Of a DNA stretch of 64,000 bases, positions 1 to 64,000 are shown one piece after another. Location: contig JAJSZS010000006.1 in NCBI GenBank assembly GCA_030262725.1, positions 5,001 through 69,000 of the forward strand, given 5' to 3'. Positions within the stretch are counted from its first letter, which is position 1, and each line of letters opens with the position of its first letter. Source of the stretch: Candidatus Desulfofervidus auxilii. GTDB taxonomy: Bacteria > Desulfobacterota > Desulfofervidia > Desulfofervidales > Desulfofervidaceae. Position numbers and translations under genes: made by a program. A model generated the notes under the pieces. The model ran no database searches, was not told the origin of the DNA, and saw only the letters and a list, made by a program, of their open reading frames with translations.

Positions 1-401
<401 letters not shown>

Positions 402-447
402 CAAAAACTAAGCGTCTTCCATATTCAAAATATTTTTTAAAATTCAT

Positions 448-567
448 GTCCCGGTGGCTATACCGGAGGGGCCACACCCGATCCCATTCCGAACTCGGAA
501 GTTAAGCCCTCCAGGGCCGATGATACTGCGGCGATTCCGCCGTGGGAAAGTAGGTCGCTGCCGGGAC
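448..567 (+). rRNA. rrf: 5S ribosomal RNA
   Basis: About 120 nt bounded by the complementary ends GTCCCGG (448-454) and CCGGGAC (561-567), with the conserved loop sequence CCGAACTCGGAAGTTAAG inside. Hand count gives about 64% G+C. The closing helix is followed by six T at 568-573, so helix I plus the T tract probably acts as the terminator of the rRNA operon. The stop codon of the convergent lptG gene (572-574) lies in this T tract, so there is essentially no gap between the rRNA operon and the protein gene. Confidence 0.96.
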
Positions 568-571
568 TTTT

Positions 572-1654
572 TTATTCAGAGCTATATTTTAAAAGTATTA
601 TTCCCCATACACCAAAAAGAAGATTAGGAAACCAAGCTGCTAAAAAAGGGTAAATATAGCCACTTTTTCCTAAAGCAATAGAAAATGCTTGAATGACCCA
701 AAAAATAAAAGCAATAAGTATTCCTAAACCAATTAAAGCAGCAGTCTTTGTCTCTTTTCCTTTAAAAACAAGTGCCATACCAAAAATTATTAAAATCAAT
801 GGGGTAAATGGAATTGATGTCCTCTGCCAAAGATCTGTAGCATAAGAAGACACATTATATCCTTGTTTTTTTAATTTCTTTACATAATTTTTTAATTGCC
901 AAAAATCAAGTTGTTGATAATTTGCTTTTAAAAATTGAAAATCTTTTGGTGTTTCTTTTAAATTTATGTTTTTTTTAATAAAAGGAATCATCTTTATTTT
1001 TCCTTTAAATATTACTTGCTCAACTCCTTGATAAAAAACCCATATATTTTTTTGGGAATTCCAAGTAACTTTAGAGGCATCAAGTCGTTTTTTAAGTTGA
1101 AAATTCGGTGTAAAAAAATAAATAGTAACTCCATATAGTGTATTTGTTTTCAAATTTATAGCATCAATTTGATAAATTGCATTTTCTCCCTTTAACCAAA
1201 TTCCCTGTTGAAAATATCCTCCTTTTGTTTTTCTTTTTTTTACCTTAATATTCCAGATATAGTTTGTTATAGCTTGCGTTTTACAGACAATAAATTCATT
1301 GTATAAAAATAAACTTATAGAAAAAATTATACCAAACAAAATATAAAAAGCACCAATCCGATATGGACTTATTCCACAGGCTTGCCATGCAATCAATTCA
1401 TTATGTTTTTTTGCTAAACTTAAACTAAATAAGGTGCTAAGGAGACAAGCAGTAGGAAATAATTGACTGAGAATACCTGGAATGGAAAGTATAAAGTAAG
1501 TAATAATAGTTTTTGTATCTATACCCGCTTCAGAAAAATTATCTATTTTTTCTAAAAAATCAAATACAAGATAAATAATTACAAAAGAGACTAATAAGAG
1601 GATCAAAATTTTAATAAATTGTTTAGCTAAATATTTATCTATTAATTTAATCAT
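572..1654 (-). CDS. lptG: LPS export ABC transporter permease LptG (YjgQ family)
   Basis: 360-residue inner-membrane protein of the LptF/LptG family, which with LptB extracts lipopolysaccharide and passes it to the LptA bridge. Three hydrophobic segments occur in the first ~115 residues and three more after ~285, flanking a periplasmic beta-rich region, the family layout. The coupling-helix motif KKHNELIAWQACGIS near residue 82-96 matches the LptG-type NEL..a.a.GIS signature. The start overlaps the end of lptF by 8 bp, so the two permeases are co-translated. Assignment as G rather than F rests on gene order and the NEL motif. The gene runs convergently into the 5S rRNA. Confidence 0.88.
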   Translation of the reverse strand: MIKLIDKYLAKQFIKILILLLVSFVIIYLVFDFLEKIDNFSEAGIDTKTIITYFILSIPGILSQLFPTACLLSTLFSLSLAKKHNELIAWQACGISPYRIGAFYILFGIIFSISLFLYNEFIVCKTQAITNYIWNIKVKKRKTKGGYFQQGIWLKGENAIYQIDAINLKTNTLYGVTIYFFTPNFQLKKRLDASKVTWNSQKNIWVFYQGVEQVIFKGKIKMIPFIKKNINLKETPKDFQFLKANYQQLDFWQLKNYVKKLKKQGYNVSSYATDLWQRTSIPFTPLILIIFGMALVFKGKETKTAALIGLGILIAFIFWVIQAFSIALGKSGYIYPFLAAWFPNLLFGVWGIILLKYSSE

Positions 1655-2744
1655 TTACAATTTTATGCCAAAGATATAAAGTTACACCAATTACAACAAA
1701 ATTAGGTATCCATAAGCAAATATGTGGAGATATTACTTGGATTTTTGCTAGTGTCTTGCCAGTTAAAAATAATATTTGATAAATGATTAACCAGATAAAA
1801 CCTAAAGAAACAGCCCCTAAATGTTTTTTCTTTTCTTCTCTTAATCCTAAAACAGCTCCCAAAAAAACAAAGATAAAGGAAGTTACAGGAAGAGCAATAT
1901 TGTGATGAAATGCAATGATAAAAGCAGGATCTTTTTCTTTTTTAATTCTTTGCCATAACTCCCAAAGATAATGTTCTTTGGGTCTCCTTCTCCTTTTATT
2001 TTTTTTATTTGGTGTTTCAATTAAAAAAGTATATTTTTTATAAGCTAAAAAATGACTTGCAAGTTTTTTTATAGGTTTTGTATCTTTCCAAATATAACCA
2101 TTTTTAAAATAAAAAATAATTTTGCCTTTTTCTTGAGAAATTGATCCAGATTCTGCTATAATTAATTGATTTTGATAAATTTTCTCCTTTTTTTTATTTC
2201 TTTCATCATATAAAAAGATTCCTTTTAATTGTTCATTTTCAATCCTATCTACATAAAAAATTAAACCTGGTAAGGGGTTAGTAAATATTCCTGGTTTTAT
2301 TGATATTTCTATTTTCTTTTGTGTAAGAGAAAAGATTAATTCTTTAGAAGCTCTGTATCCAAGAGGAAAGATTATACTTGTAATAAAAAGGTTAGTAAAA
2401 AAACAAAAACAAGCAAAAAGAAAAAGAAAAGATAAGAAACTGATTGGACTTATACCAGCAGTTTTAATAGCAATGTATTCATTGTCTTGTCTCATTCGTA
2501 AAAAAGTAAATAAAGTGCTAAGTAAAGCAGAAATAGGAATTATATAAGAGAGAAAATAAGGAAGTGCATAACAAAGGAGTTTTAAGATTACATTTAATCC
2601 AATATGATATTTAATAATAAGTCGCGCAAGCTCAAAGGTTTTTCCCATAAGGAAAAGAAATGAAAAGACTAAAGTACTTAAAAGAAAATAAATAAGGATT
2701 TCTTTAGTTAAATAATAAGAAAGAGTACGATAGCGTATAAACAT
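1647..2744 (-). CDS. lptF: LPS export ABC transporter permease LptF (YjgP family)
   Basis: 365-residue partner permease of LptG. It has N-terminal transmembrane segments, the motif RQDNEYIAIKTAGISP around residue 83-98 (family NE..a.k.aGis), a long charged periplasmic domain and three C-terminal membrane helices. First gene of a two-gene unit with lptG (8-bp overlap). No Shine-Dalgarno precedes the ATG at 2742-2744; instead a good promoter (TTGTCA-17-TAAAAC) ends 6 nt upstream, suggesting a leaderless message. It is divergent from thiDN and shares promoter DNA with it. Confidence 0.87.
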   Translation of the reverse strand: MFIRYRTLSYYLTKEILIYFLLSTLVFSFLFLMGKTFELARLIIKYHIGLNVILKLLCYALPYFLSYIIPISALLSTLFTFLRMRQDNEYIAIKTAGISPISFLSFLFLFACFCFFTNLFITSIIFPLGYRASKELIFSLTQKKIEISIKPGIFTNPLPGLIFYVDRIENEQLKGIFLYDERNKKKEKIYQNQLIIAESGSISQEKGKIIFYFKNGYIWKDTKPIKKLASHFLAYKKYTFLIETPNKKNKRRRRPKEHYLWELWQRIKKEKDPAFIIAFHHNIALPVTSFIFVFLGAVLGLREEKKKHLGAVSLGFIWLIIYQILFLTGKTLAKIQVISPHICLWIPNFVVIGVTLYLWHKIVND

Positions 2745-2750
2745 AAATAT

Positions 2751-2779
2751 GTTTTAACTAAGATTGATAGAATTGACAA
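2751..2779 (-). promoter_or_regulatory. Predicted sigma70 promoter of lptF-lptG
   Basis: On the minus strand TTGTCA (2779-2774), a 17-nt spacer and TAAAAC (2756-2751), followed by six nt and the lptF ATG. Transcription would begin at or next to the start codon. The -35 hexamer is the same DNA as the -35 of the divergent thiDN promoter. Read by eye only. Confidence 0.5.
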
Positions 2780-2801
2780 CTTAACTTGGGCAAGTTACTT
2801 T
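2773..2801 (+). promoter_or_regulatory. Predicted thiDN-thiC promoter with internal inverted repeat
   Basis: TTGACA (2773-2778), 17-nt spacer, TACTTT (2796-2801); ATG codons follow at 2805 and 2808. Between the boxes lies a perfect inverted repeat AACTTG-GG-CAAGTT (2783-2796), placed where a repressor could block polymerase. There is no room for, and no sequence resembling, a TPP riboswitch. The repeat as operator is inference. Confidence 0.45.
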
Positions 2802-2804
2802 GAA

Positions 2805-4148
2805 ATGATGAGTGTGATTTTGATTATTGCAGGATTTGATCCTTGTGGTGGAGCTGGACTTCAAGCCGATTTAAAAACAGTTACAGTATTAGGAGGGTTA
2901 GGTCTAACAGTAGTTACTGCCTTAACAATACAAAATACACAAGGTGTTAAAGAAAGTATTCCTATAGATAAAGAAAATTTAAAAAAACAAATAGATGTTT
3001 TATGTGAAGATTTTAAAATAAATGCTGTTAAAATAGGAATGTTGCCAAATGAAGAAATAGTGAAAATAACTAGTGAGGAATTGAAAAGATTTTCTTTGAA
3101 AAATTTAGTAATTGACCCAGTGATAAAGGCAAAAAATAAATTTTTACTTAATCAAGCAGTGAAAGTAATGTTAAATTGCCTTTTTCCCTTAGCTGATTTA
3201 ATTACACCCAATCTTGACGAAGTAGGTTATATTTTAGGTAAAAAACCATTAAATGTATCAGAAATGAAAGAAGCAGCTTTAAAATTAAAAGAATTTGGAC
3301 CAAAAGCTGTATTGATTACAGGTGGTGAGCTTTCACCGGCAATAGATGTGCTGTATGATGGTCATAACTTTTATGTATGGGAAACAACTAAAAAACAAAA
3401 TATGCCTGTTCATGGTACAGGATGTGTATTTAGTAGTGCTATTGCTACGTTTTTAAGCAAAGGTTTTTCTTTGTTAGATGCAGTTATTCAAGCAAAAAAG
3501 GTAATTACTTTAGCGATTGATGGAGCTCTTGATTTAGGTAAGGGAAGTTTATTATCACATCCATTTGCTTATATTGAACAAGAAAAAGCACGATATGAGG
3601 TAATTGAGGCTTTGAAGGAAAGTTTAAAACAACTTCAAAAAATACCATTTATAGCAAAAGTTTTTCCAGAAGTAAGAATGAATTTTGTCTATGCCTTACC
3701 TTATGCAAGGAGTTTAATGGAAGTAGCTGGTTTCCCAGGCAGGTTAACTGTTATAAATGGTAAGATTTGTGCTTTTACAGCACCTACTTTTGGTGTTTCA
3801 CACCATATGGCTAATGTAGTATTAAAAGCTATGGAATTTGATAAAAGTTATCGTGCTGCTATTAATATAAAATTTTCTTCAGAAATAGTAGCAAAAGCAA
3901 AAGCTTTAAGATATAAAGTTGAAGGAGTTTCTCGAACAGAAGAACCACTTGAATTAAAAGAAATAGAAGGAGTAAGCTTACCTTGGTTAGTAGAAAAAGC
4001 TGTTAAAAAAAGAGGAAGTGTTCCTGATTTAATTTATGATAAAGGAGATTGGGGTAAAGAGCCAATGATTCGAATATTGGGTAAAAATCCATATGAAGTA
4101 GTAGAAAAACTATCAAATATTTTGAAGGAGGTTTTTAAATATGGCTGA
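2805..4148 (+). CDS. thiD: Bifunctional HMP(-P) kinase / thiamine-phosphate synthase ThiDN
   Basis: 447-residue fusion. Residues ~1-260 are ThiD (ribokinase fold): substrate motif GFDPCGGAGLQADLKT at 10-25 and anion-hole motif HGTGCVFSSAI near 203-213. It phosphorylates hydroxymethylpyrimidine and its phosphate. Residues ~265-445 are ThiN, an alternative to ThiE that joins HMP-PP to thiazole phosphate; R313 (GFPGR) and H334 (VSHHMAN) have the 21-residue spacing that I recall for the essential Arg/His pair of the archaeal enzyme. So this ThiN looks catalytic, not a ThiR-type regulator. ATG at 2805 or 2808 could start it; the promoter position favours 2808. It overlaps thiC by 8 bp. Confidence 0.9.
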   Translation: MMSVILIIAGFDPCGGAGLQADLKTVTVLGGLGLTVVTALTIQNTQGVKESIPIDKENLKKQIDVLCEDFKINAVKIGMLPNEEIVKITSEELKRFSLKNLVIDPVIKAKNKFLLNQAVKVMLNCLFPLADLITPNLDEVGYILGKKPLNVSEMKEAALKLKEFGPKAVLITGGELSPAIDVLYDGHNFYVWETTKKQNMPVHGTGCVFSSAIATFLSKGFSLLDAVIQAKKVITLAIDGALDLGKGSLLSHPFAYIEQEKARYEVIEALKESLKQLQKIPFIAKVFPEVRMNFVYALPYARSLMEVAGFPGRLTVINGKICAFTAPTFGVSHHMANVVLKAMEFDKSYRAAINIKFSSEIVAKAKALRYKVEGVSRTEEPLELKEIEGVSLPWLVEKAVKKRGSVPDLIYDKGDWGKEPMIRILGKNPYEVVEKLSNILKEVFKYG

Positions 4149-5436
4149 GACTCAAATTACTCTGGCCAAAAAGGGTGTTGTTACACCTGAAATGAAAGTA
4201 ATCGCTGATGAGGAAGGTGTTGAGATTGAAGATTTAATGGCCAGAGTAGCTGATGGGAAAGTAGTTATTCCTGCAAATAAAAGAAAGAGGTTAAAAAGAC
4301 CAATAGGCATTGGTGAAGGATTACGAGTAAAAGTAAATACCAATATTGGTACTTCTTCTGATCATGTAAATATAAATGAAGAGCTTGAAAAATTAAGGGT
4401 AGCTTTAGAGGCTGGGACTGATACAGTAATGGATTTAAGTACAGGTGGAGATTTAAATCACATTCGGCAAATACTTTTAAAGGAAACACCTGTGCCTTTT
4501 GGTACAGTACCAATTTATCAAGCAGCCATTGAAGTGGCTCAAAAAAAAGGCGGTATTATTAAAATGACAGTAGATGATATTTTTAATGTCATTGAAAAAC
4601 ATGCACAAGATGGTGTGGATTTTATTACTGTCCACTGTGGTGTTACTTTGCAAAGTTTAGAAAGGTTAAAAAAACAAGGACGGATAACAAATATAGTTAG
4701 TCGAGGTGGAGCATTTTTAACTACTTGGATGCTTTATCATGAAAAAGAAAATCCTCTTTATGAGTATTATGATCGCTTATTAGAAATCGCAAAAAAATAC
4801 GATGTAACTTTAAGTCTTGGAGATGGATTGCGTCCTGGTTCTTTACCAGATGCTACTGATAGAGCTCAAATAGAGGAGTTAATTTTGTTAGGAGAATTAG
4901 CTGAAAAGGCTAAAGAAGCAGGTGTGCAAGTAATGATTGAAGGTCCAGGACATGTTCCATTAAATCAGATTGCTGCCAATGTGCTTTTAGAAAAAAAATT
5001 ATGTAAAGGTGCTCCTTTTTATGTTTTAGGCCCATTGGTTACAGATATTGCCTCTGGCTATGATCACATTGCAGCAGCAATTGGTGGTGCTTTAGCAGCT
5101 TGGGCTGGAGCTGATTTTCTTTGTTATGTAACACCTGCTGAACATTTGCGTTTACCTACTATAGAGGATGTAAGGGATGGAGTTATTGGTGTAAGGATTG
5201 CTGCTCATGCAGCAGATTTGGCTAGAGGTAATAAAAAAGCATGGGAAAAAGATAAAAAAATGTCTGAAGCTAGAGGAAAACTTGATTGGGAAACGCAAAT
5301 AAAACTTTCTATTGATCCAAAAAAAGCAAAATATTATCGTGAGACAAGTAAACCTAAAATAAGTGATGTATGTACAATGTGTGGCAAATATTGTGCTATT
5401 AAATTGCTAAAAGAATTTCTTGGTTGTAAAGATTAA
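4141..5436 (+). CDS. thiC: Phosphomethylpyrimidine synthase ThiC
   Basis: 431-residue radical SAM enzyme converting aminoimidazole ribotide to HMP phosphate, the pyrimidine of thiamine. Clear family sequence throughout, for example LSLGDGLRPGSLPDATD and IEGPGHVPLNQI. The cluster-binding cysteines lie at the extreme C-terminus: C411, C414 and C418 (CTMCGKYC), spacing Cx2Cx3C rather than the Cx2Cx4C of the E. coli/plant enzyme. Start ATG at 4141 lies inside the end of thiDN and is preceded by AAGGAGG (4125-4131), supporting it. Short form lacking the N-terminal extension of plant and E. coli ThiC. Followed by a hairpin terminator. Confidence 0.95.
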   Translation: MAETQITLAKKGVVTPEMKVIADEEGVEIEDLMARVADGKVVIPANKRKRLKRPIGIGEGLRVKVNTNIGTSSDHVNINEELEKLRVALEAGTDTVMDLSTGGDLNHIRQILLKETPVPFGTVPIYQAAIEVAQKKGGIIKMTVDDIFNVIEKHAQDGVDFITVHCGVTLQSLERLKKQGRITNIVSRGGAFLTTWMLYHEKENPLYEYYDRLLEIAKKYDVTLSLGDGLRPGSLPDATDRAQIEELILLGELAEKAKEAGVQVMIEGPGHVPLNQIAANVLLEKKLCKGAPFYVLGPLVTDIASGYDHIAAAIGGALAAWAGADFLCYVTPAEHLRLPTIEDVRDGVIGVRIAAHAADLARGNKKAWEKDKKMSEARGKLDWETQIKLSIDPKKAKYYRETSKPKISDVCTMCGKYCAIKLLKEFLGCKD

Positions 5437-5440
5437 TAAA

Positions 5441-5462
5441 GCCCTCCTCTTAAGAGGAGGGC
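5441..5462. terminator. Bidirectional hairpin between thiC and HU
   Basis: A perfect 22-bp palindrome (arms GCCCTCCTCTT and its complement), starting 4 bp after the thiC stop and ending 6 bp before the HU stop. The + side is followed by AAAATTTT and the - side by TTTATT. It is the only obvious intrinsic terminator between convergent protein genes in the window. Confidence 0.85.
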
Positions 5463-5468
5463 AAAATT

Positions 5469-5738
5469 TTAAAACAGATTCTTTAACTCCTTTCCAGGCT
5501 TAAAACGTACAACTTTAGTTGCTGGGATTTTAATAGGAGCACCTGTTTGAGGATTTCTTCCCTCACGTGCAGCCCTTTCTACAACACGAAAGGTACCAAA
5601 ACCTGTCAATGTAAGTTTTCCATCTGTTTTGAGAATATTTTTCGCTTCATCTAAAAATGCACTTAAGACCCTCTCTACATCAACTTTTTTCATTCCTGTC
5701 TTATTTGCTAATCTTGACACTAACTCTGCCTTTGTCAT
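5469..5738 (-). CDS. hup: HU-family DNA-binding protein
   Basis: 89-residue histone-like protein: MTKAELVSRLANKTG at the N-terminus, core GFGTFRVVERAAREGRNPQT, and the arm and tail KIPATKVVRFKPGKELK. Forms dimers that bend DNA. The frame is open 30 codons further upstream, but the start at 5736-5738 is chosen because GGAGGG lies 6 nt before it and because HU proteins begin exactly there; the extension is also incompatible with the predicted promoter. Monocistronic, with a strong promoter upstream and a hairpin terminator downstream, as expected for an abundant protein. Confidence 0.95.
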   Translation of the reverse strand: MTKAELVSRLANKTGMKKVDVERVLSAFLDEAKNILKTDGKLTLTGFGTFRVVERAAREGRNPQTGAPIKIPATKVVRFKPGKELKNLF

Positions 5739-5768
5739 ATTAAACCCTCCTTTCTTTAAAAACTGCCA

Positions 5769-5798
5769 TGTATAATTTTTTTTAAAAATATTTGTCAA
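5769..5798 (-). promoter_or_regulatory. Predicted HU promoter
   Basis: Minus-strand TTGACA (5798-5793), 18-nt spacer made largely of A and T tracts, TATACA (5774-5769). Start of transcription near 5762 gives a ~24-nt leader holding the GGAGGG ribosome site at 5750-5745. One of the best promoters in the window. Confidence 0.65.
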
Positions 5799-5837
5799 TT
5801 CCCTACCATAAAAAGATTTTTTTGGCAAGAGAAAAAT

Positions 5838-6518
5838 TTATTTTAACCATCCTTTTTTCGCAAAGCTAAAAAATTCAGTGTTTCCTAAGATAATATGGTC
5901 TAAAATAGGTATGCCTATAATTTCTCCGGCTTGTATTAATTGATGAGTAATTTTTATATCTTGTTCACTAGGGGTAGGATTACCACTTGGATGATTATGA
6001 ATAAGTATAATGCTTCGTGCTGCTTCAATAATAGCTTCGCGGAATACTTCTCTTGGATGTACTACACTAGCATTAAGTGTACCTTCAGAAACAGTTACTT
6101 CTTTTATAAGCTGATTAGCACTATTTAAAAGAAGAACTTTAAAAATTTCCTTTTTCAAACCTCGCATTAATGGAAGATAGACCATAGCTACATCCTCTGG
6201 TGTTTTAAATCTTTTTGGCCTTTGTCTTTGTGCTTGTAACCTTTTTGCTAGTTCAAAAGCAGCTGCTAAAATAACAGCTTTGGCCATGCCAATGCCTTTA
6301 ATTGCACCATATTCCTTAGGATTGCATTGAGAAAGACGAAAGAGATTTTCAAATTTTATTAATAACTCTCTACCTAAATCTACAGCGGTTTTTTCTTTTG
6401 TACCCTTACCTATAAGAATAGCTAATAATTCAGCCTCTGTGAGAGAATGAGCTCCCATGTTTAATAACTTCTCTCTTGGTCTTTCCTGAATTGGCCAAGA
6501 GGGAATTTTATACTTCAT
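5838..6518 (-). CDS. radC: RadC/JAB-domain protein
   Basis: 226 residues. N-terminal helix-hairpin-helix-like part (~20-95, KGIGMAKAVIL) and C-terminal MPN/JAMM metalloprotease-like domain with E145 (SEGTLNAS), H174, H176 (HNHPSGNPTPS) and D187, a complete Zn-binding set. The historical link to recombination repair is doubtful, and the true substrate of the family is not established. Last gene of the pyk-MFS-EamA-radC string, 4 bp after EamA, with GGGGGTGAT just upstream as ribosome site. Confidence 0.93.
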   Translation of the reverse strand: MKYKIPSWPIQERPREKLLNMGAHSLTEAELLAILIGKGTKEKTAVDLGRELLIKFENLFRLSQCNPKEYGAIKGIGMAKAVILAAAFELAKRLQAQRQRPKRFKTPEDVAMVYLPLMRGLKKEIFKVLLLNSANQLIKEVTVSEGTLNASVVHPREVFREAIIEAARSIILIHNHPSGNPTPSEQDIKITHQLIQAGEIIGIPILDHIILGNTEFFSFAKKGWLK

Positions 6519-6522
6519 TTAA

Positions 6523-7380
6523 TCACCCCCATATATAAATAATAATTGCTCCTAAACACATAAGTCCTGTAGCTAAAAAACGAAGGAAAAATTTTTCTTC
6601 TTTAAGAAAAATTCCTCCATAAATTACACCAAAAAGAGGTGCTAAACGTTTAATGCTAATCATATAAACTGCTTTTATTTGACTTATGGCTATTACATGA
6701 CTTACAATCATAAGGGCTGTGAAAAAGCCTATCATACAACTAGGAATTAAAATAGTTTTTTTCTTAAAGATTCTTTTTTTAAAAAAGAATGGTAAAAAGA
6801 ATAAACTTAATCCTATGTAATAAAAGGGGCCAAAAAATAGAGCATTTGAATAAAGTATTGCTTTTTTTCCTAAAGCCGAAGTAATAGCATAAATGGCGGA
6901 TACGAGTAACATTAGAAAAGAGCCTTTTTCTTCCCAAAATAATCGAAATGATTCTTTTAAGTTGAAAAATTGAGGTGGTAAATAAAGCAGATAGCTTCCA
7001 ATAGCTATAGCCAAAATCCCCATTATACCTAAAAAATTTGGCATTTCTTTGAGAATAAACCAACCTGTTAAGATAAGAAAAATAGGGGTAAAAGAGAGAA
7101 AAGGTAATGTTAATGAAAGAGGAGAGATTTTAATAGCAGCCATATAAAGAAAAAGAGCAAGGATTTCCAATGGATAAAGGAAAAGCAAAGTTAACCAAAA
7201 TTTTTTATTTAATAAGGGCCAAGAGAGAAAAAATAAAAATGGAAGTAAAAAAGGTAAAGCGTATATAATACGGATAGTACTCATTTCCCAAGGAGAAAGA
7301 AATTTTAAGTATTTTTTTGTAATAAAATCAGCTGTAGCAAGAGATAAAGCAGAAAGTAAAGACCAAAAGAGCCAGTTCAT
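6523..7380 (-). CDS. EamA/DMT-family transporter
   Basis: 285 residues with about ten hydrophobic segments, arranged as two EamA repeats, the drug/metabolite transporter pattern (N-terminal LSLATADFITKKYLKFLSP; C-terminal LAPLFGVIYGGIFLKEE). Inner-membrane permease; substrate unknown. The start at 7378-7380 is chosen because its ATG overlaps the stop of the upstream MFS gene as ATGA; the frame is open 15 codons further back, but that would overlap the MFS gene by 49 bp. Confidence 0.85.
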   Translation of the reverse strand: MNWLFWSLLSALSLATADFITKKYLKFLSPWEMSTIRIIYALPFLLPFLFFLSWPLLNKKFWLTLLFLYPLEILALFLYMAAIKISPLSLTLPFLSFTPIFLILTGWFILKEMPNFLGIMGILAIAIGSYLLYLPPQFFNLKESFRLFWEEKGSFLMLLVSAIYAITSALGKKAILYSNALFFGPFYYIGLSLFFLPFFFKKRIFKKKTILIPSCMIGFFTALMIVSHVIAISQIKAVYMISIKRLAPLFGVIYGGIFLKEEKFFLRFLATGLMCLGAIIIYIWG

Positions 7381-8522
7381 ATTTTTATTTTCCACCATAG
7401 AAATAAAGAGATTATTTGTAAACAAATTATTGCTAAAATAACATAATTAAGTGAGATTTCATATAAAAATCCTATTAATCCACCACCTAAAAACCATGCC
7501 AGTCCATAAATGGTGTTAAATATTCCATAAGCAATCCCCCTTTTACTCAAAGGGGTTATATCAGCAACAGCAGCTCGCATAATTGTTTCTTGAATACCCA
7601 TAACACTTCCCCAAATTGTTATACCAACTAAAATAAGAGAAGTATAAGAAGTGAAAATAAAAAATGGAATAAATATATTTAAAAAAGGTAATATAACTAA
7701 ACAAGCTAAACCAAATTTATCATAGACTTTGCCAATCAATAAGGCAAAAATAGCGTCCACTCCCATAGCAATAGCATAAAAAACTGGAATATTAATATCT
7801 GAGAGGATCATTTTGGTTTTAAAATGATAAGAAATAATTTGAAAGTTTATAAAACCTGCGACTGTAAAAAAACTAAAAAGTGTGTAAATCCAAAAATTTT
7901 TAGAAATTTTTTCTTTTTTTAAAAAAACTTTGTCTTCTATTAAAACAAATGATGGATATTTAATTTTAGCTAAAGATAGAAATATTACAAGAAAAATGGC
8001 TGGAATAAATAAAAAAGCAAATCCCGTTTGATATGTTTTTTTTAAAGAAAAAATAAAAGAAAGAAATAAAGGTCCAATTATAGCACCAATTTGATCAAGT
8101 GCTTCATGAATTCCAAATCCAATCCCCCTTCCCATTCTTTCTGTAACATGTGAAAGAATAGCGTCTCTTGCAGGCGTTCTGATAGCTTTTCCAATCCGTT
8201 CTAAAATAATTAGAAAACATGCTAATTCCCAACTTTTTGTCCAAGCTAAAAAAGGTATAGCTAAAAGCATACCATAGCCAAGAAAAATCATTAACCAATA
8301 ACGATTTGTGCGATCAGCTAAATAACCAGAAAGTAAGCGTAAGGAATAACTAAAAAATTCTCCTAATCCAACTATTAATCCTACTACTACTGCACTTGCA
8401 CCAAGTAGAGACAAAAAAGGACCTATGATACTTCTAGCCCCCTCATAGATGATATCACCAAAAAGACTTACCAAGCCTAAAAGAAAAATAAATTTTAGGG
8501 CATTTTTTTCAATTAAATTCAT
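7377..8522 (-). CDS. MFS transporter
   Basis: 381-residue major facilitator with ~12 membrane segments. The loop 2-3 motif is GYLADRTNRYW, and the motif RIGKAIRTPARDAILSHV in the fourth/fifth segment region is typical of a group of uncharacterised bacterial MFS proteins often linked to metabolite export. The start (ATG 8520-8522) follows the pyruvate kinase stop by one base; an in-frame start 15 nt upstream would overlap pyk. Substrate unknown; neighbouring transporters and pyruvate kinase do not define it. Confidence 0.85.
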   Translation of the reverse strand: MNLIEKNALKFIFLLGLVSLFGDIIYEGARSIIGPFLSLLGASAVVVGLIVGLGEFFSYSLRLLSGYLADRTNRYWLMIFLGYGMLLAIPFLAWTKSWELACFLIILERIGKAIRTPARDAILSHVTERMGRGIGFGIHEALDQIGAIIGPLFLSFIFSLKKTYQTGFAFLFIPAIFLVIFLSLAKIKYPSFVLIEDKVFLKKEKISKNFWIYTLFSFFTVAGFINFQIISYHFKTKMILSDINIPVFYAIAMGVDAIFALLIGKVYDKFGLACLVILPFLNIFIPFFIFTSYTSLILVGITIWGSVMGIQETIMRAAVADITPLSKRGIAYGIFNTIYGLAWFLGGGLIGFLYEISLNYVILAIICLQIISLFLWWKIKI

Positions 8523-8523
8523 T

Positions 8524-10212
8524 TTAACGAAAAACAATACCCCTTTTTGGATCTATTTGAATTACATCTCCAGGTTTTAAATGCTTAAGAATATTTTTTA
8601 CACCAATAATAATTGTTACTCCTTTTTTCACAGCTTTTTTAATTATTTCAGGATTAAATATTTCATTTTCGATAATTACTCCTTTGAAAGAAAGAAGAGT
8701 AAATATCTCAGGCATTTCTTTTCTAACAAGAATTTCTCCCCTTTCATTTATTCCAAAACATACCTTTCCCCTTACTCGCCTTTTGCCAAAAGCAACACCT
8801 TTGCCTAAGATGTCACCCACAACTTGTACACGAATAATATTTGTGATGCCAGAAGGGCCAGAAGGTTCACCAGATGTAATTATTATTGTATTTCCTTTTT
8901 TAAGAAGTCTTTTTTTTAAAGCATTTTTAATAGCACTAGTAATAGTTTCGTCAGTAGTTGGTAATTTTTTGGTAAGAAAGCCTTGTGCTCCCCAAAGAAT
9001 GGAAATTTGACGTAAAATTTTTTTGTTATAGGTAGCTACAAGAATTTTTGTTTTAGGTTTATGTCTTGAGATAAGTCTAGCTGTTTTGCCTGAACGGGTA
9101 AGACAGAGGATGGCATCTGCTTCCATTTCCTTTGCTAACAAAGTAGCAGCATTGCTTACATTGTGAGAAATGCCACCTTTTAATTCAAAAAATAGTGAAG
9201 TTTTAAAAAAGAAAGTTTCTGTTTTTTTAGCCACTTTTACTAATACCTTTACTGCTTCTATAGGGTATTTTCCTATAGCTGTTTCTCCAGAAAGCATAAG
9301 AGCATCAGCGCCATCTAAAATAGCATTAGCAATGTCTGAAACTTCAGCTCTGGTAGGTATAGGTTGATTTATCATTGTTTCTAAGATTTGTGTAGCAATA
9401 ATAGTCGGTTTAGCTTGTGCCATAGCCATTTTTAAAAGATATTTTTGAACTTCAGGAAGTTCTTCCACTGGCATTTCCACCCCAAGATCACCCCTAGCAA
9501 CCATAATGCCATCGCTTATCCATAAAATTTCTTCTATGTGTTTTATGGCACTTTTTGTTTCAATTTTGGCAATAATAGGTATGTTGCCTTTAAATTCTGT
9601 CAAAGCCTTTTTTATTTCAAAAATATCATTTGCCCGTCGAACAAAAGAAGCAGCAATAAAGTCAATTTCATTTTTAACAGCAAATTGAAGATAATTTAAA
9701 TCTTTTCTAGTAAGATAAGGAAAGGGAAAATCTTTTCCTAAAACATTTACTCCTCTTTTCCCTTTTATCTTCCCGCCTTGAATTATTTGAGTAACAATTT
9801 CATCTTTTTTAACCTTAATTACTTTTAATTTAATCTTACCATTATCTAAAAGTACTATATCGCCTTTGTCTAAAAAAGGCGAAAGAGAGCGATTAAGAGA
9901 AAGCCGTTTTGATGTGCCAATAATATTTTCCGATGTAAGTAAAAGAGTTTTACCTTCTTTTAATTCTATTTCATCATTTTCTACCTCTCCTGTTCTTATT
10001 TCTGGTCCTTTTATATCCAACATTATACCTATGAATTTTTTTGTTTTTTTAGAAGCCTCTTTTAATCTTTCTACAAGATGCTGATGATATGTTGTATTAC
10101 CATGAGCAGTATTAATGCGTGCAATATCTGCCCCAGCTCGAATAATACTTGTCATCATATGTATGTTTTCAATTGCAGGCCCTAAAGTAATAATAATTTT
10201 TGTCCTTTTCAT
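8524..10212 (-). CDS. pyk: Pyruvate kinase with degenerate C-terminal PEP-utiliser-like domain
   Basis: 562 residues. Residues ~1-450 are classical pyruvate kinase: TKIIITLGPA start, IAKIETKSAI with the catalytic lysine, ARGDLGVEMP, and DALMLSGETAIGKYP. The last ~90 residues resemble the extra C-terminal domain of Bacillus-type enzymes (GDVIQIDPKRGIVF), which is related to the swivelling domain of PEP synthase. At the place of its TSH motif this protein reads IFNPEII, so the histidine is absent. ATG 10212 has TAGGAG upstream. The upstream UMF1 gene overlaps by 44 bp. Confidence 0.94.
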   Translation of the reverse strand: MKRTKIIITLGPAIENIHMMTSIIRAGADIARINTAHGNTTYHQHLVERLKEASKKTKKFIGIMLDIKGPEIRTGEVENDEIELKEGKTLLLTSENIIGTSKRLSLNRSLSPFLDKGDIVLLDNGKIKLKVIKVKKDEIVTQIIQGGKIKGKRGVNVLGKDFPFPYLTRKDLNYLQFAVKNEIDFIAASFVRRANDIFEIKKALTEFKGNIPIIAKIETKSAIKHIEEILWISDGIMVARGDLGVEMPVEELPEVQKYLLKMAMAQAKPTIIATQILETMINQPIPTRAEVSDIANAILDGADALMLSGETAIGKYPIEAVKVLVKVAKKTETFFFKTSLFFELKGGISHNVSNAATLLAKEMEADAILCLTRSGKTARLISRHKPKTKILVATYNKKILRQISILWGAQGFLTKKLPTTDETITSAIKNALKKRLLKKGNTIIITSGEPSGPSGITNIIRVQVVGDILGKGVAFGKRRVRGKVCFGINERGEILVRKEMPEIFTLLSFKGVIIENEIFNPEIIKKAVKKGVTIIIGVKNILKHLKPGDVIQIDPKRGIVFR

Positions 10213-11470
10213 AAAAACTCCTAATTAGTTTTTTATCATTGACAGTAATAAGAATGATAATTCCTAAAATAAAAAAAATAGCAATAAATAAAATAGAATA
10301 ACGTAAGTTACCAGTAATATCGTGAATAAGTCCAAAACTAAATGGTCCAATGATAGCAGCAAATTTATGACTTATGGTATAAAATCCAAAAAATTCTGCA
10401 CTATGTTTTTTGGGTATGAATAAAGTGTAAAAAGAGCGACTTAAAGCCTGAGTTCCACCAAGAATACAACCTACCATTCCGCCCAATATCCAAAATTCTA
10501 AAATTCTTTTCATAATATATGCATAGAGAATTATACCTAACCAAAGACTTAAAATAACAATTAATGCTTTTTTTGTTCCTATTTTTTTGGCTATTTTTCC
10601 CCAAAGTATTGTAGTAGGAATACTTATAAACTGAATAAATAATAAAACTTCAATTAAAGTAATTTCATCTAAAAGAAGTTCATTAGTAACAAAAATGGTA
10701 GCTAGAGCAATTACTGTTTGGATTCCTTCATTATAAAAGAAAAAGGCTATTAAAAATTTTAATGCCTCTTTAAAATGTTTTATTTTTTTTAATGTTTGAA
10801 AAAAAGTTGAAAGGTCATAGTGTTCAATAGATCCTTTTTTCTCTTTAAGAAAAATAAAAGTAGGAATAGAAAATACTGCCCACCAAATAGCCACTATAAT
10901 AAAAATTATACGAATAGCCATTATCTGAGAAGATAAACCAAAACTTTTATATTTTGAAATTATTAATAAACTGAACAAAAGTAAAATTCCTCCACCAAAA
11001 TAGCCATAAGCAAATCCCTTTCCAGAAACCAAATCCATCTCTTTTTCAGAAACAATGTCTTTTAAAAAAGCATTATAGAATACATTTCCAAGAGCAAAGG
11101 CCATATTAGCTGATATAAAAAGAAATATAGCCAGCCAATAGTCTCCAATTTCTACAAAATAAAGTAAACTAGTTAATATGCATCCTAGATAACAAAAGGA
11201 AAAAAGAAATCTTTTTCTTTTATAATAAAAATCAGAAATAGTTCCTAAAATAGGAGCAAAAAGAGCAACTAATAGCATAGAAATAGAAATAGCATATCCC
11301 CATAAGGCACTAGCATAAGAGGTAAATTTAAAGCCCAAAAAATAAAAAGAAATTTCATTTGGAGCTACATAACGAATAAAATAAAAAGGTAAGAGAGTTG
11401 CAAGGATAATAGTAGCAAAAGCAGAATTTGCAAAGTCATACATTAACCAGCCAAAAATTTCCTTATTCAT
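10169..11470 (-). CDS. UMF1-family MFS transporter
   Basis: 433 residues, about 12 membrane segments, with the diagnostic N-terminal sequence GWLMYDFANSAFATIILATL of the UMF1 (Atg22-like) group and the late motif GGTQALSRSFYTLFIPKK. Inner-membrane carrier, substrate unknown. Its last 44 bp overlap pyruvate kinase in another frame, so the two are probably co-transcribed. The ATG (11468-11470) has no Shine-Dalgarno; TACAAA lies 9 nt upstream in an extended -10 context (TGTTACAAA). Confidence 0.87.
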   Translation of the reverse strand: MNKEIFGWLMYDFANSAFATIILATLLPFYFIRYVAPNEISFYFLGFKFTSYASALWGYAISISMLLVALFAPILGTISDFYYKRKRFLFSFCYLGCILTSLLYFVEIGDYWLAIFLFISANMAFALGNVFYNAFLKDIVSEKEMDLVSGKGFAYGYFGGGILLLFSLLIISKYKSFGLSSQIMAIRIIFIIVAIWWAVFSIPTFIFLKEKKGSIEHYDLSTFFQTLKKIKHFKEALKFLIAFFFYNEGIQTVIALATIFVTNELLLDEITLIEVLLFIQFISIPTTILWGKIAKKIGTKKALIVILSLWLGIILYAYIMKRILEFWILGGMVGCILGGTQALSRSFYTLFIPKKHSAEFFGFYTISHKFAAIIGPFSFGLIHDITGNLRYSILFIAIFFILGIIILITVNDKKLIRSFYEKDKNYYYFRACN

Positions 11471-11479
11471 TGAGTGATG

Positions 11480-11508
11480 TTTGTAACATTGTAAAGAGGA
11501 AAAATCAA
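11480..11508 (-). promoter_or_regulatory. Predicted promoter of UMF1-pyk-MFS-EamA-radC
   Basis: Minus-strand TTGATT (11508-11503), 17-nt spacer, TACAAA (11485-11480) preceded by TG (extended -10). Nine nt separate it from the ATG, so the leader would be 0-3 nt. The divergent ilv promoter starts 7 bp away. Confidence 0.45.
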
Positions 11509-11515
11509 TTTAATG

Positions 11516-11545
11516 TTGACAAAAAAGGACTTGTGAGGATATAAA
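11516..11545 (+). promoter_or_regulatory. Predicted promoter of the DUF465-ilv-leu-coaD operon
   Basis: TTGACA (11516-11521), 18-nt spacer, TATAAA (11540-11545); start near 11552 gives a ~24-nt leader with GGAGGG at 11564-11569. The leader is too short for a T-box, leader peptide or attenuator, so any branched-chain control must act elsewhere. Confidence 0.65.
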
Positions 11546-11574
11546 AATGCCTTAGTTATTAATGGAGGGAAGAT

Positions 11575-11808
11575 ATGGAGCCTAAGGAAATAGAGCTTAT
11601 TAATAAATTGATTGAAAAAGATGAAGAGTTGAAAAAGTTATGGGAAGAACATTTAGATTTAGAAAAAAAGATTGAGGAATACAATAAACGAGTTTATCTT
11701 ACTCCTGAAGAGGAGATAGAAAGGAATAGACTAAAAAAGATTAAATTGGCTGGAAAAGATAGGATACATGAAATTTTAAAAAAATATATGAAGGAAATGG
11801 GAGAATGA
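11575..11808 (+). CDS. DUF465 (YdcH-like) small coiled-coil protein
   Basis: 77 residues, strongly charged and predicted helical almost throughout ([20 protein letters not shown], then [20 protein letters not shown]), matching the DUF465/YdcH pattern of two helices joined at a TPEE-type turn. Function of the family is not established. GGAGGG 5 nt before the ATG. Its stop overlaps the ilvB start (ATGA), so it is the first gene of the branched-chain operon and may set translation of ilvB. Confidence 0.82.
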
Positions 11809-13514
11809 AGTTAACTGGTGCTCAAATAGTTGTTGAAAGTTTAAAAAAAGAAAATGTAGAAGTGATTTTTGGATTACCTGGAGGAGCAATTATAGATGTT
11901 TATGATGTACTTTATGACTCCTCTATTCGACATATCCTTGTACGTCATGAACAAGGAGCTATTCATATGGCTGATGGATATGCGAGGGCAACAGGTAAAG
12001 TAGGAGTAGCAATGGTAACTTCTGGTCCTGGTGCTACTAATACTGTAACAGGCATTGCTACTGCTTATATGGATTCTATTCCTATTGTTGTTATTACAGG
12101 TCAAGTTCCTACTAAACTTATTGGCAATGATGCTTTTCAAGAGGTAGATATTGTCGGTATTACTCGCCCCTGTACAAAACATAATTATCTTGTTAAAGAT
12201 GTAAATGATTTAGCTCGAATTATTAAAGAAGCTTTTTATATTGCTAAGTCTGGGCGTCCAGGTCCTGTTTTAATTGATTTACCAAAAGATGTACAACAAG
12301 CAAAAGCAGAATTTGAATATCCTGAAAAAATTTCTTTACGAGGTTATAAACCTACATATTATGCTAATGTAAAACAAATAAAAAAAGCAGCTCAATTATT
12401 AATTAAAGCAACAAGGCCAGTTATTTATGCAGGTGGTGGGGTAATCTATTCTAAAGGAGCATCAGAAGAATTACGAAAATTAGCTGAAAATTGCTCAATT
12501 CCAGTAACTAATACTTTAATGGGATTAGGTAGTTTTCCTGGTGAACATCCTCTTTGGTTGGGTATGTTAGGTATGCATGGGACTTATCGAGCTAATATGG
12601 CTATCTCACACTGTGACGTTATACTGGCAGTAGGAGCAAGGTTTGATGATAGAGTGACAGGAAAAGTAGATGAATTTGCTCCTGAAGCAAAAATTATTCA
12701 CATAGATATTGATCCTTCTTCTATTAGTAAGAATGTAGTTGTGGATATTCCTATTGTAGGAGATTGTTATGATGCTTTAAAGAAACTTAATCAGGCATTG
12801 AAAGAAATCTCTGAAGTTGATTGGAAAAATAAACATCGTGATTGGCTTGAGCAAATAGAAGAGTGGAAACGCTCTCATGCACTTGCATATGAACAACCTG
12901 AAGATGGACCTATTAAACCACAATTTGTTATTGAAAAAATTTATGAGTTAACAAAAGGAGAGGCAATAATTGCTACAGAAGTAGGTCAAAATCAAATGTG
13001 GACAGCTCAGTATTTTAAGTTTAATCGTCCTAGAAGTTTTCTTACTTCTGGTGGTTTAGGTACTATGGGTTATGGTTTTCCAGCAGCTATTGGTGCGCAA
13101 GTGGCATTTCCTGATAAATTAGTAATAGATATCGCGGGTGATGGAAGTATTCAGATGAATATTCAAGAATTAGCAACAGCAGTGGGGAATAAATTGCCAA
13201 TAAAAGTGGCAATTTTAAATAATGGATATTTAGGTATGGTGCGGCAGTGGCAGCAATTATTTTATAGAGGTCGTTATTCACAAACAAGTCTTGAATATTC
13301 ACCAGATTTTGTCAAAGTGGCAGAAGCATATGGTGCGGTTGGTTTGCGAGCAACAAAACCTCAAGAAGTAGAAGAAGTTGTTAAAAAAGCATTAAGTATT
13401 AATAATACTGTTTTTATGGATTTTATTATTGAATCTGAAGAAAATGTCTATCCTATGGTACCAGCTGGGGCACCAATTACTAAAATGCTTTTAGGTGGAA
13501 CAGTTTTATTATAA
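11805..13514 (+). CDS. ilvB: Acetolactate synthase large subunit
   Basis: 569 residues; condenses two pyruvates, or pyruvate and 2-oxobutyrate, in valine/leucine/isoleucine synthesis. Catalytic Glu E49 in [20 protein letters not shown]; thiamine-diphosphate motif [16 protein letters not shown] through [15 protein letters not shown] region [11 protein letters not shown]-like at ~205-215. Full length. Overlaps the DUF465 gene by 4 bp and is 2 bp from ilvN, its regulatory subunit. Confidence 0.96.
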
Positions 13515-13516
13515 GG

Positions 13517-14029
13517 ATGGAAAAGCAGACGAGACATACTTTATCTTTACTTGTAGAGAATCAGCCAGGGGTACTTTCCCGTGTGGCTGGTCTTTTTAGT
13601 GGACGTGGTTTTAATATAGAAAGTTTATGTGTAGCTGAAACTATAGATCCTCAAATCTCAAGGATTACTCTTGTTACTATTGGAGATGAACAAATTATAG
13701 AGCAAATTAAAAAGCAATTAAATAAACTTATTAATGTTATTAAAGTCGTTGATCTTTCTGAAATGGATTCTGTAGAAAGAGAAATGGCTTTAATAAAAGT
13801 AAAGGCAGAACCACAAAATCGAGCTGAAATTTTAAGAATAGTAGATATATTTCGAGGGAAAATTGTAGATGTGAGTCCTCTTTATTACACAATAGAAATT
13901 ACAGGAAGTGCTGATAAGTTAGAAGCTTTTATTGAACTTCTAAAGCATTTTCAAATTAAAGAGATTGCTCGTACAGGTACAGTTGCTTTACCAAGAGCAA
14001 AAAAGGATGTTAAAGGAAAGGAGGAATAA
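13517..14029 (+). CDS. ilvN: Acetolactate synthase small (regulatory) subunit
   Basis: 170 residues with an N-terminal ACT domain (HTLSLLVENQPGVLSRVAGL, FSGRGFNIESLCVAETID) and the C-terminal ALS-small domain (VKAEPQNRAEILRIVDIFRG). Binds valine to feedback-inhibit IlvB. The length is that of the common 160-175-residue type. Directly followed by ilvC with zero gap. Confidence 0.95.
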   Translation: MEKQTRHTLSLLVENQPGVLSRVAGLFSGRGFNIESLCVAETIDPQISRITLVTIGDEQIIEQIKKQLNKLINVIKVVDLSEMDSVEREMALIKVKAEPQNRAEILRIVDIFRGKIVDVSPLYYTIEITGSADKLEAFIELLKHFQIKEIARTGTVALPRAKKDVKGKEE

Positions 14030-15022
14030 ATGAAGATTTATTATGATTCAGATGTGGATGTGGTAGCATTAAAGGATGCAACTATTGCTATTATTGGTTA
14101 TGGAAGTCAAGGTCATGCCCATGCTTTAAATTTAAGGGACAGTGGTTTTAAAGTCATTGTTGCTCAAAGGCCAGGTGGTCCCAATTATCAAAAAGCAAAA
14201 GAAGATGGTTTTGAACCTATCTCAGCATCTGAGGCAACTCAAAAAGCAGATTTAATTGCTATACTCACTCAAGAGCAAATACAACCAGAACTTTATAAAA
14301 AAGATATAGAGCCTTATTTAACAGAAGGTAAAACTATCCTTTTTGCTCATGGTTTTAATATTCACTATCATCAGATTATTCCTCCTTCTAACATAGATGT
14401 AATTATGGTAGCTCCAAAAGGCCCAGGTCATCTTGTGCGTCGCATGTATGAAAAAGGTATGGGTGTACCTGCTTTGGTAGCAGTACATCAAGATGCTTCA
14501 GGAAATGCTTTAAAAAAGGCTTTAGCCTATGCTATGGGTATTGGAGCTACAAAGGCAGGAGTGTTAGAAACTACTTTTAAAGAAGAAACAGAAACGGATC
14601 TCTTTGGTGAGCAAGTGGTTTTATGTGGAGGAGTGACAAAGTTAATGCAAACAGCTTTTGAAACTTTAGTAGAGGCAGGTTATCAACCAGAAATTGCCTA
14701 TTTTGAATGTGTTCATGAGTTAAAACTTATAGTAGATTTAATATATGAAGGCGGTTTTAAACATATGCGTTATTCTGTTAGTGATACAGCTGAATATGGA
14801 GATTTAACAAGAGGAAGACGAGTTATAAACGAAGAGACTAAACAACGTATGAAAGAAATTTTAAGAGATATTCAAACAGGAGAATTTGCAAGAGAATGGA
14901 TATTAGAGAATAAGGCTGGGCGTCCTGTATATTATGCTTTAAAAAGGCAAGAAGAAGAGCATCTTATTGAAAAGGTTGGTGCGAAATTGCGAGCTATGAT
15001 GCCTTGGTTAAAAGAAAAGTAA
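14030..15022 (+). CDS. ilvC: Ketol-acid reductoisomerase (class I)
   Basis: 330 residues; isomerises and reduces acetolactate. N-terminal Rossmann motif [18 protein letters not shown] and C-terminal knotted domain with metal ligands in [12 protein letters not shown] and [13 protein letters not shown]. The loop that selects NADPH or NADH reads [10 protein letters not shown] and lacks the serines of the common RPGS-type loop, so cofactor preference is not obvious. An AGGAGGA-type site lies just before the ATG in the end of ilvN. Confidence 0.96.
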
Positions 15023-15029
15023 ATAACTT

Positions 15030-15650
15030 ATGCATAAAAGTGGATGGCCATTTGTTATAATTATAAGTATTATTTCTTTATTTTTCTTTTTAAACAGATG
15101 GTATTTAATTGCTATTTTAAGTGCTTTTATAACTTTATTTTTTATTTACTTTTTTCGAGATCCAGAAAGATTTTTACCATTAGAACCAAATGCCATTGTT
15201 TCACCAGCAGACGGGCAAGTGGTTTTTCTTGGTATAGACAGATTGCCTTTTTCTCAAGAGAAAGCGCAAAAGGTGAGTATTTTTATGTCCCTTTTTGATG
15301 TTCATGTTAATCGTGTTCCTTTTGATGGAGAAGTAAAAAAGATTGAGTATAAAAAAGGTAGATTTCTTCCTGCTTATAAAACAAAAGCTAGTATAGAAAA
15401 TGAAGCTAATATAGTTTTTTTTTCTACTGAAGAAGGGAAATTTTTTGTTATTGTTCAGATTGCTGGAATTCTTGCAAGACGCATTATTTGTCATTTAAAA
15501 CCAGGACAAAAGGTAAAAAAAGGGGAAAGATTAGGTATAATTTGCTTTGGATCAAAGGTTGAATTATATTTACCTACTTCAGTGAAATTGAAGCCACTTT
15601 TAGGTAAACATGTTAAAGCAGGAGAAACTATTTTAGGTTATTGGTCATGA
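15030..15650 (+). CDS. psd: Phosphatidylserine decarboxylase proenzyme (short type)
   Basis: 206 residues; makes phosphatidylethanolamine from phosphatidylserine. Two N-terminal membrane segments (~8-42) are followed by the decarboxylase core with SPADGQVVFLG, the DVHVNRVPFDG motif and the processing site FGS at 173-175 (ICFGSKVELYLP); self-cleavage between G174 and S175 would give the pyruvoyl group. This is the short form common in Desulfobacterota and archaea. Next to pssA, the preceding step. Confidence 0.93.
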   Translation: MHKSGWPFVIIISIISLFFFLNRWYLIAILSAFITLFFIYFFRDPERFLPLEPNAIVSPADGQVVFLGIDRLPFSQEKAQKVSIFMSLFDVHVNRVPFDGEVKKIEYKKGRFLPAYKTKASIENEANIVFFSTEEGKFFVIVQIAGILARRIICHLKPGQKVKKGERLGIICFGSKVELYLPTSVKLKPLLGKHVKAGETILGYWS

Positions 15651-16384
15651 AAGAAAGGAAAAGTGTTTATATTTTACCAAATCTTTTAACTACAGCTAGT
15701 TTGTTTGCTGGTTTTTATGCTATTATTGCTGCTATAAATGGTGATTGGAAAAGAGCAGTTATGGCTATTATGGTAGCAGCCTTTTTAGATGGATTAGATG
15801 GTCGAATGGCTCGTATTACAGGTACGGTTACTCATTTTGGAGTTGAATATGATTCTTTAGCTGATTTAATTTCTTTTGGTGTTGCTCCTGTTATTCTCTG
15901 TTTTACCTATGCTTTAAATCTTTTAGGAAGATGGGGTTGGTTAGCTGCCTTTCTTTATCTAGCTTGTGGTGCTTTAAGATTGGCTCGTTTTAATGCTCAA
16001 GTGAAAAGCACGCAATTACGTTATTTTGTAGGATTACCTATTCCAGCAGCTGCCTGTATCCTTGCTTTAAGCATTATGAATGCTGAAGAATGGTATGTTT
16101 CTAAAGAATTTATGTCTGTTCCCCTTCTTACACTTACATATCTTCTTTCTTTTCTTATGGTAAGTACTTTTCATTATCGTAGTTTTAAGGATTTAGAATG
16201 GGTAAAACTTAAACCTTTTCGAATTTCTATTCTTGCTGTATTTAGTTTAGTGATAATTATGAGTTATCCATTTTTTATACTCTGGTTGCTTTTTCTTATA
16301 TATATGATATCTGGTCCAGTAGCTTATACAAGTTATTTTATAAGGCGAAGGGCTTTACTTAAAAGAGAAAGCAGGGTGAAATAA
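15647..16384 (+). CDS. pssA: CDP-diacylglycerol--serine O-phosphatidyltransferase
   Basis: 245-residue membrane enzyme making phosphatidylserine. It has the CDP-alcohol phosphotransferase signature with all three aspartates: DGLDGRMAR, then a GVEYDSLAD block about eight residues later (~42-65). About six to eight hydrophobic segments. The start at ATG 15647 is preferred over an in-frame TTG two codons earlier because it overlaps the psd stop as ATGA. Reaction order with psd is in the same operon, an odd but recurring neighbour of ilv/leu genes in this phylum. Confidence 0.93.
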   Translation: MKERKSVYILPNLLTTASLFAGFYAIIAAINGDWKRAVMAIMVAAFLDGLDGRMARITGTVTHFGVEYDSLADLISFGVAPVILCFTYALNLLGRWGWLAAFLYLACGALRLARFNAQVKSTQLRYFVGLPIPAAACILALSIMNAEEWYVSKEFMSVPLLTLTYLLSFLMVSTFHYRSFKDLEWVKLKPFRISILAVFSLVIIMSYPFFILWLLFLIYMISGPVAYTSYFIRRRALLKRESRVK

Positions 16385-17647
16385 ATGGGTATGACTATTA
16401 CTGAAAAAATTTTAGCTGCTCATGCTGGGTTAGAAATAGTAAAACCAGGTCAATTAATTAAAGTAAAAGTAGATTTTGCCTTAGCTAATGATATTACAGC
16501 TCCCTTAGCTATTAAGGCATTTAAGGCAGCAGGAGGAGAACGGGTATTTGATCCAGAGAGAATAGCTTTGATATTAGATCATTTTACTCCAAATAAAGAC
16601 ATCCCATCAGCTATTCAGTGTCAAAAGGTAAGAGAGTTTGCTAAGGCACAAGGAATTAAATATTTTTATGATGTTGGTGAAATGGGTATAGAGCATGTAC
16701 TTTTGCCTGAAGAAGGTTTAGTTTTGCCGGGAGATGTAGTAATCGGTGCAGATAGTCATACTTGTACTTATGGTGCCTTAGGTGCTTTTTCTACAGGTGT
16801 TGGAAGTACGGATCTGGGAGCAGTTATGTTTACAGGAGAGATTTGGTTAAAAGTACCAGCTAGTATTAAGCTTGTTTATAAAGGTAGGTTACCTAAATGG
16901 ATTACAGGCAAAGATATAATCCTTTATACTCTTAAAGATTTAGGTGTGGAAGGAGCTCTTTATCGTAGTATGGAATTTTGTGGAGAAGTTATTAATAAAC
17001 TTTCTTTAGATGGAAGGTTTACTATGGCTAATATGGCTATTGAAGCAGGGGCAAAGAATGGAATTTTTATTCCCGATGAAAAAACAGAGGAATATTTAAA
17101 AAATAGAGCAAAAAGACCATATCAAATTTATCAAAGTGATGAGGATGCTAATTATCTTTTTGTAAAAGAATATGAAATAAGCCAATTAGAACCTCAAGTA
17201 GCCTTGCCTCATTCTCCTGATAATGTAAGAAGTATTTTAGAGATTGGTGAGATAAAGATTGACCAAGTAGTAATAGGTTCTTGTACTAATGGTCGTTTAG
17301 AAGATTTACGTTTAGCAGCTGATATAATGAGAGGGAAAAAAGTGGCAAAAAATGTACGTTGTATTATTATTCCAGGTACTCAAAAAGTTTTTCTTGATGC
17401 CTTAAGAGAAGGTATTATTGAAGTTTTTATTGAAGCAGGGGCAGCTGTTAGTACTCCTACTTGTGGCCCTTGTTTAGGAGGACATATGGGGGTTTTGGGG
17501 CCAGGAGAAAAGGCAGTTTCTACAACAAATCGCAATTTTATTGGAAGGATGGGGCATTCACAAAGTGAAGTTTATCTTGCAAGTCCAGCTGTGGCAGCTG
17601 CTTCAGCCATAGCAGGTAAAATTGCACATCCTGAGGAAGTGTTATGA
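16385..17647 (+). CDS. leuC: 3-isopropylmalate dehydratase large subunit (archaeal/HACN type)
   Basis: 420 residues, the shorter LeuC/homoaconitase type found in thermophiles and archaea rather than the ~466-residue enterobacterial form. The [4Fe-4S] ligands are in VIGSCTNGR and [28 protein letters not shown] is also present. Isomerises 2-isopropylmalate with LeuD; this subfamily can also act on related malates, so substrate should be taken from context (ilv genes upstream). Overlaps leuD by 4 bp. Confidence 0.92.
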
Positions 17648-18138
17648 TTATAAAAGGTAAAGTTTGGCGTTTTGGCGATAATATAGATACAGATGTCATT
17701 ATTCCTGCACGCTATTTAAGCACTTCGGATTCGCAGGAATTAGCAAAGCATTGCATGGAAGGTGTAAGAGAAGGCTTTGCAAATTTAGTCAAAGAGGGGG
17801 ATATTATTGTTGCTGGAAGAAATTTTGGTTGTGGTTCTTCTCGTGAACATGCCCCTTTGGCTATTAAGGCAGTAGGAATAAGGGCAATTGTAGCTAAAAG
17901 CTTTGCTCGTATTTTTTATCGTAATGCCTTTAATATTGGATTGCCTATTGTAGAATCTCAAGCAGTGGTAGATGCTACAGAAGAAGGGGATATTTTAAAA
18001 ATTGATCTAGATAAAGGAGAAATTATAAATATTACTAAAAATCTTATTTTTACAATTGAACCTTTACCTAGTTTTATGAAAGAGTTAATAGAAAATGGTG
18101 GTTTAATTGCCCATTTAGCTAAAAAAGGGGGGTATTAA
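17644..18138 (+). CDS. leuD: 3-isopropylmalate dehydratase small subunit
   Basis: 164 residues, swivelling domain of the aconitase superfamily: [17 protein letters not shown] near residue 11-27 and [17 protein letters not shown] near 60-76, whose YLST-type loop fits isopropylmalate or related substrates. Partner of LeuC (ATGA overlap). Followed directly by asd; leuB, often found here, is absent from the cluster. Confidence 0.93.
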
Positions 18139-19158
18139 ATGGCAAAAGAAGTCAATGTAGCTGTAGTTGGGGCTACTGGAGCAGTAGGTAATGAGATGGT
18201 AAAAGTTTTAGAACAAAGAAATTTTCCTGTAAAAAATCTAAAACTCCTTGCTTCAGAACGTTCTATTGGCAAGACATTAAATTTTCATGATGAAGAGGTT
18301 CCAGTTGAGGTGCTAAGCGAAGATTCTTTTAAAGGTATTGATATTGCTTTATTTTCTGCTGGTGCTAGCATTAGTAAACAATATGCCCCTCTAGCAGCGG
18401 CTGCTGGTGCAGTGGTAGTAGACAATTCTTCTGCTTTTAGACAAGAACCTGATGTGCCTTTAGTAGTGCCAGAGGTAAATCCTCATGCCATCGCTCAATA
18501 TAAAAATCGTGGAATTATTTCTAATCCTAATTGCTCTACTATTCAGATGGTAGTAGTATTGAAACCTATTCATGATGTAGCAAAGATAAAAAAAGTTGTT
18601 GTTGCTACTTATCAAGCTGTATCTGGAACAGGAAGAAGGGCTATAAATGAATTAGAAAATCAGGTAAAAGCATTATTTAATTTTCAGCCAGTTAATTGTG
18701 AGGTATATCCTCATCAAATAGCTTTTAATTGTTTACCTCATATAGATATATTTTTTGAAAATGGTTATACAAAAGAAGAAATGAAAATGTATTTTGAGAC
18801 AAAAAAGATTATGGAAGATGAAAATATTATAGTAAGTGCTACTTGTGTCAGAGTACCTGTATTTTATGGCCATTCAGAGGCTGTACATATGGAATTAGAA
18901 AAGCCTTTAGATGTAGCGGATGTAAGGAAGATATTGAGTAATTCTCCAGGAATAAAAGTAATAGATGATCCAAGTAAAAACCTTTATCCTTTAGCTATAG
19001 AAGCAGCAGGTAAAGATGAAGTCTTTGTTGGGCGAATTAGAAAGGATTTGGCTTTTGAGAATGGTATTGCCATGTGGATTGTAGCAGATAATGTGCGAAA
19101 AGGGGCTGCTTTAAATGCTGTACAGATTGCTGAGATTCTTTTAGAGAAATATTTATAA
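18139..19158 (+). CDS. asd: Aspartate-semialdehyde dehydrogenase
   Basis: 339 residues; reduces aspartyl phosphate on the way to lysine, threonine, methionine and isoleucine. NADP motif GATGAVGNEM (11-20), catalytic C132 in SNPNCSTIQ, and FNCLPHID plus the C-terminal RKGAALNAVQIAE. Zero-gap after leuD and before rsmD. It supplies the threonine branch that feeds isoleucine, so it fits this operon. Confidence 0.95.
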   Translation: MAKEVNVAVVGATGAVGNEMVKVLEQRNFPVKNLKLLASERSIGKTLNFHDEEVPVEVLSEDSFKGIDIALFSAGASISKQYAPLAAAAGAVVVDNSSAFRQEPDVPLVVPEVNPHAIAQYKNRGIISNPNCSTIQMVVVLKPIHDVAKIKKVVVATYQAVSGTGRRAINELENQVKALFNFQPVNCEVYPHQIAFNCLPHIDIFFENGYTKEEMKMYFETKKIMEDENIIVSATCVRVPVFYGHSEAVHMELEKPLDVADVRKILSNSPGIKVIDDPSKNLYPLAIEAAGKDEVFVGRIRKDLAFENGIAMWIVADNVRKGAALNAVQIAEILLEKYL

Positions 19159-19698
19159 ATGCGGGTGATTGCTGGTAAATATAAAGGACATTGTTTAGCA
19201 ACACCCGCTTATCAGTTTATTAGACCAACAACTCAAAAAGTAAAAGAAGCTATTTTTAATATTCTTACTAACACTTGGAATGATGCGATAGTTCTTGATT
19301 TATACGCTGGTACTGGCAATTTGGGGATAGAGGCTTTAAGTCGAGGGGCAAAAAAAGTAGTTTTTGTGGATAAAAGTCCTTTGGCAATTAAAATTATTAA
19401 AAAAAATATTTCAAAATTAGGAGATGTCCAAGTTAAAATATGGAGACGGGATGTTTTAAAAGGGCTTAATTTTTTAAAAGAAACATTTTCTATAATTTTT
19501 ATAGATCCTCCTTATGAAGAAGGTTATGTAGAAAAGACCTTAACTTTAATAAAGAAAAAAACAGATATTTTGAGAAAAGGTGGAATAATAATTATTGAAC
19601 ATTCCCCAAAAGAAAAATTTTCTTTTTTAGGTTTTAATTTATTTGCTAGTAGACGTTATGGACAAACTCAAGTTACTATTCTTAAAAAGGAGATGTAA
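19159..19698 (+). CDS. rsmD: 16S rRNA (guanine-966-N2)-methyltransferase RsmD
   Basis: 179 residues. N-terminal RVIAGKYKGHCLATP, SAM motif LDLYAGTGNLGIEALSRGA (~51-69) and the catalytic motif IDPPYEEGY (~115-123; N/DPPY type for exocyclic amines). Paired with coaD with no gap, a pairing seen in many bacteria. Confidence 0.94.
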   Translation: MRVIAGKYKGHCLATPAYQFIRPTTQKVKEAIFNILTNTWNDAIVLDLYAGTGNLGIEALSRGAKKVVFVDKSPLAIKIIKKNISKLGDVQVKIWRRDVLKGLNFLKETFSIIFIDPPYEEGYVEKTLTLIKKKTDILRKGGIIIIEHSPKEKFSFLGFNLFASRRYGQTQVTILKKEM

Positions 19699-20202
19699 AT
19701 GGAACGTGTTGCTGTTTATGCTGGTTCATTTGACCCCATTACTAATGGTCATATTAGCTTAATAAAACGGGCGCTTCAAATATTTGACAAAGTTATTGTA
19801 GCTATTGCTGTTAATCCAGATAAAAAACCTCTTTTTACTATAGAAGAACGTTTAGAAATTACAAAACAAGCTATACTTGAAACTATTCCTGAATACCATC
19901 GGGTAGAAGTGGATAGTTTTGAAGGATTACTTGTAGATTATGTTCAAAAAAAAGGTTCAAATATTATTTTAAGAGGATTAAGAGCTGTTTCTGATTTTGA
20001 TTATGAGTTGCAGCTTGCTTTGATGAATAGAAGACTTAATCGTGATATTCAATCAGTATTTTTAATGACTGATTTTAGATGGTTATTTCTTAGTTCAACT
20101 ATTGTTAAAGAGGCAGCAAGGTTAGGTGGGAATATTGAAGGACTTGTGCCAGATATTGTTGCTAAGAAATTAAAAGAAAAATTTGAGAAAATTAAAAAAT
20201 AG
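19699..20202 (+). CDS. coaD: Phosphopantetheine adenylyltransferase
   Basis: 167 residues; penultimate step of coenzyme A synthesis. Nucleotidyltransferase motif GSFDPITNGH (9-18, TxGH), RGLRAVSDFDYELQLALMNR, and the C-terminal LSSTIVKEAA. Last gene of the eleven-gene operon; ends 2 bp from the convergent Slp gene, with no hairpin between them. Confidence 0.95.
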   Translation: MERVAVYAGSFDPITNGHISLIKRALQIFDKVIVAIAVNPDKKPLFTIEERLEITKQAILETIPEYHRVEVDSFEGLLVDYVQKKGSNIILRGLRAVSDFDYELQLALMNRRLNRDIQSVFLMTDFRWLFLSSTIVKEAARLGGNIEGLVPDIVAKKLKEKFEKIKK

Positions 20203-20204
20203 AT

Positions 20205-20702
20205 TTAAGGGTAGTATAGCCACCAAGGATAATACGGATAAGGAAACCAATGGTGGTAAATTTTGATTGTTTTTTGCTGTGGTTTCCAAAGATGTATTTT
20301 TCTTACTTTTAATATAGGATATGGATATTCAATTTCTCCTAAAGGAAGTTTTTTAATTCCCTCAATTTCTCCAATGACAGTAATTTCTCTTCCTTGACTA
20401 TAAATAGCTACATCTAAATAACCATCATACAATATAAGAAATCTTCCTTCAGATTTATCTGTTTGTTTCGGTCGCCCTTGTCTGTCTAACGGTAAAGCAA
20501 GTATTTCTAAAAGTGTACCTTCTTTTTTGTTTATTCCCTTTAAAATTTTACCACCCCACATAACAACTTTGCTTTTAAATATTTCTGGATTTTTCTGTAC
20601 TTCATAAATAGAAATGTCTTTTATCTTTTGTTTTAATTCTGAAGGTACAATTTGAGTACATGAAAATAAACAAAGAATAAAGATAATAATATAAATTCGC
20701 AT
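20205..20702 (-). CDS. Slp-family outer-membrane lipoprotein
   Basis: 165 residues. Lipoprotein signal with lipobox LFSC (C15), then the Slp pattern: MWGGKI, GTLLEILALPLDRQGRP, GRFLILYDGYLD, ITVIGEIEG. Slp proteins are outer-membrane lipoproteins linked to starvation or acid stress in E. coli; here the role is unknown. The C-terminal tail is unusually rich in Tyr, Trp and Pro. TATTAA lies 6 nt before the ATG and there is no ribosome site. Confidence 0.8.
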   Translation of the reverse strand: MRIYIIIFILCLFSCTQIVPSELKQKIKDISIYEVQKNPEIFKSKVVMWGGKILKGINKKEGTLLEILALPLDRQGRPKQTDKSEGRFLILYDGYLDVAIYSQGREITVIGEIEGIKKLPLGEIEYPYPILKVRKIHLWKPQQKTIKIYHHWFPYPYYPWWLYYP

Positions 20703-20708
20703 ATTTTT

Positions 20709-20737
20709 TTAATAAAAAAATTTTACTTGATTAGCAA
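20709..20737 (-). promoter_or_regulatory. Predicted promoter of the Slp gene
   Basis: Minus-strand TTGCTA (20737-20732), 17-nt spacer, TATTAA (20714-20709), then 6 nt to the ATG. Its -35 touches the -35 of the divergent promoter at 20727-20732. The local A/T tracts make chance matches easy. Confidence 0.4.
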
Positions 20738-20756
20738 GTGATAAAAAGTGTATCAT
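20727..20756 (+). promoter_or_regulatory. Predicted promoter of the small Fe-S-type protein and gltX
   Basis: TTGATT (20727-20732), 18-nt spacer, TATCAT (20751-20756); the ATG at 20763 follows after 6 nt, without Shine-Dalgarno. Confidence 0.4.
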
Positions 20757-20762
20757 TAAAAT

Positions 20763-21149
20763 ATGAAAGGACTTATTAGTTTTCAAGAGATGAAAGAAAG
20801 ATATGAAAGAGGTGAAGATCCATTTGCATTAACATTAGAGAAATGGGTAAGGATTAAAAATTATCTTAATGTTACAGAAGAGATAGGATATCCTGAACTT
20901 ATAAAACTCCTTGAAGCTGTCATGATGAAAATTCCTTTTTGTTTTGAATATGAATCTAATTGTAATCTTTGCCCATTAGAACGTCTATGTCAAAAATTTC
21001 CAAGCACTTATCATCAAATATTAGGATTATTTCATTATTTATTAGCAACTAATGCTCCCCTACCTAAACCATATCTTATCCAATTAATAGATAAATTGAT
21101 GGTAGAGATTGAAGAAGCAAAAAAATTGTGGAAAAAAATGTTATTATGA
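20763..21149 (+). CDS. Small protein with endonuclease III-type Fe-S cysteine loop
   Basis: 128 residues, not recognised as a named family. It contains exactly four cysteines near the centre, C60-x6-C67-x2-C70-x5-C76 (CFEYESNCNLCPLERLC), the same spacing as the [4Fe-4S] loop of endonuclease III/MutY glycosylases. No helix-hairpin-helix or catalytic Lys/Asp of those enzymes is present, and the rest is helical and charged, ending in a likely coiled coil (~105-128). So a free-standing Fe-S or Zn protein is inferred; the function is unknown. It overlaps the gltX start by 4 bp (ATGA), so the two are translationally linked. Confidence 0.75.
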   Translation: MKGLISFQEMKERYERGEDPFALTLEKWVRIKNYLNVTEEIGYPELIKLLEAVMMKIPFCFEYESNCNLCPLERLCQKFPSTYHQILGLFHYLLATNAPLPKPYLIQLIDKLMVEIEEAKKLWKKMLL

Positions 21150-22513
21150 TCCGTGTAAGGTTTGCTCCTAGTCCTACAGGAACATTACATTTAGGTAATG
21201 CTCGTACAGCAATTTTAAATTGGCTTTTTGCCCGCCATTTTGGTGGAAAATTTATTTTACGAATAGAAGATACAGATATAGAAAGGTCTAAAAAGGAATA
21301 TGAAATTCAATTAATAAATACCCTTATTTGGCTTGGACTTGATTGGGATGAAAAATATCGCCAATCAGAAAGGCTTGAGATATATAGAAACTATGCAAAA
21401 AAATTATTAGAAGAAGGAAAAGCTTATTATTGTTATTGTACGCCAGAAGAATTGGAGGCAGAAAGAAAATTTTGTCAGTCAAGAGGATTACCTCCTCGTT
21501 ATTCTGGAAAATGTCGTTTTCTTACAGAAACTCAAAAAAGACGGTTTGAAATAGAAGGACGTAAACCTACCATTAGATTTCTTGTACCAGAAGGAGAAGC
21601 AATAGAGTTTTTAGATTTACTTAAAGGGAAAATGAGATTTCTTACAGATGAAATAGGAGATTTTATTATTATGCGTTCTACAGGTATTCCTGCTTATAAC
21701 TTTGCTGTTGTAATAGATGATGCTTTAATGGAAATAACTCATGTTATTCGAGGGGAGGATCATTTAAGTAATACAGCTTGTCAGCTTCTCCTTTATAAAA
21801 CACTGAATTTTAATCCTCCACAATTTGGTCATCATCCATTACTTCTTGCTCCAGATAGGACTAAATTGAGTAAACGTCATGGTGCTGTTTCAGTTGAAGA
21901 TTATAAAGAAAAAGGATTCCTCCCAGAAGCTCTTTTCTTTTACTTAACTACTTTAGGAGGAACTAAAGAAATTTTAACAAAAAAAGAATTGATTGTTCAC
22001 TTTGACCTTAAAAAATTAGGTCGAAGTAATGCTATTTTTGATGTGAAATCTCTTTTGGCTATTAATAGAGCATTTATTCGTAATTTACCGTTAGATACCC
22101 TTTTAAAATATACTAAGCCTTTTTTACCAAAAGCAAATTCACAACTACTTAAAACAGTGATTGAAATAGTACGAGAAAATATAGGAACTTTAAAAGATAT
22201 TGAGATATATTGGCCAATATTTACAGAATTAGAAATAAATTTAGATAATGAAGCAAAAAAATTTTTAAAACAAGAAGAAATAAAAAAAATTATTCAATTA
22301 TTTTATGAGAATATGAAAATAAGTAATGAAAATTTTGAAATTATTTTATCAAAAGTTGTAGAGAAAACAGGATTAAAAATAGGCAAATTATTATTACCAT
22401 TGCGAGTAGCTCTTACAGGTAGAAAAGAAGGGCCAGAATTGAAAAAAATTCTCTCTTTTTTACCAAAGGAATGGATAAAGTTCAGACTTAAGAGAGCTTT
22501 AGAAATTTCTTAA
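21146..22513 (+). CDS. gltX: Glutamyl-tRNA synthetase
   Basis: 455 residues; charges tRNA-Glu, possibly also tRNA-Gln. HIGH-type motif HLGN (15-18), Zn site C96/C98/Y119/C123 and KMSKS-type motif KLSKRHG near residue 240. The C-terminal anticodon domain is recognisable but on the short side. The start at 21146 is chosen because it overlaps the upstream stop (ATGA); an in-frame GTG lies six codons earlier. The 3' end overlaps the convergent deaminase gene by 26 bp. Confidence 0.95.
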   Translation: MIRVRFAPSPTGTLHLGNARTAILNWLFARHFGGKFILRIEDTDIERSKKEYEIQLINTLIWLGLDWDEKYRQSERLEIYRNYAKKLLEEGKAYYCYCTPEELEAERKFCQSRGLPPRYSGKCRFLTETQKRRFEIEGRKPTIRFLVPEGEAIEFLDLLKGKMRFLTDEIGDFIIMRSTGIPAYNFAVVIDDALMEITHVIRGEDHLSNTACQLLLYKTLNFNPPQFGHHPLLLAPDRTKLSKRHGAVSVEDYKEKGFLPEALFFYLTTLGGTKEILTKKELIVHFDLKKLGRSNAIFDVKSLLAINRAFIRNLPLDTLLKYTKPFLPKANSQLLKTVIEIVRENIGTLKDIEIYWPIFTELEINLDNEAKKFLKQEEIKKIIQLFYENMKISNENFEIILSKVVEKTGLKIGKLLLPLRVALTGRKEGPELKKILSFLPKEWIKFRLKRALEIS

Positions 22514-23801
22514 TTTTTTCTGAAATTTGAAATATTTTTTCTTTAATATATTTAGTATCAATAGAGGTTATTTTTCCTTTTTCCATAACAATTTTACCAT
22601 TAACAATAACAGTTTCTGCCTCTTTTATTGAATATACAATGAGGGAATAAATATTGTGAAGAGGAAAAAGAGAAGGATGTTTCAAATCTATAATAATAAT
22701 GTCAGCTAATGCTCCTTTTTTTAAACAACCTGTGTTTAAGTTAAACATTTTGGCAGGTATAGTAGTGGTCATTTTAATTACAGTTTTTGCTGGCATAATT
22801 GTAGGATCAAGGAGAATACCTTTATGGATTTTTGCAGCTGTATCCATTTCTTGAAAAAGATTTAAATTATTATTGCTGGCTGCGCTATCAGTACCTAATG
22901 CAACAGGGATATCTTTAGATAATAGCTTTGGTACAGGAGAAAGACCAGTAGCAAGTTTGAGGTTGCTTTCTGGATTATGGACAATACCTGCTCCAGTATC
23001 AGCTATAATAGAGATTTCTTCATCTGAAATCCAGTTTGCATGGATAAGGATAGTTTTTTCGTCAAGAATACCTAAATGATAAAGATAATATATAGGTGTA
23101 ACTCCATAACGTTTTTTTATTTCTTCTACTTCCCATTGAGTTTCAGCGACATGGATAAATAAGAAGGTATTATAATTTCTTGTTATATCTTTTGCTTTTT
23201 TTAATGTCTCTGAAGAACATGTATATGGAGCATGCGCAAAAATAGCAGGAGTGATTAAATCAGAAAAATCTTTCCATTTTTTTAAAAATCTTTCAGCATT
23301 AATGAGACTTTTTTTTGGTTCTGGAACATCTGGTGTTGGATAATCTAAAACACCTTGAGCAAGAATACCTCTTAATCCTAATGTTTTACATGCTTCGATA
23401 GCTTCATCTTCAAAAAAATAGCCATCTGCTAAACAAGTTGTGCCACTTTTTATCATCTCCCAACCAGCCAAAAGTGTGCCCCAGTAGACAAAATCCTTAT
23501 CTACAAGCTTCCTTTCAACTGGAAAAATAAAATCTTTAAGCCAAGTTTCTAAAGGTAAATCATCAGCTAATCCCCTAAACATGCTCATAGCTGCATGTGT
23601 ATGAGCATTAATTAAACCAGGCATAATAAGTTTATCTTTAGCATTTATAACTTTATCAGCTTCTTTAAATAATTCAGAAGGTGGGTTTCCTTTATTTAAG
23701 GATTTAATTTCATTTTTATCAATAAAAACATAGCCAGGATAAAATAAATTATTATTTTCATCAAGTGTAACAATTATACCATTAAAAATAAGTAAACTCA
23801 T
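22488..23801 (-). CDS. mtaD: 5-methylthioadenosine/S-adenosylhomocysteine deaminase-type amidohydrolase
   Basis: 437-residue metal-dependent amidohydrolase. H67-x-H69 in LINAHTHAAMSMFRGLADD, HAPYTCS, IHVAETQ, and the final metal ligand in ALGTDSAASNNNLNLF. This pattern fits the MtaD group that deaminates MTA, SAH or adenosine; narrower specificity cannot be read from sequence. It would fit recycling of products made by the many SAM enzymes in this window. A promoter lies upstream with a 6-7-nt leader and no ribosome site. Confidence 0.87.
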   Translation of the reverse strand: MSLLIFNGIIVTLDENNNLFYPGYVFIDKNEIKSLNKGNPPSELFKEADKVINAKDKLIMPGLINAHTHAAMSMFRGLADDLPLETWLKDFIFPVERKLVDKDFVYWGTLLAGWEMIKSGTTCLADGYFFEDEAIEACKTLGLRGILAQGVLDYPTPDVPEPKKSLINAERFLKKWKDFSDLITPAIFAHAPYTCSSETLKKAKDITRNYNTFLFIHVAETQWEVEEIKKRYGVTPIYYLYHLGILDEKTILIHANWISDEEISIIADTGAGIVHNPESNLKLATGLSPVPKLLSKDIPVALGTDSAASNNNLNLFQEMDTAAKIHKGILLDPTIMPAKTVIKMTTTIPAKMFNLNTGCLKKGALADIIIIDLKHPSLFPLHNIYSLIVYSIKEAETVIVNGKIVMEKGKITSIDTKYIKEKIFQISEKIKKFLKLS

Positions 23802-23814
23802 TTTTGGGGAATTT

Positions 23815-23842
23815 TTTATATGAAAAGCTTTTATAATGTCAA
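23815..23842 (-). promoter_or_regulatory. Predicted mtaD promoter
   Basis: Minus-strand TTGACA (23842-23837), 16-nt spacer, TATAAA (23820-23815), 13 nt from the ATG. The -35 faces the -35 of the sdh operon promoter: GTCAA and TTGAC are 7 bp apart. Confidence 0.5.
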
Positions 23843-23849
23843 GTTACCC

Positions 23850-23879
23850 TTGACTTATTTATAAGTATGGGCATATCTT
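23850..23879 (+). promoter_or_regulatory. Predicted promoter of the transporter-sdh operon
   Basis: TTGACT (23850-23855), 18-nt spacer, TATCTT (23874-23879). The start codon GTG follows after 7 nt, so transcription should begin at or beside it. Confidence 0.5.
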
Positions 23880-23886
23880 TAAAATT

Positions 23887-25389
23887 GTGCAAAAACAAAA
23901 TCTTTTTCAAAAAATTGTTCTTTTTTTAGGACCATTTCTTAGTATATGTATTCTTATATTCTGTGATTTATCTCCTGGTCATCCAGAAGTTACTAGGATG
24001 GCTTCGGTGACCATTTTAATGGCTATGTGGTGGATTGCTGAGTCTATACCTTTAGCAGTTACTGCTTTATTACCTGTAGCTCTTTTTCCTCTTATGGGTA
24101 TCATGGATAGCAAAACAGTTTCAAGTTATTATTTTAATGACATTATTTTCCTTTTTATTGGTGGTTTTATTCTAGCTTTAGCTATGCAGAGATGGGGATT
24201 GCATAAACGCATTGGTCTTAAAATTATTCTTTTTTTGGGAATGAGTCCTAAACGAATTATTTTAGGATTTATGGGAGCAACTGCTTTTTTATCTATGTGG
24301 ATTTCTAATACTGCTACAACTATGATTATGGTACCAATTGCAATGGCTTTAATATTAGAAATGGAAGAAAGATTTGGAGAAGAGCATATACATTTTTTTT
24401 CTATTGGTTTACTTTTAGGTATTGCCTATGCAGCCTCAATTGGAGGTATGGCTACACTTGTTGGCACACCTCCTAATTTAGTTTTAGCTAAAATTTTTTC
24501 AATTTCTTTTCCTAAAGGTCCTGAGATTTCTTTTGCACGATGGCTTATTTTTGCCTTTCCTATTTCACTTATCTTTCTTCTTTGCACTTGGTTAATGTTA
24601 GTCTTTATGTTTAGTCGGAATATTCAATTTAAAGGTGATTTAGATATTTTTAGAAAAGAATATAATAAGTTAGGTAAAATGAATTTCGAAGAATGGATAG
24701 TTTTAATAGATTTTTTTATTACTGCCATCTTATGGCTCTTTCGCAAAGATATCAATATTGGCCATTTTCATATACCTGGCTGGTCATCTCTTTTTCCTGT
24801 ACCTACATATGTAAAGGATGGTACTGTAGCTATGACTACTACAATTCCTCTATTTTTTATACCATCAAAACGAGAAAAAGAATTTATTATGAATTGGGAA
24901 ACTGCTTCTAAACTACCCTGGGGAATTGTACTTCTTTTTGGTGGTGGTTTTGCTTTAGCTGCTGGTTTTAAAACATCCGGACTCTCTATATGGATGGGAG
25001 AGCGACTTGCTAAACTTGCCCATTTTCATCTTCTTTTAATAGTAATAACTGTTTGTCTTATAATAAGTTTTTTAACTGAATTAACCTCAAATACTGCTAC
25101 TGCACAGATGGCTTTGCCTATTTTAGCTTCATTGAGTACAGCAATTAAAGTTAATCCATTATTATTAATGATTCCTGCAACTATGTCTGCTTCTTGTGCT
25201 TTTATGTTGCCTGTAGCTACGCCTCCAAATGCTATTATTTTTGGTACACAAAAATTACGTATTTATCATATGGCTAAAGCAGGTATAATTTTAAATTTTA
25301 TAAAAATATTTTTGTTTATAGGAGCCATTTTCTTATGGGGTAAAATAAATTTTGGAAACTTAGTACAATTTCCAAGTTGGGCAAAGTGA
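23887..25389 (+). CDS. DASS/SLC13-family carboxylate transporter
   Basis: 500-residue sodium-coupled di/tricarboxylate transporter with ~11-12 membrane segments. The two characteristic repeats SNTATTMIMVPIAMALI and SNTATAQMALPILASL and the loop GTPPNLVLAK identify the family. The GTG start at 23887 keeps the first membrane helix (~10-28) intact; the next ATG would delete it. Linked by a 4-bp overlap to sdhC, so C4-dicarboxylates (succinate, fumarate, malate) are the probable cargo; this is inferred from context. Confidence 0.88.
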   Translation: MQKQNLFQKIVLFLGPFLSICILIFCDLSPGHPEVTRMASVTILMAMWWIAESIPLAVTALLPVALFPLMGIMDSKTVSSYYFNDIIFLFIGGFILALAMQRWGLHKRIGLKIILFLGMSPKRIILGFMGATAFLSMWISNTATTMIMVPIAMALILEMEERFGEEHIHFFSIGLLLGIAYAASIGGMATLVGTPPNLVLAKIFSISFPKGPEISFARWLIFAFPISLIFLLCTWLMLVFMFSRNIQFKGDLDIFRKEYNKLGKMNFEEWIVLIDFFITAILWLFRKDINIGHFHIPGWSSLFPVPTYVKDGTVAMTTTIPLFFIPSKREKEFIMNWETASKLPWGIVLLFGGGFALAAGFKTSGLSIWMGERLAKLAHFHLLLIVITVCLIISFLTELTSNTATAQMALPILASLSTAIKVNPLLLMIPATMSASCAFMLPVATPPNAIIFGTQKLRIYHMAKAGIILNFIKIFLFIGAIFLWGKINFGNLVQFPSWAK

Positions 25390-25748
25390 AGGATTATTTT
25401 AAAAATTTATTAAATTATCGTTGTTCTATAGGGATGTTATCTTGGATATTAATGCGGATTTCTGGTCTTTTATTAGTTATTTTTTTAATACTTCATTTAT
25501 GGGTCATTTTTTATTATCATCAAAGAATAATTGATTTTTCTCATCTTTTAAGATGGCGTAATATGTCAATTATAAAAGTTTTAGAATTTTTTCTTATTTT
25601 AACCATTTGCTATCATGCTTTAAATGGTGTTAGACTTATTTTTATGGACATGGGTTTTTTAATTAAAATGCAAAAACCCTTATTTGTTACTATAATAATA
25701 ATTTCTTTAATTGTGGCTATTGCATTTGTTTTCCCTTTTCCATCATGA
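25386..25748 (+). CDS. sdhC: Succinate dehydrogenase/fumarate reductase cytochrome b subunit (SdhC)
   Basis: 120-residue membrane anchor with three helices. RISG (24-27) corresponds to the quinone-site Ser/Arg region of E. coli SdhC, and HALNGVRLIFMDMGF (77-91) to the haem-ligand segment, so H77 is the probable haem b ligand. GTG at 25386 is taken as the start because it overlaps the transporter stop (GTGA); a TTG three codons earlier is less attractive. Together with SdhD it anchors the complex in the inner membrane and passes electrons to quinone. Confidence 0.87.
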   Translation: MKDYFKNLLNYRCSIGMLSWILMRISGLLLVIFLILHLWVIFYYHQRIIDFSHLLRWRNMSIIKVLEFFLILTICYHALNGVRLIFMDMGFLIKMQKPLFVTIIIISLIVAIAFVFPFPS

Positions 25749-26047
25749 TTGGATGGTTGTGGCAAAGGATAAGTGGTTTTGTGCTTTTAATTTTATTATT
25801 TATTCATTTATGGAAAGCTCGTACTATGCCTTTTAATTATGAATATTTGAGAATACAATTAACTACTCCAAAGTGGGTAATTTTTAATATTCTTCTTTTA
25901 TGTTTGGCTATTTCACATGCCTTAAATGGATTGTGGCAAATTGGTCAAGATTATTTAATGGGGAAAAACAAAAAAATTTTTAGCTATTTTCTTTTAATAA
26001 TAGGAACTTGCTTTATATTATTAGGATTAAGCATTTTTATATTATGA
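25745..26047 (+). CDS. sdhD: Succinate dehydrogenase membrane anchor (SdhD)
   Basis: 100 residues, three hydrophobic helices. HALNGLWQIGQDYL has H58 and the D69-Y70 pair with the spacing of the E. coli SdhD haem ligand and quinone-site Tyr. So this is the two-subunit, single-haem E. coli-like layout rather than the fused five-helix cytochrome b558 of many sulfate reducers. ATGA overlaps at both ends. Confidence 0.85.
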   Translation: MIGWLWQRISGFVLLILLFIHLWKARTMPFNYEYLRIQLTTPKWVIFNILLLCLAISHALNGLWQIGQDYLMGKNKKIFSYFLLIIGTCFILLGLSIFIL

Positions 26048-27762
26048 ATAAGCATCAACATGAAATTTTAATTATAGGAGCTGGTATCGCTGGGTTGAGT
26101 GCTGCTTTAGAGGCATGTTATGGTGGTGAAGTAGCAGTAATTTCTAAAGTATTTCCTATTCGTTCTCATTCTGTAGCTGCTCAAGGTGGTACAGCAGCTG
26201 CTTTAGGCAATATGGAGGAAGATCATTGGGAGTGGCATTTTTATGATACTGTAAAAGGGAGTGATTTTTTAGGTGATCAAGATGCTCAAGCCATTTTTTG
26301 TTATGATGCTATTAAGATGGCTTATTATCTAGAACATTTGGGCGTTCCGTTTAGTCGTAATGAAAACGGTAAGATTCTGCAAAGATATTTTGGTGGTCAT
26401 TATAGTCAATTTGGTCAAGGTCCTCCTGTGAGAAGAGCATGTGTAGCAGCTGATAGGATCGGTCAAGCTATGTTGCATACTTTATTTGGAGAATGTCTTA
26501 GACGAAAAATAAAATTTTATAATGAATTTTTAGTTACTCATCTTTTGTTTCATAAAGATGGTTGCTGTGGGTGTATAGCATGGGATTTGGTAAAAGGAGA
26601 AATACATATTTTTCATGCTAAACTCATTTTATTAGCAACAGGAGGTTATGCTCGCCTTTTTCAATTCAGCACTAATTCTGCTATTAATACTGGTGATGGT
26701 CTTGGGATGATTTTAAATGCGGGATTACCTTTAGAAGATTTAGAATTTATTCAATTTCACCCTACAGGACTTTATCCTTGGGGATTTCTTATGAGTGAGG
26801 CAGTGAGAGGTGAGGGCGGGTATCTGCTTAATCAGGCAGGAGAAAGATTTATGGAAAGGTATGCTCCAACAAAAATGGAATTAGCACCTAGAGATGTAGT
26901 AGCTAGAGCTATTCAAATGGAAATAGAATTAAGTGGAAATCCTTATGTATATTTAGATCTTCGCCATTTATCTGAAGATTTTATTCAAGAAAGACTTCCT
27001 CAAGTTAAAGAAATGGCCTTTAAATTTGCAGGGATTAATATCAAAAAAGAACTTATTCCTGTTGCCCCAGCAGCCCATTATACTATGGGTGGTATTCCTG
27101 TCAATATAGATGGAGAAGTACTTGCAGATGGTAAAAAAGAAGCGATGCCAGGACTTTTTGCAGCAGGAGAATGTGCTTGTATCTCTATTCATGGTGCTAA
27201 TCGATTAGGTACAAATTCTACAATGGAATGTGCAGTATTTGGTCATAGAGCAGGAAAAAAAATGGCTTCTTTAGTCAAAAAAACGAATTATTTACCTTTA
27301 CCTAAAGAGCAAATTTCTTTGGCTTTAGAAGAAATAAATCATCTTTTTGTTCAACCACCTAAAATTTCTATAGCCGAATTAAGACAACAATTACAAGTTT
27401 CTATGATGCAAAATTGTGGTATTCTCCGTGACCAATCACGATTAAAAAAACAACTTATAATTATTCAAGATTTAAAAGAAGTTTATAAAAAAATAGGTTT
27501 AAAAGGTATTCCTCGCACTTTTAATTTAGCTTTTGAAGAAGTTTGGGAATTAAGAAATATGCTTAATATTGCTGAGGCTGTAGTTATAAGTGCACTTGCA
27601 CGTGAGGAGAGTCGTGGCGCTCATTATCGGATAGATTTCCCTAAAAGAGATGATAAAAATTGGCTTAAACATACTCTTATTTGGAAAAAAGAAGATAAAT
27701 TAAATTTAGATTATAAACCAGTAGTTATTACTCAATTTCCACCTTCAGAAAGGTTTTTTTAA
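26044..27762 (+). CDS. sdhA: Succinate dehydrogenase/fumarate reductase flavoprotein (SdhA)
   Basis: 572 residues. FAD motif LIIGAGIAGLSAALEA, H42 (RSHSVAAQGG) as the covalent FAD site, active-site motifs QFHPTGLYPWGF and APRDVVARAI, and HGANRLGTNS. Oxidises succinate or reduces fumarate. The start at 26044 is chosen for its ATGA overlap with sdhD; the frame is open 12 codons further upstream. Sequence alone does not settle direction, but the E. coli Sdh-like anchors favour succinate oxidation. Confidence 0.95.
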   Translation: MNKHQHEILIIGAGIAGLSAALEACYGGEVAVISKVFPIRSHSVAAQGGTAAALGNMEEDHWEWHFYDTVKGSDFLGDQDAQAIFCYDAIKMAYYLEHLGVPFSRNENGKILQRYFGGHYSQFGQGPPVRRACVAADRIGQAMLHTLFGECLRRKIKFYNEFLVTHLLFHKDGCCGCIAWDLVKGEIHIFHAKLILLATGGYARLFQFSTNSAINTGDGLGMILNAGLPLEDLEFIQFHPTGLYPWGFLMSEAVRGEGGYLLNQAGERFMERYAPTKMELAPRDVVARAIQMEIELSGNPYVYLDLRHLSEDFIQERLPQVKEMAFKFAGINIKKELIPVAPAAHYTMGGIPVNIDGEVLADGKKEAMPGLFAAGECACISIHGANRLGTNSTMECAVFGHRAGKKMASLVKKTNYLPLPKEQISLALEEINHLFVQPPKISIAELRQQLQVSMMQNCGILRDQSRLKKQLIIIQDLKEVYKKIGLKGIPRTFNLAFEEVWELRNMLNIAEAVVISALAREESRGAHYRIDFPKRDDKNWLKHTLIWKKEDKLNLDYKPVVITQFPPSERFF

Positions 27763-28454
27763 TGCAAAAAAAATTTATTATTCAACGTTTTTGTCCTGAA
27801 AAGGATAAAATACCTTATTGGCAAATATATGAAATAGATTGCCAAGAAGACTGGACAGTATTAGATGCCCTTGAAGCTATTAGAGCTTTTGACCCTACTT
27901 TAACTTATCGACGTGTTTGTAGACATGGTGTCTGTGGTTCATGTGCAATGAACATAAATGGTTTTAATTCTTTAGCCTGTGAAACAAGGATAGCTAGTTT
28001 ACCAAAAAATATTAAAATTAGACCATTGCCTGGTTTTCCTATTATAAGAGATTTGGTTGTTGATTTAGAAAGACTTTATCAAAATTACACTGTTATTAAG
28101 CCATATCTTATTGCTTCTTCACCACCAGAAAAAGAATATATTCAATCTTTAGAAGAGCGTCATTTATTAGATGGCTTTTATGAATGTCTTTTATGTGGTG
28201 CATGTACATCTGCTTGTCCTACATTTTGGGTCAATCAGAATTTTTTAGGTCCAGGGATATTTTTGCAAGCCTGCCGTTTTATACTAGATAGCCGTGATAA
28301 AGGGTTTAATTTACGGAAAGAAATATTGAGAAAGTCTGATATATGGCGATGTCATGGTATTCTCAATTGTGTAGAGGCTTGTCCTAAAGGTCTTAATCCT
28401 TTTCAAGCAATTATGCATTTAAGAAAAATTTTATTATTTGGAGGAAAACGATGA
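27762..28454 (+). CDS. sdhB: Succinate dehydrogenase/fumarate reductase iron-sulfur subunit (SdhB)
   Basis: 230 residues with all cluster ligands: [2Fe-2S] C53, C58, C61, C73 (CRHGVCGSC ... C); [4Fe-4S] C142, C145, C148 with C207; [3Fe-4S] C152, C197, C203 (CHGILNCVEACPKG). One-base overlap with sdhA (TAATG) and a 4-bp overlap with the next gene. Confidence 0.95.
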   Translation: MQKKFIIQRFCPEKDKIPYWQIYEIDCQEDWTVLDALEAIRAFDPTLTYRRVCRHGVCGSCAMNINGFNSLACETRIASLPKNIKIRPLPGFPIIRDLVVDLERLYQNYTVIKPYLIASSPPEKEYIQSLEERHLLDGFYECLLCGACTSACPTFWVNQNFLGPGIFLQACRFILDSRDKGFNLRKEILRKSDIWRCHGILNCVEACPKGLNPFQAIMHLRKILLFGGKR

Positions 28455-29290
28455 AAGAAAAATTTCCTATTATTCCTAATAATCGGGCTGATGACATTCA
28501 TAATTTAGAACATCTTCATGAAGCGGATTTAATTCTTTATATGGCAGGTAATCAATTTATGGTTATGGAAGAGTTACTTAAAGCTTTTAAAGAGATGCAT
28601 CCACACATAAAACATATTTTTTATGAAACACTGCCTCCTGGATTAGAACTAAAACAAATTTTAGCTGGAGGTGCTGTTTTTCAAGATAAAATTTTACCTG
28701 GTATTCCAGATGTTTATGCTGCTGTTAATGAAAAAGCAATGCATAAATTAGAAGAGGCAGGATTAATTGAAAAAGATAATTATTTTGTTTATTTACATAA
28801 CCGTATTGTACTTATGGTAAAAGAAGGGAATCCTTTAAAAATAAATTCTGTGCTAGATTTGGCAAGAGATGAAGTAAGAATCTCACAACCAAATCCAGAA
28901 TTAGAGGATATTGGTATTCACATTCTTAATATGTATCGTGATGCTGGAGGTGAAACATTAGTATATAGAATTATGGAAGAAAAAAGAGCAGAAGGTACTA
29001 CAATTTTTACTGTTGTTCATCATCGTGAGACTCCTTTGCGTTTAAAAAAATGCACAGTAGATGTTGGGCCTGTTTGGGCAACAGAAGTTTTAACAGCAAA
29101 AAAATTTGGTTTAAAAGTAGAAATGATAGAGCCAGGTGAAAATTTGGATCAACGTCATAAAGTTAACTATTTTATTGGTCGATTAAAACAATCTCCACAT
29201 CCTGAAAATGCAGAGAAATTTTTAGAATTTATTAAAACAAAAACAGCTCAAGCTATTTATGAAAAATATGGATTTATTCCACATTGGTAG
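28451..29290 (+). CDS. Cytosolic substrate-binding-protein homologue (ModA/SBP_bac_11-like)
   Basis: 279 residues resembling type II periplasmic binding proteins of the molybdate/tungstate group: ADLILYMAGNQFMVMEELLK near the N-terminus, GIPDVYAAVNE, a central LVKEGNPL-like strand (VLMVKEGNPLKINSVLDLA) and the C-terminal AIYEKYGFIPHW. There is no signal peptide, lipobox or membrane segment, and no ABC permease or ATPase nearby. It is the last gene of the sdh operon, overlapping sdhB by 4 bp. Possibly an intracellular ligand sensor or oxyanion-binding protein; function unknown. Confidence 0.72.
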   Translation: MKEKFPIIPNNRADDIHNLEHLHEADLILYMAGNQFMVMEELLKAFKEMHPHIKHIFYETLPPGLELKQILAGGAVFQDKILPGIPDVYAAVNEKAMHKLEEAGLIEKDNYFVYLHNRIVLMVKEGNPLKINSVLDLARDEVRISQPNPELEDIGIHILNMYRDAGGETLVYRIMEEKRAEGTTIFTVVHHRETPLRLKKCTVDVGPVWATEVLTAKKFGLKVEMIEPGENLDQRHKVNYFIGRLKQSPHPENAEKFLEFIKTKTAQAIYEKYGFIPHW

Positions 29291-29296
29291 GCTTAG

Positions 29297-29323
29297 TTGA
29301 CAAAGATTAACTAGTTGTATAAA
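29297..29323 (+). promoter_or_regulatory. Predicted promoter of the endoQ operon
   Basis: TTGACA (29297-29302), a short 15-nt spacer, TATAAA (29318-29323), then 7 nt to the ATG. No Shine-Dalgarno; leaderless start inferred. It begins 7 bp after the previous stop codon. Confidence 0.45.
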
Positions 29324-29330
29324 CAAAGTC

Positions 29331-30578
29331 ATGTTTATTGCTGATCTTCATATTCACTCCAAATATAGTCGGGCTACAAGCAGGGATATGGAGGTAAGTA
29401 CTCTTTATAAATGGGCAAAGCGTAAAGGTATTAAAGTATTGGGGACAGGCGATTTTACCCATCCTCATTATTTAATGGAATTAAAAAAAGAACTTGAACC
29501 TTTAGGTAATGGTCTTTTTAAGTTAAAAAAAGGTGATGAATCTGTATATTTTATGCTTACTACTGAAGTAAGCAATATCTTTTCTGTACGTGGGAGAGGA
29601 AGACGTATTCATACTCTAATTTTTGCTCCTTCTTTTGAAGTAGTAGATAAGATTAATGCTCAATTATCTCGTCGTGGGGATTTAATGGCTGATGGTCGAC
29701 CTACATTTGGTTTTCATATAAAAGAACTAGTAAAGATAGTTTTAGATATTTCCTCAGATTGTTTATTGATACCAGCTCATGCTTGGACTCCTTGGTATGG
29801 GATATTTGGATCAAATGGGGGATTTGATTCATTAGAAGAAGCATTTGAAGAGGAGGCAAAATATATTTACGCTATAGAGACTGGTCTTTCTTCTGATGCA
29901 GCTATGAATTGGCGGCTTTCTGCTTTAGATAAAATTACTCTTATTTCTAATTCAGATGCCCATTCTCCTCACAGAATTGGTAGAGAAGCTAATGTTTTTA
30001 ACTGTGCCTGTGACTATTATGAAATTATAGATACAATAAAGAAAAAAGATAAAAATCGTTTTTTATGTACTATTGAATTTTATCCTGAAGAGGGAAAATA
30101 TCATTATGATGGGCATCGTAAGTGTAATATTTTATTTTCACCAAAAGAAACAAAAGAACACAATTATATTTGTCCAGTGTGTGGACAGCCAGTAACAGTA
30201 GGGGTAATGCATCGAGTAGAAACTTTAGCAGATAGACCTGAGGGTTATCGACCAGAAGGAGCTATTCCAGAAATTCATCTTATTCCTTTAGAAGAAATTA
30301 TTGCTGAAGCAATGAATAAACAAATAAGTACAAAAGGTGTGCAAGAGGAATATGAACGTTTAGTAAGTTATGTTCCAGAATTTGATATTTTACTTAAACT
30401 ATCTATTGAAGAATTATCTAGTTTTGTACCAACAAATATTCTTGAAGGTATTATTCGAGTAAGAGAAGGTAATGTATTTATTCGTCCTGGTTTTGACGGT
30501 GTTTATGGAGAGATAAGAATTTTTCCTAAGTCAGAAAAAGAAAAAAAGGAAACTTCTCAACAATTGGGATTGTTCTAA
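29331..30578 (+). CDS. Endonuclease Q (PHP-domain deaminated-DNA endonuclease)
   Basis: 415 residues matching the EndoQ family first described in Pyrococcus and Bacillus, which nicks DNA 5' to uracil, hypoxanthine and abasic sites. PHP metal-site motifs: DLHIHSKYS (D5, H7, H9), LTTEVSNIF, IHTLIFAP, PAHAWTPWYGIFGSNGG and SNSDAHSPHRIG. A later Cys block (RKCNILFSP ... ICPVCGQPV) forms the Zn site, and VETLADRPEGYRP is diagnostic. Deamination damage is heavier at high temperature. First gene of a long operon; four bases before the next start. Confidence 0.88.
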   Translation: MFIADLHIHSKYSRATSRDMEVSTLYKWAKRKGIKVLGTGDFTHPHYLMELKKELEPLGNGLFKLKKGDESVYFMLTTEVSNIFSVRGRGRRIHTLIFAPSFEVVDKINAQLSRRGDLMADGRPTFGFHIKELVKIVLDISSDCLLIPAHAWTPWYGIFGSNGGFDSLEEAFEEEAKYIYAIETGLSSDAAMNWRLSALDKITLISNSDAHSPHRIGREANVFNCACDYYEIIDTIKKKDKNRFLCTIEFYPEEGKYHYDGHRKCNILFSPKETKEHNYICPVCGQPVTVGVMHRVETLADRPEGYRPEGAIPEIHLIPLEEIIAEAMNKQISTKGVQEEYERLVSYVPEFDILLKLSIEELSSFVPTNILEGIIRVREGNVFIRPGFDGVYGEIRIFPKSEKEKKETSQQLGLF

Positions 30579-30581
30579 ATT

Positions 30582-31946
30582 ATGAAAAATGTAATTGTAA
30601 TTGGAGCAGGGCTTGGTGGTCTTAGTGTAGCAAGCGCACTTCTTAAAGCAGGTTTTAAGGTTAAAATTTTTGAAAAAACATCTCATATAGGAGGGAGATG
30701 TCGTAGTATCTGGCTTGGAAATGAAGAATTTGGCAGATATCCATTTGATGTGGGCCCAATATTCTCAGGAACAAATATTATTAAATTAATTAAAAATGAA
30801 TTAAAAGAAAAACCTAATTTTAAACCAGAATTTGTAAAAATTTATATATTTTCTAACAAAAAATTCCTTATGAATATGCCTCCCAGACATCATTTATTAA
30901 AAAATCTTAAGAAAATGGGATTTTCTTTTTCTGAAAGTATATTTTTTATTTATAAATTATGGAAACAAAGACAATTTGATAGTTATTCATATATGGATTC
31001 TCATAATGATATAGCTTGTTTTCTTACAAAAAACCAATTGATGCGAAATATCCTTAATATGAGAGCTGGTTTATTTCATGGGTGTCTTCCAGATGATATG
31101 CCTGGTTATACATTTAATGCAAAGGATTATGGAAGACCTTTTTATCCATCTGGTGGCATGCAAAAAATACCAGATACTTTTTTAAATGTTATAAAAAAGT
31201 ATAATGGCCAAATTTATACAAATATGTCTGTAGATAAAATTTTAATTGAGAATAATAAAACAGTAGGGGTGGTAGTTCAAGGGGAATTTATAAAAGCTGA
31301 TTTTGTTATAAGTGCTATAAGTATTGTTGAGACAGTATTAAAACTTTGTAAAGGGGTAAGTTTCAAAAATGAATTTCTTAAATTGATTAAATCATATAAA
31401 CAAGGTTTAGAAGTTTCAATGTTTTTTATGATTGTAGATAAAAATAAAATTGATGTAGAGGATGGTAATGTTTTGTATGCATTTTTGCCAGAGTCTGATT
31501 TAAATAAAGTTATGCATCAACTTTTTAACGGCATTTATCCAAATGATCCGCCATTTGGTATATTTTTTACAAAAAGTGGAAAATTTAGACCAGTCACTCT
31601 TTTGTTTTATACTCCAAAAGGAGAAAAAAATAAAAAACGTATAATTCAAGCAGGAGAATTTCTTCTTGAAATAGCTAATTTGGCAATCCCTAATCTTATA
31701 AATGCCATTGTTTGGAGAAAGATTATTACTTCATTAGATTATCCAAATGAAATAGGTTTTAAAAGTTGTGTTTTGCCTGTTGCTGAAAGCAAAAATTATA
31801 AAAAAGTTTCTTTTCAATTACCTATTAAAAATCTTTTTAATGTAGGTTCTTCTGTGCTTCCAAGTGGTGGTGGAACAGTTCAGGCTGTAAAGTCTGGATT
31901 AGAATGTGCAAAATTTATTATTAAAGGAAATAAATTATGCAGTTAG
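30582..31946 (+). CDS. FAD-dependent oxidoreductase, phytoene desaturase-like
   Basis: 454 residues. N-terminal dinucleotide motif IVIGAGLGGLSVASALLKAG, then FEKTSHIGGRCRS; the C-terminus SSVLPSGGGTVQAVKSGLEC resembles the FAD-binding end of carotenoid desaturases/isomerases and related amine oxidases. Substrate unknown; no carotenoid gene is nearby. Overlaps the next gene by 10 bp. Confidence 0.8.
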   Translation: MKNVIVIGAGLGGLSVASALLKAGFKVKIFEKTSHIGGRCRSIWLGNEEFGRYPFDVGPIFSGTNIIKLIKNELKEKPNFKPEFVKIYIFSNKKFLMNMPPRHHLLKNLKKMGFSFSESIFFIYKLWKQRQFDSYSYMDSHNDIACFLTKNQLMRNILNMRAGLFHGCLPDDMPGYTFNAKDYGRPFYPSGGMQKIPDTFLNVIKKYNGQIYTNMSVDKILIENNKTVGVVVQGEFIKADFVISAISIVETVLKLCKGVSFKNEFLKLIKSYKQGLEVSMFFMIVDKNKIDVEDGNVLYAFLPESDLNKVMHQLFNGIYPNDPPFGIFFTKSGKFRPVTLLFYTPKGEKNKKRIIQAGEFLLEIANLAIPNLINAIVWRKIITSLDYPNEIGFKSCVLPVAESKNYKKVSFQLPIKNLFNVGSSVLPSGGGTVQAVKSGLECAKFIIKGNKLCS

Positions 31947-32635
31947 AAACTATTACTATGCAAGATTTTGAGAAACAAACAAAGAAAATAATAATTTTGC
32001 CTTTTGGCTCAGTAGAAGCACATGGTAAACATTTACCACTTGGTACAGATACTATTATTGCTTATGAAATTGCTTTAAAAGTAGGAGAAAAAACAGGTGC
32101 TATTGTAGCTCCTCCAGTTTATTATGGTGTTTGTCGTAGTACAAAAGAACATCCAGGTACAATAAGCATTTCTGCATCAGGATTTAGATTATTGGTGAAA
32201 GATATTATTAATAGTTTTATCTCTCAAGGTTGCTATCGTTTTTTAATCTTTTCAGGTCATGCTGGCAGTTTACATATGGCTGCTTTAAAAGAAATAGCTG
32301 AAGAGATGATTGAAACAGATCTTGTGAAAAAAATAGCTGTTCTTAGTATTTTGGATCTTTTAGATGAAAATATAGGACTTGAAACAAAAAAAGATAGTCA
32401 TGCAGGAGAATTAGAAACAGCTCTTATGCTTTATTTAAAACCTTTATGGGTTAAAAAAATACCATCTGAAGATTATCCGAATTTTCCACGTTTTTTATTA
32501 GTTAAAGAAAAAAGAAAATATTGGCCAAGTGCTGTTTGGGGGAATCCTCTTGTAGCGTCTAAAGAGAAAGGGGAAAGATTTTTCAATTATTTAGTAGAAA
32601 AATTAGTAAATATCGTAAATTTATTAAAAGAATAA
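31937..32635 (+). CDS. Creatininase-family amidohydrolase
   Basis: 232 residues. Metal site GSVEAHGKHLPLGTD (E27, H29, H32, D38), FSGHAGS, and HAGELETALML with the conserved Glu. The family contains creatininase, archaeal FAPy deformylase and MftE-like peptidases, and substrate cannot be assigned. Between a FAD oxidoreductase and a U32 protein; no known pathway brings these together. Confidence 0.85.
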   Translation: MQLETITMQDFEKQTKKIIILPFGSVEAHGKHLPLGTDTIIAYEIALKVGEKTGAIVAPPVYYGVCRSTKEHPGTISISASGFRLLVKDIINSFISQGCYRFLIFSGHAGSLHMAALKEIAEEMIETDLVKKIAVLSILDLLDENIGLETKKDSHAGELETALMLYLKPLWVKKIPSEDYPNFPRFLLVKEKRKYWPSAVWGNPLVASKEKGERFFNYLVEKLVNIVNLLKE

Positions 32636-34671
32636 TGGAAATTTTGGCACCAGCTGGAAATTTTGAAGCTTTTTTTGCTGCTTTAGAAAAAGGTGCAGAT
32701 GCAATATATGTAGGGATTAAAACATTTAATGCTAGAGCTTATGCAAGGAATTTTACTTTAGAAGAACTGGCATTAATGATTCCTTATGCACATCAATTAG
32801 GAAGAAAAGTTTTTGTTGCCCTAAACAGTCTAATTAAAGAAACAGAGTGGAAAGACTTGATAGAGATTATTATTGCTTTAGGGCAAATCAAACCAGATGC
32901 TATTATTATTCAGGATTTAGGTATTTTTTGGTTATGTAAACATCGTTTTCCTCATTTGGTTCTTCATGCCAGCACTTTAATGGCTTGTCATAATGTTATA
33001 GGAGTAAAAAAGTTAGCAAATATGGGATTTAAACGAATTGTATTAGCTAGAGAGCTTACACTTAAAGAAATAGAAAATATAAAGAAATCAGTTTCAGTAG
33101 AATTAGAGGTTTTTGTACATGGAGCTTTATGTTTTAGCTATTCTGGTCTTTGTTTGGCAAGTAGTTATTTAGGTGGGCAGAGTAGTTTAAGGGGAAGGTG
33201 TCGTCAACCTTGCCGTTTTCTTTATCAATGGGGAGAAGAAAAGGGTTATTATTTATCCTGTAATGATCTTTGTGCTTTAGAGTTAATACCTATTTTAAAA
33301 GAAATGAGAATTGATGCTATAAAAATTGAAGGGCGTATGAAGAGTGCAGAGTATGTAGCTACAGTAGTAGAGGCATATCGGTTAGTGCGAGATGCTTCAC
33401 TAGACGAATCTCAAGCAGCTATTGATTATGCTAAATCTTTACTTAGTAAAGTTGAAAGTAGACCACTTACCACTGGTTTTTTTCTTACTGTAAAACCTAA
33501 AAATGTGCTTGATCCTAAACATCCTGGAGCGTTTGGTATATATTTAGGAAGGGTTTTACGTAAAGAAGGTGAGAGAATCTTTTTTCGACCTGAGGCAGAA
33601 TTAAAAGCAGGTGATAGAATTCGTGCTCAAAATGAAATTTTCGGTAAAGGGATAGCATGGAAGGTAAAAAATTTAGAAAAAATTGGAGAATTAATTTGTC
33701 TTAATGCTCCAACAATGGTTGAACCAGGTTATCTTCTTTTTCGAGTTGTTAGTGCAATACCTGGTTTAAAAAAATCAGATAAAAAATTAAAAACAAAATT
33801 AAATCAAATGGTTAAACCAATTGACTTTAAAATTTCTTCTTCATCTAAAAAACGCTTGCAGCAATGGATATATGCTCAAGGTATTGAAATACCAAAAAAA
33901 AGATTTAAAAGAATTATTTGGTGGATTCGCCACGAAGAAGTAAATTATTTTCTCAATTACAAATTACCTGAAGGAAGTATTCCCATTTTATCTCTTAATT
34001 TTCAAACATACCCACTTATTCTTGCTCATTTTAAAAAATTATTAAAAAAACATCCGTCTTTAACAATCAGCCTTCCTCCAATAATTTTACCTCATCAATT
34101 GGCTTTTTTTGAAAAAGCTATAAAACAGCTTTTAGATTTAGGATTTAAACGTTGGCAATTGGCTAATATAGGCCACTTTGAGCTTTTTCCAGAGAAAAAA
34201 GGCTTAATCTTTAGTAGTGACTACACCTTTAATATAGCAAATCATTTAGCTTTGCGAACTTTAAAGAATATGGGTATACATTTTTTAATGCTTTCTTTAG
34301 AATTAGATAAGAATACTATTAAAACACTAGTTAAATATTGGAATAAACATGAAATAGTTATAAATGTTTATATGAGAATGCCTATTTGGATCTCTCGCTT
34401 AAGCTTAAAACCTTTTTGGCGCTCCAATTCTCTTATATCTCCATTAGGGGAAAAATATTATCCTCTTAAAAGAGACGAAATTACTTATATTTTACCTGAA
34501 ATTCCCATCTCTTTGAAAGATTATCTAAAAGAATTAAAATCATTTGGAATTTATCAGTTCTGTGTGGATCTAAGATTCCTTCTTAAGAAAGAAGTAGAAA
34601 AAATTGTTACATCAAAAGGTGTATTTTTACCTAAAGGATATCAGTTCAATTATCAAAGAGGTTTGGCATGA
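32635..34671 (+). CDS. U32-family protein (TrhP/RlhA-like RNA hydroxylation)
   Basis: 678 residues. TIM-barrel U32 core (~1-290) beginning MEILAPAGNFEAFFAALEKG, with the four cysteines C166, C173, C189 and C193 (CFSYSGLC, RGRCRQPC) and the signature IKIEGRMKSAEYVA. Members TrhP and RlhA hydroxylate tRNA or 23S rRNA pyrimidines from prephenate-derived substrate. The extra C-terminal ~350 residues make it RlhA-sized. One-base overlap with the previous gene; the exact RNA target is not known. Confidence 0.85.
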   Translation: MEILAPAGNFEAFFAALEKGADAIYVGIKTFNARAYARNFTLEELALMIPYAHQLGRKVFVALNSLIKETEWKDLIEIIIALGQIKPDAIIIQDLGIFWLCKHRFPHLVLHASTLMACHNVIGVKKLANMGFKRIVLARELTLKEIENIKKSVSVELEVFVHGALCFSYSGLCLASSYLGGQSSLRGRCRQPCRFLYQWGEEKGYYLSCNDLCALELIPILKEMRIDAIKIEGRMKSAEYVATVVEAYRLVRDASLDESQAAIDYAKSLLSKVESRPLTTGFFLTVKPKNVLDPKHPGAFGIYLGRVLRKEGERIFFRPEAELKAGDRIRAQNEIFGKGIAWKVKNLEKIGELICLNAPTMVEPGYLLFRVVSAIPGLKKSDKKLKTKLNQMVKPIDFKISSSSKKRLQQWIYAQGIEIPKKRFKRIIWWIRHEEVNYFLNYKLPEGSIPILSLNFQTYPLILAHFKKLLKKHPSLTISLPPIILPHQLAFFEKAIKQLLDLGFKRWQLANIGHFELFPEKKGLIFSSDYTFNIANHLALRTLKNMGIHFLMLSLELDKNTIKTLVKYWNKHEIVINVYMRMPIWISRLSLKPFWRSNSLISPLGEKYYPLKRDEITYILPEIPISLKDYLKELKSFGIYQFCVDLRFLLKKEVEKIVTSKGVFLPKGYQFNYQRGLA

Positions 34672-35147
34672 AAAGACTAGCTATTTTTTTATTAATTCTT
34701 TTTTTAGCATGTGGAGAAAAAAGTGTTCCTGAATATGCACCAGATTTTACTTTACCAGATTTAAAAGGAGATAAAATTTCTCTTTCTGATTTTAGAGGCA
34801 AAATTGTTATATTAGAATTTTTCACTACTTGGTGTAAATCTTGCCGTTTAATAGTACCTGATTTAAATCAACTTTATAATCGTTATAGAGATAAAAATGT
34901 AATTTTTTTAGGTATCAGTTTAGATGAGAACGTTGATCGTATTTACGATTTTGCAAAAAAATTGAATATTGCATATCCAATACTTATTGGGAATGAAGAT
35001 ATTGTTTTAAAATATGGTGGGATTTCTGTATTGCCTCATCTTGTTATTGTAGATCCAAAGGGACGTATATACAAAACGCATCAAGGATTTATGAAAAAGA
35101 AAAAACTTGAAGATGATATTATAAGTTTAATACATTTAGGACCTTAA
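34668..35147 (+). CDS. TlpA/ResA-like thioredoxin-fold lipoprotein
   Basis: 159 residues. Lipobox LFLAC (C15), then a thioredoxin domain: APDFTLPDLKGDKISLSDFRGK, active site WCKSC (C56, C59), and cis-Pro in SVLPHLVIVDPKG. Membrane-anchored thiol reductant outside the cytoplasm, possibly for cytochrome c maturation or disulfide control. ATGA overlap with the U32 gene. Confidence 0.9.
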   Translation: MKRLAIFLLILFLACGEKSVPEYAPDFTLPDLKGDKISLSDFRGKIVILEFFTTWCKSCRLIVPDLNQLYNRYRDKNVIFLGISLDENVDRIYDFAKKLNIAYPILIGNEDIVLKYGGISVLPHLVIVDPKGRIYKTHQGFMKKKKLEDDIISLIHLGP

Positions 35148-36796
35148 TGACTAACAGCAAAAAACGAGTATTTATTATTGGACACCGTAATCCAGACAGT
35201 GATTCTATTTGTAGTGCTATTGCGTATGCTTATTTTAAAAATATTACTGATAAAAAATACCTTTATATTCCAGCCAGAACAGGTTCTCTTAATGCTGAAA
35301 CTCAATTTATTTTAAAATATTTTGGCCTTGAAATACCATTTCTTATTAAAAATGTTATTCCTCGAGTAAATGATATTGATTTAAAACCACCTATTTATAT
35401 CTATCCTGAAGAACCTATATACCATGCAGTTCAAATTATGCGAAAAAAGGAAATTCGTATTCTTCCTGTAGTAGATGAATATCAAAATATATTAGGAATT
35501 ATAGGACAAATGGATATTGCTCAATATTATGTAGAAAAAATTACTTGGGATATTCTTACTATTCCAATTCAGATTAAAACCCTCGTACTTACATTAAAAG
35601 GTCGTATTTTAGCCAATCCTTATAAAAAAGAGGAATTAAAAGGTCGCATATTTATTGCAGCTATGCAGAAAGGCACCACGCTTCATTATGTTCAACCAGG
35701 AGATATTGCGATTTTAGGTGATCGTACAGATATCCAATTAGAGCTAATCAAGGCTGGTTGTGAAGTATTAATTTTAAGTGAAGAACCAATTATTAGCGAA
35801 GAGGTTTTGGAATTAGCAAAAGAAAAAGGGACAATAATTATTTCTTCTCCTTTTAGTATATACACGATTGCTCAAATTCTTCCTCTTTCTCTTCCAGTAA
35901 AGGCTATCATGAAAAAAGCAGAAGTGGTTCATTTAGATACTCCAATTAGTGATGTTAAAAAAAGAGTTTTAGCTTCTCGTTATCGTTCAGTACTTGTAGC
36001 AGATTCTGAAGGAAGACTTATTGGTGTAATAACACGTTCTGATTTAATTAGTCCTATTCAAAAAAAGGTTATACTTGTTGATCATAATGATAGTGCTCAA
36101 GCAGTATTAGGTATAAAGGAAGCAGAGATATTAGAAATTATTGACCATCATCATTTAGGAGATATTTCTACTTTTAAACCTATTTATGTTTATAATGATC
36201 CTATAGGAAGCACCTGTACTATTATAACTGAACTTATGCAATTACATAGAGTAGAAATTGTGCCTGAGATTGCTGGTGCCCTTTTAGGTGGAATACTCTC
36301 TGATACTCTTATACTTACCCTTTCCACTACTACTGAAAGGGATAAAAGAGCAGCTTTGTTTTTAGCTAAAAAAGCTGGCGTTAATATAGAAGAATTTGGA
36401 CGTAAGCTTATAAAAGCTCAGGCTGAAATTAAAGGAAAAACAGCTAAAGAAATCCTTTTTAGCGATTTTAAAGAATATCATATTGGTGATAAAAAAATAG
36501 GAGTAGGACAGATTTTGGTATTAGATAGAAAAGAAATTGAACCTTTAACTAAAGAAATTAAATTAGAAATGGAAAAGGCATTAAATGAACAGAATTTTAA
36601 TTTAGTAACTTTTATCATTACCTGTCCATTTGATCAAAAGGGAGAACAAATTTTTGTTAAAGGAGAGAAAGAAATTATAGAAATGGCATTTGATATAAAA
36701 ATAGAAAATGATGCTTGTTTTATTCCTCAAGTAATGTCAAGAAAAAGAGATTTTATACCTCAGTTAGCACAAGCAATGACTAAATATGAATTTTAA
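35147..36796 (+). CDS. ppaC: Family II (Mn/Co) inorganic pyrophosphatase with CBS and DRTGG domains
   Basis: 549 residues, matching nucleotide-regulated CBS-PPases. Order: DHH domain start GHRNPDSDSICSAIAYAY (12-29), CBS (~75-130), DRTGG-like (~140-245, QPGDIAILGDRTDIQLEL), second CBS (~250-305), return of the DHH core with DHNDSAQAV and EIIDHHHLGD, then DHHA2 with SRKRDFIPQL near the end. Hydrolyses PPi; adenine nucleotides, and Ap4A in DRTGG types, bind the CBS/DRTGG part. One-base overlap upstream. Confidence 0.92.
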   Translation: MTNSKKRVFIIGHRNPDSDSICSAIAYAYFKNITDKKYLYIPARTGSLNAETQFILKYFGLEIPFLIKNVIPRVNDIDLKPPIYIYPEEPIYHAVQIMRKKEIRILPVVDEYQNILGIIGQMDIAQYYVEKITWDILTIPIQIKTLVLTLKGRILANPYKKEELKGRIFIAAMQKGTTLHYVQPGDIAILGDRTDIQLELIKAGCEVLILSEEPIISEEVLELAKEKGTIIISSPFSIYTIAQILPLSLPVKAIMKKAEVVHLDTPISDVKKRVLASRYRSVLVADSEGRLIGVITRSDLISPIQKKVILVDHNDSAQAVLGIKEAEILEIIDHHHLGDISTFKPIYVYNDPIGSTCTIITELMQLHRVEIVPEIAGALLGGILSDTLILTLSTTTERDKRAALFLAKKAGVNIEEFGRKLIKAQAEIKGKTAKEILFSDFKEYHIGDKKIGVGQILVLDRKEIEPLTKEIKLEMEKALNEQNFNLVTFIITCPFDQKGEQIFVKGEKEIIEMAFDIKIENDACFIPQVMSRKRDFIPQLAQAMTKYEF

Positions 36797-37310
36797 AATT
36801 TTTCCAGATATTTTAAAAGAAATAGAAAATTTACCTGCTGAAGAGAATAAAATTATAAAACAATTTTTTACAAAACTTCAACCAACTTATTCTTTACAAA
36901 AAGAATTGTTAACATACCTTTTAGATATTAAAGCAAGAGATGAAATTTCAATAACAGAATTGGTAAAAATGGTTAACGATACAATTAACAATCCAACTTT
37001 AACAAGGGAACAAAAACTTACAATTGTAAGAAATTTTTTTAGAAAACGCCGTTTCCCTTTACTTACTAAAGCTGAAGAAATTTTTAATAAAAAAATTAAA
37101 AATTTAAATTTGCCATCAAAATGTAAAATTATTCCTCCAATTTATTGGGAAGGGGATGAATATGAGATAAAATTTTATTTTAAAAATAATAAAGAATTTA
37201 TCCAAAAATTGGAAAGATTGTTAAAAATAAGTCAAATGGATATTTGGCAACAATTGATAGATGGAGGGTGGTTTGAAGAAATTTTTTCCCAAAAAAATTT
37301 TGATAGATAA
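36786..37310 (+). CDS. Protein of unknown function paired with SPL-type radical SAM gene
   Basis: 174 residues, soluble, mostly charged and helical, no signal or membrane segment and no cysteine pattern (few Cys). Not recognised. It overlaps the pyrophosphatase by 11 bp and the radical SAM gene by 38-50 bp, so the three are tightly coupled. Lys-rich with a Trp-containing end (DIWQQLIDGGWFEEIF). A partner of the radical SAM enzyme is a reasonable guess, no more. Confidence 0.65.
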   Translation: MNFKIFPDILKEIENLPAEENKIIKQFFTKLQPTYSLQKELLTYLLDIKARDEISITELVKMVNDTINNPTLTREQKLTIVRNFFRKRRFPLLTKAEEIFNKKIKNLNLPSKCKIIPPIYWEGDEYEIKFYFKNNKEFIQKLERLLKISQMDIWQQLIDGGWFEEIFSQKNFDR

Positions 37311-38337
37311 AACAGTTCTTGATTTACCCTATACACAAGAAATTTTAAAAAGAATTTCACATATACCACAGGAAGTAGTGGCGCCAGAGACAGTAAAAGG
37401 TGAGGTTTATAATAAAGAAATTCTTTATCTTACACGTAATAAGGGACGTTTTTTTCGCCCTTGTCCTTGTACAAATAAGACATTTTATATTAGCTGTGAA
37501 TATTATATTTTAGAAGTGGGGACTAATTGTGCTTTTGATTGTACTTATTGTATTTTGCAAAGTTATCTTAATCAACCTTTTATTCAAGTTTATGTAAATT
37601 TAGAAGACCTTTTTAAAGAATTAGACGATATAAAAATAAAATTCTATCGAGTGGGAACAGGAGAATTGACTGATAGCCTTTTTTTAGACCATATTACTCA
37701 ATTAAGCCGTTATTTGGTTCCATATTTCGCTAGACGTGATAATTTAATATTGGAGTTGAAAACAAAAAGTATAATAATTGACAATTTGGCTGATCTTGAT
37801 CATAATGGACATACTGTAATTTCTTGGTCACTTAATGCTCCAGAAATTGTATTAAAAGAAGAAAAAAATACTCCTACTCTTGAAGAACGTCTTAAAGCTG
37901 CTCATCGTTGTCAAGAATGGGGATATTGGATAGGATTTCATTTTGACCCAATAATTTATTATCCTGGTTGGAAAGAAGGATACAAAGAAGCTGTTGACCT
38001 AATCTTCAAATATATTCAACCAGAAAAGATTGCTTGGATCAGTTTAGGTACATTTCGATTTATGCCTTCTTTAAAAAATATTATAAGACACCGTTTCCCA
38101 GAGAGTAAAATTATTTATGGTGAATTTATATCAGGTTTAGATGGTAAACAACGATATTTTAAGCCTATTAGAATCCTTCTTTATAAAACAATTCTAAAAT
38201 GGATAAGAGAATATGCTCCTCAAGTAAATGTTTATTTATGTATGGAAAGGCCAGAGATATGGAAAGAAGTTTTTGGCTATGTACCAATAAAAGGTGCATT
38301 AAGAGAGATGCTTAATAATATTTTTAAGAAAAACTGA
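37273..38337 (+). CDS. Spore photoproduct lyase-family radical SAM protein
   Basis: About 354 residues. Radical SAM motif GTNCAFDCTYC (Cx3Cx2C) after YYILEVGT, a match to the SPL family, with LILELKTKS and HFDPIIYYPGW further on. SPL repairs a thymine dimer in spores; many non-sporing bacteria carry relatives of unknown substrate. Start: GGAGGG at 37263-37268 is well placed for TTG at 37273, whereas the ATG at 37261 coincides with that ribosome site; I prefer TTG. One-base overlap with the HDOD gene. Confidence 0.83.
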   Translation: MKKFFPKKILIDKTVLDLPYTQEILKRISHIPQEVVAPETVKGEVYNKEILYLTRNKGRFFRPCPCTNKTFYISCEYYILEVGTNCAFDCTYCILQSYLNQPFIQVYVNLEDLFKELDDIKIKFYRVGTGELTDSLFLDHITQLSRYLVPYFARRDNLILELKTKSIIIDNLADLDHNGHTVISWSLNAPEIVLKEEKNTPTLEERLKAAHRCQEWGYWIGFHFDPIIYYPGWKEGYKEAVDLIFKYIQPEKIAWISLGTFRFMPSLKNIIRHRFPESKIIYGEFISGLDGKQRYFKPIRILLYKTILKWIREYAPQVNVYLCMERPEIWKEVFGYVPIKGALREMLNNIFKKN

Positions 38338-39167
38338 TGCAAAATAAGATAGAAGATATCTTAAAACAAGTAAGATTTTTAAAGCCTACAAGTGGTGCAG
38401 TTATTAAAGTATTGAATGTATTAAATGATCCCAATACAGATGCAGAAGAAATAAAAGATGCTATTCTTTTAGATCCAGCCCTAACAGCCGATGTTTTACG
38501 TATAAGTAATTCTGCCTTTTTTGCCTTTAGACAAAAAATTACTAGCATTAAACATGCTGTAGTTTTATTAGGTAGAAAAATATTAAAGAAAATTGTTTTT
38601 ACTGTTCAAATGAAAGGTATTTTAAATAAAAAATTGAAAGGATATCCTCAAACAGAACATACTTTATGGGAACATTCATTAGTAGCTGCTGTTTCTGCAG
38701 AACTTATTGCTGAAAAACTTAAATATAAAAATAAAGAATTAGCCTATATTGGTGGTCTTCTCCATGATATAGGTAAAATTATATTAGATCAATATGTAAA
38801 AAATGCCTTTGAAGAAATTACAAAAAAATTAGCAGAAGGTATGGATTTATTAAATATAGAAAAGGAAATGTTTGGATATAATCATGCTGAAATAGGTGGA
38901 ATTATTGCTGAAAATTGGCAATTGCCTCTTCCTATAAAAGAATCAATTGCTTTTCATCATTCTCCAACAGAGGCTACTCAAGAAGTTATTATTGCTCTAA
39001 TTGTCTATCTTGCCAACAACCTTGCTACTTTTATCTCTCCTGTTGGTTTTCATTCTACACCACAAACTGAGTCTCAACTTCTTAATGAAATAGGCTTAAA
39101 TGAAGCTGATTTAGAAGAAATTATGGTCAATGTTATCGCTAAAAAAGAGGATATTCTAGCTTTTTAA
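38337..39167 (+). CDS. HDOD-domain signalling protein
   Basis: 276 residues with an HDOD domain: FLKPTSGAVIKVLNVLNDPN, DPALTADVLRISNSAFFAF, GLLHDIGKII and HSPTEATQEV. HDOD proteins are non-enzymatic relatives of HD hydrolases acting in signalling and motility control; this copy retains an HD pair (GLLHDIGK), so residual hydrolase activity is not excluded. Last gene of the endoQ operon, overlapping the convergent rsmG by 12 bp. Confidence 0.87.
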   Translation: MQNKIEDILKQVRFLKPTSGAVIKVLNVLNDPNTDAEEIKDAILLDPALTADVLRISNSAFFAFRQKITSIKHAVVLLGRKILKKIVFTVQMKGILNKKLKGYPQTEHTLWEHSLVAAVSAELIAEKLKYKNKELAYIGGLLHDIGKIILDQYVKNAFEEITKKLAEGMDLLNIEKEMFGYNHAEIGGIIAENWQLPLPIKESIAFHHSPTEATQEVIIALIVYLANNLATFISPVGFHSTPQTESQLLNEIGLNEADLEEIMVNVIAKKEDILAF

Positions 39168-39830
39168 TTTTTTTAGTGCTATTACTTCCCTCTTAATATT
39201 ACTAAAAGGAAGCATAAAACTTTTTTGTATAGCTATTGAAAGATTATATTTTTTACAAATTTGCTCAATTTCTTTTTTATTGTCTTTACCTCCTCTCATG
39301 ATAATAAGTAAACCTTGATTTGCAACATAAGGTAGAGCTAATCGAATATATTCAGTTAATGGAGCTACAGCTCTCCCCACAACAACATTAAATGTTTTTT
39401 TTGATAATAAAGGAGATGGAAGGTGTGTTTGAATAATTTCTATATCTTTTAATTCCAAAAGACGTTTAATCTCTTTTAAAAATACTACTTTTTTTTGTTT
39501 TGCTTCAACTAAAGTTAATTTTAAAGAGGGGAGGGCAATTTTTAAAGGAATACCTGGAAAGCCTGCACCAGTGCCAATATCTAATAGCTCCCATTGAGGT
39601 TTTAAAAAAGAAAAAATAGTAAGTGAATCTAGAAAATGTTTTATAACAATATCTCTTTCTGTTTTTATCCCAGTGAGATTAATATGATGGCTCCACTTTT
39701 TTAATCTAAGTAAGTAGAGTTGGAATTGATAAATTTGTTTTTCCTTTAATTTTATTCCAAGTGTCTCACTACCATTAATTAAAATTTCTTTAATCTTAGC
39801 TTCCATAGATGTTGCCATAAATATTGCCAT
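39156..39830 (-). CDS. rsmG: 16S rRNA (guanine-527-N7)-methyltransferase RsmG
   Basis: About 216-224 residues. N-terminal FQLYLLRLKKWSHHINLTGI, SAM motif LLDIGTGAGFPGIPLKIALP, and VVGRAVAPLTEYIRLALPY. Methylates G527 of 16S rRNA. The start is uncertain: in-frame ATG codons occur at 39830, 39818 and 39806 inside a 12-bp tandem repeat that also encodes the end of mtaB; the length of relatives slightly favours 39806. No convincing ribosome site. Translation probably couples to mtaB. Confidence 0.93.
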   Translation of the reverse strand: MAIFMATSMEAKIKEILINGSETLGIKLKEKQIYQFQLYLLRLKKWSHHINLTGIKTERDIVIKHFLDSLTIFSFLKPQWELLDIGTGAGFPGIPLKIALPSLKLTLVEAKQKKVVFLKEIKRLLELKDIEIIQTHLPSPLLSKKTFNVVVGRAVAPLTEYIRLALPYVANQGLLIIMRGGKDNKKEIEQICKKYNLSIAIQKSFMLPFSNIKREVIALKKLKS

Positions 39831-41100
39831 TTTTATAATAAACAATTTTTACTGGAACAATAGTATTAATTTTTAACTTTTCTGACTCAGGAATACGGAC
39901 TAAAAGATAATTTTCAGTATGACCTTTAAAGTAATTTTTATTTTTTGTTTCTATTAATAAATTTAAAATTTTATTTTTATTTTTTTCAAAAAATTTTGCT
40001 CTTTTTTCTTTATCTAAAATTCTCAATATATTAACTCTCTTTTGAATAATTTCTAATGGCACTTTTTCAGTATATCTAGCTGCTAATGTATTTGGTCGCT
40101 CAGAATAGGAAAAAATATGACAATAGGCTATAGGTGTTTCTTTTATCAGATAATATGTTTCTTCAAAGTCATTTTCAGTTTCTCCTGGAAAGCCTACAAT
40201 AACATCAATTCCAATAGCAAACAAAGGAAAATGTTGAATAAGAGTTGAAACTATTTCTTTAAAAAGTTCTGGAGTATAATTTCTACCCATTTTTTGAAGG
40301 ATTCTTTTAGAACCACTTTGTAATGAAATATGCAAATGAGGACATAAATTTGGCCATGAGATAAAGAGATTTATTAATTCTTTTGTAATTTCAGATGGAT
40401 TAAGAGAACTTAAACGCAAGCGTGCTTTTAAATTAGAATTTTTTATAGAATATAAAAGCTTTGTAAGAGAAATAGGTGGGGTTAAATCTTTTCCATATTC
40501 TCCTAAATGAATGCCAGTCAGTACAATTTCTTTAAACCCTAATTTTTCTAAAAAAATTAATCTTTTTATTACTTCATCAGGAGGTAAACTTCGTGTTCTT
40601 CCACGTGCATAAGGTACAATGCAATAACGACAGAATGCATCACATCCATCCTGAATTTTAAGATAAGCTCGAGTGCGTTTAATTGAAGCTGCTGGAGGTA
40701 AACAGATTAAAGTATCTAAAGTAGTTGGTTGTTTACTTACTAAAATTTTAGGAGATGGTTGTTTTTTTAAATAAGGTAATAATTTAGGTAAATTGGGCTT
40801 TTCTTTATTGCCAATTAAATAATCAATTCCTTTTATTTCTGCCAATTTCCTATATGCTATTTGTACATAACATCCAGTAGCTATACAAATAGCATTAGGG
40901 TTTTTTCGAATGATTTGGCGAAGATAATGTCGGCTATCATAATCTGCTCTATGTGTTACAGTGCAAGTATTGACAATACATATATCAGCTTCTTCTATTT
41001 TTGAAACAATAGTATACCCTTGTTGAGTAAATAAAAAAGCAAGGGATTCAGATTCATATTGATTTACTTTGCAACCTACAGTAAAAATAACAATTTTCAT
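39796..41100 (-). CDS. mtaB: tRNA t6A37 methylthiotransferase MtaB
   Basis: 434 residues; adds a methylthio group to t6A37 of tRNAs. N-terminal MTTase domain with FTVGCKVNQYESE, NTCTVT and ATGCYVQ; radical SAM motif CDAFCRYCIVPYARGRTRS; TRAM-like C-terminus. The start at 41100 is preferred because its ATG overlaps the mnmA stop (ATGA); the frame is open 11 codons further upstream. Contiguous with mnmA and rsmG in an RNA-modification block. Confidence 0.94.
   Translation of the reverse strand: MKIVIFTVGCKVNQYESESLAFLFTQQGYTIVSKIEEADICIVNTCTVTHRADYDSRHYLRQIIRKNPNAICIATGCYVQIAYRKLAEIKGIDYLIGNKEKPNLPKLLPYLKKQPSPKILVSKQPTTLDTLICLPPAASIKRTRAYLKIQDGCDAFCRYCIVPYARGRTRSLPPDEVIKRLIFLEKLGFKEIVLTGIHLGEYGKDLTPPISLTKLLYSIKNSNLKARLRLSSLNPSEITKELINLFISWPNLCPHLHISLQSGSKRILQKMGRNYTPELFKEIVSTLIQHFPLFAIGIDVIVGFPGETENDFEETYYLIKETPIAYCHIFSYSERPNTLAARYTEKVPLEIIQKRVNILRILDKEKRAKFFEKNKNKILNLLIETKNKNYFKGHTENYLLVRIPESEKLKINTIVPVKIVYYKNGNIYGNIYGS
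39807..39830 (-). repeat. 12-bp tandem duplication at mtaB/rsmG junction
   Basis: Minus strand reads ATGGCAATATTT then ATGGCAACATCT (10 of 12 identical), followed by ATGGAAGC, a partial third unit. It lies in two overlapping frames: GNIYGNIYGS at the end of MtaB and three in-frame ATG starts in rsmG. Confidence 0.8.
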
Positions 41101-42128
41101 TTTGCAGATATTATCCAACCTCCTCCCACACAAACTTCATCTTGATAAAAAACTGCTGCCTGTCCAGGTGTTACAGCAAATTGTGGTGTTTCAAATATTA
41201 TTTGGACCTTTTTTTCATTAATAGGCTTAATTAAAGCCTTTGTTTCAATTTGTTTATATCTTATTTTAACAGAAACATAAAGAGGTTCTTTTAAAGAATC
41301 AAAAGGGAAAAAATTTACATTTTCAACAATAGCTTCTTTGAAAAATAAAGCCTGACGCGGAGCTACAATAAGACAATTTTTATCTGCATCAATAACACGC
41401 ACATAATAAGCTTCTCTTGCTCTAATTCCTAATCCATGCCTTTGACCAATAGTATAACGCCAAATTCCACTATGTTTGCCAATAACCTTGCCTTCTAAGT
41501 CAAGTATTTTCCCTTCTTTTGTTAATCTTTCTTTAGCATGTTTTTCTAAAAATAATCGATAATTTCTTTCAGGAATAAAACATATTTCCCTACTTTCTTT
41601 AGTATTTAAAGATAATCCAATACTTATAGCAATTTTTTTAGTTTTTTCTTTATTAATTGTTCCTAATGGCCATAAAATATAGGATAATTGTTCTTGAGTG
41701 AGAGGAAATAAAAAATAAGATTGATCTCTTTGTTGATCAATACCACGTAAAAGGATGAAGCGATTATTTTTAAAAATTTTGCGAGCATAGTGACCAGTAG
41801 CTAAGAAATCAAATCCCATTTTTTTAATTTCCTTTAACAATATGCCAAATTTAATCTTTTGATTGCACCATATGCATGGATTTGGTGTTTTGCCTAAAAG
41901 ATATGTTTCGATAAAAGGTTTAATAATTTCTTTTTTAAAAATATCCTTTAAATCAAGTTCAATATAATCAATCTTTAACAATTTAGCGATATTTGAAGGA
42001 GAGTAGGGAGGTTGATTTTCTGTTAATCTTAAAAAAACACCTGTTACTTTATAACCTTGTTCTTTAAGAAGATAAGCAGTTACTGCACTATCAATACCAC
42101 CACTTAATGCAACCGCTACTTTTTTCAC
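41097..42128 (-). CDS. mnmA: tRNA-specific 2-thiouridylase MnmA
   Basis: 343 residues; thiolates U34 in tRNAs for Lys, Glu and Gln. PP-loop VALSGGIDSAVTAYLL, first catalytic Cys in NPCIWCNQKIKFG, second in REICFIPERNY, and GLGIRAREAYYVRVID. Overlaps the aminotransferase gene and mtaB by 4 bp each. Confidence 0.95.
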   Translation of the reverse strand: MKKVAVALSGGIDSAVTAYLLKEQGYKVTGVFLRLTENQPPYSPSNIAKLLKIDYIELDLKDIFKKEIIKPFIETYLLGKTPNPCIWCNQKIKFGILLKEIKKMGFDFLATGHYARKIFKNNRFILLRGIDQQRDQSYFLFPLTQEQLSYILWPLGTINKEKTKKIAISIGLSLNTKESREICFIPERNYRLFLEKHAKERLTKEGKILDLEGKVIGKHSGIWRYTIGQRHGLGIRAREAYYVRVIDADKNCLIVAPRQALFFKEAIVENVNFFPFDSLKEPLYVSVKIRYKQIETKALIKPINEKKVQIIFETPQFAVTPGQAAVFYQDEVCVGGGWIISAK

Positions 42129-43303
42129 GAAATAAGACCAAATTTGTTTGCAATTTTTTCAAAATGAGGCATGGCTTTTTTAATAACAGTTTCTTCTACA
42201 CAAAATGCTAAACGAAAATATCCAGGAGTTCCAAAACCACTTCCAGGTACAGCTAATATTCGTTCTGTCTGTAAAGCTTTCACAAAGGCTATATCATCTG
42301 GTATAGGTGTTTTAGGAAAAAGATAAAAAGCACCTTTAGGTAAAATAAAAGAAAAGCCTAAATCGGAAAGTCCTTTACACAATAGGTCTCGATTACGTTT
42401 ATAAAATTCAATATTTACAGAAGTATTTAATAAATGCTTGATAATTCTCTGCATAAGAACAGGTGCATTTACAAAACCTAAAATACGATTAGCTAAAATA
42501 CAGGCTTCTATTAATTCCTTTTTATAAGTACAATTAGGATGAATAGCTAAATAACCAATCCTTTCTCCAGCCAAAGATAAATCTTTAGAAAAAGATGTAG
42601 CTAAAATAGTTTCTGGATAAATTTTAAATATACTAGGAAGCTTAATACCATCATAAATAATTTTTCGATAAGGTTCATCCATAATAAGATAAATAATATT
42701 TTTTGTTTTTTTCTTATGTTCTTTAAGTATTATTGCTAACTCTTTAAGAACAGCTTCAGAATAAACTTGACCTGTGGGATTATTAGGAGAATTTAATAAT
42801 ATTGCCTTTGTTTTTAAATTTAATGCTTTATTAATAGCCTCTAAATCTAAATCAAAATTATCCTTTGTTAAGACAACTTTCATTATTCCTCCATGATTAT
42901 CTATATAAAATCCGTATTCTACAAAAAAAGGGGCAAGTACAATTACTTCATCTCCAGGATTTAAGAGTGCTTTTAAAATTACATTTAAAGCACCAGCTGC
43001 ACCACAGGTAAGAATAATCTCATTAGCACAAAATTTAATACCATGTTCTTGGCTAAGATATGCAGCAATTGCTTCTCTTGTTTCTAAGAGTCCTGCATTT
43101 GGCGTATAGCTATGACTTTTTTCAATCTCTTTTTTTAAAGCTTGATAAAATAAACTGGGTGGTTGCAAATGGGGATTACCTAAACTGAAATCAAAAACAT
43201 TTTCAGTTCCATATTTTTGTTTTAAATAAGCTCCTTCTTCAAACATTTTTCGGATCCAGGAAGCTTTCTCAATAAATTCTTGCATTTTTTGTGATATGGA
43301 CAT
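42125..43303 (-). CDS. Class I/II aminotransferase (aspartate/alanine-type)
   Basis: 392 residues, fold type I PLP enzyme. PLP lysine in TSFSKDLSLAGERIG, NSPNNPTGQVYS, and the substrate-carboxylate Arg in GYFRLAFC. Amino-donor specificity unknown. The start at 43303 is taken because it follows the lipoprotein stop by two bases and begins a normal aminotransferase N-terminus; a longer frame reaching into the lipoprotein gene is spurious. Confidence 0.9.
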   Translation of the reverse strand: MSISQKMQEFIEKASWIRKMFEEGAYLKQKYGTENVFDFSLGNPHLQPPSLFYQALKKEIEKSHSYTPNAGLLETREAIAAYLSQEHGIKFCANEIILTCGAAGALNVILKALLNPGDEVIVLAPFFVEYGFYIDNHGGIMKVVLTKDNFDLDLEAINKALNLKTKAILLNSPNNPTGQVYSEAVLKELAIILKEHKKKTKNIIYLIMDEPYRKIIYDGIKLPSIFKIYPETILATSFSKDLSLAGERIGYLAIHPNCTYKKELIEACILANRILGFVNAPVLMQRIIKHLLNTSVNIEFYKRNRDLLCKGLSDLGFSFILPKGAFYLFPKTPIPDDIAFVKALQTERILAVPGSGFGTPGYFRLAFCVEETVIKKAMPHFEKIANKFGLIS

Positions 43304-43305
43304 TT

Positions 43306-43743
43306 TTATTCTCTTATATGAATTTTTACTGTTATATCCATAGTTTTTAAATTCTGTTGTAAAGCTTTTGCAACCCAATCAATAGGGGCTGGTGTAAAAT
43401 TTACTAAAATAAGAGGAGTTAAAGGACATAGGCTTATTCCCCGTCCTTCAGCTTCCAAAATTACAGTGTTTTCTTGAATTATTGCTCTATATTTCCACCA
43501 GGTTAATGGGAATCCAATTATTTTATTAGCAGTATGTGGTGGCCAATACATCCAAATACTTTCTAAAGAATAAGGAGGGTCTTGAAACTCTACTGGAATT
43601 GTTAGTTCTTGAAAAGTATCAAGTACTGTTTGATAAACTTCATAAACATTTGGTTTTCTTTCTCCAGAAGGTACCATGATTGTTTTAGTTGTAGTGCATC
43701 CTATTAATATAAGAAAAAAAATAACCAATCCTTTTTTCCCCAT
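43306..43743 (-). CDS. Lipoprotein of unknown function
   Basis: 145 residues with a lipobox LIGC (C16) after a short hydrophobic signal. The mature part contains IWMYWPPHTANKIIGFPLTWWKYRA and IILEAEGRG-like strands; no family recognised. The second ATG (43743) is preferred because GGGGGGT lies 4 nt upstream; the first ATG is inside that site. A promoter overlaps the end of the DUF169 gene. Confidence 0.7.
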   Translation of the reverse strand: MGKKGLVIFFLILIGCTTTKTIMVPSGERKPNVYEVYQTVLDTFQELTIPVEFQDPPYSLESIWMYWPPHTANKIIGFPLTWWKYRAIIQENTVILEAEGRGISLCPLTPLILVNFTPAPIDWVAKALQQNLKTMDITVKIHIRE

Positions 43744-43771
43744 TTTACCCCCCATATCTCTTATTTTTGAA

Positions 43772-43801
43772 AGTTTAGTTTTAAACTCAATTATTTGTCA
43801 A
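43772..43801 (-). promoter_or_regulatory. Possible internal promoter before the lipoprotein gene
   Basis: Minus-strand TTGACA (43801-43796) inside the last codons of the DUF169 gene, 18-nt spacer, TAAACT (43777-43772), start near 43765 and a ~22-nt leader. Confidence 0.4.
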
Positions 43802-44609
43802 GTATAAGATATCTCCATACGTTTCTATATAAAAAACTATTTTCTATATTTTCTTCTATTTCTAAAAACATCTCAAAAGGAATAGCAAAAGTAAAAATAT
43901 TATCTCCAAGTTGTTTTCTAATATTTTTCCTTGCTGAAAGATCCGTTAGTCCCACTACTGCTTTTTGAGGTTTTGAATAACATTCCTTATAAGCACATAT
44001 TCCGATTGTTTGACATCCTGCAGCCCAAGGAATAGTTACATTATTAAAACTATCTCTTCCATAATTTGCAAGTACAACAAGAGCTGAAAGTTGATGAGGA
44101 TTAACAGGAAAAACAATCAAAATAGGCTTTTCTTCATCAAGATTAACCTCTTTTAAGGGTTTAAAAATTACATATTCTGTTGGAACTTCTATAATAGGCA
44201 AATTTTCTACAAACTTTTTTACTAACTCAGGGTCTTTTAAATATCTCTCTCCTTCTAAAAATTCATCAAGAAATTCTTTTGTGACATAAGGCTTAATTTT
44301 TTCTGCCACCTCCTTACCTTTTTCCCAGTTTTTATTTCCTGAGGATAAAAAATAATAAAAACATTCAATCCCTCCTGGAAAATCAAAATATTTGTTTCCA
44401 AAACCTAATCCAACACCTCCTCCCCAACATCCGTAAGTTTTTCTATCAAATACAGCAGTTTTTCCCTTAGCCACATTAGCAAAAAGCCACATTACACAAC
44501 CCCATTTACCTTCCTTAAATTGTAAGGCATTTTGTGGTTTTTTATTTGACCATATCACCGCTACTGGATTAAACATCATATTTAAAGCTTTTGCTATTTT
44601 GCTTTCCAT
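43791..44609 (-). CDS. DUF169 protein
   Basis: 272 residues of the DUF169 family, common in anaerobes and methanogens, function not established. Recognised from FNPVAVIW, GKWGCVMWLFANVAKGKTAVF, the Gly-rich YGCWGGGVGLGFG, and the late AAGCQTIG. Several conserved Cys (in WGCVM, YGCWG and GGIECF) could bind a metal or thiol ligand. First gene of the minus-strand operon running to rsmG; its promoter gives a ~31-nt leader. Confidence 0.85.
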   Translation of the reverse strand: MESKIAKALNMMFNPVAVIWSNKKPQNALQFKEGKWGCVMWLFANVAKGKTAVFDRKTYGCWGGGVGLGFGNKYFDFPGGIECFYYFLSSGNKNWEKGKEVAEKIKPYVTKEFLDEFLEGERYLKDPELVKKFVENLPIIEVPTEYVIFKPLKEVNLDEEKPILIVFPVNPHQLSALVVLANYGRDSFNNVTIPWAAGCQTIGICAYKECYSKPQKAVVGLTDLSARKNIRKQLGDNIFTFAIPFEMFLEIEENIENSFLYRNVWRYLILDK

Positions 44610-44640
44610 CTCTTACTTTTAAAAATAAAATTATTTAATG

Positions 44641-44669
44641 ATTGTAATGAATTTATGATAATAAGACAA
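44641..44669 (-). promoter_or_regulatory. Predicted promoter of DUF169 operon
   Basis: Minus-strand TTGTCT (44669-44664), 17-nt spacer, TACAAT (44646-44641); leader about 25 nt with GTAAGAG immediately before the ATG. Confidence 0.5.
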
Positions 44670-44716
44670 GTGATTAAATTTGACATAATATAAATTATCC
44701 GAACTAACAATTCTGC

Positions 44717-44745
44717 TTGACTAAAAGGATTTATTGAAGTAATTT
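44717..44745 (+). promoter_or_regulatory. Predicted promoter of the roadblock-MglA-PilB operon
   Basis: TTGACT (44717-44722), 17-nt spacer, TAATTT (44740-44745). Start near 44752 gives a 20-nt leader with AAGGAGG (44761-44767) before ATG 44773. It rules out the ATG at 44746. No other clear promoter is seen until 54789. Confidence 0.6.
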
Positions 44746-44772
44746 ATGAGAGAGTTGAAAAAGGAGGATTTT

Positions 44773-45159
44773 ATGGATATTATTCTGGAGGAAGAAAAAG
44801 TAGATAAACTTACATTGCTTTTAAATAAATTAATAAATGAAGGTGGTGCAAGTTATGTTCTTCTAACTGATATGGCTGGTAATTTGATTTGTAAATCAGG
44901 GGAAGGTTCTATAGATGCTACTTCATTAGCAGTACTTTCTGCTGCGAATTTTGCAGCAACAAAGGAAATTGCCCGTTTAATAGGAGAAGATGAGTTTTCT
45001 CTTTTATTTCATCGTGGTCAAAAGGAAAATATTCATTTTACAAGAATTGATCCAGAAATCTTAATGATTGTGCTTTTTAAACCATATGTTTCTTTAGGGC
45101 TTCTTCGGATAAAAATAGAAGGTATAAAAAAAGAAATCCAAAAAATTCTTGGAGAGTAA
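44773..45159 (+). CDS. Roadblock/LC7-domain protein (MglB-like)
   Basis: 128 residues. Roadblock fold: helix LTLLLNKLINEGGASYVLLTDMAGNLICKSG, then AVLSAANFAATKEIARLIGEDEFSLLFHRG and LLRIKIEGIKKEIQKIL. MglB-type roadblock dimers are GAPs for MglA; the gene sits 2 bp before the MglA-type gene, so it is the probable GAP or co-regulator. Start fixed by AAGGAGG five nt upstream. Confidence 0.87.
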   Translation: MDIILEEEKVDKLTLLLNKLINEGGASYVLLTDMAGNLICKSGEGSIDATSLAVLSAANFAATKEIARLIGEDEFSLLFHRGQKENIHFTRIDPEILMIVLFKPYVSLGLLRIKIEGIKKEIQKILGE

Positions 45160-45161
45160 TT

Positions 45162-45812
45162 ATGGCTGTTATTAATTTTAAAGAAAAGCTAATTCAAGTA
45201 AAAATTGTTTATTATGGCCCAGGAAGAAGTGGGAAGACAACAAATTTGATTTATATTTATGATAAACTTCAACAAAAATTAAGTGGAAGACCAGCTAGTA
45301 GATTAATTACAATAGATACTAGAGGTGATAGAACTCTTTTTTTTGATTTTTTCCCAGTAGATTTAGGTAAAATTTATGGTATGGATTTAAAAATTCAACT
45401 TTATACTACACCAGGACAAGTAGTTTATAATACCACTCGTAAATTGGTATTAAAGGGAGTTGATGGTGTTGTTTTTGTAGCTGATTCTTTACCTGCACGT
45501 CGTCAAGCAAATATTGAAAGCCTTCAAAATCTTAAAGAAAATTTAGCTCATTATAACTTAAAAATTGAAGACATACCATTAGTTTTTCAATGGAATAAAA
45601 GAGATTTGGAAGATGAAGGATTAGTTTTATTGGACATTGAGACATTAGAGGACGATTTAAATAAAGAATTGAAGGCGCCTTCTTTTCCAGCAAGCGCTAT
45701 AAGGGGGTATAACGTGTTTCAAACTCTTAAACAAATAGCAAAGTTAACTATTAGTTCTGTTATTAGAAAATTTATGTTATCAGAGCAAATAGTAAAAGTT
45801 GCAGGAGGTTAA
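45162..45812 (+). CDS. mglA: MglA-type small Ras-like GTPase
   Basis: 216 residues. P-loop GPGRSGKTT (19-27), TTPGQVVYNTTRK (G3, 82-94), NKRD (G4, 145-148). The stretch TLFFDFFPVDLGKIYG and KGVDGVVFVADS is very close to Myxococcus MglA, a polarity GTPase that switches motility machinery. The roadblock gene upstream and PilB-like gene downstream support that role. About 20 residues longer than Myxococcus MglA at the C-terminus. Confidence 0.93.
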   Translation: MAVINFKEKLIQVKIVYYGPGRSGKTTNLIYIYDKLQQKLSGRPASRLITIDTRGDRTLFFDFFPVDLGKIYGMDLKIQLYTTPGQVVYNTTRKLVLKGVDGVVFVADSLPARRQANIESLQNLKENLAHYNLKIEDIPLVFQWNKRDLEDEGLVLLDIETLEDDLNKELKAPSFPASAIRGYNVFQTLKQIAKLTISSVIRKFMLSEQIVKVAGG

Positions 45813-45819
45813 AATTAAG

Positions 45820-46896
45820 ATGGAAGAAAAAGAATTTTCTTTAGAAAAATGGGAACAAGAAATAAATAAAGAGCTTTCTTTTCTTGAAGAAATTTTAGAT
45901 GAAAAAGAAACTTCTGAAAAGCCATCTCCAACATGGCAAGTTTTGGAAAAGAAATTAAATAATTTTTTAAAGGTAAAAGATAAAAGTTTAGGAGAAGAAA
46001 TTCTTTCTCAATGTGAAAGTCTTATTTCAAAAACAGATAAATCAACACAGCTTTATCTTCGTCTTATTCAAAACCTTGTTAAAGGGCTTTTAAAATTTGA
46101 AAATATTTCTCAATTATTAAATAAAATGGTTGCAAATTTACCACTAATTTTTTCTAATGCTAATCCTACTAAAAAAGAAGATTTAGTTCAAAGTTTTTAT
46201 TATCAATATCAGACATTAAAAGGAAAGCCTAGTTCTTCTTTAAGAGAAACAAATTTGAAAAAAGAAGAAATAGAAAATTTATTAAAACAAGTTATTGAAA
46301 GTGTTGAAGCCAAATTACACGAAATTAACATTAAAGTGGAAGAAAATCAAAGAACTTTGCATCGTTTATTAGTAGGTCCCTCTCCAGAAAAAATTGAGCA
46401 AGAAAAGATAGAAGGTATTAAAGAAACACCTGAAAATGAAGAAAAATTTTATATATTGGAAATAGGAGAAAAGAAATTTGCCCTTCCAGCGGAGACAGTG
46501 GTAAATGTTTATAAAATCTCTCCTAAAAAGGCAAAAAAATTAACTCAAAAATCTTTAATTAAATTTGGCCAATTAGGGAGTTTTTTTAACCCTATTACTA
46601 AAGGGTTAAAAGGAGAATTAAAGAAAGTTAAAAAGAGCCAGTTAAAAAATATGTTCTTGAATGTATTTCAACCTGCTGAAGGTTTGCAAAATAACAATTA
46701 CAATGGTGCAGTAGTAGTTAAAGTTTCTGATATAGATAGTTATGGTGTAATATTTGTTGATCGTATTCCTTCTTTAGATAAACCTATTTCAGGAAAACTT
46801 CTTGAAGATAAAGTAGAGACTCCAGAAGGTACTTATCCATTTTTAAATTTAAAAGCTTTATGGACAGAAAAGCAAATAGAATTAGGTTTAACATAA
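45820..46896 (+). CDS. Helical protein with degenerate CheW-like C-terminal domain (copy 1)
   Basis: 358 residues. N-terminal ~200 residues highly charged and predicted helical with a coiled coil (IENLLKQVIESVEAKLHEIN). C-terminal domain (~208-350) looks CheW-like: FYILEIGEKKFALPAETVVNVYKI, later GAVVVKVSDIDSYGVIFVDRI, with a long Lys-rich insertion between. Homologous to the gene at 51068-52450. Probably an adaptor, but no CheA or receptor signalling domain is nearby. Start ATG 45820 with AGGAGG 11 nt upstream; a TTG start further back is unlikely. Confidence 0.7.
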   Translation: MEEKEFSLEKWEQEINKELSFLEEILDEKETSEKPSPTWQVLEKKLNNFLKVKDKSLGEEILSQCESLISKTDKSTQLYLRLIQNLVKGLLKFENISQLLNKMVANLPLIFSNANPTKKEDLVQSFYYQYQTLKGKPSSSLRETNLKKEEIENLLKQVIESVEAKLHEINIKVEENQRTLHRLLVGPSPEKIEQEKIEGIKETPENEEKFYILEIGEKKFALPAETVVNVYKISPKKAKKLTQKSLIKFGQLGSFFNPITKGLKGELKKVKKSQLKNMFLNVFQPAEGLQNNNYNGAVVVKVSDIDSYGVIFVDRIPSLDKPISGKLLEDKVETPEGTYPFLNLKALWTEKQIELGLT

Positions 46897-46905
46897 TAAA
46901 TAACT

Positions 46906-47487
46906 ATGCTTAAAGGAAATATACAAGATGTTTCTGTAGCAAGTGTAGTCCAGCTTTGTTGTCAGGAGAAAAAAAGTGGTTGTTTATCTTTCTATAAAGA
47001 TGCCATTAAAATTGGTGATATATATTTCCAGGATGGAGAAATTATTGCTGCCCAAATGGATAATTTAAGTGGAGAAAAGGCTTTTTATAAACTTATTAGA
47101 TTAAAAAGTGGTGAATTTATCTTTCAAAATAATGTTCCCCTTCCACAACGACAAATTAACAATTCTTTTGAATATCTTCTTTTAGAAGCAGCTCGTTATG
47201 AAGATGAAATGAAAGGTTACTTAGATAGTATAGTAAAAAAACTTACAAAAATTGTTGGTAAAGTAAAAGAAATAGAAGAGGCATCTCCATTTATTAAAGA
47301 AATTTTTTTATTTTTATCTCAATGTGGTTATCTTTTAGAAGCAGGACCTATAGAATGGATCTGGTTAAAAGAAGAAGAAAATATTTCTTTATTTTTAGAA
47401 ATAAAAGGAGAGATTTTTAAATTTGCCCTACCCTCTCAAACTATTTTAGAAGAGGTTTTCTCACAAATTTCAATAAAGGGGAAATAA
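46906..47487 (+). CDS. PATAN/DUF4388-domain protein (1)
   Basis: 193 residues. N-terminal DUF4388 (PATAN) domain: LKGNIQDVSVASVVQLCCQE, KKSGCLSF, GDIYFQDGEIIAAQMDNLSGEKAFYKLI, GEFIFQ. The C-terminal ~100 residues are unassigned. PATAN proteins regulate type IV pilus motors in cyanobacteria, which fits the PilB-type ATPase downstream. Directly abuts the next gene. Confidence 0.83.
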   Translation: MLKGNIQDVSVASVVQLCCQEKKSGCLSFYKDAIKIGDIYFQDGEIIAAQMDNLSGEKAFYKLIRLKSGEFIFQNNVPLPQRQINNSFEYLLLEAARYEDEMKGYLDSIVKKLTKIVGKVKEIEEASPFIKEIFLFLSQCGYLLEAGPIEWIWLKEEENISLFLEIKGEIFKFALPSQTILEEVFSQISIKGK

Positions 47488-48426
47488 ATGTTTCTGCCTC
47501 GATTTAAAGTGCGTCTTAGCAATCTTCATACATACTATTTAGAAATGCCTAAATTAATTGAATTTTTAAAAAATGATTTATTTACTGGTTATATACAAAT
47601 TCAAGCAGAAGGAAAGAATCTAATGATTTTTTTAGATACAGGACAGATAATTAATTGTTTAGAAGTTTCAAACAATGATTATCGTAACATTACTTTAGAA
47701 GAATTATTAACTAATATAAAAAAAGAAGAATTTGTTCATGTTTTTTATTTACCTGAAAATACTGTATTATTTTGGGCTAATTTATTTACAGGAAAAATCC
47801 TCTACCCTGATCTCAGTACTGAATTTACTGATGCAAATCGATTGATTCAAAAACTTAAACGTGAAAATTTAACAGGTTGGATGGAAATTAATCTACCTAT
47901 GGAAGAAAAAGGAATCATTTATTTTCAAAATGGTGAAATCATAGGTACTTGTTCTTCTTGGAGAAAATGGAATTTTCAAGAAGGTGAAGAATTTCTTCCT
48001 GAAATTACAGAAAGAATATCTCAGGCAACATTTGATGTTTATAAATTGACATTAGAAGAAACATTAGAAAATAATCTTACAGTAGAAAATATTCTTTCTT
48101 TTTTTCAAGAACTTATATCTGCTTTGGAAGATATTATTGGAGAGAAAGAATTCTTTTTGTTATGGCGCCATAAAGCTATTGAAAAAGCAGAAAAATATCC
48201 ATTTCTTGATCCATTTGCTAATGAATTTGAATATAAATCAAAAAAGATAATCTATGAAGGTACTGCATCAGAAAAGGAGTTGATAGATGGATTGAAAGAA
48301 ATATGTGGGGAAATTATTAAAGAAAGAAAATTACAAAAAGAAATTAGCTCCAAAATAAAAGAATTAAAGGAAAAATATAAACTTTTTATTGAAAAAGCTG
48401 AATTATTAGAGCTTTTTAAAGTTTAA
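47488..48426 (+). CDS. Protein with two PATAN-like repeats (2)
   Basis: 312 residues. Two weak copies of the PATAN core: FLKNDLFTGYIQI ... MIFLDTGQIINC (~27-60) and KLKRENLTGWMEI ... IIYFQNGEIIGT (~127-155). C-terminal ~150 residues helical with a Lys/Glu-rich coiled coil (ISSKIKELKEKYKLFIEKAE). Zero gap upstream, one base before the next gene. Function inferred only from the PATAN pattern and context. Confidence 0.72.
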   Translation: MFLPRFKVRLSNLHTYYLEMPKLIEFLKNDLFTGYIQIQAEGKNLMIFLDTGQIINCLEVSNNDYRNITLEELLTNIKKEEFVHVFYLPENTVLFWANLFTGKILYPDLSTEFTDANRLIQKLKRENLTGWMEINLPMEEKGIIYFQNGEIIGTCSSWRKWNFQEGEEFLPEITERISQATFDVYKLTLEETLENNLTVENILSFFQELISALEDIIGEKEFFLLWRHKAIEKAEKYPFLDPFANEFEYKSKKIIYEGTASEKELIDGLKEICGEIIKERKLQKEISSKIKELKEKYKLFIEKAELLELFKV

Positions 48427-48427
48427 A

Positions 48428-48790
48428 ATGGAAAAAATAATTGAAAAAATACTTAATTTAGATGGAGTTAAAGGTGTCTGGTTTATTGAAGGTGAGAAAA
48501 TAATAGAAAGATTAATACTTCCTTTGGACCCTGAAACTTCAAGACGTTTAAAAAGGATTTTCTCTCGATTGTTCTTATTTTTTCAAGAAAGAAATATAAA
48601 AAAAGAAATTGGTGTAGTGTTTAAACATGATTATTTGTTTTTTAAACCAACAAATATGGGTTGGTTCACAATATGGATTAAAAGAGAGACAGAAACTTCT
48701 TTAGCATTGCTTAGAATGGAAATTGAAGTTATTTTAAGTGAAATTAATAAACAAAAATGGAGTTTATTAAAGAAATTTAAATTTTGGTAA
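48428..48790 (+). CDS. Small protein, possibly divergent roadblock/LC7
   Basis: 120 residues. Order helix - strand (GVKGVWFIEGEKIIE) - helix (RRLKRIFSRLFLFFQE) - strands (EIGVVFKHDYLFFK, GWFTIWIKRE) - helix (LALLRMEIEVILSEI), which resembles a roadblock domain although key residues are not conserved. It could replace or pair with the first roadblock protein. No other family recognised. Confidence 0.6.
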   Translation: MEKIIEKILNLDGVKGVWFIEGEKIIERLILPLDPETSRRLKRIFSRLFLFFQERNIKKEIGVVFKHDYLFFKPTNMGWFTIWIKRETETSLALLRMEIEVILSEINKQKWSLLKKFKFW

Positions 48791-48796
48791 AAAGAA

Positions 48797-49582
48797 ATGG
48801 CTGAGATATTAAAAGGAAATATTAGACAAATTAATATACTTGATTTATTAGGATTACTTGTAAAAGCAAAACATACTGGTAGATTGTCTGTTACTACTCC
48901 TGAAGGAGAAGGTCTTGTCTTTCTTAATGGAGGAGAAATTTATGCTGCTACTCTTGGAGGGAAAAAAGGATATGAAGCCCTTTTTGACCTTGCTAGACAG
49001 ACAGAAGGAAACTTTAGCTTTCAAGACAAATTAGTTACTTCTGAAAGACATTTTCATGAAGATACAAATGCCCTTTTAGAAAAGATTGCTGAAGATTTGA
49101 AAACATTTACTTCAATAACTTCTGCTTGGAATAAAGTTGTTACCCTCATTCCTAAAGAACAAGAGGTAACTTTATCTCCTAAAGATTGGATAGTAGTAGC
49201 TTTAAGTCAAAAAAACTTAACAATTTCTGAAATAGCTCAAGAAGGGGAAGTGGATCCGGTTGAGGTATTGCGTACAGCTAAAAAATTGGAAGAGATGGGT
49301 TTGGCAAAACTTCAAGAAAAAGAAAAAGTTACAGAGAAAAAAACACAAAAGGTAATTCCTCCAATTTTTTGGAAAACTTTAAAAGCAGAATTAGCTGCTC
49401 TTATAGGACCTATTGCTGAAGCAGTTATTGAAGATGAGATAGATAGTTTGGGTGAAACAAGGGAGTCATTTCCTTATAATAAAATATCAGCACTTATAGA
49501 CCGGATTTCTCAAGAAATTGACGGTGAGGAAAGGAGGATTACCTTTAAGAAAAAAATGTTAGAGATACTAAAACGAGCATAG
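48797..49582 (+). CDS. PATAN/DUF4388 protein with helical and C-terminal DUF8082-like parts (3)
   Basis: 261 residues. PATAN domain ~1-90 (LKGNIRQINILDLLGLLVKA, TGRLSVTTPEGEGLVFLNGG, GYEALFDLA, GNFSFQD); middle winged-helix-like stretch (SQKNLTISEIAQEGEVDP, ~150-180); C-terminal helical domain starting AALIGPIAEAVIEDEIDSLG, resembling the domain often C-terminal to PATAN in myxobacteria. Probably another regulator of the motor. 9 bp before the receptor gene. Confidence 0.8.
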   Translation: MAEILKGNIRQINILDLLGLLVKAKHTGRLSVTTPEGEGLVFLNGGEIYAATLGGKKGYEALFDLARQTEGNFSFQDKLVTSERHFHEDTNALLEKIAEDLKTFTSITSAWNKVVTLIPKEQEVTLSPKDWIVVALSQKNLTISEIAQEGEVDPVEVLRTAKKLEEMGLAKLQEKEKVTEKKTQKVIPPIFWKTLKAELAALIGPIAEAVIEDEIDSLGETRESFPYNKISALIDRISQEIDGEERRITFKKKMLEILKRA

Positions 49583-49591
49583 GAGGGGACT

Positions 49592-50479
49592 ATGAGTCTT
49601 AAAGGAAAATTTGTTCTAATATTTTTAATTATTTCGCTTATTCCATTGCTTCTTGGTGCAGGTGCCAGTTATTATCATCTCAAAAAAATCCATCAATTAT
49701 TTTTATCTCAAACTGTTTCTAGTTTAAGAGATTTAGGAGAAATCTTAGTGGAGCAAAAAGTTGAAGATATTGTGAGGATGTTAGATTTTTATATCCAAAC
49801 ACAGGTTCGTAAGCGGCCAGGAGAAAAAATTAATTGGGATGAGCTTCAATATGATCCTGTTTTTATTCGAATAGCTGTTCAAACAGTTGGGAAAACAGGA
49901 TATTCATCTGTACAAAAAATAGAAGATGGAAAAATTTCCATTTTTGCTCATCCTAACCCCAAATTTATTGGAATAGATATAAACACTTTTAAAAAAAGTA
50001 ATCCAGATTTTTGGCGAATTATTAAAGGCCCAAAGCCTGGTGAACGGTTTAGTAAGGGTTATTATCCTTGGAAAGAACCTAATGGCCGAGTTGAAAATAA
50101 ATTTACTGTAGTAATGCCTGTTCCTGATACACCTTTAACTGTAGCTGCTACAATATATACTAAAGAGGTCGAAGCACCTTTAAAAAGTTTTGAAAAAAAT
50201 CTTTTATCATTTCAAAAACAATTTTTATGGCAATTTCTTTTGGGTGGTGCTATTATTGTGATATTAGTTATTGTAATAGCTATTTTATTTGCCTTACACT
50301 TAGTTAAACCAATTTTACATCTTACAGATGTAGCAGAAAGAATTAGTTTAGGTGAGTTGAATGTACCTATTGAAATCACTTCTACGGACGAAATAGGTGA
50401 TTTAGCCGATGCTTTAAGAAGAATGCAAGCAAGCTTAAGAAAGGCAATTCAACGCTTACAAAGAAGACAAAAAATCTAA
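49592..50479 (+). CDS. Membrane receptor with Cache-like sensor and HAMP, no output domain
   Basis: 295 residues. Membrane helix 7-27, periplasmic Cache-like sensor (~40-210, with YSSVQKIEDGKISIFAHPNP and FIGIDINTF), second membrane helix 213-235, HAMP linker 236-290 (LVKPILHLTDVAERISLGEL, STDEIGDLADALRRMQASL). It ends right after HAMP, with no kinase, cyclase or MCP domain, so the signal must pass to a separate cytoplasmic partner such as a CheW-like protein. GGAGGGG ahead of the ATG. Confidence 0.87.
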   Translation: MSLKGKFVLIFLIISLIPLLLGAGASYYHLKKIHQLFLSQTVSSLRDLGEILVEQKVEDIVRMLDFYIQTQVRKRPGEKINWDELQYDPVFIRIAVQTVGKTGYSSVQKIEDGKISIFAHPNPKFIGIDINTFKKSNPDFWRIIKGPKPGERFSKGYYPWKEPNGRVENKFTVVMPVPDTPLTVAATIYTKEVEAPLKSFEKNLLSFQKQFLWQFLLGGAIIVILVIVIAILFALHLVKPILHLTDVAERISLGELNVPIEITSTDEIGDLADALRRMQASLRKAIQRLQRRQKI

Positions 50480-50493
50480 TTTAGGAGAATAAA

Positions 50494-51003
50494 GTGAAGA
50501 TAAAATGCTGGCTATTATTGATATTAGCAATAATTTTCAGTATTACTTTTAAAACTCATTCACAGCTAGTTTCAGCCCCTCCAGAATTATTGAGGATTAG
50601 AGATTCTGGTTTCGCAAAATTTGGTCCATATAAGTATCCACCAGTAAGTTTTTCGCATGAGCTTCATGCTGGTTTATATAGGGTAAAATGTTCTACTTGT
50701 CATCATCTATATGAAAATGGAAAAAATGTATGGACACCTGAGCATGGAGTTCAAGAATGTTCTGATTGTCACGGGAAATCTAAAACAGAACTTACTGTTG
50801 CTTATCACATGAAATGTTGGGGATGTCATGAGAGATTGGAAGGAGTATATTTAGAATCGGATGCACCTATTAATCAATGTTTTAGATGTCATCTTAAAAA
50901 TATTGAAGTAGAAAAAATAAGAATTCATCAAAAGTTGAAAAAAACTAATAAAAAATTGATGGATGCTATAAAACAACTTGAACTAAAAGGATTTTATAAA
51001 TAA
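50494..51003 (+). CDS. Exported tetrahaem c-type cytochrome
   Basis: 169 residues with an N-terminal signal/anchor (hydrophobic 5-20) and four CxxCH sites: C66-C69-H70 (CSTCHH), C89-C92-H93 (CSDCH), C108-C111-H112 (CWGCH), C129-C132-H133 (CFRCH). Additional His (H55, H58, H71, H84, H105) could serve as distal ligands, as in class III c3-type cytochromes. GTG start with AGGAG upstream. It sits between the receptor and CheW-like genes with short gaps (14 and 64 bp), an unusual place for a cytochrome. Confidence 0.88.
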   Translation: MKIKCWLLLILAIIFSITFKTHSQLVSAPPELLRIRDSGFAKFGPYKYPPVSFSHELHAGLYRVKCSTCHHLYENGKNVWTPEHGVQECSDCHGKSKTELTVAYHMKCWGCHERLEGVYLESDAPINQCFRCHLKNIEVEKIRIHQKLKKTNKKLMDAIKQLELKGFYK

Positions 51004-51067
51004 AAAGATGGGCATTTATAATATTTTAGCCGATTTTATAATAAAAAATAAAATGAAGAGGTAGGTT

Positions 51068-52450
51068 ATGATGGAGCAAATTGATTTAAAAAAATTAGAA
51101 GAGGCTGCTTTTTCAGCTATAGATGAGCTTTTTTCTGAAGAACCGGAATTGAAAGACGAGCGCATTTTGCGGCTTGAAGAGGCAATTCTTAGTCTAGATT
51201 GGGAGTTTACTCACAAAGATTTAAATAATCTAAGGCTTGCTATTCAAGAATTGATTGAAACTTATGATGATAAATTAAACAAAGCCATATTGTCGATGAT
51301 GGAAAGCATTACTAAATTTTTAATTATATCTAAAGAATTAGCGCCACCTGAGACTCTAACTGTTTTAGGAAAGATAGCTAAAATTTTTAGGGAATTAAAT
51401 ACTTTAAGTTTTCCTGAAAGGGAAAAGAAAGCTAAAGTTAAAGAAGCTTATGCCCTTTTTAATCGCTGGCGAGAAGAAATAACTCAGATAAAGAAGACAA
51501 AAGAAGAAAAAGAGAAAAAATATGAAGAACCTCCTAGAGAGATACCTGTGCCAGCTATTACAGAAAGGGCAGTAGTTGAAGTTAAACCAGAGGTACCCTT
51601 AGATCTCTCTGAAAAAATGGTTATAGATGAAAAGACTTTTTCTCATTTAAAGGAATTAGTCCAATCTTTAAAAGAAGATTTACAAGCAGAAGGTAAACAA
51701 GTTGCTTTTTACTTTCAAAAATTAGAGACAAAAATTTCAGATGTTTTAAAAGAAATTGAACAAATTTATTCACGATTAGTTATTATTGAAGATTTTAAAT
51801 TGGAATTTGATTTTCTAAAACAAAAACTAATAGAGTTAGAAAATAAATTAAAAGAAGAAAAAATTGAAGTCGTTGAAGCAAAGGAAAAGGCTTCTTTAGA
51901 GGAGATAAAAAAAGAAATAGAAGAAATAGAAAAAATATCAGAAGTAAAAGAAGAGGAAGTGAAAGAAGAAGTTATCGCAGAAGAGCCTTTAGAAGAGATG
52001 TGGCCATATGTTTTGGTTTTTTCCTTTGGAAATAAATTAATAGCTTTACCAGTAGAAAACATAGCTAATATTTATTCTATTTCTCCTAAAAAAGCACAAA
52101 AGCTTAAAGAGAAAGAAAAAATCTATCTTAAAGAGCTTAAATCATTTTGGCGTAAATTAAGAAAAAATATGAAAGGAAACTTAAAGAATTTAAAAGAAAA
52201 AGAATTGGAAAAAATGGAAGTGCCTGTGTTGAGCCTTTCCCAAAGTGATGAGGGGTCTTATAATACAGCTGTACTTATAGAATCTGGAGAGAAACATGGT
52301 GTTTTATTTCTTGGAAAAATTATATCTAAAAATACATTTTTACCTGAAAAAGGAAAAAAGATTGAAGAAAATGAGATAGAAGCAGAAGTTGAAATTCCAG
52401 ATAAAGGTATTGCTTATTTGGTAAATCCAAGTTATTTTTTTGAAACTTAA
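51068..52450 (+). CDS. Coiled-coil protein with degenerate CheW-like C-terminal domain (copy 2)
   Basis: 460 residues. N-terminal helical region (~1-150), Pro/Glu linker, coiled coil (~200-310), then a domain matching the copy at 45820: YVLVFSFGNKLIALPVENIA, SISPKKAQKL as in SISPKKAKKL of copy 1, and AVLIESGEKHGVLFLGKII. Both share the same basic insertion, so they are paralogues with a lineage-specific CheW-like fold. Acidic tail and Lys/Glu repeats. ATG at 51068 or 51071; three bases from the ATPase gene. Confidence 0.72.
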   Translation: MMEQIDLKKLEEAAFSAIDELFSEEPELKDERILRLEEAILSLDWEFTHKDLNNLRLAIQELIETYDDKLNKAILSMMESITKFLIISKELAPPETLTVLGKIAKIFRELNTLSFPEREKKAKVKEAYALFNRWREEITQIKKTKEEKEKKYEEPPREIPVPAITERAVVEVKPEVPLDLSEKMVIDEKTFSHLKELVQSLKEDLQAEGKQVAFYFQKLETKISDVLKEIEQIYSRLVIIEDFKLEFDFLKQKLIELENKLKEEKIEVVEAKEKASLEEIKKEIEEIEKISEVKEEEVKEEVIAEEPLEEMWPYVLVFSFGNKLIALPVENIANIYSISPKKAQKLKEKEKIYLKELKSFWRKLRKNMKGNLKNLKEKELEKMEVPVLSLSQSDEGSYNTAVLIESGEKHGVLFLGKIISKNTFLPEKGKKIEENEIEAEVEIPDKGIAYLVNPSYFFET

Positions 52451-52452
52451 TT

Positions 52453-54789
52453 ATGGCGGTTAGAGCAGAAAGAAAAGAATTAGATCAAACCAAATTTAAT
52501 ACACATTTAAAAGAAGCAGAGATATATTATGATCAAGGACTTTATAGAGAAGCAAAGGAAATTTATTTAAAGTTACTTTCTCAATTAGAAAATATGTCCC
52601 CTACTCCGCAAATAGACGCTCAAAAACATATGCTTAAAGCAAAAATTGAAGAAATAGAAAGTATGCAACAAAAAACAGAAGAAAATGTGCTTACTTTTCC
52701 AACTACTCATGAAAAAGAAAGTTCTTCTGAAATATATGAAAAAGCTCAAGTTTTTAAAGAATTAGGACTTTATAAACAAGCTATTGAAGAGTTTAAAAAG
52801 GCTTTATATAAGGGCTATAAAATAGAAGAGTGTATTCATAATGTTATTAACTGTTATGAAGCTCAAGGTAATAAACTTAATGCTATTTCTTTTTTAGAAC
52901 AGATTTTAAATCATCCTTCTTTTTCTAGATATAGAGAACAAATTAAATATAAGTTAGGTGAATTATATGAAGCTGTAGGAGCTTATGGTAAAGCATTAAA
53001 TTACTTCAAGAGTATTAAAAATAAAGAGAAATTTCCTGATGTAGAACAGAAAATTAAAAGTTTATCTTTTCGTGCAAGAGGTGGAACACGTTTTGATTAT
53101 CTTCTTCGAGAGGGCATTATTACTAAAGAAGAATTGGAAGATGCTGTTACTGAATCAAAAAAAGAGAATAAAAGTGTTGAATTTATTCTTATGCAGAAAT
53201 ATGGAGTGCCTAAAGAAGAAATTGGAAAATCTTTATCACTTTTTTTCGGTTGTGAATTTGTTTCTTTTGACCCCAGTATACCTATACCTTTGGATTTAAT
53301 TAGAGGATTAAAATATCAATATCTTAAACATAATGGCTGGGTACCTTTACGAAGAGAGGAAAATAAAATTATTGTTGCTATTGATAACCCTCATGATCTT
53401 TCTAAGTTAGATATTATTAAAACTCTTCTGCAAAGTTCAGACATTGAATTAGTAGTAAGTATTAGAGAAGATATAGAAAATTTTATTGACTATTTTTGGG
53501 GGCAAGAAAGCACACCTTCTATTGAAGAACTTGTTGAAACTGTTGAGGAAGTAGCTATTGACGAAGAAGCTGAAGAAGTATCAGAAGCAGATAGTAGGGT
53601 TATTCAATTTGTAAATCAAATGATTCTTGATGCATGGCGAAAAAAAGCATCAGATATTCATATAGAACCTTCTCCTTCAGATAAAATTACACGTATTCGG
53701 TTTCGTATTGATGGTATTTGTCAACCTTATATTCAAGTGCCTAATGCATTTACAAGGGCTGTTGTTTCAAGAATAAAGATTATGGCTAATCTTGATATTG
53801 CAGAAAAAAGATTACCTCAAGATGGTAAAATAAAATTCAAACAAAAAGGTAAAGATCTTTTGGAATTGCGTGTTGCTACTGTTCCAACAGTAGGGGGACT
53901 TGAAGATGTAGTGTTAAGATTGCTACATACTGGTACTCCTTTAAAACTTAATGAAATTGGAATGTCTGAAAGAAATTTAAAAAAATTTATTGATATTATT
54001 TCTCAACCTTATGGTTTAGTTTTAGTAGTAGGACCAACTGGTTCAGGTAAAACAACTACCCTTCATTCAGCCTTAAGTTATATAAATACTCCTGATAAAA
54101 AAATATGGACAGCTGAAGATCCAGTAGAAATTACTCAACCAGGTTTAAGGCAAGTAGAAGTTCGCCCTAAAATAGGTCTTACTTTTGCTCGTATTATGAG
54201 GTCATTTCTTAGAGCTGATCCTGATGTGATTATGATTGGTGAGATGCGTGATGAAGAAACTGCTACTATTGGTATAGAAGCTTCTCTTACTGGTCACCTT
54301 GTTTTTTCCACACTTCATACTAATAGTGCCCCAGAAACAGTAACAAGACTTTTAGAGATGGGTTTAGATCCTTACAATTTTGCTGATTCTTTACTTGGTG
54401 TCCTTGCTCAAAGGTTGATACGCACTCTTTGCAAAAACTGTAAAGAGGCATATCATCCTACTAAAGAAGAATTTGATGAATTAGTTGCTGAATATGGAGA
54501 AGAATATTTTGGGCGAGTGGGAGTGAAATATTCAGGTAATTTAATCCTTTATCGACCAAAAGGATGTGATGTATGTGGTGGCACTGGTTATAAAGGAAGA
54601 ATGGGTATTCATGAATTACTTATTAATGATGATGAAATAAAAGCATTAATAAAGAAAAAAGCTCCTACAGAGGAAATTAGAAAGGTGGCAATTCGTCAAG
54701 GTATGACTACTTTAAAACAAGATGGTATTGAAAAGGTGCTTAAAGGATATACTGATTTGAAAGAAGTAAGGCGTGTTTGTATTAAGTAA
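52453..54789 (+). CDS. PilB/GspE-type ATPase with N-terminal TPR-like and MshEN domains
   Basis: 778 residues. TPR-like helical repeats (~20-48, ~95-120, ~130-190), MshEN domain (~212-348), then the secretion ATPase: Walker A GPTGSGKTT (527-535), DVIMIGEMRD (591-600), LVFSTLHTN (617-625), and a Zn site C660, C663, C705, C708. It would drive assembly of a type IV pilus or type II secretion pseudopilus. The N-terminal TPR-like part is not typical of PilB and may be the docking site for MglA or PATAN proteins (inference). No pilin, PilT or PilC gene is in the window. Confidence 0.9.
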   Translation: MAVRAERKELDQTKFNTHLKEAEIYYDQGLYREAKEIYLKLLSQLENMSPTPQIDAQKHMLKAKIEEIESMQQKTEENVLTFPTTHEKESSSEIYEKAQVFKELGLYKQAIEEFKKALYKGYKIEECIHNVINCYEAQGNKLNAISFLEQILNHPSFSRYREQIKYKLGELYEAVGAYGKALNYFKSIKNKEKFPDVEQKIKSLSFRARGGTRFDYLLREGIITKEELEDAVTESKKENKSVEFILMQKYGVPKEEIGKSLSLFFGCEFVSFDPSIPIPLDLIRGLKYQYLKHNGWVPLRREENKIIVAIDNPHDLSKLDIIKTLLQSSDIELVVSIREDIENFIDYFWGQESTPSIEELVETVEEVAIDEEAEEVSEADSRVIQFVNQMILDAWRKKASDIHIEPSPSDKITRIRFRIDGICQPYIQVPNAFTRAVVSRIKIMANLDIAEKRLPQDGKIKFKQKGKDLLELRVATVPTVGGLEDVVLRLLHTGTPLKLNEIGMSERNLKKFIDIISQPYGLVLVVGPTGSGKTTTLHSALSYINTPDKKIWTAEDPVEITQPGLRQVEVRPKIGLTFARIMRSFLRADPDVIMIGEMRDEETATIGIEASLTGHLVFSTLHTNSAPETVTRLLEMGLDPYNFADSLLGVLAQRLIRTLCKNCKEAYHPTKEEFDELVAEYGEEYFGRVGVKYSGNLILYRPKGCDVCGGTGYKGRMGIHELLINDDEIKALIKKKAPTEEIRKVAIRQGMTTLKQDGIEKVLKGYTDLKEVRRVCIK

Positions 54790-55801
54790 TCTTTATTTCA
54801 TTTATTTCTCCAATACTTTTTGTATGTTCTATTTTTCTCTTTAAAAATTGATTAATTATCCAAATATTTGTAATAAGATGTGAAGAAATGATAGTTTTAA
54901 AACAAGATTGTCCTGATGCAAGACAAAGATAAGGTATAATTTGATCTGCTAAATGTTCTTCTAAACAAACATTTGCTCTATAATAAGTAAAAAAATATTT
55001 AAATACTTCTTCTGCTACTTCTTCTGCAGGTTTTCCCTTTGCACCCAATGCAGAAAATCCTGCTTTTATTTTTTCATCAATCCATAAAAAAAGAAAACTT
55101 CCCTTCCCTTTTCCTGAAGCTTCAATTTCTTCTTTAGATTTAATTTCTAATCCTATTTCTTTTAAACGAAAGATTAATCTTTCAATTTGTCTTTTCCTCA
55201 CATGTTCTGGTAAATGAGAAGAAGCAGAAATGGCTTTAAGACATGAAAAATTAGGTGGTTCATTCCAAGATTGAGCTTTTAATTCTTTGGCAGGAAAGAC
55301 TCTTATAACTATTTCTCCACCACCTTCTGGATACCAACCCCACTGATATAATTTAAGTTCTATTTTAATCCCTATTGAATTAAGCATTGGCGCAAAAACA
55401 TATTTTAAATAATGAAATGGAGGACTCCAAGGAACATGCGTACCTCCTTTGATTTTTATTTCTGAAGCTTCATTTGCCATACTTAATGGTAAAAGGATAC
55501 TTTGTAAAACCAAGCTAGTAGAACCTGCTGTGCCAATATCAAAATTGTATTTTCCTGGAAAAATCCCTTTTGGAGAAAATCTTAATTTTTTTGCACCTAT
55601 TTCTGCTCCATCTACATCTGCATGTGTAATTTTTTGCACCGCCTTTACACAAACAAGATGCTGAGGACGTAATCCTGGTTTTGGTCTTTTTGCTCGAATA
55701 TTAAAAATTTCAATTGGTTTTTGTAAAATTGCAGATAAAGCAAGACTTGTCCGTAATATCTGTCCCCCACCCTCGCCATAAGAACCATCAATTTTAATCA
55801 T
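54782..55801 (-). CDS. rtcA: RNA 3'-terminal phosphate cyclase RtcA
   Basis: 339 residues; forms 2',3'-cyclic phosphate at RNA ends with ATP. MIKIDGSYGEGGGQILRTSL start, GTAGSTSLVLQS (~90-101), PEGGGEIVI, and the histidine that is adenylylated in E. coli (His309) matches H308 in SSHLITNIW. The start at 55799-55801 overlaps the GTPase stop (ATGA); an upstream in-frame start lies inside the GTPase gene and is unlikely. Overlaps the PilB-like gene by 8 bp at the 3' end. Confidence 0.93.
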   Translation of the reverse strand: MIKIDGSYGEGGGQILRTSLALSAILQKPIEIFNIRAKRPKPGLRPQHLVCVKAVQKITHADVDGAEIGAKKLRFSPKGIFPGKYNFDIGTAGSTSLVLQSILLPLSMANEASEIKIKGGTHVPWSPPFHYLKYVFAPMLNSIGIKIELKLYQWGWYPEGGGEIVIRVFPAKELKAQSWNEPPNFSCLKAISASSHLPEHVRKRQIERLIFRLKEIGLEIKSKEEIEASGKGKGSFLFLWIDEKIKAGFSALGAKGKPAEEVAEEVFKYFFTYYRANVCLEEHLADQIIPYLCLASGQSCFKTIISSHLITNIWIINQFLKRKIEHTKSIGEINEIKIT

Positions 55802-56760
55802 GTTCGCAACTCTACAATATCTTTGTCTTGCAATATATAATCTTTCTCTACCCTTAAACCATTTAATTTTTTGTTCCAAATACGAGCAAATTTTAGATTA
55901 GCAGCAATTTCCCGATGGACCTTTTCAGCAAAATCTAAGATTGTGCTTCCTTTTTTAATAATAAAAGGTTCTTCTAAATCTGGTTTTTTTCCTGGTGCTT
56001 TTGAATAAATGCGAATAACATCTAGATGTTGAAAGATTCTTTCAGCAAGCATATTGAGATTAATATTCTTTTCAACAGAAATAGGAATTAATGGTAAATC
56101 CAATTCCCAAAAAGATTGAAAAATCTCAAAAACTTCATTTGCTCCAGGTGCGTCTATTTTATTAGCAGCCACAACAGTTTTTTTAAAAAAGAAACCTATT
56201 GTTTTTTCTAAAATCTTAATCTTAAGTTCTTCAAGACGTTTTAAAATATTTTCCCATTGATATAATGGATCATCAGTTAAGTCTAACATTATTAACAATA
56301 AATCCGCTCGCCGAAGAACATCTCCTACCCAAGGCTCTATATATTCAATTGTTAAAGCAGGCATATCTATTAGTTGAATTTTGATATCTTCAAATGGCAT
56401 CATTCCCGGTATAGGTATACGCGTTGTAAAGGGATAATCTGCTACTTCTGGGGTGGCTTTAGTTACTTTTCTTATAAAGGCAGATTTACCTACATTAGGA
56501 AATCCAACTAATGCTACCTGTCCTGCTCCTTCTTTTTCAATTACATAACTTACACCCTTTTTAGTCTTTTTTTTAGCTTCAATAGCACTTTTAATTTGTG
56601 CTAGCTTTCGTCTTAGAGCTGCTCGCAATTTATCAGTACCCTTATGTTTTGGCATAATCATGAGCATTTCTTCAAGGAAAGCCATTTTTTCTTGTAGTGT
56701 TTTTGCTTCTCGATATTTTTTTTCAGCAGCGTAATATTGAGGTGGAAGATTGGCAGGCAT
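55798..56760 (-). CDS. DRG/OBG-type GTPase with TGS domain
   Basis: 320 residues. Helical N-terminus (~10-65), G domain with ALVGFPNVGKSAF (G1, ~84-96), YPFTTRIPIPGMM, IQLIDMPAL (G3), AANKID (G4), and C-terminal TGS-like part (TILDFAEKVHREIAANLKFA, QDKDIVEL). The pattern matches the DRG-related GTPases of archaea and some thermophilic bacteria, thought to act on ribosomes. Between an HsdR_N-like gene and rtcA, all on one strand. Confidence 0.87.
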   Translation of the reverse strand: MPANLPPQYYAAEKKYREAKTLQEKMAFLEEMLMIMPKHKGTDKLRAALRRKLAQIKSAIEAKKKTKKGVSYVIEKEGAGQVALVGFPNVGKSAFIRKVTKATPEVADYPFTTRIPIPGMMPFEDIKIQLIDMPALTIEYIEPWVGDVLRRADLLLIMLDLTDDPLYQWENILKRLEELKIKILEKTIGFFFKKTVVAANKIDAPGANEVFEIFQSFWELDLPLIPISVEKNINLNMLAERIFQHLDVIRIYSKAPGKKPDLEEPFIIKKGSTILDFAEKVHREIAANLKFARIWNKKLNGLRVEKDYILQDKDIVELRT

Positions 56761-56765
56761 AATTA

Positions 56766-57302
56766 TTAACTGCTTAAACTACATTCTTTACAACTTACTG
56801 GACACTTCCAAACATCAAAAGCAGCTAATATCCTTTTTTCTTTTTCTTTTCTTTCTTCAGAAATAGGATCAAAACGGAATTTAGGTAACATTTCTTTTAA
56901 TTCATTTTTTGTTGGAATAGCATTTAAATCTTCAGCTATTACTTTACCTGAATATGTATCTAAAACTTCTGTAGCAAAACCATCAGTAATAACAGTTAAA
57001 GGGATTGGGTAATTGTCTAAAAGGCGAGCACAAGCAAGGGTAACTTTCTCTCGAGTGATCAAAGCTGTAGGAAAACATTTGATTAAAATAAGTCTTTTTC
57101 CTTCTAACCTTATGATATAATCAATAGGAATTACTATCTTCTTTTCATTTGCTATGGTTTCAAATATAATGTTTATTTCTATATCTGACTTATCATATCC
57201 TTTTTCTTCAACTAAAAATCTTCCAACCTTTTGTCTTAAACGTTCCATATCAGTATCTGGCAATTTTTTTCCAGTAAAAAAGTCAACAATTTCTTCTGCC
57301 AT
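56766..57302 (-). CDS. Orphan HsdR N-terminal-like (PD-(D/E)xK-fold) protein
   Basis: 178 residues resembling the N-terminal nuclease-fold domain of type I restriction R subunits (VEEKGYDKSDIEINIIFETIA; VIPIDYIIRLEGKRLILIK). D61 fits the first acidic site and K75 the lysine, but the acidic residue expected two before the lysine is L73, so nuclease activity is doubtful. The end has C167-x3-C171-x2-C174 (CPVSCKEC), a possible metal site. No helicase, HsdM or HsdS gene is near. AAGGAG 6 nt before the ATG. Confidence 0.75.
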   Translation of the reverse strand: MAEEIVDFFTGKKLPDTDMERLRQKVGRFLVEEKGYDKSDIEINIIFETIANEKKIVIPIDYIIRLEGKRLILIKCFPTALITREKVTLACARLLDNYPIPLTVITDGFATEVLDTYSGKVIAEDLNAIPTKNELKEMLPKFRFDPISEERKEKEKRILAAFDVWKCPVSCKECSLSS

Positions 57303-57331
57303 TTTTGACTCCTTAAAAATTTTTAATATTA

Positions 57332-57337
57332 TATAAT
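57332..57337 (+). promoter_or_regulatory. Possible -10 element of the ligase-like gene
   Basis: Perfect TATAAT 7 nt before ATG 57345; no acceptable -35 at 16-18 nt (TTGACT at 57305-57310 is 21 nt away). No Shine-Dalgarno. The region ATTATATAAT could also serve the divergent gene. Confidence 0.35.
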
Positions 57338-57344
57338 TTAAATT

Positions 57345-57929
57345 ATGAGATTTAAAGGTCCTATTTGGCTTATGCAGCCTATACCATATTTTGGAGAAAA
57401 ATTAAACTTAAAAGAATGGATTTGGGAGCCTAAAATTGATGGTTGGAGAATGCAGATAATAAAATATGAAAATAATAAAATAGAATTTTATGGTAGAAGA
57501 TTAGAGACTAATCCTAATTGGACAAAAAAATTAAATTATCTCATAAATATAGCTAATCAATTTTTACCCAATTATACATTACTTGATGCTGAACTTTACT
57601 CTTCTGGAGGGCGAAGGTTTATACCTTCATTATTTGCACAACAGCCAAAAGCAGAGCCTATAATTTTTGTATTTGATATAATTTTTTTAGAAAAAGAATT
57701 TTTAGGCAACTTACCTCTTTTGGAAAGAAGAAAATTGCTTAAAAAAATAAAATTTAAAAAACCATTTTACATTATTAAACAAAATAAGATAAAAGAACTT
57801 CCAATAGCACTAAAGGAATCTTTATTACAAGGTAATGAGGGTATAGTGATAAAACAAATTTATTCAAAATATCAAATTTCAAAAGATGGCCCAATAGCTA
57901 CTGAATGGTGGAGGAAAATAAAGAAATAA
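57345..57929 (+). CDS. ATP-dependent ligase adenylation domain without OB fold
   Basis: 194 residues matching ATP-dependent DNA ligases: motif I EPKIDGWR with the lysine K30, FYGRR (49-53), LLDAELY (motif III, 79-85), IIFVFDIIFL (IIIa), EGIVIK (motif IV, 165-170) and WWRKIKK (motif V, 188-194). The protein stops at motif V, so the OB-fold domain with motif VI is missing. Known minimal ligases keep the OB fold. It abuts the symporter gene without an intervening base. Could adenylate or ligate with a partner, or be a remnant. Confidence 0.82.
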   Translation: MRFKGPIWLMQPIPYFGEKLNLKEWIWEPKIDGWRMQIIKYENNKIEFYGRRLETNPNWTKKLNYLINIANQFLPNYTLLDAELYSSGGRRFIPSLFAQQPKAEPIIFVFDIIFLEKEFLGNLPLLERRKLLKKIKFKKPFYIIKQNKIKELPIALKESLLQGNEGIVIKQIYSKYQISKDGPIATEWWRKIKK

Positions 57930-59120
57930 TTATTTTACAAATCTATCCAATATCTTAGCTCCAACCATGTCACCCCATACATTAACAGAAGTCCTTAACA
58001 TATCTAAAAATCTATCTACTGCAAGTATTATACCTATTCCTTCTATAGGCAATCCTACTGTATTTAAAACTAAAGTCATGGTTACTAATCCAGCACTAGG
58101 TATACCTGCTGCTCCAATAGATGCTAAAGTAGCAGTTAAAAAAATCACAATTTGCTGTCCAAAATTTAAGTTTATGCCATAGATGTTGGCAATAAACATG
58201 GATGCAACTGCTTCATATAAAGCTGTTCCATCCATATTTATTGTTGCACCAAGAGGTAAAACAAATCCCGCAACTTTTTTACTTATTTTTGCCTTTTCTT
58301 CTGCTACCTCAAGAGATATAGGTAAAGTGGCTGAACTTGAGGCAGTTGAAAATGCTACTAATAAAGCCCCTCTTACTTCCATAAAATGAAATAAAGGATT
58401 AAATTTTCCTACTAAATATCCTAAAAATCCTAAATTAATTATTGCATGAATTAATAAGCCAACAACTACAGCTAAAATATATTCCCATAATAAAATTATA
58501 GGTTTTATTCCTTTTATAGCTACAATATGGGAGACAATAAAAAATACTCCAATAGGAGTTAGTTTTATAATCCATTTTGTAAGTCTTATCATGCTGTCAT
58601 TTACTCCATCAAAAAAATTATATATTTGTTCTTTCTTTTTTTCATTGATTGTTAAAACGGCTAAACCAAATAGTATAGCAAAAAAGATAATTTGCAAAAC
58701 TTTACCTTCTACTAAACTTTTTAAAGGATTTTCGGGAAAAATGTTTAAAATTAAATCTGATATTTTAAATTCATGCTCAAATGTGCACATTTTTTTTGTA
58801 AATTCTGCTCCTTTACCTGGAGTTAATATGTTAACAATACTCAATCCTGTAATCACTGAAATGCTAGTTGTTGCTAAATAATAAAAAATAGTTTTTCCTC
58901 CCAAATCTTTAATATTTTTTAGAGAACCTAAAGAAACAATACTTACAAATACTGAAGCAAATATTAATGGTACAATAACCATTTTAAGAAGAGTAATAAA
59001 AATATCACCAATAAATTTAAATTTTGAAATAAATTCTGGAAAAAAGATACCAAGTAAGATACCTACAATTATAGATAATAATGTAAGATTTTCTATTGTT
59101 ATAAAGCGTTTTATACCCAT
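57930..59120 (-). CDS. Dicarboxylate/amino acid:cation symporter (DAACS, GltP-like)
   Basis: 396 residues, about eight membrane helices and two re-entrant loops. Signatures SSSATLPISLE (first hairpin), GATINMDGTALYEAVASMFIA, and GIPSAGLVTMTLVL, with the substrate helix DRFLDMLRTSVNVWGD. Takes up glutamate/aspartate or C4-dicarboxylates with Na+ or H+. A strong promoter with extended -10 lies 6 nt before the ATG, with no Shine-Dalgarno. Confidence 0.93.
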   Translation of the reverse strand: MGIKRFITIENLTLLSIIVGILLGIFFPEFISKFKFIGDIFITLLKMVIVPLIFASVFVSIVSLGSLKNIKDLGGKTIFYYLATTSISVITGLSIVNILTPGKGAEFTKKMCTFEHEFKISDLILNIFPENPLKSLVEGKVLQIIFFAILFGLAVLTINEKKKEQIYNFFDGVNDSMIRLTKWIIKLTPIGVFFIVSHIVAIKGIKPIILLWEYILAVVVGLLIHAIINLGFLGYLVGKFNPLFHFMEVRGALLVAFSTASSSATLPISLEVAEEKAKISKKVAGFVLPLGATINMDGTALYEAVASMFIANIYGINLNFGQQIVIFLTATLASIGAAGIPSAGLVTMTLVLNTVGLPIEGIGIILAVDRFLDMLRTSVNVWGDMVGAKILDRFVK

Positions 59121-59126
59121 GTTTTT

Positions 59127-59154
59127 CTTATAACAAACTTTTTAAATAAGACAA
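59127..59154 (-). promoter_or_regulatory. Predicted promoter of the symporter gene
   Basis: Minus-strand TTGTCT (59154-59149), 16-nt spacer, TATAAG (59132-59127) preceded by TG (TGTTATAAG), then six nt to the ATG; leaderless start inferred. Confidence 0.5.
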
Positions 59155-59191
59155 ATATTTTACTTTTAAAAGTTTTAATTCAGCAAAAAGC

Positions 59192-59220
59192 TTGACATTT
59201 ACAGCTATATTTAGCATTAA
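59192..59220 (+). promoter_or_regulatory. Predicted promoter of the lipoate operon
   Basis: TTGACA (59192-59197), 17-nt spacer, CATTAA (59215-59220), nine nt before ATG 59230. The -10 is weak. Confidence 0.35.
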
Positions 59221-59229
59221 GCTTCTGAG

Positions 59230-60024
59230 ATGATAAAACAATGGCGATTTATTCGTTCAGGATTTTGTGACCCTTACACTAATATGGCTATAGATGAGGC
59301 TATATTGATAGCACATAGTAAAAAAGAGAATTTACCTACTTTAAGGGTTTATGGCTGGAAACCTCCTGCTTTTTCTATTGGTTATTTTCAAAAAGTTGAG
59401 GAAGTATTAGATTTAAATAAATGTAAGAAAAAAGGAATCTTATTTGTCAGAAGAATCACAGGGGGAAAGGCTATTTTTCATTATCAAGAATTAACTTATA
59501 GTTTAACTTGCTTTAAAGATGAGATTAATGCCTTTGGTTCAGTAAAAGAAGGTTTTAAAAAGATTTGTTCATTTCTTTTAAATGCTTATAAAAAACTTGG
59601 GCTTAATCCACATTTTGCTATAGAAATTAAGCTGCCTGCTTCAGAAAAATCTTTACTTTGTTTCACTTCTTATGAAGATTATGACATTATCATCAATGGG
59701 AAAAAATTAGGTGGTAATGCCCAAAAAAGAAAAAAAGATTTAATCTTTCAACATGGTTCTATTCCTTTACAGCTAGAAATAGATGACTTTTTTTCATTCT
59801 TGCGTTATAAACCAGAAGGGTTGGAAGAAAAAGTTTGTTCCTTAGAGGATGTTTTAGGGAGAAAAATAAGTTTTACAGAAATAGAAAATATTATTAAAAC
59901 ATCTTTTGAAGAAACTTTTTCAGTAAGATTGGTAGAAGGGGGACTAACTTTTAAAGAACAAGAATTAGCTACTAAATTAAGGGAAGAAAAATATAAAACT
60001 TTAGAGTGGAACCTAAAAAGGTGA
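59230..60024 (+). CDS. Lipoate--protein ligase/octanoyltransferase (LipM-like)
   Basis: 264 residues of the biotin/lipoate ligase fold: TNMAIDEAIL, RRITGGKAIFHYQELTYSL (~74-92), and GKKLGGNAQKRKKDLIFQHGS with the conserved lysine near 158. C144 in LLCFTS sits where the catalytic cysteine of Bacillus LipM (Cys150 by recall) is found, so octanoyl transfer from ACP is more likely than salvage LplA activity. Combined with lipA it would give full lipoate synthesis without LipB. Overlaps lipA by 4 bp (GTGA). Confidence 0.82.
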   Translation: MIKQWRFIRSGFCDPYTNMAIDEAILIAHSKKENLPTLRVYGWKPPAFSIGYFQKVEEVLDLNKCKKKGILFVRRITGGKAIFHYQELTYSLTCFKDEINAFGSVKEGFKKICSFLLNAYKKLGLNPHFAIEIKLPASEKSLLCFTSYEDYDIIINGKKLGGNAQKRKKDLIFQHGSIPLQLEIDDFFSFLRYKPEGLEEKVCSLEDVLGRKISFTEIENIIKTSFEETFSVRLVEGGLTFKEQELATKLREEKYKTLEWNLKR

Positions 60025-60881
60025 AAAAGCCAGTTTGGTTGCATAAAAAGATTGATTTAAAAGCATGTTATGCCTTAAATGTCCTTTTAAAGAACTTAAA
60101 GTTACATACTATTTGTCAAGAGGCCAATTGTCCTAATATTTCTGAATGTTTTTCTAAAAAGATAGCTACTTTTTTAATCCTAGGAAACATTTGCACAAGA
60201 AACTGCCGATTTTGTGCAGTAAAAAAAGGAAAGCCAGGGGTTGTGGATATAGAAGAACCAGAGCGTATAGCAGAAGCAGTCTCTCGGCTTAATTTAAAAC
60301 ATGTAGTTATTACCAGTGTAACTAGAGACGATTTGCCAGATGGAGGGGCTGAACATTTTGCGAAGACCATTTATAGTATCAGAAAAAAAATGAAAAAAAT
60401 TGTTATTGAGGTCCTTATCCCAGACTTTAAAGGAGAAAAAGAAGCGATAAAAAAGGTAATAGAAGCAAAGCCAGATATTATTGGGCATAATATTGAAACT
60501 GTACCAAGATTGTATCCCATTGTGCGTAAAGGTGCAAATTTTTTACGCTCTTTAGAGGTATTAAAAACTGTAAAAGCACTAAGCAATGGTATTTATACTA
60601 AATCTGGCATTATGTTGGGTTTAGGAGAAAAAGAGGAAGAAATATTAGAAGTATTTAAAGATCTTCGTAAAGTAAACTGTGATTTTTTGAGCATAGGTCA
60701 GTATTTATCCCCTAGTCGAAAGGCATATCCTGTAAAAGAGTATGTACATCCAGATAGATTTGATTATTATAAAGAAAGAGCTTTAGCACTAGGATTTCTT
60801 TATGTCGCCAGTGGGCCTTATGTTCGCAGTTCTTATTTGGCAGAAGAGTATTTGGAACATGTAGAGGATAATAAAAAATGA
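60021..60881 (+). CDS. lipA: Lipoyl synthase
   Basis: 286 residues, radical SAM. Auxiliary cluster C32, C37, C43 (CQEANCPNISEC), radical SAM C58, C62, C65 (CTRNCRFC), and the C-terminal serine ligand in RSSYLAEEY. Inserts two sulfurs into the octanoyl chain. The start at GTG 60021 is taken for its overlap with the previous stop; the frame is open five codons further back. Confidence 0.95.
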   Translation: MKKPVWLHKKIDLKACYALNVLLKNLKLHTICQEANCPNISECFSKKIATFLILGNICTRNCRFCAVKKGKPGVVDIEEPERIAEAVSRLNLKHVVITSVTRDDLPDGGAEHFAKTIYSIRKKMKKIVIEVLIPDFKGEKEAIKKVIEAKPDIIGHNIETVPRLYPIVRKGANFLRSLEVLKTVKALSNGIYTKSGIMLGLGEKEEEILEVFKDLRKVNCDFLSIGQYLSPSRKAYPVKEYVHPDRFDYYKERALALGFLYVASGPYVRSSYLAEEYLEHVEDNKK

Positions 60882-62266
60882 AAAAAGATTTTGATCTTAT
60901 TGTCATAGGTGCTGGGCCAGGTGGATATACAGCTGCCATTTGTGCTGCTCAATTAGGTGGAAAGGTAGCTATTATTGAAAAAGGCGATTTAGGAGGTACT
61001 TGTTTAAATAAAGGATGTATTCCGACAAAGTCGCTAATTGCCAGTATTCATATTTTAGATTGTATCAGGAAGGCAAAGGAGTTTGGAATTGTTATTGAAA
61101 AGGAAAAGATTGATTTTGCTAATGTAATAACCAGAAAGGAAAGAATAGTAAAACAGTTAAGAAATGGAGTTAATTATCTCCTTAAAAGTTATGGTATAGA
61201 GGTAATAAAAGGCAATGCATACTTTATTTCTTCTTCTGAAGTAAAAGTGAAGGATGAAATATTTAGATTTAAAAAATGTATTATTGCCACTGGTTCCATT
61301 CCATCTGCAATCCCAGGAATTGAGATAGATGGTGAAAATATAATGACAAGTGATGAGCTTCTTGAAATTAAGGAAATACCTTTTTCTCTCCTTATTATTG
61401 GAGGCGGAGTGATAGGATTAGAATTTGCTTGTATTTTTCAATCTTTGGGGACTAAAGTAACCATTGTTGAGGTATTACCTTATATTCTTCCTGGTGAAGA
61501 TAGGGAGATTTCTCAAACATTAGAAAGAATTTTAAAGAAAAAAGGCATTGATATTAAAACTAATACTACTGTAAGGGAAATAAACTATGCTGATAAAGGG
61601 CTAGAGATAGTTTTGGAGTCATCTAATGGTTTGAGTAGGCTTTTAGTAGAAAAGGTACTTGTGGCTACAGGGAGAAGACCTTGTATTGAAGGATTGGGTT
61701 TAGAAAATGCAGGTATTGTTTGTGAAAATAATAAAATAATCGTAAATAAAAAAATGGAAACAAATATAAAAAATATATATGCCATTGGAGATGTAATAGG
61801 TGCTCCTTTTTTAGCTCATAAGGCATATGCTGAGGCTATGGTAGCAGCAAAAAATGTAATGGGAGGAGAAACCATTATTGATTATAAAGCTATTCCGCGT
61901 TGCATATTCACTATTCCTGAGGTGGCTAGTGTAGGTTTAACTGAAGAGCAGGCAAAAGAAAAAGGATATAAAATTAAAATAGGAAAATTTCCCTTTATGG
62001 CTAATGGGAAGGCTGTTACTTTGGGAGAGATAAATGGATTTGTTAAGGTTATTGTTGATAAAGATAGTGACATTATACTTGGTATTCATATTTTAGGTGT
62101 TCAAGCAACTGAGATGATAACACAGGCAGCTTTAGCAATCGATTTAGAATGCACTACAGAAAAACTAATCAGAATAATTTATCCACATCCAACTTTAAGC
62201 GAAACAATATTTCAGGCTGTTCTTGATGTTCATAAAAAAGCGACAGATTTGCCCAAAATTAGTTAA
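60878..62266 (+). CDS. lpdA: Dihydrolipoyl dehydrogenase
   Basis: 462 residues. FAD motif VIGAGPGGYTAAICAAQLGG, redox disulfide C42/C47 (GGTCLNKGCIPTKSL), NAD motif IIGGGVIGLEFACIF, and C-terminal HPHPTLSE with the active-site His. E3 of 2-oxoacid dehydrogenases or L protein of glycine cleavage; partners are not in the window. ATGA overlap with lipA, 8-bp overlap with the convergent NifX-like gene. Confidence 0.95.
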   Translation: MKKDFDLIVIGAGPGGYTAAICAAQLGGKVAIIEKGDLGGTCLNKGCIPTKSLIASIHILDCIRKAKEFGIVIEKEKIDFANVITRKERIVKQLRNGVNYLLKSYGIEVIKGNAYFISSSEVKVKDEIFRFKKCIIATGSIPSAIPGIEIDGENIMTSDELLEIKEIPFSLLIIGGGVIGLEFACIFQSLGTKVTIVEVLPYILPGEDREISQTLERILKKKGIDIKTNTTVREINYADKGLEIVLESSNGLSRLLVEKVLVATGRRPCIEGLGLENAGIVCENNKIIVNKKMETNIKNIYAIGDVIGAPFLAHKAYAEAMVAAKNVMGGETIIDYKAIPRCIFTIPEVASVGLTEEQAKEKGYKIKIGKFPFMANGKAVTLGEINGFVKVIVDKDSDIILGIHILGVQATEMITQAALAIDLECTTEKLIRIIYPHPTLSETIFQAVLDVHKKATDLPKIS

Positions 62267-62642
62267 ATTTATATCCCCATCTTTTCCTTCGTCTATGTTG
62301 ACAATGCCATGGCCAACCGTTGACTAATTTTCCTTTAAGAAAAAGATTGAGTACTTCTTGCCATTCACCACTAACCCAAGAAATAATTTTAATGCCATGC
62401 CAGGTTAAAACTCGCATCCAAAAACAAGGGATAGCGCCACAGATCAAGACATCAACTGCCATGGAACGAATTTGGTTGATTATGCTTAAAGGATTTTGCC
62501 AAGAGAGTGTTATTTCTTTTTGTTTTAATAATTTTCCATTTTCTACCTCTAAAATTAACATTTTTAAAGCACAATCAAATCGAGGTGCTACCCGATTCCC
62601 AAAAACAGGAATACCTACAATAGTTTTTTTATAATAAACCAT
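62259..62642 (-). CDS. NifX/NafY-like (dinitrogenase Fe-Mo cofactor family) protein
   Basis: 127 residues: IVGIPVFGNRVAPRFDCALKMLI, then VDVLICGAIPCFWMRVLTWHGIKIISWVSG, matching the small domain of NifX/NifB-type proteins that bind metal clusters. A Cys/His/Arg-rich tail (WPWHCQHRRRKRWG). Such stand-alone proteins often lie next to sigma54 regulators and do not imply nitrogen fixation. Overlaps the regulator gene by 14 bp. Confidence 0.8.
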   Translation of the reverse strand: MVYYKKTIVGIPVFGNRVAPRFDCALKMLILEVENGKLLKQKEITLSWQNPLSIINQIRSMAVDVLICGAIPCFWMRVLTWHGIKIISWVSGEWQEVLNLFLKGKLVNGWPWHCQHRRRKRWGYKFN

Positions 62643-63996
62643 AGCGTTTCATTTTTCGCCAAAGTGTGCTTTTATCAATGCCCAGCTCTTGAGCAGCTCG
62701 CCCTCGATGTCCTCTATGTTTTTGAAGAGCTGTTTTAATAGCTTTTATTTCTAAAGCTTCTAAAGAAAGCTCCTTTTCTGTAGGAATTTGTACAGGCTTA
62801 CGAACAGTTTCTATTACTTCTTTAGGAAGATGTTCTAATTGAATAACAGAACCACGACAAAGGATAAAAGCATGTTCAATGATATTTTCTAATTCTCTCA
62901 CATTTCCAGGAAATTCATACTTCATGAGAAATTCAAGTACTTCATCAGAAACGCCAATAATATTTTTATTCATTTTGGCATTAAGGCGATGGATAAAGTG
63001 ATCAATCAATAAAGGGATATCTTCACGGCGCTTAGAAAGTGGTGGAAGTTCTATTTTAATTACATTGATGCGATAATATAAATCTTCCCTAAATCGCCCT
63101 TCAGCTACTAATTTTGCTAAGTCTTTATTAGTAGCACAAATAACACGTACATCTACTTTTACTGATTTTGTTGCTCCCAATGGTTCAAATTCCTTTTCTT
63201 GCAACACTCTAAGTAGTTTTACTTGCATTGCTGGAGAAATATCTCCTATTTCATCCAAAAATATGGTACCTTTATGGGCTAAGGCAAAGCGTCCTGGTTT
63301 ATCATGTTTGGCATCAGTAAATGCCCCCTTTACATAACCAAAGAGCTCAGATTCTAATAAAGTATCAGGTAAAGCAGCACAATTTACTACTACATAAGGA
63401 CCATGATGACGGGGACTTAAGTTATGTATAGCTTTAGCAAATAATTCCTTTCCTGAGCCACTTGGTCCTTGGATTAAAACTGTGGCATCACTTTCAGCAA
63501 TATAAGGAAGAACTTCAAAAATTTTTTGAATTTCATGACTTTTACTAATAATATCTTCAAATGTATATTTTTTTGTAATTTCTCTTTTTAATTCTTCTAC
63601 AGCAGAAAGGTCTCTAAATGTTTCTACACCTCCTACAACTTTACCTTTTTCATCTCGCAATACAGCAGTGCTGATACTTAAAGGTATTTTTCTGCCCTCG
63701 CGATTTATAATATTTATTGGAAGATCAATAACAGGTTTTCCAGTTTTTATAGTTTTTTTTAAAGCACAATCAGTCTGACATATATTGGCATGAAAAACTT
63801 CATAACAAGGACGCCCTAAGGCTTCTTCTTTAGAAACACCAGTAATTTTTTCAGCAGCATGGTTAAAATATGTAATTTGCCATTCTTTATTTACAGCAAA
63901 AACACCTTCACTAATACTATCTAAAATAATTTCAAAAAAAGACCTTGCTTCTTTTACTCCTTCCATTTCTGTCAAAGTGATTTTTTCTCGCAGCAT
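62629..63996 (-). CDS. PAS-sigma54 (AAA+)-Fis regulator
   Basis: 455 residues, possibly longer at the N-terminus because the frame is still open at the window edge (63997-63999 encodes Lys). PAS (~15-130) contains C64, C73 and C77 (ANICQTDCALKK), a possible redox or metal site. AAA+ domain: Walker A GPSGSGKE (177-184), GAFTDA (224-229, GAFTGA-type), and GTIFLDEIGD. C-terminal Fis-type helix-turn-helix (HRGHRGRAAQELGIDKSTLW). Activates sigma54 promoters; the PAS cysteines hint at oxygen/redox sensing (inference). Confidence 0.92.
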   Translation of the reverse strand: MLREKITLTEMEGVKEARSFFEIILDSISEGVFAVNKEWQITYFNHAAEKITGVSKEEALGRPCYEVFHANICQTDCALKKTIKTGKPVIDLPINIINREGRKIPLSISTAVLRDEKGKVVGGVETFRDLSAVEELKREITKKYTFEDIISKSHEIQKIFEVLPYIAESDATVLIQGPSGSGKELFAKAIHNLSPRHHGPYVVVNCAALPDTLLESELFGYVKGAFTDAKHDKPGRFALAHKGTIFLDEIGDISPAMQVKLLRVLQEKEFEPLGATKSVKVDVRVICATNKDLAKLVAEGRFREDLYYRINVIKIELPPLSKRREDIPLLIDHFIHRLNAKMNKNIIGVSDEVLEFLMKYEFPGNVRELENIIEHAFILCRGSVIQLEHLPKEVIETVRKPVQIPTEKELSLEALEIKAIKTALQKHRGHRGRAAQELGIDKSTLWRKMKRYGLL

Positions 63997-64000
63997 CTTT

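Follow-up and report, generated by a model that had tools for sequence, protein, structure and literature searches.

In Myxococcus, the GTP-bound form of MglA binds the TPR protein SgmX, and SgmX in turn localises the pilus extension ATPase PilB by an unknown mechanism, no direct SgmX-PilB contact having been found (PMC11580455). PATAN and TPR proteins co-occur with SgmX in STRING. In Synechocystis, PATAN proteins bind PilB (PMC9090330, PMC10519157), and a survey published in 2014 notes PATAN genes near some mglA genes (PMC4316618).

The locus described here lies in a 64-kb window (the whole stretch of DNA that was analysed) from a heat-loving sulfate-reducing bacterium of the Desulfofervidaceae. 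With the MglA-SgmX-PilB system of Myxococcus xanthus (PMC11580455, PMC7519303, PMC7668184) it has in common the MglA/MglB pair, a TPR element and PilB as the target; however, the TPRs that M. xanthus carries on a separate 14-TPR SgmX are fused here to PilB itself and the operon encodes no separate SgmX, receptor, PATAN and CheW-like proteins are added, and there is no Frz gene in the operon. It resembles the cyanobacterial PATAN-REC regulators of PilB1 (PixE and PixG; PMC9090330, PMC10519157) in that PATAN proteins are linked to the pilus extension ATPase, but its PATAN proteins carry no REC domain, the operon contains neither a photoreceptor nor CheA, and MglA is present. Che arrays that control type IV pili likewise combine a membrane receptor with HAMP and CheW-fold proteins, whereas an MCP signalling tip, CheA, CheY, methylation genes and REC domains are all missing from the window operon. 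The MglA groups of the 2014 survey also have mglA beside PATAN genes, and the text searched mentions no link to a receptor, a cytochrome, CheW-like proteins or PilB (PMC4316618). The statement of a preliminary description of this DNA, that no system with all of these parts is known to be described, agrees with the open-access literature searched, although the proximity of PATAN genes to mglA was noted in the 2014 survey. By analogy, our best model is that the operon would work like MglA-SgmX(TPR)-PilB of Myxococcus, with the TPR effector forming part of the motor protein and with PATAN proteins acting as adaptors as in cyanobacteria.

Eleven ORFs were found on the plus strand between positions 44746 and 54789 (Table 1), separated by gaps of 0-64 nt except for one overlap of 14 nt, which bears out the earlier account of eleven genes in the same direction with small gaps. 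The operon is flanked upstream by a divergent gene (44609, minus strand) and downstream by a convergent one (55879-54782, minus strand). The single promoter that had also been proposed was not borne out, the region holding 39 promoter-like matches compared to 44.6 ± 7.9 in shuffled sequences; two of these matches lie directly upstream of gene 10. Pfam searches over the operon returned Robl_LC7, a Ras-type GTPase, HAMP, Cytochrom_CIII, T2SSE, MshEN and TPRs, as well as DUF4388/PATAN in three proteins (71, 37 and 52 bits), and no meaningful family for genes 3, 6 and 10. Downstream of the operon, in the interval 54782-57302 (minus strand), genes for a TGS/DRG-like GTPase and an RNA 3'-phosphate cyclase adjoin that of an HSDR_N_2 protein.

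Table 1. Genes of the operon, with their positions in the window and the evidence for each assignment.
Feature	Position	Strand	Evidence
Gene 1, MglB-type roadblock, presumed GAP of MglA, 137 aa	44746..45159	+	Robl_LC7 48.6 bits; profile to M. xanthus MglB structures, E 9e-33
Gene 2, MglA Ras-like GTPase, 216 aa	45162..45812	+	PDB matches to MglA; P-loop, R57 and Q86 conserved
Gene 3, CheW-like protein a, 365 aa, helical N-terminus and CheW-like C-terminal domain	45799..46896	+	34% identity to gene 10 C-terminal domain
Gene 4, PATAN protein A, 193 aa	46906..47487	+	DUF4388 71 bits
Gene 5, double-PATAN protein B, 312 aa, conserved C-terminal FLDPF..EF motif	47488..48426	+	Two DUF4388 stretches; alignment of 11 orthologues; phylum survey
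Gene 6, second roadblock-fold protein (predicted), 120 aa	48428..48790	+	AF2 pLDDT 88.8; top PDB matches roadblock, MglB
Gene 7, PATAN and winged-helix-like protein C, 261 aa	48797..49582	+	DUF4388 52 bits; weak ArsR/MarR-type HTH matches
Gene 8, membrane Cache-HAMP receptor without output domain, 295 aa	49592..50479	+	HAMP 53 bits; sub-threshold sCache_2
Gene 9, periplasmic tetraheme class III (c3/TmcA-like) cytochrome, 169 aa	50494..51003	+	Cytochrom_CIII 36 bits; 4 CxxCH; NCBIfam TmcA 64 bits (cut-off 114)
Gene 10, CheW-like protein b, 460 aa, N-terminal AIDELF...LSLDWEF motif	51068..52450	+	AF2 pLDDT 89.7; Foldseek CheA-P5/CheW E 4e-7; motif survey
Gene 11, TPR-MshEN-PilB extension ATPase, 778 aa, presumed T4aP motor	52453..54789	+	T2SSE 418 bits; MshEN 49 bits; TPRs; full-length PDB matches PilF/PilB

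By its sequence, gene 2 belongs with the MglA family and is closer to MglA than to other GTPases. Its best PDB matches were MglA of T. thermophilus (E 3e-57) and of M. xanthus (E 2e-52), and it keeps the P-loop, a switch arginine (R57) aligned with the arginine of the MglA sequence DRTLFFDF, and the glutamine (Q86) of PGQ. Gene 1 is closest to MglB, since a profile of nine relatives placed the M. xanthus MglB structures first. For gene 6, no Pfam Robl match was obtained and hhalign support for a roadblock was weak; a roadblock fold is nevertheless predicted by its AF2 model, whose top PDB matches were roadblocks including MglB. The CheW-like domain behaved in the same manner, with no Pfam CheW match and a negative sequence-profile comparison with CheW, while the significant PDB matches of the modelled C-terminal domain of gene 10 were all to CheA-P5/CheW, so that this domain is predicted to have the CheW fold, and gene 3 is homologous to gene 10 in this domain. 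Both AF2 models were built from alignments of window and relative sequences. The two CheW-like proteins and the second roadblock of the preliminary description are therefore upheld by structure prediction and have no sequence-family support. An N-terminal motif of gene 10, [ILV]DxLF ... L[DE]WE, is common to proteins encoded just downstream of mglA at 25 loci and corresponds to no Pfam family; the pattern was picked after the sequences had been seen, and its association with mglA (25/31) is descriptive only. This motif may be an MglA- or PilB-binding element.

The genome that contains the window (G000) encodes three other extension ATPases, two in T2SS-type clusters and one of MSHA type, each with its own GspF neighbour; the gene for the T4aP PilC lies by itself on a separate contig, and the genome also has pilMNOPQ and a pilT pair. 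The same ATPase-GspF pairing, with a T4aP PilC that has no ATPase of its own, was found in G001, G003 and G004. Since every other extension ATPase in these four Desulfofervidaceae genomes is paired with its own GspF, the TPR-PilB encoded by gene 11 is presumed, by exclusion, to serve the unpaired T4aP PilC. The alternative assignment of gene 11 as a GspE is ruled out by this one-to-one pairing. The nearest solved relatives of full-length gene 11 are PilF and PilB, a ranking partly biased by the truncation of the GspE constructs in the PDB. Walker A and B are kept in gene 11 and in all 18 TPR-PilBs aligned. The RLGxxL...Q signature by which MshEN domains bind c-di-GMP is lost in 18 of these 18 proteins and kept in the MshE of the window genome. 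The TPRs make up the N-terminal 200 aa and are the fastest-evolving part of the protein, with 45-62% identity within the family versus 84-90% for the ATPase domain.

At seven loci outside the family (L091 and L095 of the Syntrophaceae, and L162, L163, L168, L169 and L187), pilM directly follows the cassette or the mglA part of it, and at the three of them that were tested Pfam confirmed PilM, PilN, PilO, PilP or secretin. The two independent arrangements, with the cassette either beside TPR-PilB or before pilMNOPQ, tie it to the type IVa pilus, a link that the gene neighbourhoods support well. The exclusion argument is weaker in Desulfobacterales, because those genomes hold a second PilB-type ATPase with a different N-terminus, which we read as GAF-like. 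ATPases of this kind were seen at the Desulfobacterales-type loci L188, L190 and L191, with a PATAN gene nearby in L188 and L191. A TPR-PilB homologue of Desulfamplus (L062:16801-18612; 603 aa) has apparently lost MshEN.

Synteny also bore out the earlier view of a single conserved cassette tied to a pilus motor, the genes co-occurring across Desulfobacterota. All eleven genes are present in identical order in the sister genome G001, and G004 keeps the same order except that genes for two Peripla_BP_6 binding proteins replace that for the cytochrome. In G003, which belongs to the same genus as G004, mglA and almost all of the other genes are lost and TPR-PilB is kept, with a 218-aa CheW-like remnant, from which the CheW domain is gone, encoded before it; the TPR regions of G003 and G004 are 62% identical. 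The gene order of the window operon is largely kept in a member of the Desulfohalobiaceae (L060) and in Desulfamplus (L062). Eleven loci of Desulfobacterales type (L065-L067, L071, L074, L075, L110, L157, L159, L160 and L181) carry, with small variations, a version ordered mglB-mglA-(gene 10 N-terminal type)-wHTH-(zinc ribbon) Cache-HAMP-double PATAN-REC-PATAN-second roadblock-TPR-PilB. A TPR-MshEN-ATPase was encoded near mglA in 16 loci of the named set.

Of 395 genomes sampled from the phylum, 53 matched a double-PATAN profile, and in 29 of them the match was full-length (>190 bits); a Cache-HAMP gene was nearby in 24/29 of these loci and mglA in at least 15/29, as counted by hand in neighbourhoods several of which end at contig ends. 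At L170-L178 the Cache-HAMP/double-PATAN set, usually with a PATAN-wHTH gene, occurs without mglA and, where checked, adjoins DctP-type binding proteins of TRAP transporters; it is possibly the same sensory unit with another output. In a tree of 92 MglA proteins the cassette-bearing ones fell into several deep groups, with the label clustered far above shuffles, a figure to which near-copies contribute; this clustering is as expected of an old, repeatedly modified module. The operon was absent from the loci L196-L200, taken from genomes with weak double-PATAN matches. PATAN proteins with partial double-PATAN similarity are encoded at L196 and L198 beside the gene for a small membrane protein, and multiheme or CxxCH proteins are encoded in the vicinity.

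In the gene 8 product, two hydrophobic segments flank a periplasmic part and are followed by HAMP, and the protein ends about 25 residues further on; the aligned homologues are built alike. The slot beside the receptor gene is occupied among relatives by a c3 cytochrome, a Peripla_BP_6 protein, a PhnD-like protein or a DctP protein, which suggests, from gene order, that it is an exchangeable slot for a periplasmic input. A cytochrome fills it in two of the three Desulfofervidaceae operons and in none of the Desulfobacterales versions inspected. The periplasmic parts of the receptors are 58% identical between the two cytochrome operons compared to 61-62% between a cytochrome and a binding-protein operon, and thus give no sign of co-adaptation to the partner. 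Of the proposal that the cassette senses a periplasmic signal, possibly redox, the periplasmic input is supported by the conserved Cache-HAMP receptor and its exchangeable neighbour, whereas the redox part is held back by the limited occurrence of the cytochrome. Redox sensing by the cytochrome would accord with the position of its gene.

Collectively, we favour the reading, with a probability of about 0.6, that the operon encodes a self-contained unit controlling the extension of type IVa pili, in which MglA would act on the TPR domain fused to PilB. A periplasmic protein (here the tetraheme c3-type cytochrome, elsewhere a solute-binding protein), a ligand, or both, would act on the Cache domain, and HAMP, without a kinase or MCP output, would relay the state of the receptor to PATAN proteins in the cytoplasm, the CheW-like proteins serving as a scaffold. 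The state of the PATAN proteins would then shift the control of MglA by MglB and the second roadblock between the GDP and GTP forms, and MglA-GTP, possibly together with PATAN proteins, would engage the TPR domain, so that the motor is recruited or activated at the pilus base. Direct contact between MglA and the TPRs would be expected by analogy with SgmX. Three observations stand against this reading: the TPR region is retained in G003 although mglA is gone, so the TPRs must serve something besides MglA; the receptor identities given above show no adaptation to the periplasmic partner; and the conserved receptor/PATAN set also exists without mglA. More tentatively, the route may be free of phosphorylation, a Cache-HAMP receptor whose periplasmic partner is exchangeable (a redox cytochrome in this operon) directly controlling the cycle of a Ras-like GTPase through PATAN/CheW-like adaptors, and the GTPase acting directly on a TPR domain built into the motor. 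In Myxococcus the step from MglA and its TPR effector to PilB is an open question, and the fusion of TPRs to PilB inside an MglA operon offers a small system in which an MglA-TPR-PilB contact is directly testable. The operon is also a candidate for a pathway from receptor to small GTPase without kinase output, and the cassette would represent a regulator of pili that is widespread among sulfate reducers and as yet undescribed.

The same genes could instead form a polarity module and not a signal switch, MglA, MglB and the second roadblock placing TPR-PilB at one pole and the receptor and cytochrome only biasing the choice of pole, as in Myxococcus. The MglA and MglB encoded here match the polarity pair of Myxococcus, where SgmX and PilB are brought to a pole by MglA (PMC11580455); however, the receptor and PATAN genes are as constant in the cassette as mglA, which suggests that the signal input is central, and we regard this explanation as rather unlikely. 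Still less probable is that the CheW-like proteins hook the operon into the ordinary CheA arrays of the genome, with a phosphorelay driving the pilus. Although the CheW fold appears real and the genome holds two separate CheA/CheW sets, at least one of these lies with flagellar genes, the receptor has no MCP tip, the domains show no sequence similarity to CheW, and the window operon contributes no REC domain. The earlier claim of a switch working without CheA/CheY stands for the window operon and fails for relatives, in whose cassettes REC-PATAN fusions, PAS proteins and histidine kinases occur; relatives of the gene 4 product carry REC at the N-terminus, as in L048, where REC is followed by DUF4388. 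The Geobacter esn electrode-sensing system was considered as a counterpart and is ruled out, esn consisting of MCP, CheW, CheA and diguanylate cyclase genes at other loci. A loose gene cluster with no common function, to which the retention of PilB without the rest in G003 might point, is hardly credible, being contradicted by an order conserved over deep MglA clades and by the two independent linkages to pilus genes.

A reading that is compatible with our main model, and that we consider a serious possibility though short of probable, is that the cytochrome, instead of sensing, carries electrons for extracellular or interspecies transfer and is co-regulated with the pili. The host belongs to the family of the electron-transferring partner bacteria of AOM (relative L059), and the nearest family of gene 9, TmcA, is a redox-chain cytochrome; on the other hand, solute-binding proteins occupy the position next to the receptor in relatives, and G001 and G003 have another tetraheme cytochrome gene, of c554 type, directly before that of a haem-bearing MCP-type receptor (L154:7347-10039 in G001; L150:5249-7681 in G003). 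This receptor has one CxxCH between its two membrane segments, and Pfam confirmed the MCP domain for the G003 protein. The arrangement in G001 and G003 supports the redox idea. The operon may also connect redox state with pili in a family that partners methane-oxidising archaea; if the phosphorylation-free redox route were true, these sulfate reducers, kin of methane-consuming partner bacteria, would extend their pili according to redox state. In G003, where the MglA cassette has been lost, a Che operon with the c554-type cytochrome directly precedes pilC.
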